NCBI GenBank assembly: GCA_011191975.1
Contig: DUFA01000023.1
Location: forward strand, 1-43,513
Origin: Dehalococcoidia bacterium
GTDB lineage: Bacteria; Chloroflexota; Dehalococcoidia; Dehalococcoidales; UBA2162
Direction: 5' to 3'
Length of the DNA stretch: 43,513 nucleotides
A program made the position numbers and the translations under genes. The notes beneath the pieces were generated by a model. That model saw only the letters and a list, made by a program, of their open reading frames with translations. It made no database searches and had not been told where the DNA came from. Numbering within the stretch: position 1 is the stretch's first letter; each line of letters opens with the position of its first letter. Shown in pieces: positions 1 to 43,513 of this stretch.

Positions 1-2391
1 CAGGCTGACCATCTCTACGAGACAAATGATGATGACCCCCGCCCCAAGTGGTATGCCCTGACCATGTTCCCCTATACCTCGGGAGACCTCCACATCGGTC
101 ACTGGTACGCCATGGCGCCCTCAGATGTTCATGCCCGCTTCATGCGGATGAAGGGCTACAATGTGCTGCACCCTATGGGCTTCGATGCCTTCGGCCTTCC
201 CGCGGAAAACGCCGCCATCAAACGCGGTATCCATCCCTTCACGTGGACAATGGACAATATCGACAATATGCGGCACCAATTGAAAACTATTGGCGCCATG
301 TACGACTGGGATCGCGAGGTGATCACCTGCCTGCCGGAATACTATAAGTGGACGCAGTGGTTCTTTTTGAAGTTTTTCGAGAACGATCTTGCCTATCGGG
401 GAAAGGCCCCGGTGAACTGGTGTCCTTCCTGCCAGACAGTGTTGGCCAACGAACAGGTAGTAGGCGAGGGCGTTTGCGAACGCTGCGGTGCGGCGGTCAT
501 TCACCGTGACCTTGAACAATGGTTTTTCCGTATCACCAGGTACGCTGACGAACTGATGCAACACGAAGGCATCGACTGGCCAGAGCGTATCAAGATAATG
601 CAGCGGAACTGGGTGGGTCGCAGTACCGGCGCCGATATCTCGTTTGGACTCGACCATCCCGGAGTCGAAGAAAAAGAAATCCGAGTATTTACCACTCGTC
701 CCGATACTCTCTACGGTGTCACTTTCATGGTGCTGGCTCCGGAACATCCGCTTGTGGAGAAAATCACCTCACCGGATAAAAAGACCGAGGTTGATGTGTA
801 CATTGCCCGTTCGCAACGGCAGACCGAAATCGAGCGCCTTTCGACGGAAAAAGAAAAAGACGGGGTTTTCACCGGAGCTTATTGCATAAACCGGGTTAAC
901 GGAGAAAAAGTGCCCATCTGGATAGCTGATTACGTGCTGCTGAGCTACGGTACCGGCGCTGTCATGGCAGTACCCGCCCATGACGAACGTGACTTCGCAT
1001 TTGCTAAAAAATACAACATACCAATACGAGTGGTAATAGCGCCTGACGGATATTCCGGAGGAGACCTAGAAGAAGCCTATATAGAACCCGGAACCATGAT
1101 TAATTCGGGAAAGTTCGATGGTACACCCAGCCAGGCGGGTATCGAAAAAGTAGCGGAGTACCTGGCTGAGAACAGCTGGGGAGGTCCGACGGTTACCTAC
1201 CGAATACGCGACTGGCTGATTTCCCGGCAGCGTTACTGGGGAGCACCGATTCCTATGGTTTACTGCGAAAAATGCGGCATTGTACCAGTGCCGGAAAGTG
1301 ACTTGCCGGTGCTGCTGCCCAAGGATGCGGAGTTTAAACCTACCGGCGAATCACCTTTGAAACACGCCGAGAGTTTTGTCAATACCACCTGTCCCAGGTG
1401 CGGAATACTGGCTAAACGCGAGACAGATACCATGGACACCTTCATGTGCTCAAACTGGTATTTCCTGCGCTATACCAGCCCTCACACGGATTCAGCACCT
1501 TTCGATGACGCAAAAGGAAAATACTGGCTGCCGGTGGATATCTATACCGGCGGCGCCGAGCATGCTGTGATGCACTTGCTTTACGCCCGTTTCTTCTGGA
1601 AAGCATTGAGAGATATGGGACTGGTAGAGTTTGACGAACCGTTCACATGTTTATTTAACCAGGGCACCATCATCGCTGATAAGCAGAAGATGAGTAAATC
1701 ACGCGGTAATGTGGTCAACCCGGATGACTATGTCAAAGACCTGGGTGCCGATACAGTCCGTGCCTACCTGATGTTCGTTGGTCCCTGGGAATTGGGCGGC
1801 GACTGGAATGACAGTGGTATTAGTGGTATGAGTCGCTGGCTGAACCGCCTTTGGAATTTGATAACCGATATGTATATCGAACAGTCCGCAGACAAGAAGA
1901 TAGAGACAGACCTGGTACGGTCGACTCACCAGACAATTCGGAAAGTAACTGATGATCTTGAAAAACTGCGTTTCAATACCATGGTGGCATCATTAATGGA
2001 ATATTCGAACTACCTTTCTTCGATAAAGAACGAGGGGAAAGTAAATAAACAGGTATGGAGTGATTCAGTTAAAACACTGATGTTGCTGCTGGCTCCTTCT
2101 GTTCCTCACCTGACTGAAGAATTATGGGAGAGAACAGGGAATCATTATAGTATTCACACGCAGGACTGGCCGCAATGGGACGAAGAATTGGCGAAGGAAG
2201 AAGAAATTACGCTGGTCGTCCAGGTAAACGGGAAACTTCGCGACAGGATATCGGTCGCAGCGTCTATCACGGAAGCTGAGGCTATTGAAACAGCACGAGC
2301 AAGTGAAAAGGTAAAGATTCATATCGAGGGGAAAACAACTGTAAAAGAGATATTCGTACCGGGTAAACTGGTGAATATTGTAGTGCGTTAA
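1..2391 (+). CDS. leuS: Leucyl-tRNA synthetase, 5' end cut by window edge
   Basis: Class I aminoacyl-tRNA synthetase that charges tRNA-Leu in the cytoplasm. The frame is open from base 1, so the true start lies before the window; the first in-frame ATG at 64 is internal because conserved LeuRS sequence precedes it. The HIGH signature is at visible residues 31-34 and KMSKS at 563-567 (bases 1687-1701). The CP1 editing domain shows TTRPDTLYG and the YGTGAVMAVPAHDERD block that clears mischarged tRNA. CxxC pairs (WCPSC/CERC and CEKC/CPRC) suggest zinc-binding knobs. The C-terminal anticodon-binding and VQVNGKLRD regions are intact. It is followed after 22 bases by proC. The first ~700 bases look more GC-rich than the rest of the gene. 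Confidence 0.97.
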   Translation, partial: QADHLYETNDDDPRPKWYALTMFPYTSGDLHIGHWYAMAPSDVHARFMRMKGYNVLHPMGFDAFGLPAENAAIKRGIHPFTWTMDNIDNMRHQLKTIGAMYDWDREVITCLPEYYKWTQWFFLKFFENDLAYRGKAPVNWCPSCQTVLANEQVVGEGVCERCGAAVIHRDLEQWFFRITRYADELMQHEGIDWPERIKIMQRNWVGRSTGADISFGLDHPGVEEKEIRVFTTRPDTLYGVTFMVLAPEHPLVEKITSPDKKTEVDVYIARSQRQTEIERLSTEKEKDGVFTGAYCINRVNGEKVPIWIADYVLLSYGTGAVMAVPAHDERDFAFAKKYNIPIRVVIAPDGYSGGDLEEAYIEPGTMINSGKFDGTPSQAGIEKVAEYLAENSWGGPTVTYRIRDWLISRQRYWGAPIPMVYCEKCGIVPVPESDLPVLLPKDAEFKPTGESPLKHAESFVNTTCPRCGILAKRETDTMDTFMCSNWYFLRYTSPHTDSAPFDDAKGKYWLPVDIYTGGAEHAVMHLLYARFFWKALRDMGLVEFDEPFTCLFNQGTIIADKQKMSKSRGNVVNPDDYVKDLGADTVRAYLMFVGPWELGGDWNDSGISGMSRWLNRLWNLITDMYIEQSADKKIETDLVRSTHQTIRKVTDDLEKLRFNTMVASLMEYSNYLSSIKNEGKVNKQVWSDSVKTLMLLLAPSVPHLTEELWERTGNHYSIHTQDWPQWDEELAKEEEITLVVQVNGKLRDRISVAASITEAEAIETARASEKVKIHIEGKTTVKEIFVPGKLVNIVVR

Positions 2392-2413
2392 ATCTTTATA
2401 TAGGAAGAATATT

Positions 2414-3220
2414 GTGAAAATTGCATTCATTGGCGGCGGAAACATGGGTACGGCGATTCTCTCAGCGCTTATCGATAAGGACCTGGCAGAACCTGGCGCT
2501 ATAACCGTAAGTGACATAATGAAAGAAAGACTTGAATACCTGAAGAGTACGTATGGTGTATCGATTACAATTGACAATGCATCTGCAATAGATGGGAAAG
2601 ATGTGATTCTGCTCTCAGTGAAACCACAGACGGTTCCTGAGATAATGCCGGAACTGAATGGGAAAATTAAAGCCGGTCAATTGGTAATATCGATAATGGC
2701 TGGCATCAAGATTTCGACAATACGAGAAGGTTTGATTCACAAATCGATTGTCCGTGTTATGCCGAATATGCCTGCCCAGGTATTCGAAGGTATGAGCGGC
2801 TGGACAACCACACCAGAAGTTACGGATGAACAAAAGGAACTGGCTAAATCAATATTACAGGCGATAGGACGAGAGATATACTTTGATGATGAAAAGTACC
2901 TTGACATGATCACTTCTGTAAGTGGGAGTGGCCCTGCCTATTTTTTCTATTTTGTAGAAGCCTTAACTGAAGCAGGCGTAAAGATAGGCTTCACTCACGA
3001 CGTGTCATATGAACTGGTACTTCAAACAATGATCGGTGCAGGCAAATTAATGCGTGAGTCAGGAACAGATCCAGCTGAACTGAGAAAAATGGTTACTTCG
3101 AAAGGAGGGACCACCGCCGCAGCACTTGATGTTCTGGAAAGCGCCGGGTTTAAAGACCATGTAATCAAGGCTCTAATGGCTGCTTACAACCGGTCAAAAG
3201 AACTTGGCGGGGAGAAGTAG
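2414..3220 (+). CDS. proC: Pyrroline-5-carboxylate reductase
   Basis: Last step of proline synthesis: NAD(P)H-dependent reduction of 1-pyrroline-5-carboxylate. The 268-residue length is normal for ProC. The N-terminal Rossmann motif is IGGGNMG (about residues 6-12), and the C-terminal dimerisation domain has the SGSGPAYFFYFVEAL and VTSKGGTTAAAL signatures. The start is GTG at 2414 with AGGAAG about 6 bases upstream. The gene shares its last base with the GTG start of the following YggT gene, so the two are translationally coupled. It is probably cotranscribed with leuS. Confidence 0.95.
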   Translation: MKIAFIGGGNMGTAILSALIDKDLAEPGAITVSDIMKERLEYLKSTYGVSITIDNASAIDGKDVILLSVKPQTVPEIMPELNGKIKAGQLVISIMAGIKISTIREGLIHKSIVRVMPNMPAQVFEGMSGWTTTPEVTDEQKELAKSILQAIGREIYFDDEKYLDMITSVSGSGPAYFFYFVEALTEAGVKIGFTHDVSYELVLQTMIGAGKLMRESGTDPAELRKMVTSKGGTTAAALDVLESAGFKDHVIKALMAAYNRSKELGGEK

Positions 3221-3483
3221 TGTCGATAGTATTTGTCATCCTGCAAGTAATCTGTGAGATCCTTACTGTCTGTATCTTTATAAGAGCTATCATGTCCTGG
3301 ATATCGCCCGGACTGACAAATTTTTTTACCGATGTCTTATTTCATATTACGGAGCCGATCCTTTCGCCTTTACGACGTATTCTCCCGGCAACCGGTAGTA
3401 TTGATTTTGCTCCTCTCGTGGCGATAATCGTCCTGCAGGTAATATCATTTCTCCTTACAAGGTTAAATACCGCCATAGCTTAA
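3220..3483 (+). CDS. YggT-family integral membrane protein
   Basis: Small membrane protein of 87 residues with two hydrophobic segments (about 3-25 and 62-82) separated by the family motif PILSPLRRILPATGSIDFAPLV. YggT proteins are linked to osmotic tolerance, cell-division and envelope functions, but their molecular role is poorly defined. It often lies next to proC, as here, where the start GTG overlaps the proC stop by one base. The 3' end is overlapped by a perfect 11-bp inverted repeat that probably ends the leuS-proC-yggT transcript. Confidence 0.88.
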   Translation: MSIVFVILQVICEILTVCIFIRAIMSWISPGLTNFFTDVLFHITEPILSPLRRILPATGSIDFAPLVAIIVLQVISFLLTRLNTAIA

Positions 3484-3501
3484 GGCAACCATGGCGGTAT
3501 T
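3466..3501 (+). terminator. Hairpin over yggT stop codon
   Basis: AATACCGCCAT (3466-3476) pairs perfectly with ATGGCGGTATT (3491-3501), leaving a 14-base loop that contains the yggT stop. There is no proper T-tract behind it, so it is either a weak intrinsic terminator or a 3'-end stabilising stem. It lies between convergent genes and could act on both strands. Confidence 0.5.
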
Positions 3502-3627
3502 ATTGCGAAATTCCATTATCCTATTGCTGATTTACCATACTCTTAACACAGAACAGCACTAGTGATCGGATTATCTTTATTCGATTGTAATAATTTATTC
3601 GTAGCTCTTTGTCTAATATTATCTATT

Positions 3628-3873
3628 TTATGAGTGAAGTTTATCGTACTTAGCCTGAAGTTCTTCTTTGTTTTCCTGTCTGTTCGGATCAGGCTCACAG
3701 GCTCCAACAGGGCAAATATCAGCGCATTTCGAAGCGTCAGCTGCACCAACACACTCGGTGCATCTATCCGGGTCGATTATATAAGTAGTCTCACCTTCGC
3801 TAATCGCACCGTTAGGGCATTCAGTTTCGCATGCTCCGCAGCTTATGCATTCCTCTGAAATCTTGTACGCCAT
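3628..3873 (-). CDS. 2x[4Fe-4S] ferredoxin
   Basis: Low-potential electron carrier of 81 residues. Cluster one uses CISCGACETECP (about residues 10-21). Cluster two uses CTEC, then eight residues, C-x3-CP and a final C, which is the inserted pattern of Chromatium-type and YfhL-like ferredoxins. The tail is charged and Lys/Glu rich. The start ATG at 3873 has AAGGAGG about 10 bases upstream. It is the last gene of the leftward run that starts at the flavodoxin gene. Its donor and acceptor cannot be read from context. Confidence 0.93.
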   Translation of the reverse strand: MAYKISEECISCGACETECPNGAISEGETTYIIDPDRCTECVGAADASKCADICPVGACEPDPNRQENKEELQAKYDKLHS

Positions 3874-3927
3874 CTACTGTTTACCTCCTTATATTTACCT
3901 GGATTTTATTTTTTAATCAAGACAACT

Positions 3928-4410
3928 TTATCTATTTTCTCTCTTCTTCTTTAAGGCCTTAGCAACCGGTTCAGGCACAAGATCGTATATATCACCGTCA
4001 AGTCTGGCTACTTCCTTGAGACGACTGGAACTCAGATACTGGTATTTGAGACTTGCCATTAAACAAACAAGTTCTATTTCCGGGGAAAGTTTATTATTCA
4101 TGAGAGCCATTTCACGCTCATATTCGAAGTCGGCTCCTATTCTTAGTCCCCGAACAATTGCTTTCGCGCCAACCTTTGAAGCAAATTCAACGGTTAATCC
4201 ATTGAATGGTTTCACTTCGATGTTAGTAAAACTTTTAACAGATAATTCCGCTAACTCTACTCTCTCTTCAGTATTAAACATCAGATCTTTAGAAGGAGTG
4301 TCATATACTCCGATAACTACTTTTTCAAATAGTCTGGAGGCTCTCACAGCAATATCCAGATGACCGTTCGTTATCGGATCGAATGTTCCAGGATAGAGAG
4401 CAATTGTCAC
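3928..4410 (-). CDS. coaD: Phosphopantetheine adenylyltransferase
   Basis: Penultimate step of coenzyme A synthesis: transfer of AMP from ATP to 4'-phosphopantetheine. The 160-residue length is typical. The nucleotidyltransferase motif TNGH is at residues 14-17 within YPGTFDPITNGHLD, and SSSRLKEVARLDGD near residue 130 is the second signature. The start overlaps the rsmD stop in an ATGA arrangement; rsmD-coaD coupling is common in bacteria. A basic KKKRENR tail ends the protein. Confidence 0.96.
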   Translation of the reverse strand: MTIALYPGTFDPITNGHLDIAVRASRLFEKVVIGVYDTPSKDLMFNTEERVELAELSVKSFTNIEVKPFNGLTVEFASKVGAKAIVRGLRIGADFEYEREMALMNNKLSPEIELVCLMASLKYQYLSSSRLKEVARLDGDIYDLVPEPVAKALKKKRENR

Positions 4411-4961
4411 GCTGCATCCTCCTTTCGGTATACTGATATACAGCTATCGCCGTGGCGATGTTCTTTTATCAATTTAAGCGAAAGATATTGCTCTGATAGC
4501 GGTTGACGAGGTGAATGAGTCACAACTACAGTCGTATCTGGGCCAATAAGCTTTGTACCGGCAAGCTGAGTAATGGTATCACCAATTGATATATCAGGAT
4601 AAGGTGGATCTATCAAAATAATATCATACTCCTTGTCGAGAAATTTCAGAGCTTTGTTTACTGTGCTGCAATGCACGCGTGCAAATTCTGATAATTTCGT
4701 TTTGTCTAAGTTTTCTTTGATTATAGCACAACACTGTGGGGCATGGTCTACAAAATCTACCCAGCCTGCACCGCGGCTGAGAGCTTCTATCCCCAGTCCG
4801 CCACTACCTGAATACAGATCCAGTACATTTTCCCATCTATCTGTTATATTCTCAAGCATTGAAAAAATTGAGCCTTTTACCAGATCTGTTGCCGGTCGTG
4901 TAGCCGTTCTCTTAGGGGCTTTAAGCCGGTGCCCCTTGGCTGAACCAGCAATTACTCTCAT
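4407..4961 (-). CDS. rsmD: 16S rRNA (guanine966-N2)-methyltransferase
   Basis: SAM-dependent rRNA methyltransferase acting on the small subunit. The 184-residue length is normal. The N-terminus MRVIAGSAKGHRLKAP is the family hallmark, the SAM-binding DLYSGSGGLG is at 48-57, and the catalytic DPPY is at 118-121. It is coupled to coaD by a 4-base overlap. I see no clear Shine-Dalgarno sequence before its ATG, so translation may depend on the upstream gene or be weak. Confidence 0.94.
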   Translation of the reverse strand: MRVIAGSAKGHRLKAPKRTATRPATDLVKGSIFSMLENITDRWENVLDLYSGSGGLGIEALSRGAGWVDFVDHAPQCCAIIKENLDKTKLSEFARVHCSTVNKALKFLDKEYDIILIDPPYPDISIGDTITQLAGTKLIGPDTTVVVTHSPRQPLSEQYLSLKLIKEHRHGDSCISVYRKEDAA

Positions 4962-4998
4962 CGTGCGTACTGATAATAACCAGTGTGAGGTTTTATTG

Positions 4999-5745
4999 TC
5001 AAACTTCGTCTCTGTTAATCAAGTCTAGTATCCTCGGTGTTACATCTTGATGAAGCGGTAAACCGTGTCCGAAACACAATATCTCTATGTCGTAATGCGA
5101 AATTTTTTTAATCGATTCAAGATTCTCATCTATATCGGAACATACCATTTTAGGTGGTAATAATAGCTTATTTCGTCGTTTTCGTATCAGATCGCCGCTG
5201 AAAAGCATTTTGTGTTTTTGAGAATAAAGGCTAATACTTCCAGGAGTATGCCCAGGAGTGTGGATTACATCCAACCCACCAAGGCAATCCAGGATTTCAC
5301 CACCTTCAAGAATTATATCTACGTCTTCCGGTAACACAGAAAAAACAGACCGTAATTTACTCTTTATCTGAGCCAGCGGTTCACGATACCTTCCATCCGC
5401 TGCCGGAGGATGTTCTCTTATTCCTACATCATCTTTATGAACAGCTACCTTTGCTTTCGAATGTTCTTGAATTTCCGCTAAGCCACCCATATGGTCAATA
5501 TGATTATGAGTAAGTATAATCAGGGATATTTCTTCCGGAGAACGACCAATATGCTTTATGAATTCGAGTATGTGCGATGCACTGTCTCTTAAACCGGTAT
5601 CGATCAAGGTAATAGTGTCTTCAGCAATAATCAGCACGTTTGCACCCCTGTGAGTCACTTGAAAAATCCCAGGGATAACCTCAGTGGCATTGTATATAAA
5701 ACGTCGAATTCTCGATATTACCGACATATCATATTCAGAATACAT
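4999..5745 (-). CDS. Metallo-beta-lactamase fold hydrolase
   Basis: Binuclear-metal hydrolase of the MBL superfamily, 248 residues. Metal ligands are visible as HNHIDH (H80, H82, D84, H85), H166 in HTPGHTPGS, D185 in FSGDL and H227 in CFGHGLP, so the site is complete. It resembles the broad glyoxalase II/YqgX-like hydrolases; the substrate is unknown. A second start, ATG six codons downstream (MSVISRI), is equally possible because neither has a good ribosome binding site. It lies 12 bases after purB and is probably in the same transcript. Confidence 0.85.
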   Translation of the reverse strand: MYSEYDMSVISRIRRFIYNATEVIPGIFQVTHRGANVLIIAEDTITLIDTGLRDSASHILEFIKHIGRSPEEISLIILTHNHIDHMGGLAEIQEHSKAKVAVHKDDVGIREHPPAADGRYREPLAQIKSKLRSVFSVLPEDVDIILEGGEILDCLGGLDVIHTPGHTPGSISLYSQKHKMLFSGDLIRKRRNKLLLPPKMVCSDIDENLESIKKISHYDIEILCFGHGLPLHQDVTPRILDLINRDEV

Positions 5746-5757
5746 AGAAAAGTAGAG

Positions 5758-7113
5758 TTAAATAGATTTGGGAGCCAGTTCGTTGGACTCAAATTTACTG
5801 ATCGTATCCTGCCATTGTGATTCTGTAAGACCTAAACGCTCAAAGATTTCATCGACATACCGCAGGTAGTAATCATAGTCAAACAACTTTTCAAGCTCTT
5901 CTACAGACAGATATTGCATAACCTCTTTATCTGACTTAAGCAGGGTGAGAAAATTTCGACCTCCCTTCCATGATTTCATGGCGTTTCGCTGAACAATCTT
6001 ATAGGCATCCTGCCGGCTAAGGCCTTTTACAATAAATGCCAGCAATACTCTCTGGGAAAACACCAGCCCTTTGGTTAACTCCAGGTTACGTTTCATATTT
6101 TGCGGATATACGAGTAGCCCTTTCATTACCGAGGTAAGGATTGAAAGAGAATAATCCAGAAGGAAACAGGAATCCGGGAGTATCACTCGCTCGGCAGATG
6201 AGTGGCTTATATCACGCTCATGCCAGAGTGACATGTTCTCCATTGCAGTAATTGAATAACCTCTAATTAACCTGGCTATTCCGCAAATCCGTTCGCATAA
6301 TTCGGGATTTCGTTTGTGCGGCATAGCTGATGATCCTGTTTGTCCGGCACTGAACGGTTCTTCAACCTCTCGCGTTTCTGTTTTCTGGAGTCCTCGTATT
6401 TCGGTTGCGAATTTCTCAAGAGAGCTGGCAATTACTGCTAAAGTTGTTACAAACTGTGCATGACGGTCACGTTGTAGAACCTGATTCGATATTGGTGCCG
6501 GCGTCAATTTGAGCCTGGCACATGCTTTTTCTTCAACTTCAGGCGATAATGTAGCATAGGTGCCCACAGCACCAGATATTTTCCCAACTGCTATATTCTT
6601 TATCGCTTCGTTCAGTCTCTGGCGGTTTCTACTCATCTCTTCAAACCAGACGGCAAGTTTAAGCCCAAACGAAGTAGGCTCTGCGTGGATACCGTGTGTT
6701 CTCCCGATTATTGGAGTATATTTATATTTTATGGCTTGTTTCGCAAGCACTTCTATCAGTTCTTTTATATCCTTAGACAGTATTTCCGCTGCTTCAAGAA
6801 GTTGAAGGCTGAGTGCGGTATCGGTTACGTCCTGTGACGTAAGTCCCATATGGATGTACCTTGACTCAGGACCAAGGCTCTCAGCTACTGCTCCCAGAAA
6901 CGCCGTAGTGTCATGATGTGTTTCCTTAAGAATTTCTTCCATTCTATTTAGATTCACCCTGGCCATTTTGATCTTAGGCACTTCTTTTCGGGGTATTACG
7001 CCCAGTTCAGCCCATGCCTCACATACCGCTATCTCTACATCAAGCCATTTTTCAAACTTATTTTCATCTGACCACACCTTCTTCATTTGCGGTCTTGAAT
7101 ATCGTTCTATCAT
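5758..7113 (-). CDS. purB: Adenylosuccinate lyase
   Basis: Catalyses two fumarate-releasing steps: SAICAR to AICAR, and adenylosuccinate to AMP. The 451 residues fit the short bacterial form. GRTHG is at 137-141 and the fumarase/aspartase superfamily signature SSAMPHKRNP at 261-270, with the catalytic serine in the flexible loop. It follows purE by 3 bases, so the two are surely cotranscribed. Confidence 0.96.
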   Translation of the reverse strand: MIERYSRPQMKKVWSDENKFEKWLDVEIAVCEAWAELGVIPRKEVPKIKMARVNLNRMEEILKETHHDTTAFLGAVAESLGPESRYIHMGLTSQDVTDTALSLQLLEAAEILSKDIKELIEVLAKQAIKYKYTPIIGRTHGIHAEPTSFGLKLAVWFEEMSRNRQRLNEAIKNIAVGKISGAVGTYATLSPEVEEKACARLKLTPAPISNQVLQRDRHAQFVTTLAVIASSLEKFATEIRGLQKTETREVEEPFSAGQTGSSAMPHKRNPELCERICGIARLIRGYSITAMENMSLWHERDISHSSAERVILPDSCFLLDYSLSILTSVMKGLLVYPQNMKRNLELTKGLVFSQRVLLAFIVKGLSRQDAYKIVQRNAMKSWKGGRNFLTLLKSDKEVMQYLSVEELEKLFDYDYYLRYVDEIFERLGLTESQWQDTISKFESNELAPKSI

Positions 7114-7116
7114 TTA

Positions 7117-7575
7117 CTATCCTCCCTGCAACTCACTGCGGTAATTATCATATGCCTGTTGTATCTCGGCATATTTTAGGCCAAGAATTTCTGCAGCGAG
7201 ATAAGCAGAATTTTTAACACCAGCTGAGCCGACAGCTACGGTTGCAACCGGTATTCCCGCAGGCATCTGGACAATAGCGTACAATGCATCAAGTCCTTTT
7301 AATTCACTGCCCGAAAGAGGAACACCTATCACCGGCAGGGTAGTCCAGCTTGCAAGTACTCCCGGTAGGTGTGCAGCCATACCTGCTGCGGCTATTATTA
7401 TCTCTATTCCCCTGCTCCGGGCTTCTAGGCCATATTGGCGAGCTTTTTCAGGAGTCCGGTGTGCTGAAATTACGTTCAACTCGCAGTCGATTCCCATTTC
7501 CTTGAGGATATCGACAGCAGGTTGGACTGATTCCATGTCTGATTTGGATCCGAGAACTATACCTACCTTCGGCAT
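7117..7575 (-). CDS. purE: N5-CAIR mutase (class I PurE)
   Basis: Converts N5-carboxyaminoimidazole ribonucleotide to CAIR. The 152 residues show GSKSDM (9-14), ISAHRTPE with H39, and AAAGMAAHLPG with H69, the active-site pattern of class I PurE. The partner PurK is not in this window, so it is encoded elsewhere or CAIR is made directly. The gene lies 81 bases after purD and 3 bases before purB. Confidence 0.95.
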   Translation of the reverse strand: MPKVGIVLGSKSDMESVQPAVDILKEMGIDCELNVISAHRTPEKARQYGLEARSRGIEIIIAAAGMAAHLPGVLASWTTLPVIGVPLSGSELKGLDALYAIVQMPAGIPVATVAVGSAGVKNSAYLAAEILGLKYAEIQQAYDNYRSELQGG

Positions 7576-7656
7576 TTCAATACCTCACAATCAAGTAATT
7601 CCAACTTATTTTATATTAGGAATGTTAAAAGACAGTATATTAGATGACAGGAGAGA

Positions 7657-8931
7657 TTAATGAGATTCCTGATTATGTATGAGGGCGATATCTCTGCGGT
7701 AATAACAGCCTTCGAAACTAATACGGGAAATATTTTTATATACTTTTTCCCTTGCTTCATTCAGGTCTTTGCCTGCGGCAACAACGGTCAATACACGCCC
7801 ACCATTAGTAAGTACTTCCCCATTGTCACCTACTTTAGTACCAGCATGAAATATCATTACTTCATCATCAACATCATCTAGTCCGTATATCGGGAAACCG
7901 GTTTTGTATTTCCCAGGATAACCTCCTGATGCCATAACCACACCGACGCAGGCTTCATCACTGCATTGGACAGCTATTTCATCAAGATTACCACGTATCA
8001 CGCTCTCGGCTATTTCTACCAGGTCGGTTTTTAAGCGAGGTAAAACAACCTGTGTTTCAGGATCACCGAATCTCGCATTAAACTCGATTACTCGCGGTCC
8101 TTCTTCTTCAATCATCAATCCACCGTATAGTATTCCCTTATAGGGTCTTTTTTCTTTATCCATAGCTTTAATCGCAGGACGCATTATGGTTTTCATAACA
8201 GTATCTCCCAGTTCAAGAGTGTACTTGTGAGGCGGACTATAACTACCCATCCCTCCTGTATTTGGACCTTTGTCTCCGTCATTAATTCGCTTGTAGTCAC
8301 AAGCATTTGCGAGAAACGATACGTTCTTCCCGTCAGAGAAAGCAAAGCAGCTCATTTCCCATCCGTGCATGCTTTCTTCAATTACAACGGTATCACCAGC
8401 GTCTCCCAGAACCTTTTCCTCCATTATACTGGCTAGGATATCAATTGCAGCGGCAATAGAATTGGCAGCAATGGCACCTTTCCCTGCGGCAAGCCCGTCC
8501 GCTTTTATCCATAAGGGTGGAGTTTGCTGTTTTACATATTCCACCGCATGCCGGAAATCAGAAAAACTACTGCTTTTCGCACAGGGAATAGTATATTTCT
8601 GCATAAGCCCTTTTGCGAAAGCTTTACTCGACTCTATCTGTGTAGCGCCTTTAGTAGGTCCAAATATGGGTATACCTATCGTTTGAAAGCGGTCGACGAT
8701 CCCATCAGCAAGTGGAGTCTCAGGTCCGACAACTACCATATCTATGCCCGTTTTTTGACAGGTCTTTGCCATTTCTTCGAAATTTGCTGGATTAAGATCC
8801 AGGTTTATTCCGATCATCCCTGTACCCGCATTACCAGGAGCGATGTATATCTCTTCTGTTTTTGGACTCTGCGCGAGTTTCCATACGATTGTATGTTCTC
8901 TCGCACCGTTCCCGATAACAAGTATTTTCAG
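7657..8931 (-). CDS. purD: Phosphoribosylamine-glycine ligase (CTG start)
   Basis: ATP-grasp enzyme forming glycinamide ribonucleotide. The first ATG (8817) would give 386 residues and lack the N-terminal domain. The same frame upstream encodes KILVIGNGAREH and IAPGNAGTG, the invariant PurD N-terminus, with no ATG, GTG or TTG before an in-frame TAA. A CTG at 8931-8929 sits exactly where homologues have Met and has GGAGGG six bases upstream, so I place the start there, giving 424 residues, the usual length. The ATP-grasp core shows KADGLAAGKGA, the GPNTGGMGSYSPP loop and EFNARFGDPE. An ATG lost by mutation or a sequencing error is the alternative. Confidence 0.9.
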   Translation of the reverse strand: MKILVIGNGAREHTIVWKLAQSPKTEEIYIAPGNAGTGMIGINLDLNPANFEEMAKTCQKTGIDMVVVGPETPLADGIVDRFQTIGIPIFGPTKGATQIESSKAFAKGLMQKYTIPCAKSSSFSDFRHAVEYVKQQTPPLWIKADGLAAGKGAIAANSIAAAIDILASIMEEKVLGDAGDTVVIEESMHGWEMSCFAFSDGKNVSFLANACDYKRINDGDKGPNTGGMGSYSPPHKYTLELGDTVMKTIMRPAIKAMDKEKRPYKGILYGGLMIEEEGPRVIEFNARFGDPETQVVLPRLKTDLVEIAESVIRGNLDEIAVQCSDEACVGVVMASGGYPGKYKTGFPIYGLDDVDDEVMIFHAGTKVGDNGEVLTNGGRVLTVVAAGKDLNEAREKVYKNISRISFEGCYYRRDIALIHNQESH

Positions 8932-8971
8932 CTTCCACCCTCCATAATCAATGTATTAGCAACTCTCTTAA

Positions 8972-10660
8972 TTATTCCCATTCAATCGTTGAAGGTGGTT
9001 TGGAGGTAATATCGTATACCACGCGGTTTACTCCCGAAACCTCGTTAACAATTCTGTTGGAGATTCGAGCAAGCAGATCATAAGGAAGTCTTGCCCAGTC
9101 AGCGGTCATAGCATCTTCACTTGTTACAGCCCTTATTGCAACAAGGTATCCATAGGTCCTGTAATCACCCATTACACCAACACTTTTTACATCGGTAAGT
9201 ACTGCAAACGTCTGCCAGAGCTGGCGGTATAGTCCCGCTTTCTTAATTTCATTCATAACTATAAAATCAGCAGAGCGAAGTATTTCAAGTTTTTCTCTGG
9301 TAATATCGCCGATAACCCGGATCGCCAGACCCGGACCAGGGAAAGGTTGACGCCAGACCATTTCTTCCGGCATACCGAGTTGAAGCCCAACCTTGCGAAC
9401 CTCATCTTTAAACAAGTAACGTAAAGGTTCAACAAGTTTCATTCGCATCTTGGCCGGAAGACCTCCAACGTTATGATGACTTTTTATAACTGCGGAAGCA
9501 TTACTGCCGGAAGCGGCGCTCTCTATTACATCGGGATATAAGGTGCCCTGAGCAAGAAAATCGACTGTTCCGATCTTATTTGCCTCTTCTTCAAATACCT
9601 CAATGAATTCCTCGCCAATTATTTTGCGTTTTTTTTCAGGATCTGTTACTCCCCGAAGACGATAGAGAAATCTGTCTGAAGCATCTACAAGAATTATGTT
9701 CATGCCAAGATTTTCCTTGAAGACTTTTGAGGTTCTTTCTACTTCCTCCCTGCGTAAAAGACCGTTATCGACAAAAATGCAGGTAAGTTGATCGCCGACT
9801 GCTTTATGAATAAGCGTGGCAACTACTGCTGAATCAACACCTCCGGATAAAGCGTTTATAACCTTACCTTTACCAACACGCTTTTTGATTGAATCAATGC
9901 TATCGATAATAAAATTACTGATCGTCCAGTTACCACTGCAACCACATATTTTGTAGGCGAAGTTTTTCAGTATGGTTTTACCCTGGGGAGTATGGGCGAC
10001 TTCAGGATGAAATTGGATACCATAAATTCCATCGTTATTATTCATAACAGCGTATGGAGAGTTCTCTGTGTACGCCAGAGAAGTGAATCCCGGAGGCATT
10101 TCTTCGACACGGTCGCCATGACTCATCCATACCGGGGATGAATCGTCAATACCATCAAACAATGGTGATGAGGTGTTGCTAAAATGGAGAATAGAATATC
10201 CGTATTCCTGCTTGGCACCGGGAGAAACCGTTCCCCCGAGTTGTTTTGTGATTGCTTGCATACCGTAACATATTCCAAGTACGGGAAGATGACTTTCATA
10301 AATGTATGCAGGTGCCAGGGGAGCATTTTTCGTATAAACACTTGCTGGACCACCGGAAAGTATAAATCCTTTAGGGTTGAGGGCTTTTATTTTTTCCCAG
10401 GAGGTGTCGTAAGATACCAGTTCACAATAGACATTGCATTCTCTGATACGCCTAGCAATCAGTAAACTGTATTGAGAACCGAAATCGATAACGACAATGG
10501 ATTCACTTTCGGTGATAGGAACATCCTCGGATATTACATCAGCTTTTTCACCACCTACTCCTTGGGCAATCTCAAGATAAGTAGATACCTCAATGTCACC
10601 GCTGGTGGTTACCCGATGGATATCAACATTAATTTCTTTCTTTTTTGTACGTTTAGGCAC
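8972..10660 (-). CDS. guaA: GMP synthase (glutamine-hydrolysing)
   Basis: Converts XMP to GMP using glutamine and ATP. The class I glutamine amidotransferase domain has C131 in GICYGMQAI plus H218 and E220 in QFHPE. The PP-loop SGGVDS is at 272-277, followed by the C-terminal dimerisation domain. At 562 residues it is about 40-50 longer than usual: the amidotransferase domain begins only at about residue 54 ([12 protein letters not shown]), and no ATG, GTG or TTG restart lies between. The start is GTG at 10660, with a GAAGGG about 12 bases upstream; an AAGGA almost touching the start looks too close to serve. It follows the flavodoxin gene by 24 bases. Confidence 0.95.
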
Positions 10661-10684
10661 GTCCTTAAACTTGCCCTTCGTTAA

Positions 10685-11119
10685 TTATAATATCGCCATT
10701 TTTGCCCCGAGTGCTTTGCATTGGTCGAGGGCTTCGGCTGAAGGTTTCCTCTGGGCACCAACATTGTCGGCTGATTTTTTTAGACCGAGATTATCACAAA
10801 GCTTCGCCAAACTTTCTATCGCAACTTCGCCACCACCACCATAGCTTCCGAACACAGCATATGGTTTGTTATCGACTTTACCCTTTAATGTAAAGAAAGT
10901 ACGGTCGAAAAAGTCCTTCATCATGCCAGCTTCATAGCTGAAATAATTGGCTGTACCCATAATAACCGCATCACAGTTAATGAGATCATCAGCACCAGCA
11001 TCAGCTGCTTTTTTCAATATCGCATCGGCTCCGGTGGAAGCTACGCCTTCCTGTACAGCTATCGCCATTGCTTCAGTGTTTCCACTTAAAGAGTGATAAA
11101 GAATCAATACTTTTGACAT
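10685..11119 (-). CDS. Flavodoxin-family protein
   Basis: FMN-binding flavodoxin-like protein of 144 residues. The phosphate-binding loop LYHSLSGNTEAMA is at about residues 7-19, and the MGTANYFSYEAGMMKDFFDR and FGSYGGGGE blocks match the WrbA/flavodoxin family. It may carry electrons or be an NAD(P)H:quinone oxidoreductase-type protein. Its ATG is preceded by AAAGGAG. It is the first gene of the leftward purine run and has a TATAAT box upstream on its strand. Confidence 0.88.
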   Translation of the reverse strand: MSKVLILYHSLSGNTEAMAIAVQEGVASTGADAILKKAADAGADDLINCDAVIMGTANYFSYEAGMMKDFFDRTFFTLKGKVDNKPYAVFGSYGGGGEVAIESLAKLCDNLGLKKSADNVGAQRKPSAEALDQCKALGAKMAIL

Positions 11120-11151
11120 ATTATTGATTTCTCCTTTCGTTAGGATACTCT

Positions 11152-11157
11152 ATTATA
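11152..11157 (-). promoter_or_regulatory. -10 box of flavodoxin-guaA-pur run
   Basis: On the minus strand these bases read TATAAT, a perfect -10, about 33 bases before the flavodoxin start. No good -35 hexamer is visible 16-18 bases upstream. It fits as the promoter of the nine-gene leftward unit. Confidence 0.45.
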
Positions 11158-11234
11158 CATCAATCGACCAAATATCGTAATATCTTCAATACGGATCAAT
11201 ACGGATTTTCAATGTTCTGCCTTAAGTGTTCCTA

Positions 11235-11243
11235 TGATATACT
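11235..11243 (+). promoter_or_regulatory. Extended -10 of tsaC operon
   Basis: TGATATACT is an extended -10 element (TGn plus TATACT), 36 bases before the tsaC ATG. The -35 region is poor, as expected for extended -10 promoters. It is divergent from the flavodoxin promoter. Confidence 0.45.
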
Positions 11244-11279
11244 GAACTCGGTGATAGGATAACAAAACAATACGGGACG

Positions 11280-11930
11280 ATGAGTACTGAACTGACTATT
11301 GATGTCAAGGCAAAAATAAACAAGGGCATCACTATCCTCACGAACGGAGGGATTATCGCCTATCCTACCGATACAGTTTATGGACTTGGTGCCTGCTCCG
11401 ACAATCCAGAAGCGATTAAAAGAATATATCAAGTTAAACGTCGTCCGTTGGATATGCCACTCCCGTTGCTTCTTGCTGACATGATATGGATAGAACGACT
11501 AACGATAACAATTTCTGATATTGCCCGCAAGCTTATCGATAGGTTTTTACCAGGAGCTTTGACTCTGGTAATGAAGAAGGCTGATTCTATTCCGGATATC
11601 ATCAGCGGTGGGAAAGACACTATTGCTCTGAGGATTCCCGACCATCCCGTAACTATCGCATTGATATATGGTGTTGGAAGACCTTTGATAGGAACAAGTG
11701 CAAATTTGAGTGGAAAACCAAGTGCACTTACTGCAGATGAAATCAACAGCCAACTTAGTGATGAAATCGACTACATAATCGATACAGGACGTTGCCAGGG
11801 AGGAATTGAGTCGACCATTGTGGACGTGACCGGAGAAATACCGATTATCCTGCGTGAAGGCGCAATCCCACGAATAGAAATAGAAAAGGTTTGCAGAGTA
11901 AAAGTTATGGAGAAGGAGAACGGTTCATGA
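11280..11930 (+). CDS. tsaC: L-threonylcarbamoyladenylate synthase
   Basis: Makes threonylcarbamoyl-AMP from threonine, bicarbonate and ATP, the first step of the universal t6A37 tRNA modification. The 216 residues contain IAYPTDTVYGLG, KRRPLDMPLPLLL, GTSANLSGKPS and STIVDV, all typical of the YrdC/TsaC domain. The length matches the short form without the Sua5 C-terminal domain. The stop overlaps the rpiB start (ATGA). It is the first gene of a three-gene unit. Confidence 0.95.
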   Translation: MSTELTIDVKAKINKGITILTNGGIIAYPTDTVYGLGACSDNPEAIKRIYQVKRRPLDMPLPLLLADMIWIERLTITISDIARKLIDRFLPGALTLVMKKADSIPDIISGGKDTIALRIPDHPVTIALIYGVGRPLIGTSANLSGKPSALTADEINSQLSDEIDYIIDTGRCQGGIESTIVDVTGEIPIILREGAIPRIEIEKVCRVKVMEKENGS

Positions 11931-12361
11931 AAATAGCTATCGGTTGTGATCACAGGGGAATTAAGTTTAAAAAATCGATAATCGACGTTGTTAAAAATGC
12001 TGGGCATACCGTCAAGGATTTCGGTAGCTACTCAGAGGACGCAGTCGATTATCCTGATATAGCGAAAGAAGTCGGAGAAGCTGTTGCTTCCGGTGACTAT
12101 GATTGTGGCATCCTGATATGTGGAACGGGGATAGGTATGTGTATCGCTGCCAACAAAGTCAATGGAATACGAGCTGCCCTGTGTCATAACGAGTTCTGTG
12201 CACTTCGATCACGCCAGCATAATGACGCAAATATACTGTGCATGGGTTCGGAGATTGTCAAAGAAGAAATGCCTGCCATAGTAAATACTTTCCTCACAAC
12301 CGAGTTCGAGGGCGGCAGGCACCAGCGACGCGTTGAAAAAATGAAGGATATGGAATCGTAG
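11927..12361 (+). CDS. rpiB: Ribose-5-phosphate isomerase B
   Basis: Interconverts ribulose-5-phosphate and ribose-5-phosphate (RpiB/LacAB family). The start is ATG 11927, giving the canonical MKIAIGCDHRG N-terminus with AAGGAG upstream; an ATG-initiated frame from 11891 would add 12 unconserved residues. The 144-residue length is typical. The CGTGIGMCIAANK loop holds the catalytic cysteine, and CHNEFCALRSRQHNDANIL is conserved. It overlaps tsaC by 4 bases and abuts the next gene. Confidence 0.95.
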   Translation: MKIAIGCDHRGIKFKKSIIDVVKNAGHTVKDFGSYSEDAVDYPDIAKEVGEAVASGDYDCGILICGTGIGMCIAANKVNGIRAALCHNEFCALRSRQHNDANILCMGSEIVKEEMPAIVNTFLTTEFEGGRHQRRVEKMKDMES

Positions 12362-13084
12362 ATGCCTGATTATCCTTATCGTTATCGCGAGGCGATCCTA
12401 TTCGACCTGGATGATACTATTATCACGGGTGCTGTCGGTACTTATGAGTTATGGAAGACGCTCTGTTATCAGCATGCTGAGCTTATCGAAGGCCTAAGCG
12501 GGGACGTTCTTTTTTCAGAGGTAAACAAAGCGCGGGACTGGTACTGGGATGATCCCGAACGCCACAGGATCAAGCGTCTTAACCTGATACAAGCCAGACG
12601 GGAACTGGTTGAACTCGTCTTTTCGAAGCTGGGAATTGAAAATGAAAAGGTGTGCTATAGTCTTGCGGATTCTTTTACAGCAAAAAGGCAGGAGATGATT
12701 ACTCTTATCCCGGGGGCCGTCGATACACTTGTACATTTCAAGAATACCGGAGCAGCAATGGCATTGATCACCAACGGCGCCTCCGATTTTCAAAGACCAA
12801 AGATAGAACGGTTCGAATTAGCACAGTATTTCGATTATATCCTTGTTGAAGGAGAGTTCGGAGCAGGCAAACCTGATAAATCTGTATTTACCCACACCCT
12901 CGGTATCCTTGGAGTATCTCCTGAAAACGCCTGGATGGTAGGCGATGATCTTAAAAGAGATATACTTGGCGCTAATGAGACCGGGATTTTCAGTATCTGG
13001 GTCGATTGGCAGAATAAAGGATTGCCTGATAATACTCCTGCTCAGCCTGACAGAATAATAACCACTATATCTGAACTCATATAA
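12362..13084 (+). CDS. HAD-superfamily phosphatase
   Basis: Haloacid dehalogenase-type hydrolase of 240 residues, subfamily I with a helical cap. Motif I is FDLDDTI (D15 and D17), motif II ITNGA, the lysine is in GEFGAGKPDKSVF, and motif IV is VGDDLKRDILGA. It resembles YjjG/YfnB-like nucleotide and sugar phosphatases; the substrate cannot be named. It starts directly after the rpiB stop with no spacer, so it is cotranscribed with tsaC and rpiB. Confidence 0.85.
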   Translation: MPDYPYRYREAILFDLDDTIITGAVGTYELWKTLCYQHAELIEGLSGDVLFSEVNKARDWYWDDPERHRIKRLNLIQARRELVELVFSKLGIENEKVCYSLADSFTAKRQEMITLIPGAVDTLVHFKNTGAAMALITNGASDFQRPKIERFELAQYFDYILVEGEFGAGKPDKSVFTHTLGILGVSPENAWMVGDDLKRDILGANETGIFSIWVDWQNKGLPDNTPAQPDRIITTISELI

Positions 13085-13159
13085 AGAAGTCATAAAAAAT
13101 AATATTTAAAACATTCAAGCATAATTATCTCTAGTAATACCTGATTTTTTGACTCTAGC

Positions 13160-13188
13160 TTGACAATAAATTTCCGCTATGTTACTCT
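13160..13188 (+). promoter_or_regulatory. Promoter of ilv leader and operon
   Basis: A perfect -35 TTGACA (13160-13165) is followed after 17 bases by TACTCT (13183-13188), a weak -10. Transcription would start near 13194-13196, only 2-4 bases before the ATG of the leader peptide. Confidence 0.55.
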
Positions 13189-13197
13189 AACATCACG

Positions 13198-13242
13198 ATG
13201 AAGGAAAATCAGATTATTTTAGTACTCGTTATTTATCCATAA
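13198..13242 (+). CDS. Branched-chain leader peptide (ilv attenuator)
   Basis: A 14-codon reading frame, MKENQIILVLVIYP then TAA. Codons 6-12 are Ile-Ile-Leu-Val-Leu-Val-Ile, exactly the three amino acids made by the downstream genes, in one uninterrupted run. This is the composition of known ilv and leu leader peptides, whose ribosome stalls when charged tRNA is scarce. No Shine-Dalgarno precedes the ATG, but the predicted transcript starts 2-4 bases upstream, so it may be read as a leaderless message. It ends 26 bases before the terminator stem. Confidence 0.75.
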   Translation: MKENQIILVLVIYP

Positions 13243-13250
13243 CCCGGTCT

Positions 13251-13280
13251 GTGGGAAGGATCAGCAAGGGCCGTCCCCAC
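13251..13280 (+). promoter_or_regulatory. Candidate antiterminator pairing
   Basis: GTGGG (13251-13255), just after the leader stop codon, can pair with CCCAC (13276-13280), which covers the 5' arm end and loop of the terminator. The two folds exclude each other, as an attenuator needs. The pairing is short (5 bp), and a separate weak CCC/GGG stem (13243-13245 with 13253-13255) could act as the protector fold. Confidence 0.4.
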
Positions 13281-13295
13281 GGGACGGCCTTTTTT
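13266..13295 (+). terminator. Intrinsic terminator/attenuator before ilvD
   Basis: GGCCGTCCC (13269-13277) and GGGACGGCC (13281-13289) form a perfect 9-bp stem with a three-base loop, extendable by AAG/TTT, followed by six T (13290-13295). It is a strong Rho-independent terminator lying 33 bases before the ilvD start, in the same direction, with no gene ending just before it. It therefore serves as an attenuator rather than a gene-end terminator. Confidence 0.85.
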
Positions 13296-13328
13296 ATAGA
13301 TTAAAAAGCTGAGTTATAAGGAGAAAAA

Positions 13329-14993
13329 ATGAGAAGTGATGCCGTTACAAAAGGTATAGAGCGAGCCCCGCACCGTTCTCTTCTTCATGCCCTTGGCTGG
13401 AGTAAATCTGACTCGGGAAAACCCATGATTGGAGTGGTAAACAGTTTTACGGAGATTGTTCCAGGTCATATTCACCTCAGACAAATATCTGAAGCCGTTA
13501 AAGAAGGTATTTCAGCAGGTGGAGGAGTCTCTTTTGAGTTTAATACTATAGCTGTATGCGACGGGATAGCGATGAATCATCCCGGTATGAAATACAGCCT
13601 TCCTAGTAGAGAGTTAATTGCTGATTCTATCGAGATAATGGCTGAAGCACATCAATTCGACGGACTGGTATTTATTCCAAACTGCGACAAGATAGTGCCG
13701 GGAATGTTGATGGCGGCGATAAGAATGAACATCCCCTCTATCTTTATCAGTGGCGGTCCGATGCTTGCCGGTCAACAGTACAAGAATGGTAATTTTGAGA
13801 AAGTAGATTTGATATCGGTATTCGAATCTGTCGGTAAGGTGACAAGCGGACAGATGACCGAAGAAGAGTTGATCGAACTGGAAGAAATCGCCTGTCCGGG
13901 TTGTGGAAGCTGTGCAGGAATGTTTACGGCTAATACGATGAACTGTGCCACTGAAGCAATGGGAATGGCTTTACCCGGTAATGGTACTATTCCGGCGGTT
14001 GACGGAAGAAGGCGACAGCTGGCAAAAGAAGCCGGTAAAAGAGTGGTAAAACTGGTCAATGAAAATGTCACGCCGTCAGATATAATAACTTCTGATTCGA
14101 TCCACAATGCGTTCAGTGTCGATATGGCTCTCGGCGGCAGCACAAATTCCGTTTTACACCTTATGGCGATAGCTAACGAAGCAAAGATAGACTTCGACCT
14201 GGCAAAGGTGAATCAAATAAGCCAGAGTACACCCCATATATGCCTGTTAAGTCCGGCAGGTCCGAATAGAATCGAAGACCTGGATAGGGCGGGTGGTATT
14301 TCTGCCGTAATGAAGCAACTTGATAAACAAATGAAAAAAGACACCCCAACTGTTTCAGGCAAAAAGGTTTCCCAGATAATAAGTGAAGCCGTTATTGTCG
14401 ATAGAGAAGTTATCAGACCAGTCACCAATCCATATTCAGCGGTAGGTGGTATTGCTATTCTGTTTGGTAACCTTGCTCCCGAAGGAGCAGTTGTTAAACG
14501 TGCTGCGGTCGCACCCGAGATGATGGTACATGAGGGACCTGCCAGGGTATTTGATTCTGAAGAAGACTCAATGCCAGCTATTATGAATAGCCAGATCAAG
14601 CCGGGTGAAGTGATTGTTATACGGTACGAAGGTCCCAAGGGTGGTCCGGGAATGAGAGAAATGCTTACACCAACCTCATTATTGAGTGGTGCCGGCCTTG
14701 ACAGCGTAGTAGCACTCCTTACCGACGGACGCTTTTCTGGTGGGAGTCGGGGTGCAGCTATTGGGCATATTTCACCTGAAGCAGCCGCAAGAGGACCGAT
14801 TGCAGCCGTTCAAGATGGAGATATCATAAAAATAGATATCCATAACTGTAAACTAGATGTCGATTTGAGTGAAAAAGAGATAAAAGACCGCCTGGCTGAA
14901 TTACCTGACTTTGAACCCAGGATAAAGACAGGTTATCTGAGTAGATATACAGAGAAGGTATCATCAGCCAGTACCGGTGCGGTGTTCGTGTAA
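13329..14993 (+). CDS. ilvD: Dihydroxy-acid dehydratase
   Basis: Third common step of valine and isoleucine synthesis: dehydration of 2,3-dihydroxy acids to 2-keto acids. 554 residues. Fe-S cysteines appear in AVCDGIAM (C77), NCDKIVPGM (C119) and [11 protein letters not shown] (about 189-195). The segment [13 protein letters not shown] lacks the cysteine of the PCNxHL motif of [2Fe-2S] enzymes and matches the E. coli-type form, so an oxygen-labile [4Fe-4S] cluster is likely (inference), fitting an anaerobe. The start ATG has AAGGAG 5 bases upstream. It is first in the attenuator-controlled operon. Confidence 0.96.
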
Positions 14994-15011
14994 CAGGAGG
15001 ATTTTTATATC

Positions 15012-16730
15012 ATGAAAATGACCGGTGCCCAGATAATATGTGAATGCATGGTGAAGGAAGGAGTGGAGGTTGTCTTCGGCATCCTTGGTGGTGCCGTTTT
15101 ACCGTTGTACGATACCTTACCGCAGTATCCTCAACTTCACCATGTCCTTGTCCGGCACGAGCAGGGCGCGGCTCATGCGGCTGATGGGTACGCACGGGTT
15201 ACTGGAAAAGTAGGCGTGTGTTTCGCCACTTCTGGACCTGGTGCGACTAATCTGGTTACCGGTATTGCGAACGCCCACCTGGATTCTGTACCAATGGTGG
15301 CTGTAACCGGTCAGGTTGCCAGACCATTTATTGGCAAAGATGCTTTCCAGGAGGTGGATATTACCGGTATTACATTACCCATAACTAAACATAATTATAT
15401 GGTACGAAACGCTTCACAGATGGCGGAAACAGTAAAAGAAGCTTTTTACCTGGCCAGATCAGGAAGACCCGGCCCTGTCCTGATTGATGTTCCAAAGGAT
15501 GTCTTCGCTGAGGAAGTTGAGTTTAATCTGCCAAACAGGATAAACATCGCCGGTTATAAACCAACTCTGCAGGGACATCCCACACAGATAAAAAAAGCAG
15601 CTAAGGTAATTAACGAAGCAAAAAAGCCAATACTTTTAGCGGGTCGAGGTATTTTAATATCCGGAGCTAGCGCCAAACTAAAACAACTGGCCGAAACCGC
15701 TCAGATTCCGGTAGTGACAACATTACTTGGGATAAGCTGTTTCCCTGGAACTCATATTCTAAATTTCGGAATGGTTGGTATGCATGGCTTGGCCGCTGCC
15801 AACATGGCATTAAACGAGACTGACTTGATCATTGCGGTAGGAATGAGATTCGATGACCGTGTTACTTCAAACGTAAGTACTTTCGCCCCTAATGCGAAGG
15901 TTGTACATATCGATATAGACCCGGCAGAAATAGGAAAGAACGTTCGAGTCGATGTTCCCATCGTCGGTGATGTGAAAGTAGTTTTAAATGAGTTGCATAA
16001 ACTCATCGAAACCAGGCAAAATCTGGGATGGTTTGAGCAACTGGAAACCTGGCGTAAAGAACATCCTTCAACCTATATAAGAGAGTCTGAAGAAATCCTG
16101 CCCCAGTATGTCGTGAGTAAGATATATGAAGCCACAAAAGGTAATGCAATAGTTACAACCGGTGTTGGTCAAAACCAGATGTGGTCAGCCCAGCATTACC
16201 TGTTTGATAGACCTAATACATTTGTCTCATCAGGCGGACTGGGAACGATGGGATTCGGCCTTCCGGCAGCGATCGGTGCCAAAATAGGGTGTCCGGATGA
16301 GACTGTGTGGTGTATTGACGGCGACGGAAGCTTCCAGATGACTATTCAGGAACTGGCTACGATAGCTCAGGAAAGGATAGCCGTGAAGATCGCCATCCTG
16401 AACAACGGTTTCCTTGGAATGGTAAGACAGTGGCAGGAATTATTCTATGACAGGAGATATGTAGCAACGCCGTTAAGCGGACCGGATTTCGTTAAGGTAG
16501 CAGAAGCATACGGCATTGCTGGTGCATTGGTAAAGAATAAAATAGACGTAATTCCAGCAATCGAGAGAGCAATGGCTGAAGATGGGCCATTCCTGGTTGA
16601 TTTCAGGGTGGAACCTGAGGAAAATGTTTATCCCATGGTTCCACCGGGAGAAGATATTAACGCGATGGTTGAAGAACCTCGTGAGATAGTTAAAGTCGAT
16701 TCGAAAAAAATAAAAACTCGTAACATGTAG
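15012..16730 (+). CDS. ilvB: Acetolactate synthase, large subunit
   Basis: Thiamin-diphosphate enzyme condensing pyruvate with pyruvate or 2-ketobutyrate, the first common step of the pathway. The 572 residues show the catalytic glutamate E50 in VRHEQGAAH, GPGATNLVTG, the FAD-site RFDDRVTSN region of biosynthetic AHAS, and the ThDP/Mg motif beginning GDGSFQMT and ending in ILNN. The start follows AGGAGG. It sits 18 bases after ilvD and 16 before its regulatory subunit, so stoichiometric cotranscription is expected. Confidence 0.97.
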   Translation: MKMTGAQIICECMVKEGVEVVFGILGGAVLPLYDTLPQYPQLHHVLVRHEQGAAHAADGYARVTGKVGVCFATSGPGATNLVTGIANAHLDSVPMVAVTGQVARPFIGKDAFQEVDITGITLPITKHNYMVRNASQMAETVKEAFYLARSGRPGPVLIDVPKDVFAEEVEFNLPNRINIAGYKPTLQGHPTQIKKAAKVINEAKKPILLAGRGILISGASAKLKQLAETAQIPVVTTLLGISCFPGTHILNFGMVGMHGLAAANMALNETDLIIAVGMRFDDRVTSNVSTFAPNAKVVHIDIDPAEIGKNVRVDVPIVGDVKVVLNELHKLIETRQNLGWFEQLETWRKEHPSTYIRESEEILPQYVVSKIYEATKGNAIVTTGVGQNQMWSAQHYLFDRPNTFVSSGGLGTMGFGLPAAIGAKIGCPDETVWCIDGDGSFQMTIQELATIAQERIAVKIAILNNGFLGMVRQWQELFYDRRYVATPLSGPDFVKVAEAYGIAGALVKNKIDVIPAIERAMAEDGPFLVDFRVEPEENVYPMVPPGEDINAMVEEPREIVKVDSKKIKTRNM

Positions 16731-16746
16731 ATAAAGGGGTGACGGT

Positions 16747-17292
16747 ATGGCACCTACGAAGCATATACTTATAGCGCTGGTTGAGGACAAACCTGGTGTC
16801 TTGAACAGGATGGCAAGTCTGTTCAGACGCAGGAGTTTTAATATTGAGAGTATTGCTGTCGGTAGAAGTGAGGTACCCAACATATCAAGAACAACCATAG
16901 TTGTTGATGGAACCACCACATCTGTCGAACAGGTCAGGAAGCAACTAGATAAAGTTGTAGATGTCGTGAGAGTGGTTGAACTAAGTGATGAAGATACCAT
17001 AAGCAGGGAACTTGCTCTTGTGAAGGTAAAATCTAGTTCAACGACTAGAAGTGAGATCATGCAGATTGTAGATATTTTCAGAGCCAATATCGTTGATGTC
17101 GGTTCCGATTCGTTGACTGTCGAGGTTACCGGCGATGAAAACAAGATCAACTCTTTACTTACCTTACTCCAGGGTTTTGGCATAAGGGAATTAGCCAGGA
17201 CTGGCAGAATAGCAATGACTCGAGGATTACTGAGTCCCTTACAAATCGAAAAAGATGTACAGAGTACTCGTACCAATAAGAAGAAGGAATAA
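16747..17292 (+). CDS. ilvN: Acetolactate synthase, small regulatory subunit
   Basis: Binds IlvB, activates it and confers valine feedback inhibition. The N-terminal ACT domain begins HILIALVEDKPGVLNRMASLFRRR (about residues 5-28) with the FNIESIAVG strand, and a second ACT-like C-terminal domain follows. The 181 residues are slightly longer than the ~160 typical, with a charged tail. The ilvC gene, which normally follows, is not here; a universal stress gene with its own promoter comes next. Confidence 0.95.
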   Translation: MAPTKHILIALVEDKPGVLNRMASLFRRRSFNIESIAVGRSEVPNISRTTIVVDGTTTSVEQVRKQLDKVVDVVRVVELSDEDTISRELALVKVKSSSTTRSEIMQIVDIFRANIVDVGSDSLTVEVTGDENKINSLLTLLQGFGIRELARTGRIAMTRGLLSPLQIEKDVQSTRTNKKKE

Positions 17293-17310
17293 AACATCTA
17301 TTGTGGCATA

Positions 17311-17339
17311 TTGATTTACACTTGTTTCTGAAGTATTAT
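17311..17339 (+). promoter_or_regulatory. Internal promoter before the stress gene
   Basis: TTGATT (17311-17316), a 17-base spacer, then TATTAT (17334-17339). It lies between ilvN and the universal stress gene, 25 bases before the latter's ATG. It would let the stress gene, and possibly leuA onward, be expressed apart from the attenuator. Confidence 0.5.
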
Positions 17340-17364
17340 CGTAGTAAATACCAGGAGGCGTAAA

Positions 17365-18330
17365 ATGTATCATCGAATGCTGGTCCCACTGGATGGTTCG
17401 GAACTTGCAGAAGTTGTTTTTACTTACGCAAAGGAACTTGCCGGAAGGCTGGATATCGATGTTACCTTACTCCACGTTGCTTCACCTGCCGGTAAAAGCA
17501 TGCTGCCGATGCAACAGGCCTATATTAGGCGTGCTGCTGACAAAGTGAAGAAACAGGCCAGGGAAGTCCAACAGATTACGGGGATCGAGCAAGCAGCCGA
17601 AGCCGTAAAGGTAAAAGGTGAAATTGTCGAAGGATATCCAGCCGACGAGATTTTAAAATATGCGGAAGAGAATGAGTTTGACCTTATTCTGATGGCAACA
17701 AGAGGCCATTCTGGTCTGAGGAGATGGAGTATAGGGAGTGTTGCCTCTAAAGTGCTTAGTGCTTCAAAAATACCCGTCTGGCTGGTAAGAGCAGATCATA
17801 CTCCGGATCAAACTTATGATGAGTGGCCGACTAAGACACTCCTTGTTCCGCTGGATGGATCCGATCTAGCAGAAGAAGTACTCCCTCATGTTGAAATACT
17901 TGCCAGACAGAAAGGTGAAGAATCACTCGAAGTAGTTCTGTTAAGGGTTGCTGAAACACCCAGTATACCATCTTATTACGGCCCTGAACTTTCCGGTGTA
18001 TCTCTCAACTGGGGTGAGTTTATGCAACAGGAAGAAGTCAGGAGAAAGAAATCATCGATAGAATACCTAGATAAAATCGAAGAACAGTTAAAAGCTAAGA
18101 GTATTAATGTAAAATCAATTGTGGTCGAAGGCAAGGCTAACGACGAGATAATTAATTACGCCAACAGTAATCCTTATACCATGATCGTAATTGCCAGCCA
18201 TGGTCGTTCCGGATTAAGCAGGCTGGTATACGGAAGTGTTGCGGCAAATCTCCTTAATGGAGTTACCTGTCCGATTTTTATGGTTAAACCTAAACCAAAG
18301 GAAAAAGAGAAAGAAAAAGAGAACGAGTAA
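17365..18330 (+). CDS. Tandem universal stress protein
   Basis: Two UspA domains in one 321-residue chain. Each has the ATP-binding G-x2-G-x9-G-(S/T) signature: GHSGLRRWSIGSVASK near residue 116 and GRSGLSRLVYGSVAAN near 277. The protein ends in a highly charged Lys/Glu repeat (KPKEKEKEKENE). Usp proteins bind nucleotides and support survival under stress; a specific role cannot be read here. It has AGGAGG before its ATG and its own putative promoter, and it splits the ilv and leu halves of the operon where ilvC would be expected. Confidence 0.93.
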   Translation: MYHRMLVPLDGSELAEVVFTYAKELAGRLDIDVTLLHVASPAGKSMLPMQQAYIRRAADKVKKQAREVQQITGIEQAAEAVKVKGEIVEGYPADEILKYAEENEFDLILMATRGHSGLRRWSIGSVASKVLSASKIPVWLVRADHTPDQTYDEWPTKTLLVPLDGSDLAEEVLPHVEILARQKGEESLEVVLLRVAETPSIPSYYGPELSGVSLNWGEFMQQEEVRRKKSSIEYLDKIEEQLKAKSINVKSIVVEGKANDEIINYANSNPYTMIVIASHGRSGLSRLVYGSVAANLLNGVTCPIFMVKPKPKEKEKEKENE

Positions 18331-18342
18331 TTACTGAATACT

Positions 18343-18414
18343 ATGTATCCATTTATTGACATAAAAATTGCTGGGAGGAATATCCTCATCCTTACTTGCC
18401 CCTCTCTGAAATAA
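18343..18414 (+). CDS. Possible second leader peptide upstream of leuA
   Basis: A 23-codon frame containing Ile-Asp-Ile-Lys-Ile and then Asn-Ile-Leu-Ile-Leu-Thr (codons 18379-18396), ending in the loop of a 7-bp hairpin (CCCCTCT 18399-18405 with AGAGGGG 18414-18420). Ile and Leu are enriched, but no Shine-Dalgarno is visible and no T-tract follows the hairpin, so it is not a classical attenuator. It could be chance. A TTGACA at 18356-18361 lies inside it. Confidence 0.25.
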   Translation: MYPFIDIKIAGRNILILTCPSLK

Positions 18415-18501
18415 GAGGGGGGATGATCCTGTACATTCAAAAAATAAAATGAGGAGAAATATTTCTATGAGGAACATCAGTTCAAGATGATCCTCCCAGG
18501 A
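18373..18501 (+). promoter_or_regulatory. Alternative pairings controlling leuA start
   Basis: GGGAGGA (18373-18379) is exactly complementary to TCCTCCC (18491-18497). The latter also pairs locally with AGGA (18498-18501), which is part of the leuA Shine-Dalgarno. The two folds exclude each other, so the upstream pairing would free the ribosome binding site. The upstream arm lies inside the possible leader frame, just before its ILIL codons. This is structural inference only. Confidence 0.3.
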
Positions 18502-18508
18502 GACAATA

Positions 18509-20026
18509 ATGGATAAAGTAATAATATTCGATACCACACTAAGAGACGGTGAACAGGCAGCCGGAGCTACTCTAAATATCCAGGAAAAGGTTGAAATTGC
18601 CAGGCAACTGGAAAAGCTGGGCGTTGATGTTATCGAAGCAGGAATGCCTGTGAACTCTCGAACCGAACTGGAAGCAGTCGCACAGATTTCCAAAGAAGTA
18701 CGCAATGCTACTATTTGTGGTTTAGCACGCGCACTTCCCGCTGATATTGATAGAGCATGGGAAGCAGTTAAAGAAGCTGAGGATCCTCGAATACATGTCT
18801 TTCTCTCTGCGTCCGACATCCATATCATGCATCAGCTTAAGAAAAACCGTAACGAGATTTTGGAAATGGCACGAGCAGGTGTTGCCAGGGCAAAAGGATA
18901 TCTACAGAACGTTGAATTCTCACCGATGGATGCCAGCCGGGCTGAACCAGCATACATCTACCAGATGCTTGAAGCGGTGATCGACGCTGGAGCTACGACA
19001 GTTAACATTCCTGATACGGTCGGGTATGCCATGCCTGATGAATTCGGAAGCCTGATAGAAGGCATTTTGAAAAATGTATCCAATATAGACAAGGCAATAA
19101 TAAGCATTCACTGCCATAACGATCTTGGTATGGCAGTAGCCAACAGTCTGGAAGCTATCAAACGCGGAGCGAGACAGGCAGAGTGTACTATAAACGGTAT
19201 TGGTGAAAGAGCCGGCAATGCTTCACTGGAAGAAATTGTTATGTCCATCAAGACACGTCGTGACTTCTATAATCTCGAAACGGGAATCGATACCACACAA
19301 ATATACAAAACCAGCAGACTGGTCAGCGACCTGACAGGTTTTCCGGTTCAACCTAATAAAGCCATTGTCGGGGGGAATGCCTTCCGGCATGAGTCCGGTA
19401 TTCACCAGGATGGCGTTATCAAGATGCCTATTACCTACGAAATCATCGAACCTCAAGCAGTGGGAATTCCTGCGAGTACGCTGGTCCTGGGAAAATTGAG
19501 TGGAAGGCATGCCTTCAGGGAAAGACTGGCAGAACTGGGTTATAGCCTGACAGAAGAAGAATTTACCCAGGCATTTGCTGCCTTCAAGGAACTTGCCGAA
19601 AAGAAAAAAGAAATTACCGATAGAGATATAGAATCGCTTCTTGCTGAAGAGAAACGCACTGTCACTGAAGATTACCGTCTTAAACGACTACAGGTAACAT
19701 GCGGAGATAAAGGGATGCCGACCGCTGCTGTGAGACTCATCACACCTGATGAACGAACGATCGAAGACGCTGCCTTAGGGACAGGCCCTGTCGATGCGGT
19801 ATACAAGGCGATCAATCGTCTCGTCGGCGTCCCAAATAAACTTACAGAATTTAGTGTAAAGTCGGTAACCGAAGGTATTGACGCTATCGGTGAGGTGCTA
19901 ATCAGGATTGAAAGCGACGGTATATCCTATACAGGGCGCGGTGCGGATACCGATATTATCGTGGCCAGTGCAAGAGCGTATATTAACGCCTTGAACCGTC
20001 TTATTGCTGCAAAAAGAGCTGCATAA
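18509..20026 (+). CDS. leuA: 2-isopropylmalate synthase
   Basis: First committed step of leucine synthesis: acetyl-CoA plus 2-ketoisovalerate to 2-isopropylmalate. The 505 residues fit the long form with a C-terminal allosteric LeuA dimer domain. Seen: [15 protein letters not shown] at 8-22, [12 protein letters not shown] near 200, [14 protein letters not shown], and [14 protein letters not shown] at the linker. The regulatory domain (from about 390) suggests leucine feedback inhibition. The start ATG is preceded by AGGAGA. The upstream 178 bases contain candidate regulatory folds. Confidence 0.95.
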
Positions 20027-20113
20027 AGACCGTCTGGTAACGAAAATAGTATACTGGTAATGACAGGCAGGCTTATTCCAGAAAGAACATAAGAATATAT
20101 AGAGGTGTGTGAA

Positions 20114-21364
20114 GTGACATTAGTTGAAAAAATTCTAGCCGTCCATTCGGGAAAGGACAGAGTAAGTCCTGGAGAATTCATCAACGCCAGGGTCGATGTC
20201 ATACTGGCTAATGATATAACGGCACCGATAGCTATCAAGGAATTCAGGAAGATAGGTGTCGATAAGGTTTTCGATCCTTTAAAGATAGTAATGGTGGCCG
20301 ACCATTTTGTACCGAATAAAGATATACTTTCGGCTGAACAGGCAAAGTTCATGCGAGATTTTTGTCTCGAGCAAGGTATAAAATGCTATGACGTTGGTGA
20401 AATGGGTATTGAGCATGTGCTGCTTCCCGAAAAGGGTATAGTACTTCCCGGAGATGTGATTATAGGAGCTGACTCGCATACATGCACTTATGGCGCTATC
20501 GGTGCGTTTTCAACCGGAATGGGTTCGACCGATATCGCTTCAGCAATGGCAACCGGATATATCTGGATGAAAGTACCCCAAACAATTAAGTTCGTGTATA
20601 ACGGTACATTGAGTAAATGGGTTGGCGGTAAGGATCTGATACTTCATACTATTGGCGATATAGGTGTGGACGGTGCTCTGTATTCGGCTATGGAGTTTAC
20701 CGGTAAGGCTATTAGCAGCCTCCCCATGGATGGACGATTCACCATGGCAAATATGGCTATTGAAGCCGGAGCGAAAGCAGGAATATTCCATGTAGACGGA
20801 AAAACGTCAGCTTATCTCAAACTGCGTGCGAAACGGGAATACACCATTTACGAACCGGATATTGATGCCGAATATGAAAAGGTTATCGAGTACGATGTTT
20901 CTTCACTCGAACCGCAGGTATCTCTTCCCCATTTACCATCCAATGCCAAACCGGTTAGCCAGGTAAAAGGCATAAAAATCGATCAGGCTGTAATTGGCAG
21001 CTGTACTAATGGTCGTCTGGAAGACCTGAGACTTGCTGTCGAGGTACTGAAAGACAGGCATGTACACCCGCATGTGCGTTGCATAATCATTCCAGGAACT
21101 CAACAAGTGTATCTTGACGCATTGAAGGAAGGTATTATCGAAAAACTCTTAAAAGCAGGTGCAGCTGTAAGTACACCTACTTGCGGACCATGCCTGGGCG
21201 GTCATATGGGTGTATTGGCAGAAGGAGAAAAATGCATATCTACAACCAACAGAAATTTCGTTGGTAGAATGGGACACACGAAATCTGAAGTATATCTTGC
21301 CAATCCGGCTGTGGCTATGGCAAGCGCTATTACCGGTGAGATAACCAGGCCTGATAACGTATAA
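20114..21364 (+). CDS. leuC: 3-isopropylmalate dehydratase, large subunit
   Basis: Aconitase-family subunit isomerising 2- to 3-isopropylmalate with LeuD. [4Fe-4S] ligands are in [11 protein letters not shown] and [13 protein letters not shown]. About 416 residues fits the HacA/LeuC type of anaerobes and archaea. Two GTG starts are possible (20105 and 20114). I chose 20114 because GAGG lies 8 bases upstream and the N-terminus MTLVEKILA fits the family; for 20105 the purine tract is too close. The small subunit follows after an inserted MGMT-like gene. Confidence 0.94.
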
Positions 21365-21399
21365 TGCTGGCTGGCATTCTAAGTACGCCTAAAACGGAC

Positions 21400-21433
21400 G
21401 AAGGATCTCCTTTCAAATGAGATAAGATCCTTC
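21400..21433 (+). terminator. Hairpin between leuC and the MGMT-like gene
   Basis: GAAGGATCT (21400-21408) pairs with AGATCCTTC (21425-21433), followed by TTTCC. An alternative inner stem ATCTC/GAGAT (21405-21409 with 21419-21423) competes with it. It may attenuate transcription into the next genes or be a processing site. Confidence 0.45.
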
Positions 21434-21484
21434 TTTCCGAAAACATCGGAACTCAGGATGACATACTCTCAGGAGGTGAAGTTG

Positions 21485-21961
21485 ATGGCTAAACTAAAGA
21501 AATCCTGGAAAGAGAAACTGCACGAAGACAGGAAAACTGAAGTTGTCGAGATAACCGGGAAAATGAGTCAGAAATGGGGAACCGGCACTTGTGTGATACC
21601 GGCACCAATGGAAGTAGATGAACTTATGAGAATGGTTCCCATGGGAAAACTGATAACGATCAACCAGATAAGAGAGACGCTGGCGAGGAGACATGGCGCT
21701 ACGATTGGCTGACCTATCACAACCGGCATTTTTGCCGGGATCGCGGCACGTGCGGCCGCTGAAGATGAAGCCGAAGGAATCCATGAGATTACTCCTTACT
21801 GGCGGACTTTAAAATCAAAAGGTGAACTGAATGAGAAGTACCCCGGAGGACTTGAAGGACAGGCAGAGCGGTTAGAAAAAGAAGGACATACAATCGAGCT
21901 TGACAGGAAGGGAAAACCTAAAAAGGTAAAGGGCTTTGAGAAAAGCCTGATCGAAGTGTAA
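21485..21961 (+). CDS. MGMT-like DNA-binding protein with in-frame TGA (Sec candidate)
   Basis: Small protein of the MGMT/ATL C-terminal winged-helix family (DNA-binding domain of O6-alkylguanine methyltransferases). The ATG at 21485 has AGGAGG 8 bases upstream. The frame is open for 158 codons except one TGA at 21710-21712 (codon 76). Before it come the wing-HTH ([22 protein letters not shown]); after it [28 protein letters not shown] and [11 protein letters not shown], all family blocks. Homologues, as I recall them, read GATI(G/A)CPITTGIF, so TGA replaces the conserved, probably reactive cysteine. Sec insertion is one reading; a nonsense mutation or sequencing error is the other. A stop at TGA would leave 75 residues. 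Confidence 0.75.
21723..21759 (+). promoter_or_regulatory. Hairpins just after the in-frame TGA
   Basis: Stem one is CCGGC (21723-21727) with GCCGG (21734-21738), loop ATTTTT, starting 10 bases after the TGA. Stem two is GCGGC (21743-21747) with GCCGC (21755-21759), loop ACGTGCG. Bacterial SECIS elements lie in this place, but neither loop has the G in the first two positions that is usual, so SECIS identity is doubtful. Confidence 0.25.
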
Positions 21962-21980
21962 ACACCGAGGAGATTTAATA

Positions 21981-22484
21981 ATGCTGGAAGGAAAAGTACA
22001 TAAATTCGGCGCGGACGTAAACACCGATGAGATTATCCCGGCTCGATACTTGTATCTCTCCGAACCGGATGAGCTGGCAGAGCATTGCATGGAAGATATA
22101 GACGCTGATTTTTTGAAAAAGGTTGAACCGGGAGATATCATAGTGGCTACCACCAATTTCGGTTGTGGGTCGTCCCGTGAACATGCCCCTATAGCCATAA
22201 AAGCTTCAGGCATATCATGTGTCATTGCGAAAAGCTTTGCCCGTATATTCTTCCGAAATTCTATCAATATAGGTTTACCATTGCTTGAATGCGAGGAAGC
22301 GGTGGATGGAATAGAAAATGGTGATGTAGTGGAAGTCGACCTCGCGAGGGGTATGATAACAAATACCAAGAGTGGCAAGATATACGCAGCCAAGCCGTAT
22401 CCCGGATTCATGGGAGAGCTTATCGCTGCCGGCGGTCTTATAGAATATACAAAGAAAGAAGTTGAAAAACTGAGGAGGAGTTAA
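21981..22484 (+). CDS. leuD: 3-isopropylmalate dehydratase, small subunit
   Basis: Swivel-domain partner of LeuC, 167 residues, matching the short archaeal/anaerobe type. Signatures: [12 protein letters not shown] at about 13-24 and [14 protein letters not shown] near 57-70. The stop TAA overlaps the leuB start (TAATG), so the two are translationally coupled. AGGAG precedes its ATG. Confidence 0.96.
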
Positions 22485-23581
22485 TGCAATTCAATATTGC
22501 CGTACTGCCGGGTGACGGCATAGGTGTGGATGTTTGTACTGAAGCGGTTAAAGTATTGAGAACAGTAGGGAAGAAGTATGGTCATGAATTTAAACTAAAA
22601 GAGGGTTTGGTTGGCGGGATTGCTATCGACGAGACGGGTGAACCCCTGCCGAAAGAAACTCTTAAAATATGCAGGATTTCACAGGCGGTTATGCTTGGTG
22701 CAGTTGGCGGTACCAAATGGGACGACCCGAACGCGAAGACCAGACCGGAAAACGGTCTTCTTGAGCTCAGAAAGAAGATGGGGCTGTTTGCCAACCTGCG
22801 ACCTGTAAAAGTATTTCCCATGCTCATAAATGGCACCAATCTAAAACCGGAGATAATCGACGGAGTCGATTTCATTTTTATCAGAGAACTTACCGGCGGT
22901 CTGTATTTCGGTAAGCCGAAGAAACGCTGGGAAACTGCCGGTGGCAGGAAAGCCGTCGATTCGATGCTGTATTCAGAGCAAGAAATTGACAGGATCGTCC
23001 GGGTTGGCTTCGAACTGGCGCGTACACGGGGTAAGAAACTGATTTCCGTTGATAAAGCAAATGTACTCGAGTCTTCACGATTGTGGAGAACAGTTGCGAT
23101 GGAGGTGGCTGGAGATTATCCGGACGTGGAAATCGAGCACATGCTGGTAGATGCCTGTGCCATGCGTATTATCCAGAATCCTAAATACCTGGATGTCCTG
23201 GTTACTGAAAATACATTCGGTGATATTCTTACCGACGAAGCATCGATGCTTGCTGGCTCAATGGGTATGCTGGCATCAGCAAGTCTTGCCGGCGTACCAC
23301 AGGAAGGAAAAGCAATACCGGGGCTCTACGAACCGATTCACGGCAGTGCACCGCGTCGAGCCGGGCTTGACATGGCAAATCCGATAGCAATGATACTCAG
23401 TACGGCGATGATGCTCAGGTATTCCCTGTGCCTAAATGAAGAAGCGAAAGCAGTAGAGGACGCGGTTGAGTCAGTTCTCAATCATGGATATCGCACCTAT
23501 GATATAATGGACGAGGGTAAAACCAAGGTTGGAACAGCCAGAATGGGAGACCTTATAAGCAAAGCCATAGAGGAGAAATAA
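22484..23581 (+). CDS. leuB: 3-isopropylmalate dehydrogenase
   Basis: NAD-dependent oxidative decarboxylation of 3-isopropylmalate to 2-ketoisocaproate. The 365 residues include the N-terminal LPGDGIG block, RPENGLLELRKKMGLFANLRP, the catalytic YS and K regions, and ENTFGDILTDEASMLAGSMG. GLYEPIHGSAP is the cofactor loop of LeuB rather than isocitrate dehydrogenase. It is coupled to leuD at the 5' end and to cimA at the 3' end. Confidence 0.96.
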   Translation: MQFNIAVLPGDGIGVDVCTEAVKVLRTVGKKYGHEFKLKEGLVGGIAIDETGEPLPKETLKICRISQAVMLGAVGGTKWDDPNAKTRPENGLLELRKKMGLFANLRPVKVFPMLINGTNLKPEIIDGVDFIFIRELTGGLYFGKPKKRWETAGGRKAVDSMLYSEQEIDRIVRVGFELARTRGKKLISVDKANVLESSRLWRTVAMEVAGDYPDVEIEHMLVDACAMRIIQNPKYLDVLVTENTFGDILTDEASMLAGSMGMLASASLAGVPQEGKAIPGLYEPIHGSAPRRAGLDMANPIAMILSTAMMLRYSLCLNEEAKAVEDAVESVLNHGYRTYDIMDEGKTKVGTARMGDLISKAIEEK

Positions 23582-25180
23582 TTGGCTTCCGTAGAAATAT
23601 ACGATACTACTCTCCGTGATGGTGCTCAGAGTGAAGGAATATCCTTTTCCCTGGGTGATAAAATTCATATTGTCGAAAAACTTGATGAACTTGGTGTTCG
23701 CTACATCGAAGGTGGCTGGCCAGGATCAAATCCGAAGGACGCTGCATTCTTTAAACGTGTTCAGAAAGTCAAACTCCGGAACGCAAGAATAGCCGTCTTC
23801 GGAAGCACACGTCGTGTGGGTATTAAAGCTGAAGAAGATAAAAATGTCATAATGCTGGTAGATTCAGGTGCTTCAGTCGCAACGATTGTAGCAAAGGCAT
23901 CAGCGCTTCAGGTGAAGCATGTACTTAACACGACTCGTGAAGAAAACCTCAACATGATAGAAAATACTATCAGGTATTTGAAATCCAAAGAAATGACGGT
24001 TTTTCTTGATGCTGAGCACTACTTTGACGGCTATAAATCGGATCCTGAATATGCTCTACAGTGTGTTAGGGCAGGTGCTGAAGCAGGCGCTGATTGTATC
24101 GTATTATGCGAAACAAACGGTGGAGCTTTGCCCGATGAAGTTGAGAAGGCAGTTAAAGCCGCGAAAAAAGCGACAGGTACTCCTCTGGGCATACATACTC
24201 ATAATGATGCTGGTCTGGCAGTTGCTAACACCCTCGTGGCAGTAAAGGCAGGAGTAACCCATGTACAGGGAACGATAAATGGATACGGAGAACGCACCGG
24301 TAATGCGAATTTGTGTTCTATCATTCCGTCGTTAAAGCTTAAGATGAATATCGAATGCATTTCAGATGAACAGCTGGCAAAGCTAACCGAGATATCTCAT
24401 TTTATAAGTGAACTGGCAAATCAAGCTCCCGCTCCTTTCGCCCCTTATGTCGGATCCAGCGCTTTCAGTCATAAAGCTGGATATCATATGGACGGTATGC
24501 AAAAATGGCCTGAGGCCTATCAGCATATTGATCCGACAAGAGTTGGCAATCAACAGAGAACCGTTGTTTCCGAACTTTCTGGAAAGCGGAATATATCGTT
24601 TTTAGCCCAAGAAATGGGTATTAAGCTTGAAGCACGATCACCCGAAACAAAAGATCTTCTCCAGAAAGTAAAGCAGCTTGAGAGTCGGGGGTTTCAGTAC
24701 GAACATGCTCAGGCATCTTTTGAAATGCTGGTTCGCCGTGCTACTTCGGACTATGTCCCTCCATTCGAGTTGGTAGATTATATGGTTGTTGTTGAAAGCA
24801 AGCGGCGTCAACCAACGAAAACAAATACCGAAGACATGCTTTCAGAAGCTATGGTAAAAGTGAAAATAGGGGATGAATTATTCCATACTGCTGCTGAAGG
24901 CAACGGACCGGTGAATGCACTCGATGATGCTCTACGAAAGGCCCTGCTTCAATATTACCCAAGCCTGAAAGTAGTCAAACTAGTTGACTACAAAGTGCGT
25001 ATTCTTGAAGAAAGTACCGGTACTGAGTCTCAGGTACGTGTGCTGATTGAATCAAGCGATGGCAACGAAGAATGGACTACCGTTGGCAGTTCTACCAATA
25101 TCATCGAAGCGAGCTGGATGGCACTCGCCGACAGCCTTGAATACTGGCTCAACAAAAATGAAAAAACTATCCGGTCGTAA
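23582..25180 (+). CDS. cimA: (R)-citramalate synthase
   Basis: Condenses acetyl-CoA and pyruvate to citramalate, the threonine-independent route to 2-ketobutyrate for isoleucine. 532 residues. DTTLRDGAQSEGISF (8-22), IHTHNDAGLAVAN and NGYGERTGNANL are shared with LeuA, but the N-terminal DGAQSEGISFS form and total length indicate the CimA subgroup. The C-terminal LeuA-dimer domain suggests isoleucine feedback. The start is TTG, directly after the leuB stop. LeuCD and LeuB could also process citramalate, which fits the shared operon. Confidence 0.9.
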   Translation: MASVEIYDTTLRDGAQSEGISFSLGDKIHIVEKLDELGVRYIEGGWPGSNPKDAAFFKRVQKVKLRNARIAVFGSTRRVGIKAEEDKNVIMLVDSGASVATIVAKASALQVKHVLNTTREENLNMIENTIRYLKSKEMTVFLDAEHYFDGYKSDPEYALQCVRAGAEAGADCIVLCETNGGALPDEVEKAVKAAKKATGTPLGIHTHNDAGLAVANTLVAVKAGVTHVQGTINGYGERTGNANLCSIIPSLKLKMNIECISDEQLAKLTEISHFISELANQAPAPFAPYVGSSAFSHKAGYHMDGMQKWPEAYQHIDPTRVGNQQRTVVSELSGKRNISFLAQEMGIKLEARSPETKDLLQKVKQLESRGFQYEHAQASFEMLVRRATSDYVPPFELVDYMVVVESKRRQPTKTNTEDMLSEAMVKVKIGDELFHTAAEGNGPVNALDDALRKALLQYYPSLKVVKLVDYKVRILEESTGTESQVRVLIESSDGNEEWTTVGSSTNIIEASWMALADSLEYWLNKNEKTIRS

Positions 25181-25200
25181 GTTTAATATATACGACCGGA
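25170..25200. terminator. Bidirectional terminator between cimA and VOC gene
   Basis: TCCGGTCGTA (25170-25179) and TACGACCGGA (25191-25200) form a perfect 10-bp stem overlapping the cimA stop. On the minus strand it is followed by TAGTTTTTTC, a good T-tract, so it ends the leftward dprA-to-VOC run best; on the plus strand the following bases are only weakly T-rich. Confidence 0.7.
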
Positions 25201-25218
25201 CTATAGTTTGCCTGGATA

Positions 25219-25689
25219 CTAATTTTTTAGTGGAGGTGGTCCTGGAGGTCCTGATTGTTTTAACTCAATAACGACACCTCCCACTTTCCTGGCATCCATA
25301 TAGGCGTATTGTCCCTTTGCGTGATACATAACCGGGACGCCTTTGGCTTCGAGTTCCTCAACTTCCTTTTCCAGTTCATCTACCAGATAAGCAATATGGT
25401 TAGCGCCTTCACCATGCTCATCCATAAAAGTCTTGTTATAATTATCTCCTTCCACGGGTTCTGTCAATTCGAAAGACAGTGGTCCGAGATCCAGCATCTT
25501 TATCTTGATTTTCCAGGGTGGCGCGTCTGTCCTGTCATAGGTTCTAAGGTGTTCGAAATTAGCGCTGTCCAGCACGAATGCTGGCCTATCTGCCGCTTTT
25601 CCTCCAAGTGATTCGAAATACTTTACCGCCTCATCAACACTTTTTACGGATAAACCTACATGCCAGAGTGTCCAGTTTTCAACTCCCAT
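25219..25689 (-). CDS. VOC-family (glyoxalase-like) protein
   Basis: Vicinal-oxygen-chelate fold protein of 156 residues with two beta-alpha-beta-beta-beta modules. The N-terminal WTLWHVGLSVKSVDEAVKYFESLGG and the later GANHIAYLVDELEKEVEELEAKGV are the paired module starts; likely metal ligands are H10, Glu in SFELTEP, His in GANHIAYLV and Glu in VVIELKQ. It resembles methylmalonyl-CoA epimerase and lactoylglutathione lyase relatives; the substrate is unknown. It is the last gene of the leftward run and has a Pro/Gly-rich tail. Confidence 0.8.
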   Translation of the reverse strand: MGVENWTLWHVGLSVKSVDEAVKYFESLGGKAADRPAFVLDSANFEHLRTYDRTDAPPWKIKIKMLDLGPLSFELTEPVEGDNYNKTFMDEHGEGANHIAYLVDELEKEVEELEAKGVPVMYHAKGQYAYMDARKVGGVVIELKQSGPPGPPPLKN

Positions 25690-25721
25690 TTCTTTCTCCT
25701 TATTATATTAGTTTAAAACAA

Positions 25722-25761
25722 CCGACTCCAGGACGCCGTCTCTATGGACGAGATGAGTCGG
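25722..25761 (-). terminator. Terminator after cysM
   Basis: On the minus strand CCGACTC (25761-25755) pairs with GAGTCGG (25728-25722) around a 26-base interior that itself has a small TCTC/GAGA stem, followed by TTGTTTT. It lies 3' of the cysteine synthase gene and before the VOC gene. Confidence 0.55.
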
Positions 25762-25839
25762 GATAGCAGGTATTTCATTAAGTGTATACCGTAGATAAAC
25801 CTCTGACCATTCTTACTATAAGGTATCAATCATGCACTC

Positions 25840-26742
25840 CTATGAATTTGCCCACAGGTCCATACTGAGATATTTCCACCCGGCGTCTGCAAGTACTGCT
25901 ATAATACAACCTTCTTCAATCTTTGAAGCAATTCTCTTGGCCTGGTATATTACTGCCCCTGACGACATACCGGAGAAAATCCCCTCTTTTTCAAGCAACT
26001 CTCTGTTAGCGTTAACAGCTTCATCGCTGGTAGTTAACGCTCTCTGGTTTATCAACTTAAGATCGATAATCGGCGGAAGATATTCTTCAAGGCATCGTAA
26101 TCCCTGGATCGGATCGCCAAGAGGAGGTTCGGCTCCAATTACTTTTACGTCCGGATATTTTTCCTTCAGACGCCTTGCGATTCCCATCAGAGTACCACCA
26201 GTTCCGATCCCGGCAATGAGGTAATCGATCCTGTCATAAGGATTATCTTCCAGGATTTCAACTCCAGTCGTTTCATAATGCGCCAATGGATTCAACGGAT
26301 TGGCAAACTGGTCTGCCTTGAAATATGTACTGTCACTGGCTGCCATTTCATTAACGGTATCAATAGATCTCTGTACTCCATATTTACCGTCGGTCAGTAT
26401 GAGTTCCGCTCCGTGTAGTTTCATAAGCTGACGTCTCTCAAGACTCATGCTGTCCGGCATTACGATTGTTACTTTGTATCCTTTCAAACGGCCTAACCAT
26501 GCCAGAGCAATTCCGGTATTACCACTCGTAGCTTCTATTATCGTCTTGTCTTTTGTCAACTGGCCGCTTTCTTCGGCCTTCTCGATCATGTATCGGGCAA
26601 TACGATCCTTAATACTGCCGCTACCTCCCGGATTCTGGCCTTCCAGCTTGGCAAGTATCTTGACGCTTTTCTTGGGACTAATATTTGCCAGTTCGACCAG
26701 TGGAGTGTGGCCAATCGCATCGTTAAGGTTCTTGTAGTACAT
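25840..26742 (-). CDS. cysM: Cysteine synthase (CysM/CysK type)
   Basis: PLP enzyme replacing the acetyl group of O-acetylserine with sulfide, or using a related donor. The 300 residues contain the PLP lysine K45 in GSGSIKDRIAR, the EATSGNTGIALAW substrate loop, GIGTGGTLMG for the phosphate, and SSGAV near the C-terminus. The KDRIA context and length resemble CysM. It starts 8 bases after the rtcB stop, so it belongs to the same transcript. Confidence 0.92.
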   Translation of the reverse strand: MYYKNLNDAIGHTPLVELANISPKKSVKILAKLEGQNPGGSGSIKDRIARYMIEKAEESGQLTKDKTIIEATSGNTGIALAWLGRLKGYKVTIVMPDSMSLERRQLMKLHGAELILTDGKYGVQRSIDTVNEMAASDSTYFKADQFANPLNPLAHYETTGVEILEDNPYDRIDYLIAGIGTGGTLMGIARRLKEKYPDVKVIGAEPPLGDPIQGLRCLEEYLPPIIDLKLINQRALTTSDEAVNANRELLEKEGIFSGMSSGAVIYQAKRIASKIEEGCIIAVLADAGWKYLSMDLWANS

Positions 26743-26750
26743 ATGATGTC

Positions 26751-28214
26751 CTATCCTTTTATTACACCAATCGGGTTTGATTTAAATACTTTCCGTGATA
26801 TTCCTGCTTTATCAGTCACATCAATCACATCTGATACGTCCTTATATGCTTCAGATGCTTCTTCAGCCAATGACGATATACTTCCGGCTCTCACTGTGAT
26901 GCCCTTATTGGCCATCAACTCGACTATATTTACCCCTTTGAGGCTTTTCTTGGCTGCCGAGCGACTTCTCAATCTTCCGGCACCGTGGCAGGTAGAAGCA
27001 AAAGTCTCATTCATTGCTGTATCTGTTCCAACCGCCACATAAGAATATCTTCCCATATCACCAGGGATAAGTACGGGTTGACCGATATTCTTATAAATCT
27101 CTGGTATCTCTCGGTGGCCTGGCGGGAAAGCCCTTGTTGCTCCTTTTCGGTGAACACAAAGACTTCGCTTCTTACTATCGACAGTATGTTCCTCGATTTT
27201 AGCTATATTATGAGCGACATCGTAAATCTGTTCAAGCCCGATTTCTCTTTGATTCTTATTCAGCACCTTTGCCAAGATCTCTCTTGTCCGGTGAGTGATG
27301 CATTGCCGGTTTGTCCAGGCATAATTAGCAGCAGCGGCCATAGCTGCAAGGTAATCTCTTCCTTCGTCGGAATTAACGGGAGCACAGGCAAGTTGTCGGT
27401 CAGGAAGGTTTATAGCATATTTCTTAGTGGCGTTACCCATTAAGGCCAGATAATCGGTACATATCTGGTGACCGAAACCCCGGGATCCGGTGTGTATCAT
27501 CACTATGACCTGGTCTTTATCGTAAATACCCATTACCCGGGCAGTTTTTTTATCGTATATTTCTTCTACCGATCCAACCTCAAGGAAATGGTTACCCGAA
27601 CCCAGTGTACCCAACTGAGGTATTCCTCTTTCCCTAGCTTTGGCACTTACCTTATCAGGATTGGCACCTTTTATGCATCCTGATTCTTCAGTGACCGATA
27701 GATCTCTGTCTTCACCGAACCCTTTTTCGATCGCCCACCTGCTTCCATATAACATAATATCTTGCAGATCTCTTCCCGATACTTTGATCATCCCTTTTGA
27801 ACCGACTCCCGAAGGAATACCTTGATATAGCCCATCAACTATCTGTTTGATTTTCGGTCGTATCTCATTGACGGTAAGATTCGTACGCAAGATACGGACA
27901 CCGCAGTTGATATCGAATCCTACACCACCTGGAGACACAACTCCATCCTTTATATCCGTAGCAGCAACACCGCCTATAGCGAAACCATAACCCCAGTGAA
28001 TATCAGGCATTGCCATTGAATATCTGACAATTCCTGGTAAAAACGCGACATTCGCTACCTGCTCGAAAGCATTATCTTCCCATATTTTGTCCAGCATGTC
28101 TTCAGATGCATAAATCCGGCCTGGTACTCTCATACCCGGCTTGTACTCCATTGATATTTCCCATCGGTATTCATCTATTTTGTTGAGCGTATTACCCCAG
28201 ACGTTAGCCATCAA
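26751..28214 (-). CDS. rtcB: tRNA-splicing ligase RtcB
   Basis: GTP- and Mn-dependent RNA ligase joining 2',3'-cyclic phosphate to 5'-OH ends. The 487 residues fit the bacterial/archaeal form. C104 in GVGFDINCGVR is the metal cysteine; GSGNHFLEVG, MIHTGSRGFGHQ and the GMP-accepting histidine in CHGAGRLRSRSAAK are all present, so the enzyme looks active. Its activator archease lies 6 bases upstream. It may repair broken tRNA or rRNA. Confidence 0.96.
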   Translation of the reverse strand: MMANVWGNTLNKIDEYRWEISMEYKPGMRVPGRIYASEDMLDKIWEDNAFEQVANVAFLPGIVRYSMAMPDIHWGYGFAIGGVAATDIKDGVVSPGGVGFDINCGVRILRTNLTVNEIRPKIKQIVDGLYQGIPSGVGSKGMIKVSGRDLQDIMLYGSRWAIEKGFGEDRDLSVTEESGCIKGANPDKVSAKARERGIPQLGTLGSGNHFLEVGSVEEIYDKKTARVMGIYDKDQVIVMIHTGSRGFGHQICTDYLALMGNATKKYAINLPDRQLACAPVNSDEGRDYLAAMAAAANYAWTNRQCITHRTREILAKVLNKNQREIGLEQIYDVAHNIAKIEEHTVDSKKRSLCVHRKGATRAFPPGHREIPEIYKNIGQPVLIPGDMGRYSYVAVGTDTAMNETFASTCHGAGRLRSRSAAKKSLKGVNIVELMANKGITVRAGSISSLAEEASEAYKDVSDVIDVTDKAGISRKVFKSNPIGVIKG

Positions 28215-28220
28215 TCAATC

Positions 28221-28637
28221 CTATATATCAAAAAGCACCTGTACTCTGCATATATCGTTTTCATTGATTTTCAGCATATGATATGTAGCTGCTTTTATAC
28301 CGGTTTTTATTTCATGTCTTGAAAGATCGACCTTCTCTCCATACGCGATCGCAGAGAGGGAAGTTTCATCAAGATGGATTATATCAAATTTATTGAAAAG
28401 AAGATTATCTACATCAAACAGGTATATGAGTTCATTCAGCCAGCTTATCAGTAAACTATCACGGTCCGACGAATTAATGTTGATCTTCTTGGTCTGATTA
28501 TCTTTGATACCTGTTAGGTCGGTTATCAAACTGATCATGCCTAAGGCGGCATTTTCGAACGCTCTTTCCAGGCTGTCTCCAAAAGCGATTATGCCTGTAT
28601 CGGCAGTATGATCAAGAATTTCAAACTTTGTAGCCAT
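28221..28637 (-). CDS. Archease, RtcB cofactor
   Basis: Chaperone-like activator that speeds RtcB guanylylation and turnover. The 138 residues show the N-terminal FEILDHTADTGIIAFGDSLERAFENAALGM hallmark with its conserved aspartate, and the central SWLNELIYLFD. The 6-base spacing to rtcB indicates obligate cotranscription, the usual arrangement. Confidence 0.94.
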   Translation of the reverse strand: MATKFEILDHTADTGIIAFGDSLERAFENAALGMISLITDLTGIKDNQTKKININSSDRDSLLISWLNELIYLFDVDNLLFNKFDIIHLDETSLSAIAYGEKVDLSRHEIKTGIKAATYHMLKINENDICRVQVLFDI

Positions 28638-28674
28638 CGCGGATAATTCCTCTGTGCGTAAAGAGAATGTTACT

Positions 28675-29322
28675 TTATTTTCTGAGCTTCCGTTTTATCT
28701 TGGTAATCGTTGAAAAAAAGTGAACAAGAATGCTGGCTTTGTGTTGTGATATTCTTCCGTGTTTCAATACCTCAATAAGCTGGTCAGGGGTATCAAAATC
28801 ATCAATCTCTACAAAAGTACGCCCGATTTCACCTAGTGTGTGGGAATCGCTGCCGGCTATCGCGGGAATTTCATGTCTTAAAGCATAATCCAGAGCTTTA
28901 TCCGCTGTAGAGTTCATAGGACTCCTGGCATTAAACACTTCTACAATATCAACGCTTGGTGCAAGTTTATCAACTTCTTTCAGGTCCATAGTAAGTCCCC
29001 TAAGAGGATCGAAAGGATGAGGTAAACAGACAAGTCCATCCTGGTCCTTAATTCTTGATATTGCTTCATTAACACTGATATTACTGGGTATAGTATCCTT
29101 GAGAAATATACCCATTATCTCTCCACATTCGGTCAGGATCTCCTCTCCAACAATAACCTTGAAAGGGGCAATTTCCTGCATTTTCAAGGCACCTTCAACA
29201 GTACCGTGATCGGAAATAGCGATACAATCTATCTCCATCTTCTGGCATCGTTCTATGATATCTTCCAGCTCCATTTCACAATCCATTGAGTAGCGGGTGT
29301 GAATATGAAAATCAGCTTTCAA
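28675..29322 (-). CDS. PHP-domain phosphoesterase
   Basis: Metal-dependent phosphoesterase of the PHP family, 215 residues. Ligands are visible as H6 and H8 in DFHIHTRYS, D38 and H39 in SDHGTVEG, the CLPHPFDPLRG histidine and the final GSDSHTLGEIG. Related single-domain PHP proteins hydrolyse phosphorylated metabolites or oligoribonucleotide ends; the substrate is not evident. It lies between efp and the archease gene in the leftward run. Confidence 0.88.
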   Translation of the reverse strand: MKADFHIHTRYSMDCEMELEDIIERCQKMEIDCIAISDHGTVEGALKMQEIAPFKVIVGEEILTECGEIMGIFLKDTIPSNISVNEAISRIKDQDGLVCLPHPFDPLRGLTMDLKEVDKLAPSVDIVEVFNARSPMNSTADKALDYALRHEIPAIAGSDSHTLGEIGRTFVEIDDFDTPDQLIEVLKHGRISQHKASILVHFFSTITKIKRKLRK

Positions 29323-29358
29323 ACCTTAAGCCCCTTTCCTGAGTAGATACTTTGATAG

Positions 29359-29913
29359 TTAGGCTCTTTCTATATAACTCCCATCACGCGTATCGACTTT
29401 GATAATGTCGCCGGTGTTGATAAACAATGGTACCTGGACGGTGATGCCGGTTTCAAGAATAGCCGGTTTTGTTCCGGCAGTAACCGTATCACCTTTAAAT
29501 CCGGGCTGAGTATCGGCTACCTCGAGTTCGACATTCAGTGGCACTTCAATGTCGACTATTTTTTCTTTGTAACTGGCGACTTGCAGTGTCATACCTTCTT
29601 TAAGATAATTAACCGAATCACCCAATATATCGTTGGTTACTGGAATCTGTTCATACGTCTCTTCGTCCATCAGGTAGTAAAGATCACCATCATTATACAG
29701 GTACTGCATCGGTCTGACTTCAAGACGCACTCTCTTGAATTTTGCATCTGACTGAAAACTCTGTTCGATTGTATGGCCGCCTTCAAGATCTCTCATTTTA
29801 ACCCGGGCAAGGGCCGTTCTTTTCATTTTAACATGATGATACTCGATAACCTGATAAAGCTTCTCATCATGTTCGATAATCACACCTTTTCTTAGTTCAC
29901 TTCCACTGATCAT
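29359..29913 (-). CDS. efp: Elongation factor P with atypical tip loop
   Basis: Rescues ribosomes stalled at polyproline motifs. The 184 residues have all three beta-barrel domains, with TQPGFKGDT and the C-terminal PLFINTGDIIKVDTRDGSYIERA. The domain I tip, where E. coli has KPGKGQAF with the modified lysine, reads KMKRTAL (residues 29-35): one residue shorter, with no glycine or proline. K31 or R32 would be at the tip. The usual modification enzymes are not in this window. The M24 peptidase gene lies 20 bases upstream. Confidence 0.95.
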   Translation of the reverse strand: MISGSELRKGVIIEHDEKLYQVIEYHHVKMKRTALARVKMRDLEGGHTIEQSFQSDAKFKRVRLEVRPMQYLYNDGDLYYLMDEETYEQIPVTNDILGDSVNYLKEGMTLQVASYKEKIVDIEVPLNVELEVADTQPGFKGDTVTAGTKPAILETGITVQVPLFINTGDIIKVDTRDGSYIERA

Positions 29914-29933
29914 ACCTTTAACTCCGTTACTAA

Positions 29934-31019
29934 TTATTTCGTGCCTTTTGAAAGGACATTGATAACTCCGTTTTCAATAACAGCTAGATCCTCGATTCTC
30001 ACTCCACCCCAGCCAGGAATATATATACCTGGTTCAACAGAAAACACCATGCCATCAGACAGGACATCTTCCGAATTCGGACCAACACGCGGGTTTTCAT
30101 GAGCGGCAAGACCGGTGCCATGCCCAAGAGAATGGCCGAATTCTTCGGCATATCCGGCTTCTTCTATAACTATCCGAGCAAAACCGTCGGCTTCTTTCCC
30201 GGTCATTCCGCCTTTTATCAAGGATATAGCTGCAAGCTGAGCACCGAGTACAATGTCGTATACCTTTCTATAAGTGTTATCCGGTTTACCAAGGCAAATG
30301 GTCCGGGTGAAATCGCTGCAATAATGACCGACTCTCGCTCCCATATCAATAACGATGGGTTCACTGGATTGTATTTTCTTCTCTGTAGGTTTGGCATGAG
30401 GTAAGGCAGAATTCGGTCCGGAAGCTACGATGATCTCAAAGGGCATTGCTTGACTGCCGTTTTCCCGTTGAAATCGTTCCAGTTGCCAGGCAACTTCAAG
30501 TTCGGTCATACCCGGTCTGATAATGGATTCAATATATTCGAAAGCCCTATCTGTGATAGACACTGCCTGCTTGATTAACTCGATCTCGGCTGCATCTTTT
30601 ATAGTTCGCAACGATTCGACAAGTCCTTCGACCGGTATAAGCTGAATCGACAAATCGGTATTTTTTATTGCTTCTGCCAGCTGGCGATACATTGCGTGAG
30701 TGATATCTCCTGATTCGAATCCGAGTGTACTAATACCTGTATCTCCTGTGAGTTTGGGAAACCATTCGGATACTCCGCCGGTGATTCGGAAAAGGGTATA
30801 TTCCGGAGCTTGCAGCTTTACCTGCTCCAGATAGCGAAAATCAGTAGCAAGCAACGTATCTCGTTGAGTAATTAACAGATACCCGGCTGAACCATCGAAA
30901 CCGGATAGGTAGAGCCTGTTTTCCGGTTGGGAGATGAAAATGCCATCAAGGTTCTGTTCGACTAGAGTTTCTCGTAATCTTTTAAGTCGGCTATTCATCC
31001 TCGCCCTTATCCATGTCAT
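29934..31019 (-). CDS. pepQ: M24 Xaa-Pro aminopeptidase
   Basis: Metallopeptidase releasing residues N-terminal to proline. The N-terminal creatinase domain is followed by the pita-bread domain with metal ligands in IDMGARVGHYCSDFTR (two Asp), GHSLGHGTGL (His), FSVEPGIY (Glu) and GVRIEDLAV (Glu). The longest frame gives 361 residues. An ATG at 30998 (MNSRLKRLRE) is the better family start and would still overlap the xer stop by 8 bases. It precedes efp, a common pairing. Confidence 0.92.
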   Translation of the reverse strand: MTWIRARMNSRLKRLRETLVEQNLDGIFISQPENRLYLSGFDGSAGYLLITQRDTLLATDFRYLEQVKLQAPEYTLFRITGGVSEWFPKLTGDTGISTLGFESGDITHAMYRQLAEAIKNTDLSIQLIPVEGLVESLRTIKDAAEIELIKQAVSITDRAFEYIESIIRPGMTELEVAWQLERFQRENGSQAMPFEIIVASGPNSALPHAKPTEKKIQSSEPIVIDMGARVGHYCSDFTRTICLGKPDNTYRKVYDIVLGAQLAAISLIKGGMTGKEADGFARIVIEEAGYAEEFGHSLGHGTGLAAHENPRVGPNSEDVLSDGMVFSVEPGIYIPGWGGVRIEDLAVIENGVINVLSKGTK

Positions 31020-31956
31020 CCGTTTCCCGTGCCATAGGATGAGCTGAAAGATAGACTTTCTTCGCCTGGCTTTTACTGATGTGCGTGTATATCTGGGTTG
31101 TCGAAAGGTCTGCGTGTCCCAGTAATTCCTGGACTACACGCAAATCTGCGCCACCATCCAACATGTGGGTGGCAAAAGTATGTCTAAGCATGTGAGGATG
31201 CACTTTTTTACCGATGCCAGCTTTGTCTGCATATTTCTGTAATATTTCCTGGACGCTTCTCTCTGTGAGAGGAAAACCTTCGTGGTTGATGAACACCGCT
31301 TTGGTTTTCTTTTTGTTTGTCCTGCTGGTCAGCCTGATTTTAGGTATCAGGTCTCTGGCTTCATATATATAGACTTGGAGTGCTTTCGCGGCTGGTTCAC
31401 CCATTAGGACGACTCTTTCCTTAGAACCTTTACCTATGACCCGTATTTCACGTGTTTCAAGGTTAATCTGGTCTAACTTCAAACTCGCTAATTCACTGAC
31501 TCTTAATCCCGAAGCATAAAGTAACTCCAGAAAAGCACGGTCGCGTCTTCCGTAGGGATCTTCGGCATCCGGTACATTCAGCAAGCGAATAATTTCAGTA
31601 TTGGTGAGGAAAGACGGCAAGCGTCTGTCCAGCTTTGGGGAGGATACGTACTGCATTGGATTAGTCGTAATAATACCTTCTCTCTCAAGATATTTATAAA
31701 ACGATCGTATCGACGATACTTTACGTGCGATACTCGCTTTCACCACCTTTTGTTCTGCAAGATAGGCAAGATAATCGCGTATATCAAATCTGTCCGCTTT
31801 CTCAGGAGAGCCTATCCCTTTTTCCTGTAAAAAAGGAAACAATCCCTGTATATTTTTTGATCCTTTCAAGTCAGTAACGTAATTCCGTATCGTATACGGA
31901 GAGAAGTTCCTTTCTGCTTCAAGGTAGGCAATGTATCTCTGAAATAAATTCTGCAT
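30991..31956 (-). CDS. xerC: Tyrosine recombinase XerC/XerD
   Basis: Site-specific recombinase resolving chromosome dimers at dif. I start it at ATG 31956 (MQNLFQRYIAYLEAERNFSPYTI), giving 321 residues; the frame stays open upstream to 32055 but that part only overlaps topA. Catalytic residues are seen in ASGLRVSELA (Arg), HPHMLRHTFATHML (His, Arg), LLGHADLSTTQ (His) and IYTH (Tyr). XerC and XerD cannot be separated from sequence alone. A lysine-rich insertion (NKKKTK) lies before the HxLR block. It is embedded in the dprA-topA-xer run. Confidence 0.9.
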   Translation of the reverse strand: MQNLFQRYIAYLEAERNFSPYTIRNYVTDLKGSKNIQGLFPFLQEKGIGSPEKADRFDIRDYLAYLAEQKVVKASIARKVSSIRSFYKYLEREGIITTNPMQYVSSPKLDRRLPSFLTNTEIIRLLNVPDAEDPYGRRDRAFLELLYASGLRVSELASLKLDQINLETREIRVIGKGSKERVVLMGEPAAKALQVYIYEARDLIPKIRLTSRTNKKKTKAVFINHEGFPLTERSVQEILQKYADKAGIGKKVHPHMLRHTFATHMLDGGADLRVVQELLGHADLSTTQIYTHISKSQAKKVYLSAHPMARETDDMDKGEDE

Positions 31957-31964
31957 CTGCAAAA

Positions 31965-34091
31965 TTACTCCTGCAGTTTGTCCCTGTTTCCACATTTTAT
32001 GCACCTGGCGTAATTTTGCCTGAAGGTAGTGGTCAATCCTTCGCACTTTGAGCATTTCTGTTTGAGAGGTTTGTAGTTGGTAGCAAACGTACAGTCAGGA
32101 TAATTACTGCACCCGTAAAATTTCTTCTTCTTTTTATTTACTTTCTCTATCAGTTCGCTGCCGCATTCCGGGCATTCCACGCCGGTCTTAATCTGGTAAG
32201 AACGGGTTGTCTTGCATTCGGGATATCCACTGCAGGCAAGAAACTTGCCGAAACGTCCCGTCTTGATCACCATGGGCTTACCGCAATTCGGGCACATTTC
32301 TTCGGTTACCTCATCAGGAAGTTTAACTCTTTCCAACGATTCAGTAGCCTTAGCCAGGTCTTTCTCGAAAGGCGTATAGAAATCACGTACAACACCAACC
32401 CAGTCTCTCTTTTCACCGGCTATATCATCAAGTTCATCTTCCATTTTGGCTGTAAATTTAATATCGACGATTTCAGGAAAATATTCGCTGACAAGATCAT
32501 TTACCACAAAACCAAGTTCAGATGGCTGGAAGTAATTGCCGTTTTTTATCACGTACTCACGTTCCTGGATGGTTGAAAGAGTCGGTGCATAGGTACTCGG
32601 TCTACCTATACCGTACTGCTCGAGCATTTTAATCAGAGTAGCCTCGGTGAAGCGTAACGGAGGTTGAGTGAAATGCTGTTCGGGATACAATTCAATAAGG
32701 TTGAGAGGATCACCTTTAGCTAACGAAGGCAGCCTTGATAATTTTTCTTCCTCTTCCTCGTCTTTTTGTTCGATGTATAATTTCGTGAAACCGGGAAACC
32801 TGTTGACGGAATCAGATGCTCTAAACAGATAGGTCTTTTTTGAATTCTTGCATAAACTGTCGATATCTACTGTTGTATTGTCGTATATTGCAGCAGCCAT
32901 CTGGCTGGCTACCATTCTTTTCCAGATAAGATCATATAAACGGTACTGATTATTGTTCAGGTATTTCTTTAGCTGCGATGGTTCGCGTTTTATCCGTGTA
33001 GGTCTTATAGCTTCATGGGCTTCCTGTGCTCCCTTGACTGCTCTTGCAAACGAACGGGCATGAGGTGGGACGTAATCCTTGCCATATTTCTTTTCGATAT
33101 ACTCTCTGGCTTCAACTACTGCTGATCGTGCAACACGGGTAGAGTCGGTTCTCATATAAGTGATAAGTCCAACACTCCCCTCATCACCAATGGGTAGTCC
33201 CTCGTAAAGCTGCTGTGCTAGTGTCATGGTCTGAGCAGCGCTGAATCGCAACCTTCGTGACGCTTCCTGCTGAAGAGTACTGGTGATAAATGGTGGAGCC
33301 GGTTGTCTTGTCACTTTCTTGGTTTTTATTGTATTGACACCGTAGGCTGCTTGCTTAAGTTCCTCATTGATTATATCGGCATGTTCCTGGTCGGGTATAT
33401 CCAGCTTCTTTTCTCCAGCAAGTCCGACCAGCAAAGCTCTGAACGGCTCTTTCCCGTTTCCATTTACTTTTTTAGAGAGATCGGCTTCTATAGACCAGTA
33501 TTCGACCGGTATGAATTGTTCGATCTCTCTTTCACGGTCAACGATGATTCTTACAGCTACTGACTGGACTCTTCCGGCGGATAACCCTCTTCGCACTTTC
33601 TTCCACAGTAACGGACTCAGTTTGTAACCGACCAGTCTATCGAGAACACGTCGGGCTTGCTGGGCATTTACCAACTGCATATCGATATCCCTGGAATGTT
33701 TAAAAGCATTGGTTATAGCTTCTTCGGTAATCTCGTGAAATACCACTCTGCGGTATGGGGTTTTCGCGTTTTGCATTACTTCAACTAGATGCCAGGAGAT
33801 TGCTTCTCCTTCACGATCAGGATCTGTAGCCAGAAAAATTGTCGAAGCGTTTTTCGAAGCATCTCTCAGTTCTTTCGCAATCTTACTTTTCGCTCTTGGC
33901 ACCACGTATTCAGGAGAAAAACCGTTATCGACATCAACTCCCAGTTTACTTCGTGGCAGATCTCTGACATGGCCGAGAGACGCCTTTAATTCATAATTTT
34001 TACCAAGTATTCTACCAAGTGTTCTTGCCTTGGCAGGAGATTCAACGATTACCAGGTTCTTTTTGGTACTCTTCTTTTTACGTGTTGTCAC
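31965..34091 (-). CDS. topA: DNA topoisomerase I
   Basis: Type IA topoisomerase relaxing negative supercoils. 708 residues: TOPRIM domain at the N-terminus (VESPAKARTLGRIL, DPDREGEAISWH), active-site tyrosine in ITYMRTDSTR, QYGIGRPSTYAPT, and three C-terminal zinc ribbons (CPNCGK, CPECGS, CSKCEG with their partner cysteines). The start overlaps the dprA stop by 4 bases (ATGA), so dprA-topA are coupled. Confidence 0.97.
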   Translation of the reverse strand: MTTRKKKSTKKNLVIVESPAKARTLGRILGKNYELKASLGHVRDLPRSKLGVDVDNGFSPEYVVPRAKSKIAKELRDASKNASTIFLATDPDREGEAISWHLVEVMQNAKTPYRRVVFHEITEEAITNAFKHSRDIDMQLVNAQQARRVLDRLVGYKLSPLLWKKVRRGLSAGRVQSVAVRIIVDREREIEQFIPVEYWSIEADLSKKVNGNGKEPFRALLVGLAGEKKLDIPDQEHADIINEELKQAAYGVNTIKTKKVTRQPAPPFITSTLQQEASRRLRFSAAQTMTLAQQLYEGLPIGDEGSVGLITYMRTDSTRVARSAVVEAREYIEKKYGKDYVPPHARSFARAVKGAQEAHEAIRPTRIKREPSQLKKYLNNNQYRLYDLIWKRMVASQMAAAIYDNTTVDIDSLCKNSKKTYLFRASDSVNRFPGFTKLYIEQKDEEEEEKLSRLPSLAKGDPLNLIELYPEQHFTQPPLRFTEATLIKMLEQYGIGRPSTYAPTLSTIQEREYVIKNGNYFQPSELGFVVNDLVSEYFPEIVDIKFTAKMEDELDDIAGEKRDWVGVVRDFYTPFEKDLAKATESLERVKLPDEVTEEMCPNCGKPMVIKTGRFGKFLACSGYPECKTTRSYQIKTGVECPECGSELIEKVNKKKKKFYGCSNYPDCTFATNYKPLKQKCSKCEGLTTTFRQNYARCIKCGNRDKLQE

Positions 34092-35209
34092 TCTACTTTC
34101 ACCCTGTATTCTTCTCTGGTTTCCCTGGCAAGAGAATAATGCATCGCTCCTACCTGTTTGACCATACCTTTCAGTTCCATCATTGCCAGCGTACTACTTA
34201 CCGTCGATACGGGTAGTCCACTCGACCGGCACACTTCATCGATATGAACCGGTTCGGCACCAAGCTGCTTGATTAACACCGCTTCCGTATCGGTTTCAGG
34301 AAGCAATTCTTTTATCTCAATCTGTCTGGCAACAGCGGTTAAATTCAGTTCTTCCAGTATATCCGTATAGTCCCGGACAAGTTTCGCACCTTCCTGTATC
34401 AAACGATTAGTTCCTTTACTTGCCGAAGAGAGTATACTTCCCGGCACTGCGAATACTTCCCTGTTCTGTTCCAATGCGATATTTGCCGTAATAATAGCTC
34501 CACTTGACTCACCCGCTTCGATAACGAGCACTCCCAGACTCATTCCACTCATTATCCTGTTACGGCGCGGGAAATAATCCGATCTCGGTTTTATGCCCAG
34601 TGGATATTCACTCATGACCGCACCATTCTGGATAATGCGCCGGGCAAGTTCCGCATTTTCAGCAGGATAGACAATATCCAGACCGCAAGCGAAAATCGCA
34701 ATTGTCCTGCCGCCGGCTTCAAGTGCTGAACGGTGCGCTACCGAATCAATACCTCGTGCGAGGCCGCTGACTATAGTGATCCTGTTCCTGGCTAGATCCG
34801 CAGTAATTTCTTCGGCAATCTGTCTTCCATAAACCGTCGCTCCACGTGTGCCTACGATAGACAGACACCACTCGTCTTCGGGAAGGATTTCTCCCCGGAC
34901 ATAGATAACGGGAGGATAATCATATATTTCTCTTAATCTTTTTGGATAACCATCATCCCTGTAAGTGAAGGCTTTTACGCCTAGGCGTTCCATTTTTTCT
35001 ATCTCTGAATCTAGAGAGATGCTATCGCGTTTCTCAATGATCGATGTTACCAAACCACTATCCAGTCCCGCCTTCCTCAACTCGGATGGCGGAGCTTGCC
35101 AGGCATCTTCCATATTCTCGAAGTAGTTTTCGAGCAGACCAAACTTAACCCGCCCGATTCCCGATATTAGACTGAAACCAATCCAGTATTTTATGTCGTT
35201 CTTACTCAT
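34088..35209 (-). CDS. dprA: DNA-processing protein DprA
   Basis: Loads RecA on incoming single-stranded DNA during natural transformation. The 373 residues show the Rossmann-like core GTRGATVYGRQIA, VSGLARGIDSVAHRSAL, IFACGLDIVYP, FPRRNRIMSG and EAGESSGAIITA, plus a C-terminal winged-helix (about 300-360). An N-terminal helix-hairpin-helix/SAM-like region precedes. It is the first gene of the long leftward run ending at the VOC gene. Confidence 0.95.
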   Translation of the reverse strand: MSKNDIKYWIGFSLISGIGRVKFGLLENYFENMEDAWQAPPSELRKAGLDSGLVTSIIEKRDSISLDSEIEKMERLGVKAFTYRDDGYPKRLREIYDYPPVIYVRGEILPEDEWCLSIVGTRGATVYGRQIAEEITADLARNRITIVSGLARGIDSVAHRSALEAGGRTIAIFACGLDIVYPAENAELARRIIQNGAVMSEYPLGIKPRSDYFPRRNRIMSGMSLGVLVIEAGESSGAIITANIALEQNREVFAVPGSILSSASKGTNRLIQEGAKLVRDYTDILEELNLTAVARQIEIKELLPETDTEAVLIKQLGAEPVHIDEVCRSSGLPVSTVSSTLAMMELKGMVKQVGAMHYSLARETREEYRVKVE

Positions 35210-35336
35210 AGGTAAATTAATTTCATTCTAGCATAGGGTTATGTAACTGACAATTTAGCTTGTTGCGAAACTCTCTCGGGTATATCTTGGTAGTGTATCA
35301 TTTTGAAATGCTTGAGGGGCAATATACCATTAAGAT
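35210..35336. other. Intergenic junction at edge of accessory patch
   Basis: No gene. An inverted repeat GGTATAT (35279-35285) with ATATACC (35322-35328) flanks a CATTTTGAAATG palindrome. It marks the border between housekeeping genes on the left and AT-rich accessory genes on the right. No terminator or transposase is evident. Confidence 0.3.
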
Positions 35337-35556
35337 ATGGCAAATAAGAGGAAAAGGAAAGAACACGATTTCGCCATAACAGCTCTTATAACAGCATATA
35401 AGGCAATAGGACAAGATAGTATTGATTACGTTGAGTTAGGACTTAAGATGGCAGGGTAAGAGTGTCTCGGCCATCAAACAAAAGGTGTTAAGATATAGCA
35501 AAGAAAAGCAGCTCAAGCTAGGCAGTTTAAAATTTAATATCACCCTTTTCATATAA
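35337..35556 (+). pseudogene. Frameshifted small helix-turn-helix-like gene
   Basis: ATG at 35337 opens 40 codons ending at TAA 35457-35459. If one G of the GGG at 35454-35456 is removed, the frame continues as GKSVSAIKQKVLRYSKEKQL to a stop at 35556. The joined protein (about 72 residues) reads like one domain, with a helix GLKMAGKSVSAIKQKVLR resembling a Myb/HTH recognition region. So it is probably a small DNA-binding protein gene broken by a one-base insertion, or one using frameshifting. No clear Shine-Dalgarno is present. Its end overlaps the minus-strand gene below. Confidence 0.4.
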
Positions 35557-35949
35557 GTAGCTACCATTTCCAGTTGCTGCATATCCTATTTCAGCTAATC
35601 GTCCCATTATGACATATAATTCAATTGGGTTGCTTTCTTTTTTCTCGAAATGCAACGCTAGTTCGTTAGCTAAATCAGTTAATGCCGTAAAAACTAAATC
35701 ATGGTTAATAGGATGCGTATTTAAAGCTGGCGGATTAGATAAGGCAGTCAAAGTATTGAAAACATATTGGCAAACGACAAATAATAGCGTTAGATCCCGA
35801 TCCCACTCTAAGTTAATGATACGTTGTGGTTCTCCATAAAATATACTGAAATAGTATAATTTTTTTGAAGCTGTTGGCGATTCTTGCATTTTTGTTGCAG
35901 CATAACGATATTCTTTTGCCAGGCGTTTGTACAACTCTTCACCATACAT
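35527..35949 (-). CDS. Hypothetical protein, third gene of toxin-antitoxin unit
   Basis: A 140-residue protein I do not recognise. It is mostly helical in appearance, with an N-terminal amphipathic region (YGEELYKRLAKEYRYAATKM), a hydrophobic centre (LTLLFVVCQYVFNTLTAL) and a helix FTALTDLANELALHFEKKES. It lies 13 bases after the antitoxin-like gene in the same direction and is probably cotranscribed, so it may be an accessory component. No signal peptide is seen. Confidence 0.65.
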   Translation of the reverse strand: MYGEELYKRLAKEYRYAATKMQESPTASKKLYYFSIFYGEPQRIINLEWDRDLTLLFVVCQYVFNTLTALSNPPALNTHPINHDLVFTALTDLANELALHFEKKESNPIELYVIMGRLAEIGYAATGNGSYLYEKGDIKF

Positions 35950-35962
35950 TTAACATTACTCC

Positions 35963-36442
35963 TTATAGTGTTGCTGTAGATGGCTGCTGATATTTCGGTA
36001 CATCTTGAACAGAATCAGCGGCACTTGCATTCCTACCTTCATTTTTATCGTCGAGAATCTTGTTTACTTGATTCTCTATATATAACTGATTCCTTTCTGC
36101 AGTAAAACTAAGTGGTGCAATATCATCAGGATTTAAGTCAATAGTCCAATTCATCAAAGTATGAAAAGATACGAACCTAACCAATAAACCAACATCAAAT
36201 GCTTTGGCTAATTTCTTTAGTGTATTCAGAGAATATTTACCGTAATTAGGATTTTCCCACGCTGAAACCAAAGGTTGTTTTACTCCTAGTTCTTGGGCAA
36301 ATTCTGGTTGGGTTTGTTCTTTCTTATTACGAAGTGAACGAATCTGGAAAGCAATACCCTCATCAACGTGTGCATCAATGAATTGATCACGGAAGTCCTT
36401 CTCTTTTAAGTTTTCCCATAATTTATCTGATTTATAGCTCAT
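35963..36442 (-). CDS. XRE-family antitoxin
   Basis: DNA-binding antitoxin candidate, 159 residues. An XRE helix-turn-helix lies at about residues 37-84 (TQPEFAQELGVKQPLVSAWENPNYGKYSLNTLKKLAKAF), followed by the VGLLVRFVSF segment common in HigA-like and phage regulators. The start lies within the end of the toxin gene (11-base overlap), the toxin-first order of higBA modules. It would neutralise the toxin and repress the operon by family analogy. Confidence 0.8.
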   Translation of the reverse strand: MSYKSDKLWENLKEKDFRDQFIDAHVDEGIAFQIRSLRNKKEQTQPEFAQELGVKQPLVSAWENPNYGKYSLNTLKKLAKAFDVGLLVRFVSFHTLMNWTIDLNPDDIAPLSFTAERNQLYIENQVNKILDDKNEGRNASAADSVQDVPKYQQPSTATL

Positions 36443-36836
36443 GATCCCTCCTATACTTGTCGGGATTATTCAGCATTTGATCTACTCTTTCTTTAGCCGT
36501 TGACGGAGTATCAGCGGTGTTCCAACCTTTACCATCATGATACCCCCAAGCTACCAAAAGTATATCTCTGTCTACTTTCTTTCCGATTAATCGGTATTGA
36601 TTGTTATTTGCCTTTACTCGTATTTCGACAAATCCTTCCCATTGCCCAGTAAGAGGTGTAACATAAGGATATTGCCAAACCGAATCCACAAAACCGCGAG
36701 GCGGAGAAGCCGCTAAAAGTTCTATTCTGATAATGAAATTTGCTTTTGCACTTCTTCCTTCATTATTGAGCCAATCCTCAATAATGTTATTACCACCCTC
36801 ATCAATGTAGTCGTAAAATTTATGTTCACCACTCAT
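36432..36836 (-). CDS. RelE/HigB-like toxin
   Basis: A 134-residue protein resembling the phage Gp49/HigB branch of the RelE superfamily, ribosome-dependent mRNA interferases. Seen: an N-terminal FYDYIDEGGNNIIEDWLN helix region and the central ...WEGFVEIRVKANNNQYRLIGKKVDRDILLVAWGYHDGKG core, where such toxins carry R-x-x-Y-R and a final hydrophobic strand followed by a Lys/His segment. It overlaps the XRE gene by 11 bases. Toxicity is inferred from family and context. Confidence 0.75.
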   Translation of the reverse strand: MSGEHKFYDYIDEGGNNIIEDWLNNEGRSAKANFIIRIELLAASPPRGFVDSVWQYPYVTPLTGQWEGFVEIRVKANNNQYRLIGKKVDRDILLVAWGYHDGKGWNTADTPSTAKERVDQMLNNPDKYRRDHEL

Positions 36837-36914
36837 AATATCAGTTTTTTCTTATATAGTCAATTCTGATTCTGTGATATAGTAATAAGCGACGAGAGGT
36901 TAATATTATCTATA

Positions 36915-37571
36915 TCAATCTTCCTCTTCACCATTTATAATTTGAAGTCCACCCTCATTTCTCTCTGCCCTTTCTTGAACCCATGATCCAAAATATTGCC
37001 AAAACGTTAAATATAATTCATTATTAATATCATTGATTTCATTAACGAGTTTTTCGATCTCCTCTGTATCTGTAATTTTATAATCTTCCGAAGGCCACCC
37101 GGGTGTTTTTCTAGTTTTATTCCATTTAATTCTATGTATTTTTTCTTCGCGTTCGTTGTAAGTTACCCAAGTTGAATGAACAATCTTGTTTCTTTGTGTT
37201 ATTACTCTGTCAATTTTATCGAATAATTTTTCGACTGCGCGTAGGTTTTTATCATGTTTCGTGTTTTTACCAGATCTTATCAATTCAGCAGAACCTAATC
37301 GATAAGAAAAAATGTGAAAAAGAATATCACAACGTTCCCTTGTTGGAAGAGCATGCGCAATTATTCCAGCTAATTCTGGTTCGCATCCTAAAGTAAGACT
37401 GAAGCATATCGACATCGTTTCTTCTAATTTCGTAAAAGCAATTATCGTTTTACCAATTGATGCAAGAAGTTTTTCATTTGATATATTATCGCCGAGTACA
37501 TAATCTGGATTGTCAGGGTCATCGCCTATAGCAATATAGTGAAATTGTCTATCATCATTATATTCATTCAT
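36915..37571 (-). CDS. HEPN-like protein with Rx4H motif
   Basis: A 218-residue protein from ATG 37571, chosen because GGAGG lies 6 bases upstream; an upstream in-frame ATG adds six residues without a site. RNKIVH at residues 127-132 matches the Rx4-6H motif (often RN..H) of HEPN RNases, placed after a helix (AVEKLFDKIDRVITQ) as in that fold. An N-terminal helix IGKTIIAFTKLEETMSICFS is also HEPN-like. I do not recognise a named family. It sits beside a toxin-antitoxin unit; a defence or RNA-cleavage role is inference. Confidence 0.6.
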   Translation of the reverse strand: MNEYNDDRQFHYIAIGDDPDNPDYVLGDNISNEKLLASIGKTIIAFTKLEETMSICFSLTLGCEPELAGIIAHALPTRERCDILFHIFSYRLGSAELIRSGKNTKHDKNLRAVEKLFDKIDRVITQRNKIVHSTWVTYNEREEKIHRIKWNKTRKTPGWPSEDYKITDTEEIEKLVNEINDINNELYLTFWQYFGSWVQERAERNEGGLQIINGEEED

Positions 37572-37631
37572 ATGAAACCTCCAGTGCAATTTCCTGGTGC
37601 ATTTTATGTCTGAGATGAATTAAGTATATGT

Positions 37632-37637
37632 ATTATA
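37632..37637 (-). promoter_or_regulatory. -10 box for the HEPN-like gene
   Basis: On the minus strand these bases read TATAAT, about 60 bases before the HEPN-like start, within an AT-rich stretch. No convincing -35. Confidence 0.3.
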
Positions 37638-37776
37638 CTATAAATATAATAAACCAACCTATATCAATTCGTGATCGTGCTCAAATACTGCACCTGAACA
37701 ACCATCATTGACAAGTAACAATGTATCGTTACTTTCATCTTTCCTTTGACCGTAATGTTATCAATACGCCTTGTGA

Positions 37777-37782
37777 TATAAT
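37777..37782 (+). promoter_or_regulatory. -10 box abutting HAD gene, leaderless transcript
   Basis: A perfect TATAAT ends 6 bases before the ATG at 37789, so transcription would begin at or next to the A of the start codon. There is no Shine-Dalgarno upstream. The -35 region is weak. Confidence 0.5.
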
Positions 37783-37788
37783 ACGTCA

Positions 37789-38619
37789 ATGAACCTGCCT
37801 GATTTCGACAGATTACCCGATGCCATCGCCCTTGATCTCGATGGTACCTTATTCAACAATAATGAGGAAATCTCGCCGCGTAACCGTGCCGCCCTTGAAC
37901 GATGTATTGATTCAAACATCCCGATTATCCTGGCTACATCACGACCTGCACGCAGTTTTCACAGATCTTTTCCCGCTGACCTTAGTGACCGGTGTTCACA
38001 AATACTCACCAACGGCTCTGTGGTAGTAGGAAAGCCGCCGTTATCGGGTAGCATTAAAGAGTCGATTCCGGAAGCTATTACCCAAAAAATAGTTGGGATA
38101 GTCTCGAAAGTATATCCCGATGCATGGCTTTTAGTTGAAATCGAAGGTTATGAATTCGGTGCAAACTGGACCGCGTTTCCTGAAACACTCTGGAAAAGAA
38201 ATTCGGCTACACCCGAGATGCTGCTTTCTATTGAAGAAGCTATCGTTCAAAAACCAAGCAAAATAGTCATTGGTGGTATCGGGGATGAAACGCTTCCGCT
38301 TTTAGATAAACTTATGGCGGATATAGGTGATTCTGTATCTATTGTTCCCGCGTTAACGTGGCATCCAATACTGAATATCACCCGTTCCGGTGTAAATAAA
38401 GCATCCGCAATTCACAAACTGATAGCACCGGCGGGAAAATCACTGGATAACGTGGTTGCCTTTGGTGATGATTTGCCAGATATGGATATGTTGACGGAAT
38501 GCGGAATACCGGTAGCCATGGGGAATGCTATTACTGAGTTAAAAGCAGCCTGTAGATATTGCACTGCGTCCAATGAAGAAGATGGTGTAGCATTAGTTCT
38601 TGAAAGGATATTCTGTTAA
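37789..38619 (+). CDS. Cof-type HAD phosphatase
   Basis: Haloacid dehalogenase hydrolase of subfamily IIB, 276 residues. Motif I is DLDGTLFNN (about 16-24), motif II ATSRPARS, and motif IV GDDLPDMDML with the trailing VAMGNA, all Cof/YbjI-like. These act on sugar phosphates or nucleotides; the substrate is unknown. The message seems leaderless. It converges with the GNAT gene, whose stop overlaps by four bases. Confidence 0.9.
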   Translation: MNLPDFDRLPDAIALDLDGTLFNNNEEISPRNRAALERCIDSNIPIILATSRPARSFHRSFPADLSDRCSQILTNGSVVVGKPPLSGSIKESIPEAITQKIVGIVSKVYPDAWLLVEIEGYEFGANWTAFPETLWKRNSATPEMLLSIEEAIVQKPSKIVIGGIGDETLPLLDKLMADIGDSVSIVPALTWHPILNITRSGVNKASAIHKLIAPAGKSLDNVVAFGDDLPDMDMLTECGIPVAMGNAITELKAACRYCTASNEEDGVALVLERIFC

Positions 38620-39167
38620 AAAACCTTGTACCAGAATAATGCCGTTTCATGGGCATATTTTTCAGTTGCTCCATATAATTTTTTATCTACGCCACCAAGT
38701 ATATACCCCGCTTTTTCATATAACCTGCATGCAGGCACGTTAACATCCTGGGTTTCCAGCATGATTCCGGGCATTCCGCCTTTTGTTGCCCATTCTTCCG
38801 CCTTGTTCAATAAAGCAATTCCTATTCCTCGTCTCCTGTAATCACTACTAACTCGTATATCCTCGATATATGCGAAAATATTCCAGTTTTTTCTTAATAC
38901 AATTTGACCTGCATGTTTTCCATTTATGTACGCCAGGAAAATCACTTTGTCAGGATTATCGATATACGAAGTGTGATCGATATCATCTTCTTCATAAGTT
39001 TTTAGATAAGCCGGATATATTTCTTCAATAGAATAGGAAATAACATCGTTATTGATTTCGGGCACTATTCGGGCCTTAATTTCGTAAGTGGTATCGGATG
39101 TATTTACGTCGCCGATATTATCTGACGTAATCTCAAAAATCTTTATCGAACCTTGTATATTAACCAT
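38616..39167 (-). CDS. GNAT acetyltransferase, streptothricin (Sat) type
   Basis: N-acetyltransferase of 183 residues. The acetyl-CoA site is seen in YIEDIRVSSDYRRRGIGIALL, with R/Q-x-x-G-x-G/A as RRRGIG. The rest (MLETQDVNVPACRLYEKAGYILGGVD, YGATEKYAHETALFWYKVF) matches the SatA/Sat4 streptothricin acetyltransferase branch closely. Whether it resists an antibiotic or acetylates another amine is not settled by sequence. It ends overlapping the HAD gene tail to tail. Confidence 0.85.
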   Translation of the reverse strand: MVNIQGSIKIFEITSDNIGDVNTSDTTYEIKARIVPEINNDVISYSIEEIYPAYLKTYEEDDIDHTSYIDNPDKVIFLAYINGKHAGQIVLRKNWNIFAYIEDIRVSSDYRRRGIGIALLNKAEEWATKGGMPGIMLETQDVNVPACRLYEKAGYILGGVDKKLYGATEKYAHETALFWYKVF

Positions 39168-39187
39168 TTTCTATCCTTGATTAAAAT

Positions 39188-39961
39188 CTATCGAGAAAAG
39201 ACTTCCAGACTTATTTCGAATATCATCTCAAGGCCTTTTGCGGTCTTTTCCGAATGAAATTCCGGTCTCCATTTCAGATCGGCCAGTGAATCGCTGATCG
39301 TGAACAGAGCACCAACTTCGATATTTCGGTACTTTCCCAGAGCGAACAGAGCTGATGCTTCCATCTCTACTGTAAGAACTCCTTCTTCCTGGTATTTCAA
39401 TACCTCGGCAGCTGTTTCGCGATAGGGTGCATCGGTTGTCCAGCTTGGTCCGGTGAAGTACTTAGTCCCGCTATTATCGAGAGTTTCTGTAATCTGTTTT
39501 ATCAGACGAGAGTCAGGATAAGCATATGTAACCGGCTGAAGGTAATGGTAGGATGTTCCTTCATCTCTTATTGCTTTATCGCAAACGACAATATCACCGA
39601 TGTCTATATGCTTCTGCAACGTTCCTGCCACACCAATATTTATTATTTTTTTCACGCCCATTGCTATCAGGACTTCAGATATCGTCACAGCCGCTGGGGC
39701 ACCAAATCCGAAATTACCCAATATCCCTACTGAATCCGATAACTCGGTAAGACTGTATAGGATCCCTCCTGCTAGGCTCCTCTCGTCAACTTCGTAATTT
39801 TCTCCGACGTAGATCATCAAACCCCGAGAGTAGCACAGGATTATATTTTCCGGACAGTCAAATATATTCCCGGCGTCTCTGAAATCCCGATAATTCTGGA
39901 GATCTTTGGGTGAAAATAAAGGTTTACTGTTGTATTTTTCCGGATGGTTTGGGAATTTCAT
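39188..39961 (-). CDS. Purine/uridine phosphorylase family protein
   Basis: Nucleoside phosphorylase of the PNP/UDP family, 257 residues. Typical blocks: ILGNFGFGAPAAVTISEVLIAMG (phosphate/substrate site), NIGVAGTLQ, and VEMEASALFALGKYRNIEVGALFTISD with the ribose-binding Glu. It is closest in form to uridine phosphorylases. It follows 20 bases after nothing on its own strand and precedes the GNAT gene by 20 bases, so the two may be cotranscribed. It probably serves nucleoside salvage. Confidence 0.85.
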   Translation of the reverse strand: MKFPNHPEKYNSKPLFSPKDLQNYRDFRDAGNIFDCPENIILCYSRGLMIYVGENYEVDERSLAGGILYSLTELSDSVGILGNFGFGAPAAVTISEVLIAMGVKKIINIGVAGTLQKHIDIGDIVVCDKAIRDEGTSYHYLQPVTYAYPDSRLIKQITETLDNSGTKYFTGPSWTTDAPYRETAAEVLKYQEEGVLTVEMEASALFALGKYRNIEVGALFTISDSLADLKWRPEFHSEKTAKGLEMIFEISLEVFSR

Positions 39962-40088
39962 AACTTTTTAGCTTTCTCTTACGAATGAAATCAAGAACAG
40001 TTAGTAATGAACGATTATACAACAATATGAACAAGGAGAATATATCTGAGTTTATAAATTAAGTAAATTAGAAATGACTTACAATATA

Positions 40089-40103
40089 CGGATTTTCAAT
40101 CCG
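40089..40103 (-). terminator. Small hairpin downstream of tRNA-Ser(GGA)
   Basis: CGGATT and AATCCG form a perfect 6-bp stem with a TTC/GAA loop, about 35 bases past the tRNA 3' end on its strand, followed by TATATTG. Possible weak terminator. Confidence 0.35.
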
Positions 40104-40136
40104 GGGCTGGTTTGTCAGCCGAAGCTTCAGCGCAGG

Positions 40137-40225
<89 letters not shown>

Positions 40226-40237
40226 GCGTGTATATAT

Positions 40238-40246
40238 ACTATACCA
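40238..40246 (-). promoter_or_regulatory. Extended -10 for tRNA-Ser(GGA)
   Basis: Minus strand reads TGGTATAGT, an extended -10, 12 bases before the tRNA 5' end. The same TGG-TA layout precedes the second tRNA-Ser. Confidence 0.5.
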
Positions 40247-40353
40247 GATGTTAAGATTGTATAAAGCTTGCATATCGTGACAGTACAAATGAAACTGACC
40301 TGACAGCAATGATATCGACTAAGCCTGGTTGACTAGCCGAAACTTCCGCGTAG

Positions 40354-40446
<93 letters not shown>

Positions 40447-40456
40447 CGGCTTCAAA

Positions 40457-40465
40457 ATTCTACCA
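40457..40465 (-). promoter_or_regulatory. Extended -10 for tRNA-Ser(CGA)
   Basis: Minus strand reads TGGTAGAAT, an extended -10, 10 bases before the tRNA 5' end, just beyond the stop codon of the integrase relic. Confidence 0.45.
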
Positions 40466-40479
40466 TAAAAGACATGAAT

Positions 40480-40660
40480 TTAAAAATTTGTCGCCAATTT
40501 GTCGCCAAACGAAATTTCCTCATTTATTTTTAGCATATCATCGAATGATCTGGCAGCTGCTTCCTGCAATCCCGGTACAACGTGTGAATAGATATCTAAT
40601 GTCATGGTAATACTTGAATGTCCTAATCGTTCCTGTACTACGCTAGGAGAGGTACTTTTT
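40480..40660 (-). pseudogene. C-terminal relic of a tyrosine integrase
   Basis: On the minus strand the frame ending at TAA 40482-40480 reads SPSVVQERLGHSSITM, then TLDIYSHVVPGLQEAAARSF, the final His-x-x-Tyr block of phage and ICE integrases, with the LGH histidine and the catalytic tyrosine. The N-terminal and middle parts, including the HxLR arginine, are missing, and upstream sequence is unrelated. No start codon suits it. It is a remnant of an element that integrated near the tRNA-Ser genes. Confidence 0.85.
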
Positions 40661-40670
40661 CCAACTTGAT

Positions 40671-40756
40671 AGTGACTTGCGTATGCTACGAATATCTCTT
40701 CTAAAAGAGATTACAGAGTCTGCACTCTATTACAGAGGTTTGGATACGCAAGCACT
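40671..40756 (+). repeat. Cloverleaf-like inverted repeat of unknown kind
   Basis: Outer arms AGTGACTTGCGTAT (40671-40684) and ATACGCAAGCACT (40744-40756) pair over 13 bp with one bulged A. Inside are two perfect hairpins: ATCTCTT-CTAA-AAGAGAT (about 40693-40710) and AGAGT-CTGC-ACTCT (40715-40728). It lacks T-arm and acceptor features of a tRNA. It directly follows the truncation point of the integrase relic. Confidence 0.6.
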
Positions 40757-40839
40757 AAATATGAACCGTTTTTACTCAATTTTTGATACTTCTGGTACTC
40801 CCTAATAGTTGTATCTGGATGTAAAAATATACCATTCAC
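40711..40839 (-). CDS. Small hypothetical protein
   Basis: A 42-residue frame beginning GTG at 40839 with AAGGAG about 7 bases upstream on the minus strand, running to TAA at 40713-40711. It begins MNGIFLHPDTTIREYQ and includes SKNGSYLVLAYPNL. The good ribosome binding site is its main support. No family recognised. Its 3' end runs through the cloverleaf-like repeat, so it may be a gene truncated by that sequence. Confidence 0.4.
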   Translation of the reverse strand: MNGIFLHPDTTIREYQKYQKLSKNGSYLVLAYPNLCNRVQTL

Positions 40840-40970
40840 TTTTTACTCCTTTTGGAGAGTAGCGGAATATCTCTATGAGAACCGCGCACAAGGTTGAACC
40901 GGGGAGACGGACACTTCCCGGTTCTCTCGTTTCCAGTGATCCGAGATTTTTTAAACATTGTTATAAATAC
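40840..40970. other. Gene-free stretch with competing hairpins
   Basis: GAACCGGGGAG (40896-40906) pairs with CTTCCCGGTTC (40914-40924) over 11 bp with one G-U. GAGAACCG (40877-40884) can instead pair with CGGTTCTC (40919-40926). The two folds exclude each other. No T-tract follows on either strand. With the 40447-40710 relic and repeat, this completes the stretch between tRNA-Ser(CGA) and the next gene. Confidence 0.4.
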
Positions 40971-41216
40971 TTATGAATATTCTACCAGTATTTGTTCGGC
41001 TTCCAATAATACCTTCGCTGTATTTGAGTTCAACTCACTTAAATATTTATTAGCTTGCTCATCGCTTATTCTCTTTGTTTCTTCCTCGGTTAATTTGAGC
41101 TCGAATTCCTGGCCATCTTTAAATCCCGATATATAGGCATTTCTTATCAACTCATTAAAACCTGCCAGTAATGTCAATAATACTTCACTTGGATTCTCGG
41201 TATAATCACTATCCAT
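40971..41216 (-). CDS. Hypothetical acidic helical protein
   Basis: An 81-residue, acidic protein that looks wholly helical (EVLLTLLAGFNELIRNAYISGF; EEETKRISDEQANKYLSELN). No family recognised and no signal peptide. It lies alone between the integrase relic region and the URO-D gene, on the same strand as the latter. Confidence 0.45.
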   Translation of the reverse strand: MDSDYTENPSEVLLTLLAGFNELIRNAYISGFKDGQEFELKLTEEETKRISDEQANKYLSELNSNTAKVLLEAEQILVEYS

Positions 41217-41459
41217 ATCATCAACCCTCAGTTTATCTTCTGTTAATTACAGTTTAGTTCTTTAGTTATGGTTCTTAAATATCTAAACCAATTTGTTTAT
41301 GGTGCGGTTAGGTACCGATTGAGTAGAGAATTTGTAGAATTCCCAATTTACATAATACAGGAAAAATTTAAACACGACACCGCTGTTAAATCAATACTTG
41401 GGTGCTTCCACTTGATTTAAAGTTTGTAAAGTATTCGACTTGATTTCTTAAGAAATGTA
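41217..41459. other. Intergenic stretch before URO-D gene end
   Basis: TTAAATCAA (41385-41393) and TTGATTTAA (41411-41419) form a perfect 9-bp inverted repeat 3' of the URO-D-like gene, possibly its terminator, though without T-tract. A 50-codon plus-strand frame at 41268-41420 has no ribosome binding site and I do not call it a gene. Confidence 0.35.
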
Positions 41460-42458
41460 TTAGCCACGAACAATCTTCATAATCTCGTGCATGCTGTTGA
41501 CATTAGTACCTCGAGGGACTTCCCATTCTGAGGAAAGGAATAATCCTGAGTCACCGGCCTTAATAGCTAGTTTTATTAGATCGTCGTTTCCCGCGTCAGT
41601 TCGTAAAAATGCCGTATCAGGAACAGTAATTGAAAAGTATATATTATTCTCACGAGCTTTTTCCTGTGCATCGGCTATATTAAAACCTCCGGATAAGGAC
41701 ACGGCGTCCGCACCCAGGCGACATATCGAAATAGCTTGTTTATCATCACTTATCTTACCGATAAGGATAGAATTTACATTATAGAACCTGGAAACGTTGA
41801 AGATACTTTTCAGGGGTGATGCCAGCACTGACGAAACGTTCGGTATGACCAGGTCCTGCATATTTTCGGCGATTACAATAATATCAACGCCCAACTCGCA
41901 GTATGCCCGGCATAATTTCAGACATATGCTTCCGGTATCTTCAACCAGATCCAACGCTTCCTCATCTTCTGATTCAAGTTGCCTGGAAAATGCGTCTCCT
42001 TTCAGATGCTTTGCCAGAGTCAATGGACCGGTTATCATAGCGGCAATCGGGACTTCCTTCTTTTTTGTGAGTATAAGCCGTTTCGTGGCTTCAATGACTA
42101 TCGGAATCCGTCCCTTTTTTTCAATGCCTTCCGTTTCAAGGTCATAGAACTCAGTCATATCCTCCAGTGGATGACCGGTTACTACCGGCGGCCAACTATC
42201 TTCCTGCCACTTGATCTCGCAACCGAGTGCTTCAGCTTCAAGAGAGGGGTCAAAATGATTTAAAAGAGTGTCATATCCAAAAAGCTTATGGGCATTCGAG
42301 AGAGCCCTGGATAGAATCCCCGGATCTGAAAGCATTGATTTGACCTGTACTTGCTCCAGCTTCGCTGCGAAACTGCACACCCAGGGACAAAACGGAGGTC
42401 GTTCAGAAGCTTTACCTTTGAACAGGTTTGTAACCAGTTCTCTGGAGTTCTGTGCCAT
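41460..42458 (-). CDS. URO-D/MtaA-like methyltransferase family protein
   Basis: Uroporphyrinogen decarboxylase-fold protein of 332 residues, of the kind found with corrinoid methyltransferase systems rather than true HemE. The TIM-barrel blocks seen are ERPPFCPWVCSFAAKLEQV, MITGPLTLAKHL, ADAVSLSGGFNI and the final SSEWEVPRGTNVNSMHEIMKIV. The His-x-Cys zinc motif of MtaA/MtbA is not seen where expected, so it may not move methyl groups by the zinc-thiolate route. It lies 39 bases after the MarR gene and is probably under its control. Confidence 0.8.
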   Translation of the reverse strand: MAQNSRELVTNLFKGKASERPPFCPWVCSFAAKLEQVQVKSMLSDPGILSRALSNAHKLFGYDTLLNHFDPSLEAEALGCEIKWQEDSWPPVVTGHPLEDMTEFYDLETEGIEKKGRIPIVIEATKRLILTKKKEVPIAAMITGPLTLAKHLKGDAFSRQLESEDEEALDLVEDTGSICLKLCRAYCELGVDIIVIAENMQDLVIPNVSSVLASPLKSIFNVSRFYNVNSILIGKISDDKQAISICRLGADAVSLSGGFNIADAQEKARENNIYFSITVPDTAFLRTDAGNDDLIKLAIKAGDSGLFLSSEWEVPRGTNVNSMHEIMKIVRG

Positions 42459-42497
42459 TTCTTATTCCTTTCAATTAATCGAGTTTTAGCTGACCGA

Positions 42498-42959
42498 TTA
42501 TTCTGTCTTTCCTTCGTAAAGAGCCTTGGTATTTCGGTTCAGTTCCTCCAGAACCGGCAGGGCTTCTTTCAGGTCTTCAAGCAGGGTTTTTTCACGCATA
42601 AAGTTAATCCCTTTCCAGAGTATTTCCTGCCCATCAATATATGCTTTTTTCCCCTTTTCCGTCAGGCAAATTCTTTTTATTCTCCTGTCGTTCTCGTGGG
42701 TAACGCGGTTTATCCAGCCACGCTTTTCAAGCGAGTCACAAATAACCATCATGTTTGTAGTATCCGTTTCATTTAGATCAGCAAGCTCTCGCTGGCTGAT
42801 AGCGTCAGTTCGATGTAATAGCATTAATACTGCCATTTGCGGGTAGGTCATATTCAGAGGCTTTAAGTGTCTTTCAACATGCCTTCGGTTATAAGCAGAG
42901 ATTGAATCAATCAACTGGATCACCCGAAAATATAAATCATCTTCGAGAAACACATTCAT
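42498..42959 (-). CDS. MarR-family transcriptional regulator
   Basis: Winged-helix dimer regulator of 153 residues. The recognition region is ISQRELADLNETDTTNMMVICDSLEKRGWI (about 55-84), followed by the wing VTHENDRRIKRICLTEKG. MarR proteins respond to small ligands and usually control neighbouring genes; here URO-D-like and hydantoinase-like genes flank it in the same direction. AGTAAA-type sequence precedes its ATG and no strong Shine-Dalgarno is visible. Confidence 0.9.
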   Translation of the reverse strand: MNVFLEDDLYFRVIQLIDSISAYNRRHVERHLKPLNMTYPQMAVLMLLHRTDAISQRELADLNETDTTNMMVICDSLEKRGWINRVTHENDRRIKRICLTEKGKKAYIDGQEILWKGINFMREKTLLEDLKEALPVLEELNRNTKALYEGKTE

Positions 42960-43009
42960 TAGTAAATACCATCCTGTTTGGTAATAAAATATATTCAGGT
43001 TATATTGAG

Positions 43010-43513
43010 CTAGAGTCTTATTATCCTGTTAATCATCCTGGCGTCAGGCCAGGAGCCATAGAGTTCAAGTTGATCATCCGGAGGTCTCTGTTCGAGCCAT
43101 TCCTTTTCAAATTCCTCATATCTCATTCCACGTTGCAGGCGGTCTTCACGCTCTTTTTGCCTTAATTCAACGGTCTTTTCCTCATCGGCGGTCCATGTTT
43201 CGGCATCATAGGCTACATGGTATACATTAGTTGCCGTCCATTCCGATATAATTTCAGCTCTGATATCATCGACTACCGACTGCGGTTTTCTTTCCAAAAC
43301 ATCACCGTAGCCCTGGCCGCCTGGTGTGCCGAATCCCGATAATGAGCCTGCAAATACCGTTCTCGCCGGACGTTGAGTTCTTCTGGACGGTAATAAATAA
43401 TCGCCATCCAGTATTCTATCCGTAATTATTTCTCGGAAAGAGGTAGGGATATTTTTTTCACCTTTTGCCATGAGATCAAGAATATTGCTGTTTTCAATAC
43501 TGACACCAGGACC
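43010..43513 (-). CDS. Hydantoinase B/acetone carboxylase-type subunit, 5' part missing
   Basis: C-terminal ~167 residues of a protein continuing past the window edge; the frame is open to the last base, so the ATG at 43471 is internal. GSLSGFGTPGGQGYGDVLERKP followed by VVDDIRAEIISEWTATNVYHVAYD matches the end of HyuB/oxoprolinase B proteins, including acetone and acetophenone carboxylase subunits (usual form GGGYGDPLERDP). These hydrolyse or carboxylate cyclic amides or ketones with ATP together with a HyuA partner. The charged tail (QKEREDRLQRG, FEKEWLEQRPPDD) is longer than usual. Confidence 0.75.
   Translation of the reverse strand, partial: GPGVSIENSNILDLMAKGEKNIPTSFREIITDRILDGDYLLPSRRTQRPARTVFAGSLSGFGTPGGQGYGDVLERKPQSVVDDIRAEIISEWTATNVYHVAYDAETWTADEEKTVELRQKEREDRLQRGMRYEEFEKEWLEQRPPDDQLELYGSWPDARMINRIIRL

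Follow-up and report, generated by a model that had tools for sequence, protein, structure and literature searches.

Anatomy of the locus upstream of ilvD

The stretch of DNA analysed here (the window; 43,513 nucleotides, contig DUFA01000023.1 of a Dehalococcoidia bacterium) begins inside leuS (64-2391; match C81:7-765), and the leuS promoter of this genome therefore does not lie in the contig. Further along, on the plus strand, a cluster of branched-chain amino acid genes is headed by ilvD and preceded by a compact leader element (13160-13295). The features are as follows.

13160-13188, plus strand: promoter, TTGACA (13160-13165), 17-nt spacer and TACTCT (13183-13188), with an extended -10 TG at 13180-13181
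13198-13242, plus strand: leader peptide ORF MKENQIILVLVIYP*, 14 codons, ATG at 13198, TAA at 13240-13242
13213-13233, plus strand: control codons 6-12, Ile-Ile-Leu-Val-Leu-Val-Ile
13235-13261, plus strand: predicted alternative (1:2 type) hairpin, AUCC/GGAU plus CCCG/UGGG, in the minimum free energy and centroid folds
13251-13255, plus strand: antiterminator arm (segment 2), GTGGG, complementary to 13276-13280
13266-13277, plus strand: terminator 5' arm, whose end together with the loop (13276-13280, CCCAC) is antiterminator segment 3
13281-13295, plus strand: terminator 3' arm and T tract (T at 13290-13295)
13318-13323, plus strand: Shine-Dalgarno sequence AAGGAG of ilvD
13329-14993, plus strand: ilvD, dihydroxy-acid dehydratase (NCBIfam NF002068 and TIGR00110, above cut-off)
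15012-16730, plus strand: ilvB (TIGR00118/TIGR00119 above cut-off for ilvB and ilvN)
16747-17292, plus strand: ilvN (same families)
17365-18330, plus strand: universal stress protein (Usp) gene with two Usp domains, between ilvN and leuA
18509-25180, plus strand: leuA, leuC, an MGMT-like gene, leuD, leuB and cimA (NCBIfam equivalogs above cut-off)
21485-21961, plus strand: the MGMT-like gene, between leuC and leuD (PF01035 at 24.3 bits, just under the cut-off of 27)

Promoter, frame, Ile/Leu/Val run, stem with six T and GTGGG/CCCAC pairing are all present where the first-pass annotation of this DNA had placed them. The leader ORF reads ATG AAG GAA AAT CAG ATT ATT TTA GTA CTC GTT ATT TAT CCA TAA, and inspection of the sequence before it revealed no Shine-Dalgarno motif, unlike for ilvD. 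The terminator stem described there as a perfect 9-bp helix indeed consists of nine Watson-Crick pairs between GGCCGTCCC (13269-13277) and GGGACGGCC (13281-13289) around the loop CAC, and reaches 12 pairs via a G-U and two A-U pairs that run into the T tract (hairpin ΔG -21.3 kcal/mol in the window). The GTGGG/CCCAC pairing and the terminator are mutually exclusive. The alternative hairpin would overlap the stop codon and sequester segment 2, a role that we infer from its predicted fold; its exact AUCC/GGAU plus CCCG/UGGG form is specific to the window, and in most relatives segment 2 can instead, as judged by eye, pair with a nearby downstream CTCCAC. The T tract ends 33 nt, and the leader ORF 86 nt, before the start of ilvD.

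We note that neither the promoter nor the terminator was reported by a simple consensus scan with strict criteria. The -10 hexamer TACTCT matches the consensus at just three of six bases and, because the scan missed this weak site, the promoter call rests on conservation. Similarly, the plain leader fold is not unusually stable (z -1.48), and structure alone would therefore not have revealed the element. A covariance model trained on ilvD leaders only (R1) matches 13156-13295 with 128.1 bits (E 1.8e-21), the window being among the model's own sequences.

The chance of seven such codons in a row had been called very low. When the 244-nt intergenic region was shuffled 3000 times with its dinucleotides preserved, no ATG-ORF with a seven-residue Ile/Leu/Val run arose (highest six, four times). 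The run alone is nevertheless not unique, being found in two of the 582 short ATG-ORFs on both strands of the whole window; what counts is its place between promoter and terminator.

The order and common strand of the genes suggest that ilvD through cimA could form a single transcript, with the Usp gene intervening. Inspected by eye, the gaps ahead of the Usp gene, leuA and the MGMT-like gene showed no further strong terminator with a T tract. The cluster lacks ilvC, which is found elsewhere in the genome (G000:C48).

The MGMT-like gene carries one in-frame TGA (21710-21712) at residue 76 (ATIG-TGA-PITTGIF), where Cys is expected, and a hairpin (CCGGCA-UUUU-UGCCGG) starts shortly past it. Since the genome encodes SelA (E 1.1e-141), this gene is a candidate selenoprotein gene, the alternatives being a sequencing error or a pseudogene; selenoproteome papers name an MGMT family.

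Conservation of the leader before ilvD in relatives

We took ilvD together with its upstream sequence from two sources, the kinship group (61 genomes) and named public contigs, the latter nearly all labelled Dehalococcoidia, Dehalococcoidales or Chloroflexi. The leader is present in 24 of the 97 distinct upstream regions, and later covariance-model members bring the set to 36 distinct ilvD leaders, all from the same order. In these, as the first-pass annotation had anticipated for an alignment of related genomes, the short Ile/Leu/Val-rich ORF, its stop codon, the antiterminator arm and the terminator are kept while other bases vary, with one terminator decayed (L008). Two layouts recur. In one (xxILVLVxYT-stop), the stop codon mostly precedes GTGGG by 5-9 nt; in the other (MNxQNVxLVLIVxxxx-stop), it abuts GTGGG. 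The first scan had also marked upstream ORFs in L009 and L021, which are situated in the remains of the upstream gene and were dropped.

The promoter is equally constant. All 24 of the first-examined ilvD leaders have TTGACA, a TG before the -10 and TAnnnT at the -10, with a spacer of 17 nt in 19 and 18 nt in five, and the gap from the -10 to the ATG, 9 nt in the window, is 6-10 nt in every one of them. A start about 7 nt past the -10 would give a 5' UTR of only some 0-3 nt, and the leader ORF mRNA is therefore probably leaderless or nearly so, a point that the first-pass annotation did not raise; the gap is longer in some of the valS leaders described below. The same promoter-to-ATG arrangement occurs 26 times in the window genome versus six times for the reversed pattern, and nine of the 26 sites open frames of more than 150 codons, which makes it plausible that the organism has leaderless genes. 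Among the 26, the ilvD leader is the only one that joins a leader-sized ORF to a strong hairpin followed by T; one other site (L313) also has a hairpin, but behind a 243-codon frame.

Related leaders before leuS and valS

Within the order, R1 also matches before leuS (12 leaders) and valS (five leaders), although these counts are not independent, since nearly all come from one family. The leuS leaders belong to family f16 and to one genome of the window's own family, and the valS leaders to f16 only; when the sequences upstream of leuS and valS were searched throughout the order, the trio proved confined to one family, plus one leuS leader elsewhere. NCBIfam confirmed the identities of leuS and valS for one member each. 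The leuS leader peptides are Leu-rich (e.g., MKRKNLTLTLSIDSP, MNRQELILLLSSP and MKKQDLALTLNKH), and the valS leader peptides carry runs of Val (MTINPVVVVM, MNTTVVVVTK, MKRTVVVVTI, MSTKLVVVVTY and MLNLVVIVTSLSR). Val makes up 39% of residues in valS leaders versus 2% in leuS leaders; Leu is found in all leuS leaders, and Val is absent from eight of 11.

The codons thus track the amino acid of the downstream gene (Ile/Leu/Val for ilvD, Leu for leuS and Val for valS), and the comparison strongly supports ribosome-mediated transcription attenuation. The leuS and valS leaders, which go beyond the first-pass proposal, weigh most in its favour: such a correspondence between codon run and downstream enzyme is expected of a sensor that works by ribosome stalling, and is difficult to account for in other ways. 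Short leader genes near structural genes have also been proposed to act by reinitiation (PMC4833913), and the leader ORF might in principle merely raise ilvD translation in this manner, with no amino acid sensing. However, the 86-nt distance to ilvD, the strong terminator in between and ilvD's own Shine-Dalgarno sequence argue against such a role, and reinitiation leaves the specificity of the control codons unexplained; we give this explanation a negligible chance. With the codon-to-gene match and the conservation described above, the reading as a peptide attenuator put forward by the first-pass annotation is supported.

Codon choice is also biased in the leuS leaders, where CUC or CUU serves for 35 of 38 Leu codons and CUG is never used, while CUG is the commonest Leu codon (49%) in the genes behind these leaders (binomial p 1.5e-15, to be discounted since the leaders are related). 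Such a preference could be expected of regulatory codons. Among the leuS and valS leaders of f16 (L144-L166), the Val codons are mostly GUC or GUU and GUA is absent; the genes that follow these leaders differ in this.

Many genomes of the order that have no peptide leader carry a different hairpin-plus-T element before leuS, GCTCTTCGC...GCGGAGGGCTTTTATTTA (L187, L190, L192, L197, L209 and others), which is perhaps another attenuator. The bin of the window holds additional leuS- or valS-like genes at G000:C160 and G000:C119, with lower identity (49% and 38%); these copies fit the bin's estimated contamination of 8.3%.

Spacing and coding constraint of the control codons

The distance between codon run and antiterminator is close to fixed. 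Exactly 18 nt separate the last Val codon from GTGGG in every one of the five valS leaders, although the stop codon lies 0, 9, 9, 9 or 12 nt before it. Similarly, in the 36 ilvD leaders the distance from the last control codon to GTGGG has a standard deviation of 1.68 nt, versus 4.16 nt for the distance from the stop codon. Shared ancestry contributes to the constant spacing, but the stop codon, with the same ancestry, moved. These figures are for the ilvD and valS leaders alone, as the spacing heuristic misassigns four leuS leaders (L144, L147, L152 and L164).

Within ilvD leaders, coding constraint is also stronger on the control codons than on the codons around them. For the 14-codon type (13 aligned leaders), pN/pS is 0.32 for the LVLV codons versus 0.66 for codons 2-5; in the 17-codon leaders it is 0.19 for codons 8-12, versus 0.63 and 0.94 for the neighbouring codons (0.94 for those after).

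RNA structure and ribosome position

The terminator has a mean ΔG of -17.1 kcal/mol over 53 elements, one of them decayed. The duplex between segments 2 and 3 has a mean energy of -10.1 kcal/mol, versus -6.1 kcal/mol with shuffled partners. Because MAFFT, applied to all 24 leaders, puts the second subtype's segment 2 in the wrong place, covariation was judged by per-sequence tables and duplex energies. The two segments are mostly invariant (GTGGG/CCCAC), and evidence from covariation is therefore limited to a few lineages: L010 keeps the pairing with both sides changed (CTGGAG/CTCCAG), and the pairing also persists through changes in L146 (GTGGAC/GTCCAC) and L147. A leader's own pairing beats foreign segment-3 types in 664 of 1007 comparisons, only moderately in favour, because segment 3 is nearly constant.

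We modeled the position of the ribosome with constrained partition functions, for a transcript whose terminator loop has only just emerged and with an assumed downstream footprint of 12 nt, the value quoted in PMC4833913. Antiterminator pairing in the window comes to 0.87 if the ribosome sits on the last control codon, versus 0.02 if it sits on the stop codon; the means over 52 elements are 0.77 (stalled) and 0.08 (at the stop codon). The folding outcome depends on the footprint, and at 8 nt there is no difference between the stalled and stop-codon positions for the window. Ribosome-free RNA also favours the antiterminator (0.61), and a strong shutdown in untranslated RNA is therefore not predicted.

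Distribution and an ORF-less form

Within the order, the covariance models match in 39 (R1) and 47 (R2) of 156 genomes, some weak matches being an ORF-less form. Outside it, there was no convincing match in 393 genomes of the class and 400 of the phylum (overlapping samples, searched under strict filters with a model trained on this family, a search that would miss unrelated peptide attenuators). On a tree of 109 IlvD sequences, the leader requires ten changes versus 30.4 with shuffled labels, and its carriers do not form one clade. Since L031 (with the leader) and L033 (without) are close neighbours in this tree, leaders have recently been lost, replaced or exchanged.

In 28 relatives, including genomes of family f9 (L013 and L016), ilvD is preceded by the same promoter and terminator with no leader ORF. 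The ORF-less form (L033, L006, L009, L012, L015, L022, L025, L046 and others) occupies the last 100 nt before ilvD. Its segment GAGGTGGG is able to pair with CCCCAC (CTGAAGG/CCTTCAG in L025 and L021), the motif CTGAAGGTGGGATTTCGG is frequent, and about 35 nt of transcript precede the terminator.

An attenuator version without the ORF thus exists, in L033 as a near neighbour of the ORF-bearing L031, and one may ask whether the element is a promoter-proximal terminator under non-translational control (by an RNA-binding protein, a small ligand or fixed dampening) to which the ORF is incidental. Where the ORF exists, however, its control codons are constrained, match the amino acid of the downstream gene and keep a fixed distance to segment 2, none of which is expected of an incidental ORF, and we regard this explanation as improbable, with only a slim chance of being correct.

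T-boxes are likewise at hand, as the window genome has them at ileS, trpE and a trpB-like gene, and a distant relative (L108) has one before ilvD. A T-box or another known riboswitch class at the leader itself is nonetheless scarcely credible: no Rfam family reaches its gathering score here, the leader of about 100 nt falls far short of the 219-position T-box model, and the strongest match under threshold, Phe_leader (26.4 bits versus a threshold of 55), is to a peptide attenuator. Rfam searches at gathering and relaxed thresholds returned only tRNAs and, sub-threshold, Phe_leader. The T-box of the distant Dehalococcoidia relative (L108:1138-1374, 110 bits) lies upstream of ilvD, and so represents the same gene with a different sensor.

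A proposed model for attenuation of the branched-chain amino acid cluster

In sum, we consider it very probable that the element controls the branched-chain amino acid cluster as a ribosome-mediated (leader-peptide) transcription attenuator. The first-pass annotation had called it a translational attenuator; the attenuator stands, and its kind is corrected to a transcription attenuator governed by translation. Anatomy, conservation, codon-to-gene match and spacing are observed and the folding consequences computed; from these we infer the actual start site, stalling, termination and in-cell regulation as follows. RNA polymerase would start about 7 nt past the -10, placing the ORF at or a few bases from the 5' end, and the leader ORF would be translated without a Shine-Dalgarno sequence. 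When charged Ile-, Leu- or Val-tRNA is scarce, the ribosome would stall on codons 6-12 with its front edge short of GTGGG; the freed GTGGG would then pair with CCCAC, blocking the terminator and allowing transcription of ilvD and the genes after it. When all three amino acids are plentiful, the ribosome would reach the stop codon and cover GTGGG, the terminator would form, and transcription would end at the T tract.

We further suggest, as a tentative proposal with somewhat less than an even chance of being right, that one cassette (extended -10 promoter, near-leaderless peptide ORF, 18-nt ruler, antiterminator and terminator) was retargeted within one Dehalococcoidia order from the branched-chain amino acid operon to leuS and valS by swapping little beyond the codon run, and that it is interchangeable with the ORF-less promoter-terminator unit seen at 28 ilvD loci, in which a new small regulatory RNA may be the sensor.

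Comparison with known systems

Peptide attenuators of ilv, leu and phe genes are classical in Enterobacteria (ilvGMEDA, ilvBN, leuABCD and pheST). The leader described here resembles them in its short ORF rich in the regulated amino acids, its competing antiterminator and intrinsic terminator, and the biosynthetic or synthetase gene behind it. Unlike them, it matches no Rfam leader family at threshold, belongs to a different phylum and has a leader ORF without a Shine-Dalgarno sequence.

In Actinobacteria, peptide attenuators have been predicted or studied, including those of ilvB and leuS (PMC1262725), the leaderless ilvL and leuL of Streptomyces lividans (PMC8079986) and the ilvBNC leader peptide of C. 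glutamicum (PMC10272879). The leaders of Streptomyces (ilvL, and leuL before leuS and leuA) and of C. glutamicum ilvBNC share with ours branched-chain amino acid codons, ilv operon and leuS targets and, probably, a leaderless ORF. Contrary to these, the first gene here is ilvD, a strong terminator with a T tract is present, and one common element (promoter, segment 2 and terminator) spans ilvD, leuS and valS. We found no valS leader peptide in the literature searched. Naville and Gautheret (2010) presented their Firmicutes hisS case as, to their knowledge, the first leader peptide system shown beyond Proteobacteria and Actinobacteria (PMC2965389). In agreement with the first-pass view that such an element was undescribed in Dehalococcoidia, the literature searched, which was thin on subscription papers, yielded no peptide attenuator in Chloroflexi/Chloroflexota, although the surveys of Lopatovskaya et al. 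(2010) and Vitreschak et al. (2004) may hold an earlier prediction. As far as could be checked, this is a real attenuator of the classical kind in a phylum new for it.

Translation-coupled attenuation would thereby extend to a phylum in which the literature searched describes no case, and would require close coupling of transcription and translation there. The leuS/valS/ilvD trio offers a natural experiment, with one scaffold, three codon runs, three genes and a near-fixed codon-to-hairpin distance; with these natural sequences, the ribosome-ruler model and regulatory codon choice can be put to the test.

T-boxes (RF00230) regulate the same pathways in Firmicutes. Unlike the leader described here, they sense uncharged tRNA directly, measure about 220 nt and contain no ORF. 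The first-pass annotation had set peptide leaders against T-boxes, a contrast that needs nuance, as the window genome has both: its three T-boxes are the same three (ileS, trpE and trpB-like) that PMC2494555 records for Dehalococcoides, where it lists T-boxes only. Peptide attenuators and T-boxes would thus divide the amino acid pathways inside one genome.

Follow-up and report, generated by a model that had tools for sequence, protein, structure and literature searches.

The window (the whole 43.5-kb stretch of DNA that was analysed) carries leuC, leuD and leuB on the forward strand, with leuA and ilv genes nearby, and the gap between leuC and leuD (21365-21980) is filled by a single gene at 21485-21961 (+), which runs from an ATG at 21485 to a TAA at 21959-21961. 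As had been claimed from inspection of the sequence, its 158-codon frame is open on both sides of one in-frame TGA at codon 76 (21710-21712). TGA is normally a translation stop and selenocysteine (Sec) is a rare amino acid, and with the TGA taken as a stop the TGA genes of this family are shortened to 75 residues. When the 43.5-kb window was scanned, this was the sole TGA lying outside other genes whose frame is open for 50 codons or more in both directions. The features of the locus, with the evidence for each, are as follows.

20105-21364 (+): leuC (isopropylmalate isomerase large subunit), the conserved upstream neighbour (Pfam, synteny)
21470-21478 (+): Shine-Dalgarno-like sequence, AGGAGGTGA, a short distance 5' of the ATG at 21485 (direct reading of the sequence)
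21485-21961 (+): ATL-like (MGMT DNA-binding-domain-like) predicted selenoprotein gene (open reading frame, sub-cut-off PF01035 match, AF2/Foldseek, 96 distinct homologues)
21710-21712 (+): TGA, the proposed selenocysteine codon 76 (TGA/Cys alternation among homologues)
21723-21738 (+): hairpin 1, CCGGCA-UUUU-UGCCGG, loop 16 nt 3' of the TGA (excess pairing in Sec copies)
21744-21758 (+): hairpin 2, putative SECIS, CGGC-A-CGUGC-G-GCCG, loop 36 nt 3' of the TGA (covarying stem in relatives)
21794-21805 (+): P104-Y105-W106-R107, counterpart of P-C-H-R in MGMT and P-W-H-R in ATL (profile comparisons)
21981-22484 (+): leuD, the conserved downstream neighbour (Pfam, synteny)
22484-23581 (+): leuB (Pfam, synteny)

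The protein matches Pfam PF01035 with E 2.8e-5 and 24.3 bits, below the gathering score of 27. A search with the family profile matched 2kif and 3gva, structures of alkyltransferase-like (ATL) proteins, and the AF2 model of the protein (pLDDT 94.6) gave S. pombe Atl1 as the best Foldseek match in the PDB, followed by MGMT/Ogt. The single sequence searched against the PDB returned viral envelope proteins, all of them chance matches, and in the Foldseek viral library nothing was significant, the best match being a giant-virus MGMT-domain protein at E 1.5e-3. The motif P104-Y105-W106-R107 is aligned to P-W-H-R/P-C-H-R by the ATL profile match and also by the Ogt profile, the latter being of low probability although consistent, and every one of the 35 aligned members has Y, W or F as residue 105. 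ATLs have Trp in place of the acceptor Cys (PMC10779285). As the residue at 105 is aromatic, as it is in ATLs, Sec76 is not the MGMT acceptor, and the original prediction was mistaken in placing the TGA at the conserved reactive Cys of MGMT, the acceptor position being occupied by Tyr105. Membership of MGMT/Ogt itself was rejected on two grounds, P-Y-W-R in place of the P-C-H-R that holds the acceptor Cys and the PF01035 score below gathering level. From the model and the profile comparisons the protein is predicted to have the MGMT fold, as a divergent member of the ATL branch whose N-terminal part is specific to the family. It shares with the ATLs (S. pombe Atl1, 3gva/3gx4; V. parahaemolyticus, 2kif) the fold and a P-[W/Y]-x-R motif in which an aromatic residue replaces the acceptor Cys, but it differs from them in having an extra conserved N-terminal part and a new conserved Cys/Sec, and in the apparent loss of the base-flipping Tyr and the Arg finger, whose counterparts would be Ile/Val and Gly in an alignment placed by hand across the helix-turn-helix. 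In the AF2 model Sec76 lies immediately before helix 77-96, which is the second, recognition helix of the helix-turn-helix and is hydrophobic and acidic.

Nearly all members of the order have the gene between leuC and leuD, in Sec and Cys forms alike, which together with the character of the recognition helix and the apparent replacement of the Tyr and Arg finger would fit a protein that acts off DNA, with a metabolic function connected with leucine biosynthesis. Against this, the flanks fetched from outside the order show no leu genes in a leuC-gene-leuD arrangement and the ATL motif P-aromatic-x-R is invariant; as the family spans several phyla, the leu operon may be a passenger context. We regard such a metabolic role as possible, at odds of perhaps one in three, and it is compatible with the gene encoding a selenoprotein. 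The junction between the family gene and leuD seems open to insertions, as varying and mostly unrelated genes are found there from one genome to another (L004 3480-5304, L011 3481-4707, L003 3329-3787, L002 3506-3973 and L037 2006-2752).

Homologues came from GTDB species genomes, order relatives, the class and the whole order. Codon 76 is covered by 96 distinct homologues and encodes Cys in 78, is TGA in 13 (the window gene and 12 other distinct sequences), and encodes Tyr in two and Glu/Asp in three; neither TAA nor TAG occurs at this codon in any of the 96. The same TGA is thus found at the exact codon where relatives have Cys, and the earlier statement that relatives have Cys at this position was borne out (GATIGC-PITTGIF). 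In L005, L139 and L146 the codon is for Tyr and in L021, L130 and L132 for Glu/Asp, so that these homologues have no thiol or selenol at this position. A scan of IMG/VR gave three distant copies without TGA; codon 76 encodes Glu or Asp in the two distinct ones listed. In a comparison of seven TGA copies, synonymous differences amount to 0.37-0.89 upstream and 0.44-0.81 downstream of the TGA, and the dN/dS values that could be computed are 0.03-0.24 downstream and similar upstream; values this low behind the TGA indicate that the downstream part is selected as protein. The TGA copies do not form one clade (85-row tree; p-AU 6.9e-5), and the state of codon 76 changes six times in the best 85-row tree and four times in the seven-copy tree, as expected from the Cys/Sec exchange seen in other Sec/Cys families. 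The TGA copy L158 (G901:C243) has a divergent context and weak hairpins, and may represent either an independent gain of Sec or a nonsense mutation.

Hairpins immediately after the TGA had also been proposed, and in the Sec copies there is indeed a specific excess of pairing there. Synonymous codons were randomised according to local usage with the protein kept (3000 randomisations); summed over the 13 Sec copies, pairing was 73 for stem 1 (50.6 +/- 3.2 expected) and 62 for stem 2 (45.0 +/- 2.4 expected), values reached in 0/3000 randomisations in each case, with the proviso that this test ignores kinship among the TGA copies, whose synonymous sites are near saturation. The 69 Cys copies show no pairing excess in the same test. 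For the window copy alone, pairing is above chance in hairpin 1 (p 0.007) and not in hairpin 2 (p 0.46). Stem 2 also covaries (eight double-change cells, 0/500 shuffles), one of its pairs occurring as G-C, A-U, C-G, U-A and G-U and another as C-G, U-A and G-C. In the TGA relatives hairpin 2 has a 5-bp stem around a C-G-[U/G]-G-C loop, and the window has the same loop with an A.G mismatch adjoining it. The absence of a G from the loop, claimed earlier for the hairpins, therefore stands for hairpin 1, with its UUUU loop, and falls for hairpin 2. According to the published bSECIS rule a G is found in the first two loop positions (PMC13188914), and most TGA relatives conform to it, with a C-G-U-G-C loop at 36 nt, whereas the window's own hairpin 2 has its loop G at the third position, the A.G mismatch putting it one position too deep; taken individually, the window copy is most open to doubt at this mismatch. 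Rfam gave no match to the gene region, and the Rfam SECIS_1 model found nothing in the host genome or in the control genomes either, which makes that search uninformative. Compared with the bSECIS elements of fdhA and selD in the same genome, the ATL-like gene is alike in its in-frame TGA, a hairpin shortly after it and a G in the loop, but differs in having two adjacent hairpins and a G-loop at 36 nt, near the published limit of 16-37 nt. A Cys copy nested among the TGA copies (L008 3001-3483), in a genome without a selB match, retains the second hairpin, which is probably a fossil SECIS.

These results bear on the reading in which translation simply ends at the TGA and the gene is a pseudogene whose 3' part is decaying. 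Other genes of the window do end normally at TGA, and three homologues (L100, L102 and L103) are visibly degraded or shortened. Thirteen distinct genes with a stop at the same position, always TGA, are hard to reconcile with chance nonsense mutation, as are downstream nonsynonymous sites that stay conserved while synonymous sites approach saturation, and hairpins specific to the Sec copies. For the family as a whole the shared TGA, the downstream selection and the hairpins in effect refute this reading, and for the window gene we consider it very improbable.

The genome from which the window comes has selA, selB, selC and selD, all four above curated cut-offs, as the original prediction would have it, with selA and selB on one contig. 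This genome is a draft with an estimated contamination of 8.3%; the tetranucleotide correlations of the selAB, selC and selD contigs with the window (r = 0.91, 0.88 and 0.85) are similar to those within the window (0.88-0.90), and its SelD has an in-frame TGA near the N-terminus (KGAG-TGA-ASKIGPG) and its FdhA (formate dehydrogenase) an in-frame TGA followed by a classical hairpin with a GGUCU loop, so that contamination is an unlikely source of error. Genome G006 carries the TGA gene and selAB on a single 232-kb contig. Genome G860 is a single 2.296-Mb contig with the TGA gene at 1,522,449-1,522,919 and a compact selC-selB-selA-selD cluster of about 5 kb at G860:C1:379868-384300 (L184, L185). 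These two genomes settle the linkage of the TGA gene and the sel genes. The SelD encoded in the G860 cluster also has an in-frame TGA. A search of seven TGA genomes found selB in six; the genome of the L010 TGA copy (about 70% complete) yielded neither selA nor selB, and in G422, also a TGA genome, selB was present and selA was not found. The association with selB is not significant by itself (7/8 TGA genomes, with G860 added, and 19/37 Cys genomes; p 0.11) because many Cys genomes have selB too.

It might be supposed that readthrough of the UGA inserts some other amino acid, such as Trp through suppression, or that each half functions as a polypeptide of its own. Relatives have Cys and not Trp at this position, UGA is in use as an ordinary stop, and the sel genes are present and Sec-specific hairpins follow the UGA, while for separate halves one would look for a ribosome site and start codon right after the TGA, and none is evident; we therefore think either variant highly unlikely. 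A sequencing or assembly error by which TGC or TGT was read as TGA, conceivable in a draft metagenome assembly, is hardly credible when the TGA is also present in 12 other distinct sequences, one of them from a single-contig genome.

A Sec-containing methylated-DNA-protein-cysteine methyltransferase (PF01035/COG0350) has already been listed (GOS 2008, PMC2398784), and ABB14497.1 is such a listed protein (PMC9312934, PMC13188914). It resembles the present family in belonging to the same superfamily, in being a predicted selenoprotein and in its Sec/Cys alternation. In genome G537 we found a canonical Ogt (L125, 983-1225, -) with an in-frame TGA exactly at the acceptor Cys (VP-TGA-HRVIG), and this is a second kind of Sec-alkyltransferase: its Sec is at the acceptor of P-U-H-R, whereas in the present family that position is Tyr and Sec precedes it by 29 residues, at the recognition helix. 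ABB14497.1 is presumably of the PUHR type, which would set the present family apart from it. NCBIfam has no model for the present family, and in the main text of the literature searched it is not mentioned as a selenoprotein. From sequence comparison we predict a new selenoprotein family with an atypical twin-hairpin SECIS.

Taken together, the machinery, the alternation of TGA and Cys, the selection downstream and the Sec-specific hairpins strongly support the selenoprotein candidate first proposed. The originally suggested checks that were run all favoured it, and we put the probability that 21485-21961 encodes a selenoprotein with Sec at UGA codon 76 at about 0.92. The product would be a 158-residue selenoprotein in which this UGA is decoded as selenocysteine by SelA, SelB, SelC and SelD under the direction of the downstream hairpins. 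SelB would probably bind hairpin 2, with its C-G-U-G-C loop, and hairpin 1 may serve as a spacer or helper. The recognition helix would carry at its N-terminus the selenol, or in relatives the Cys, and a helix dipole at that point should stabilise the ionised form of a nucleophile. A conserved second cysteine that could form a redox pair of the CxxU type is absent, and as Cys36 of the window protein is not conserved among the aligned members no partner thiol is at hand. Sec76 would then most likely react on its own, as a single residue, with an electrophile or an alkylated ligand, although we propose a reactive-nucleophile role for residue 76 tentatively, at somewhat less than even odds. A bolder version, in which the selenol is a nucleophile relocated to the DNA-facing helix, where it would substitute for the lost PCHR Cys with a novel chemistry of repair or electrophile sensing, and the twin-hairpin SECIS is read by SelB at an unusual distance, seems to us unlikely.

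If the preferred reading, that of a selenoprotein with Sec at codon 76, is right, the catalogue gains a selenoprotein family whose Sec is at a site not known as reactive in the alkyltransferase superfamily, and this would single out residue 76 as the centre of function in a widespread, unassigned MGMT-like family. The atypical pair of hairpins would provide a test case for SECIS predictors, and the occurrence of Sec, Cys and a leftover hairpin within one order would form a natural series for the origin and decay of SECIS elements.
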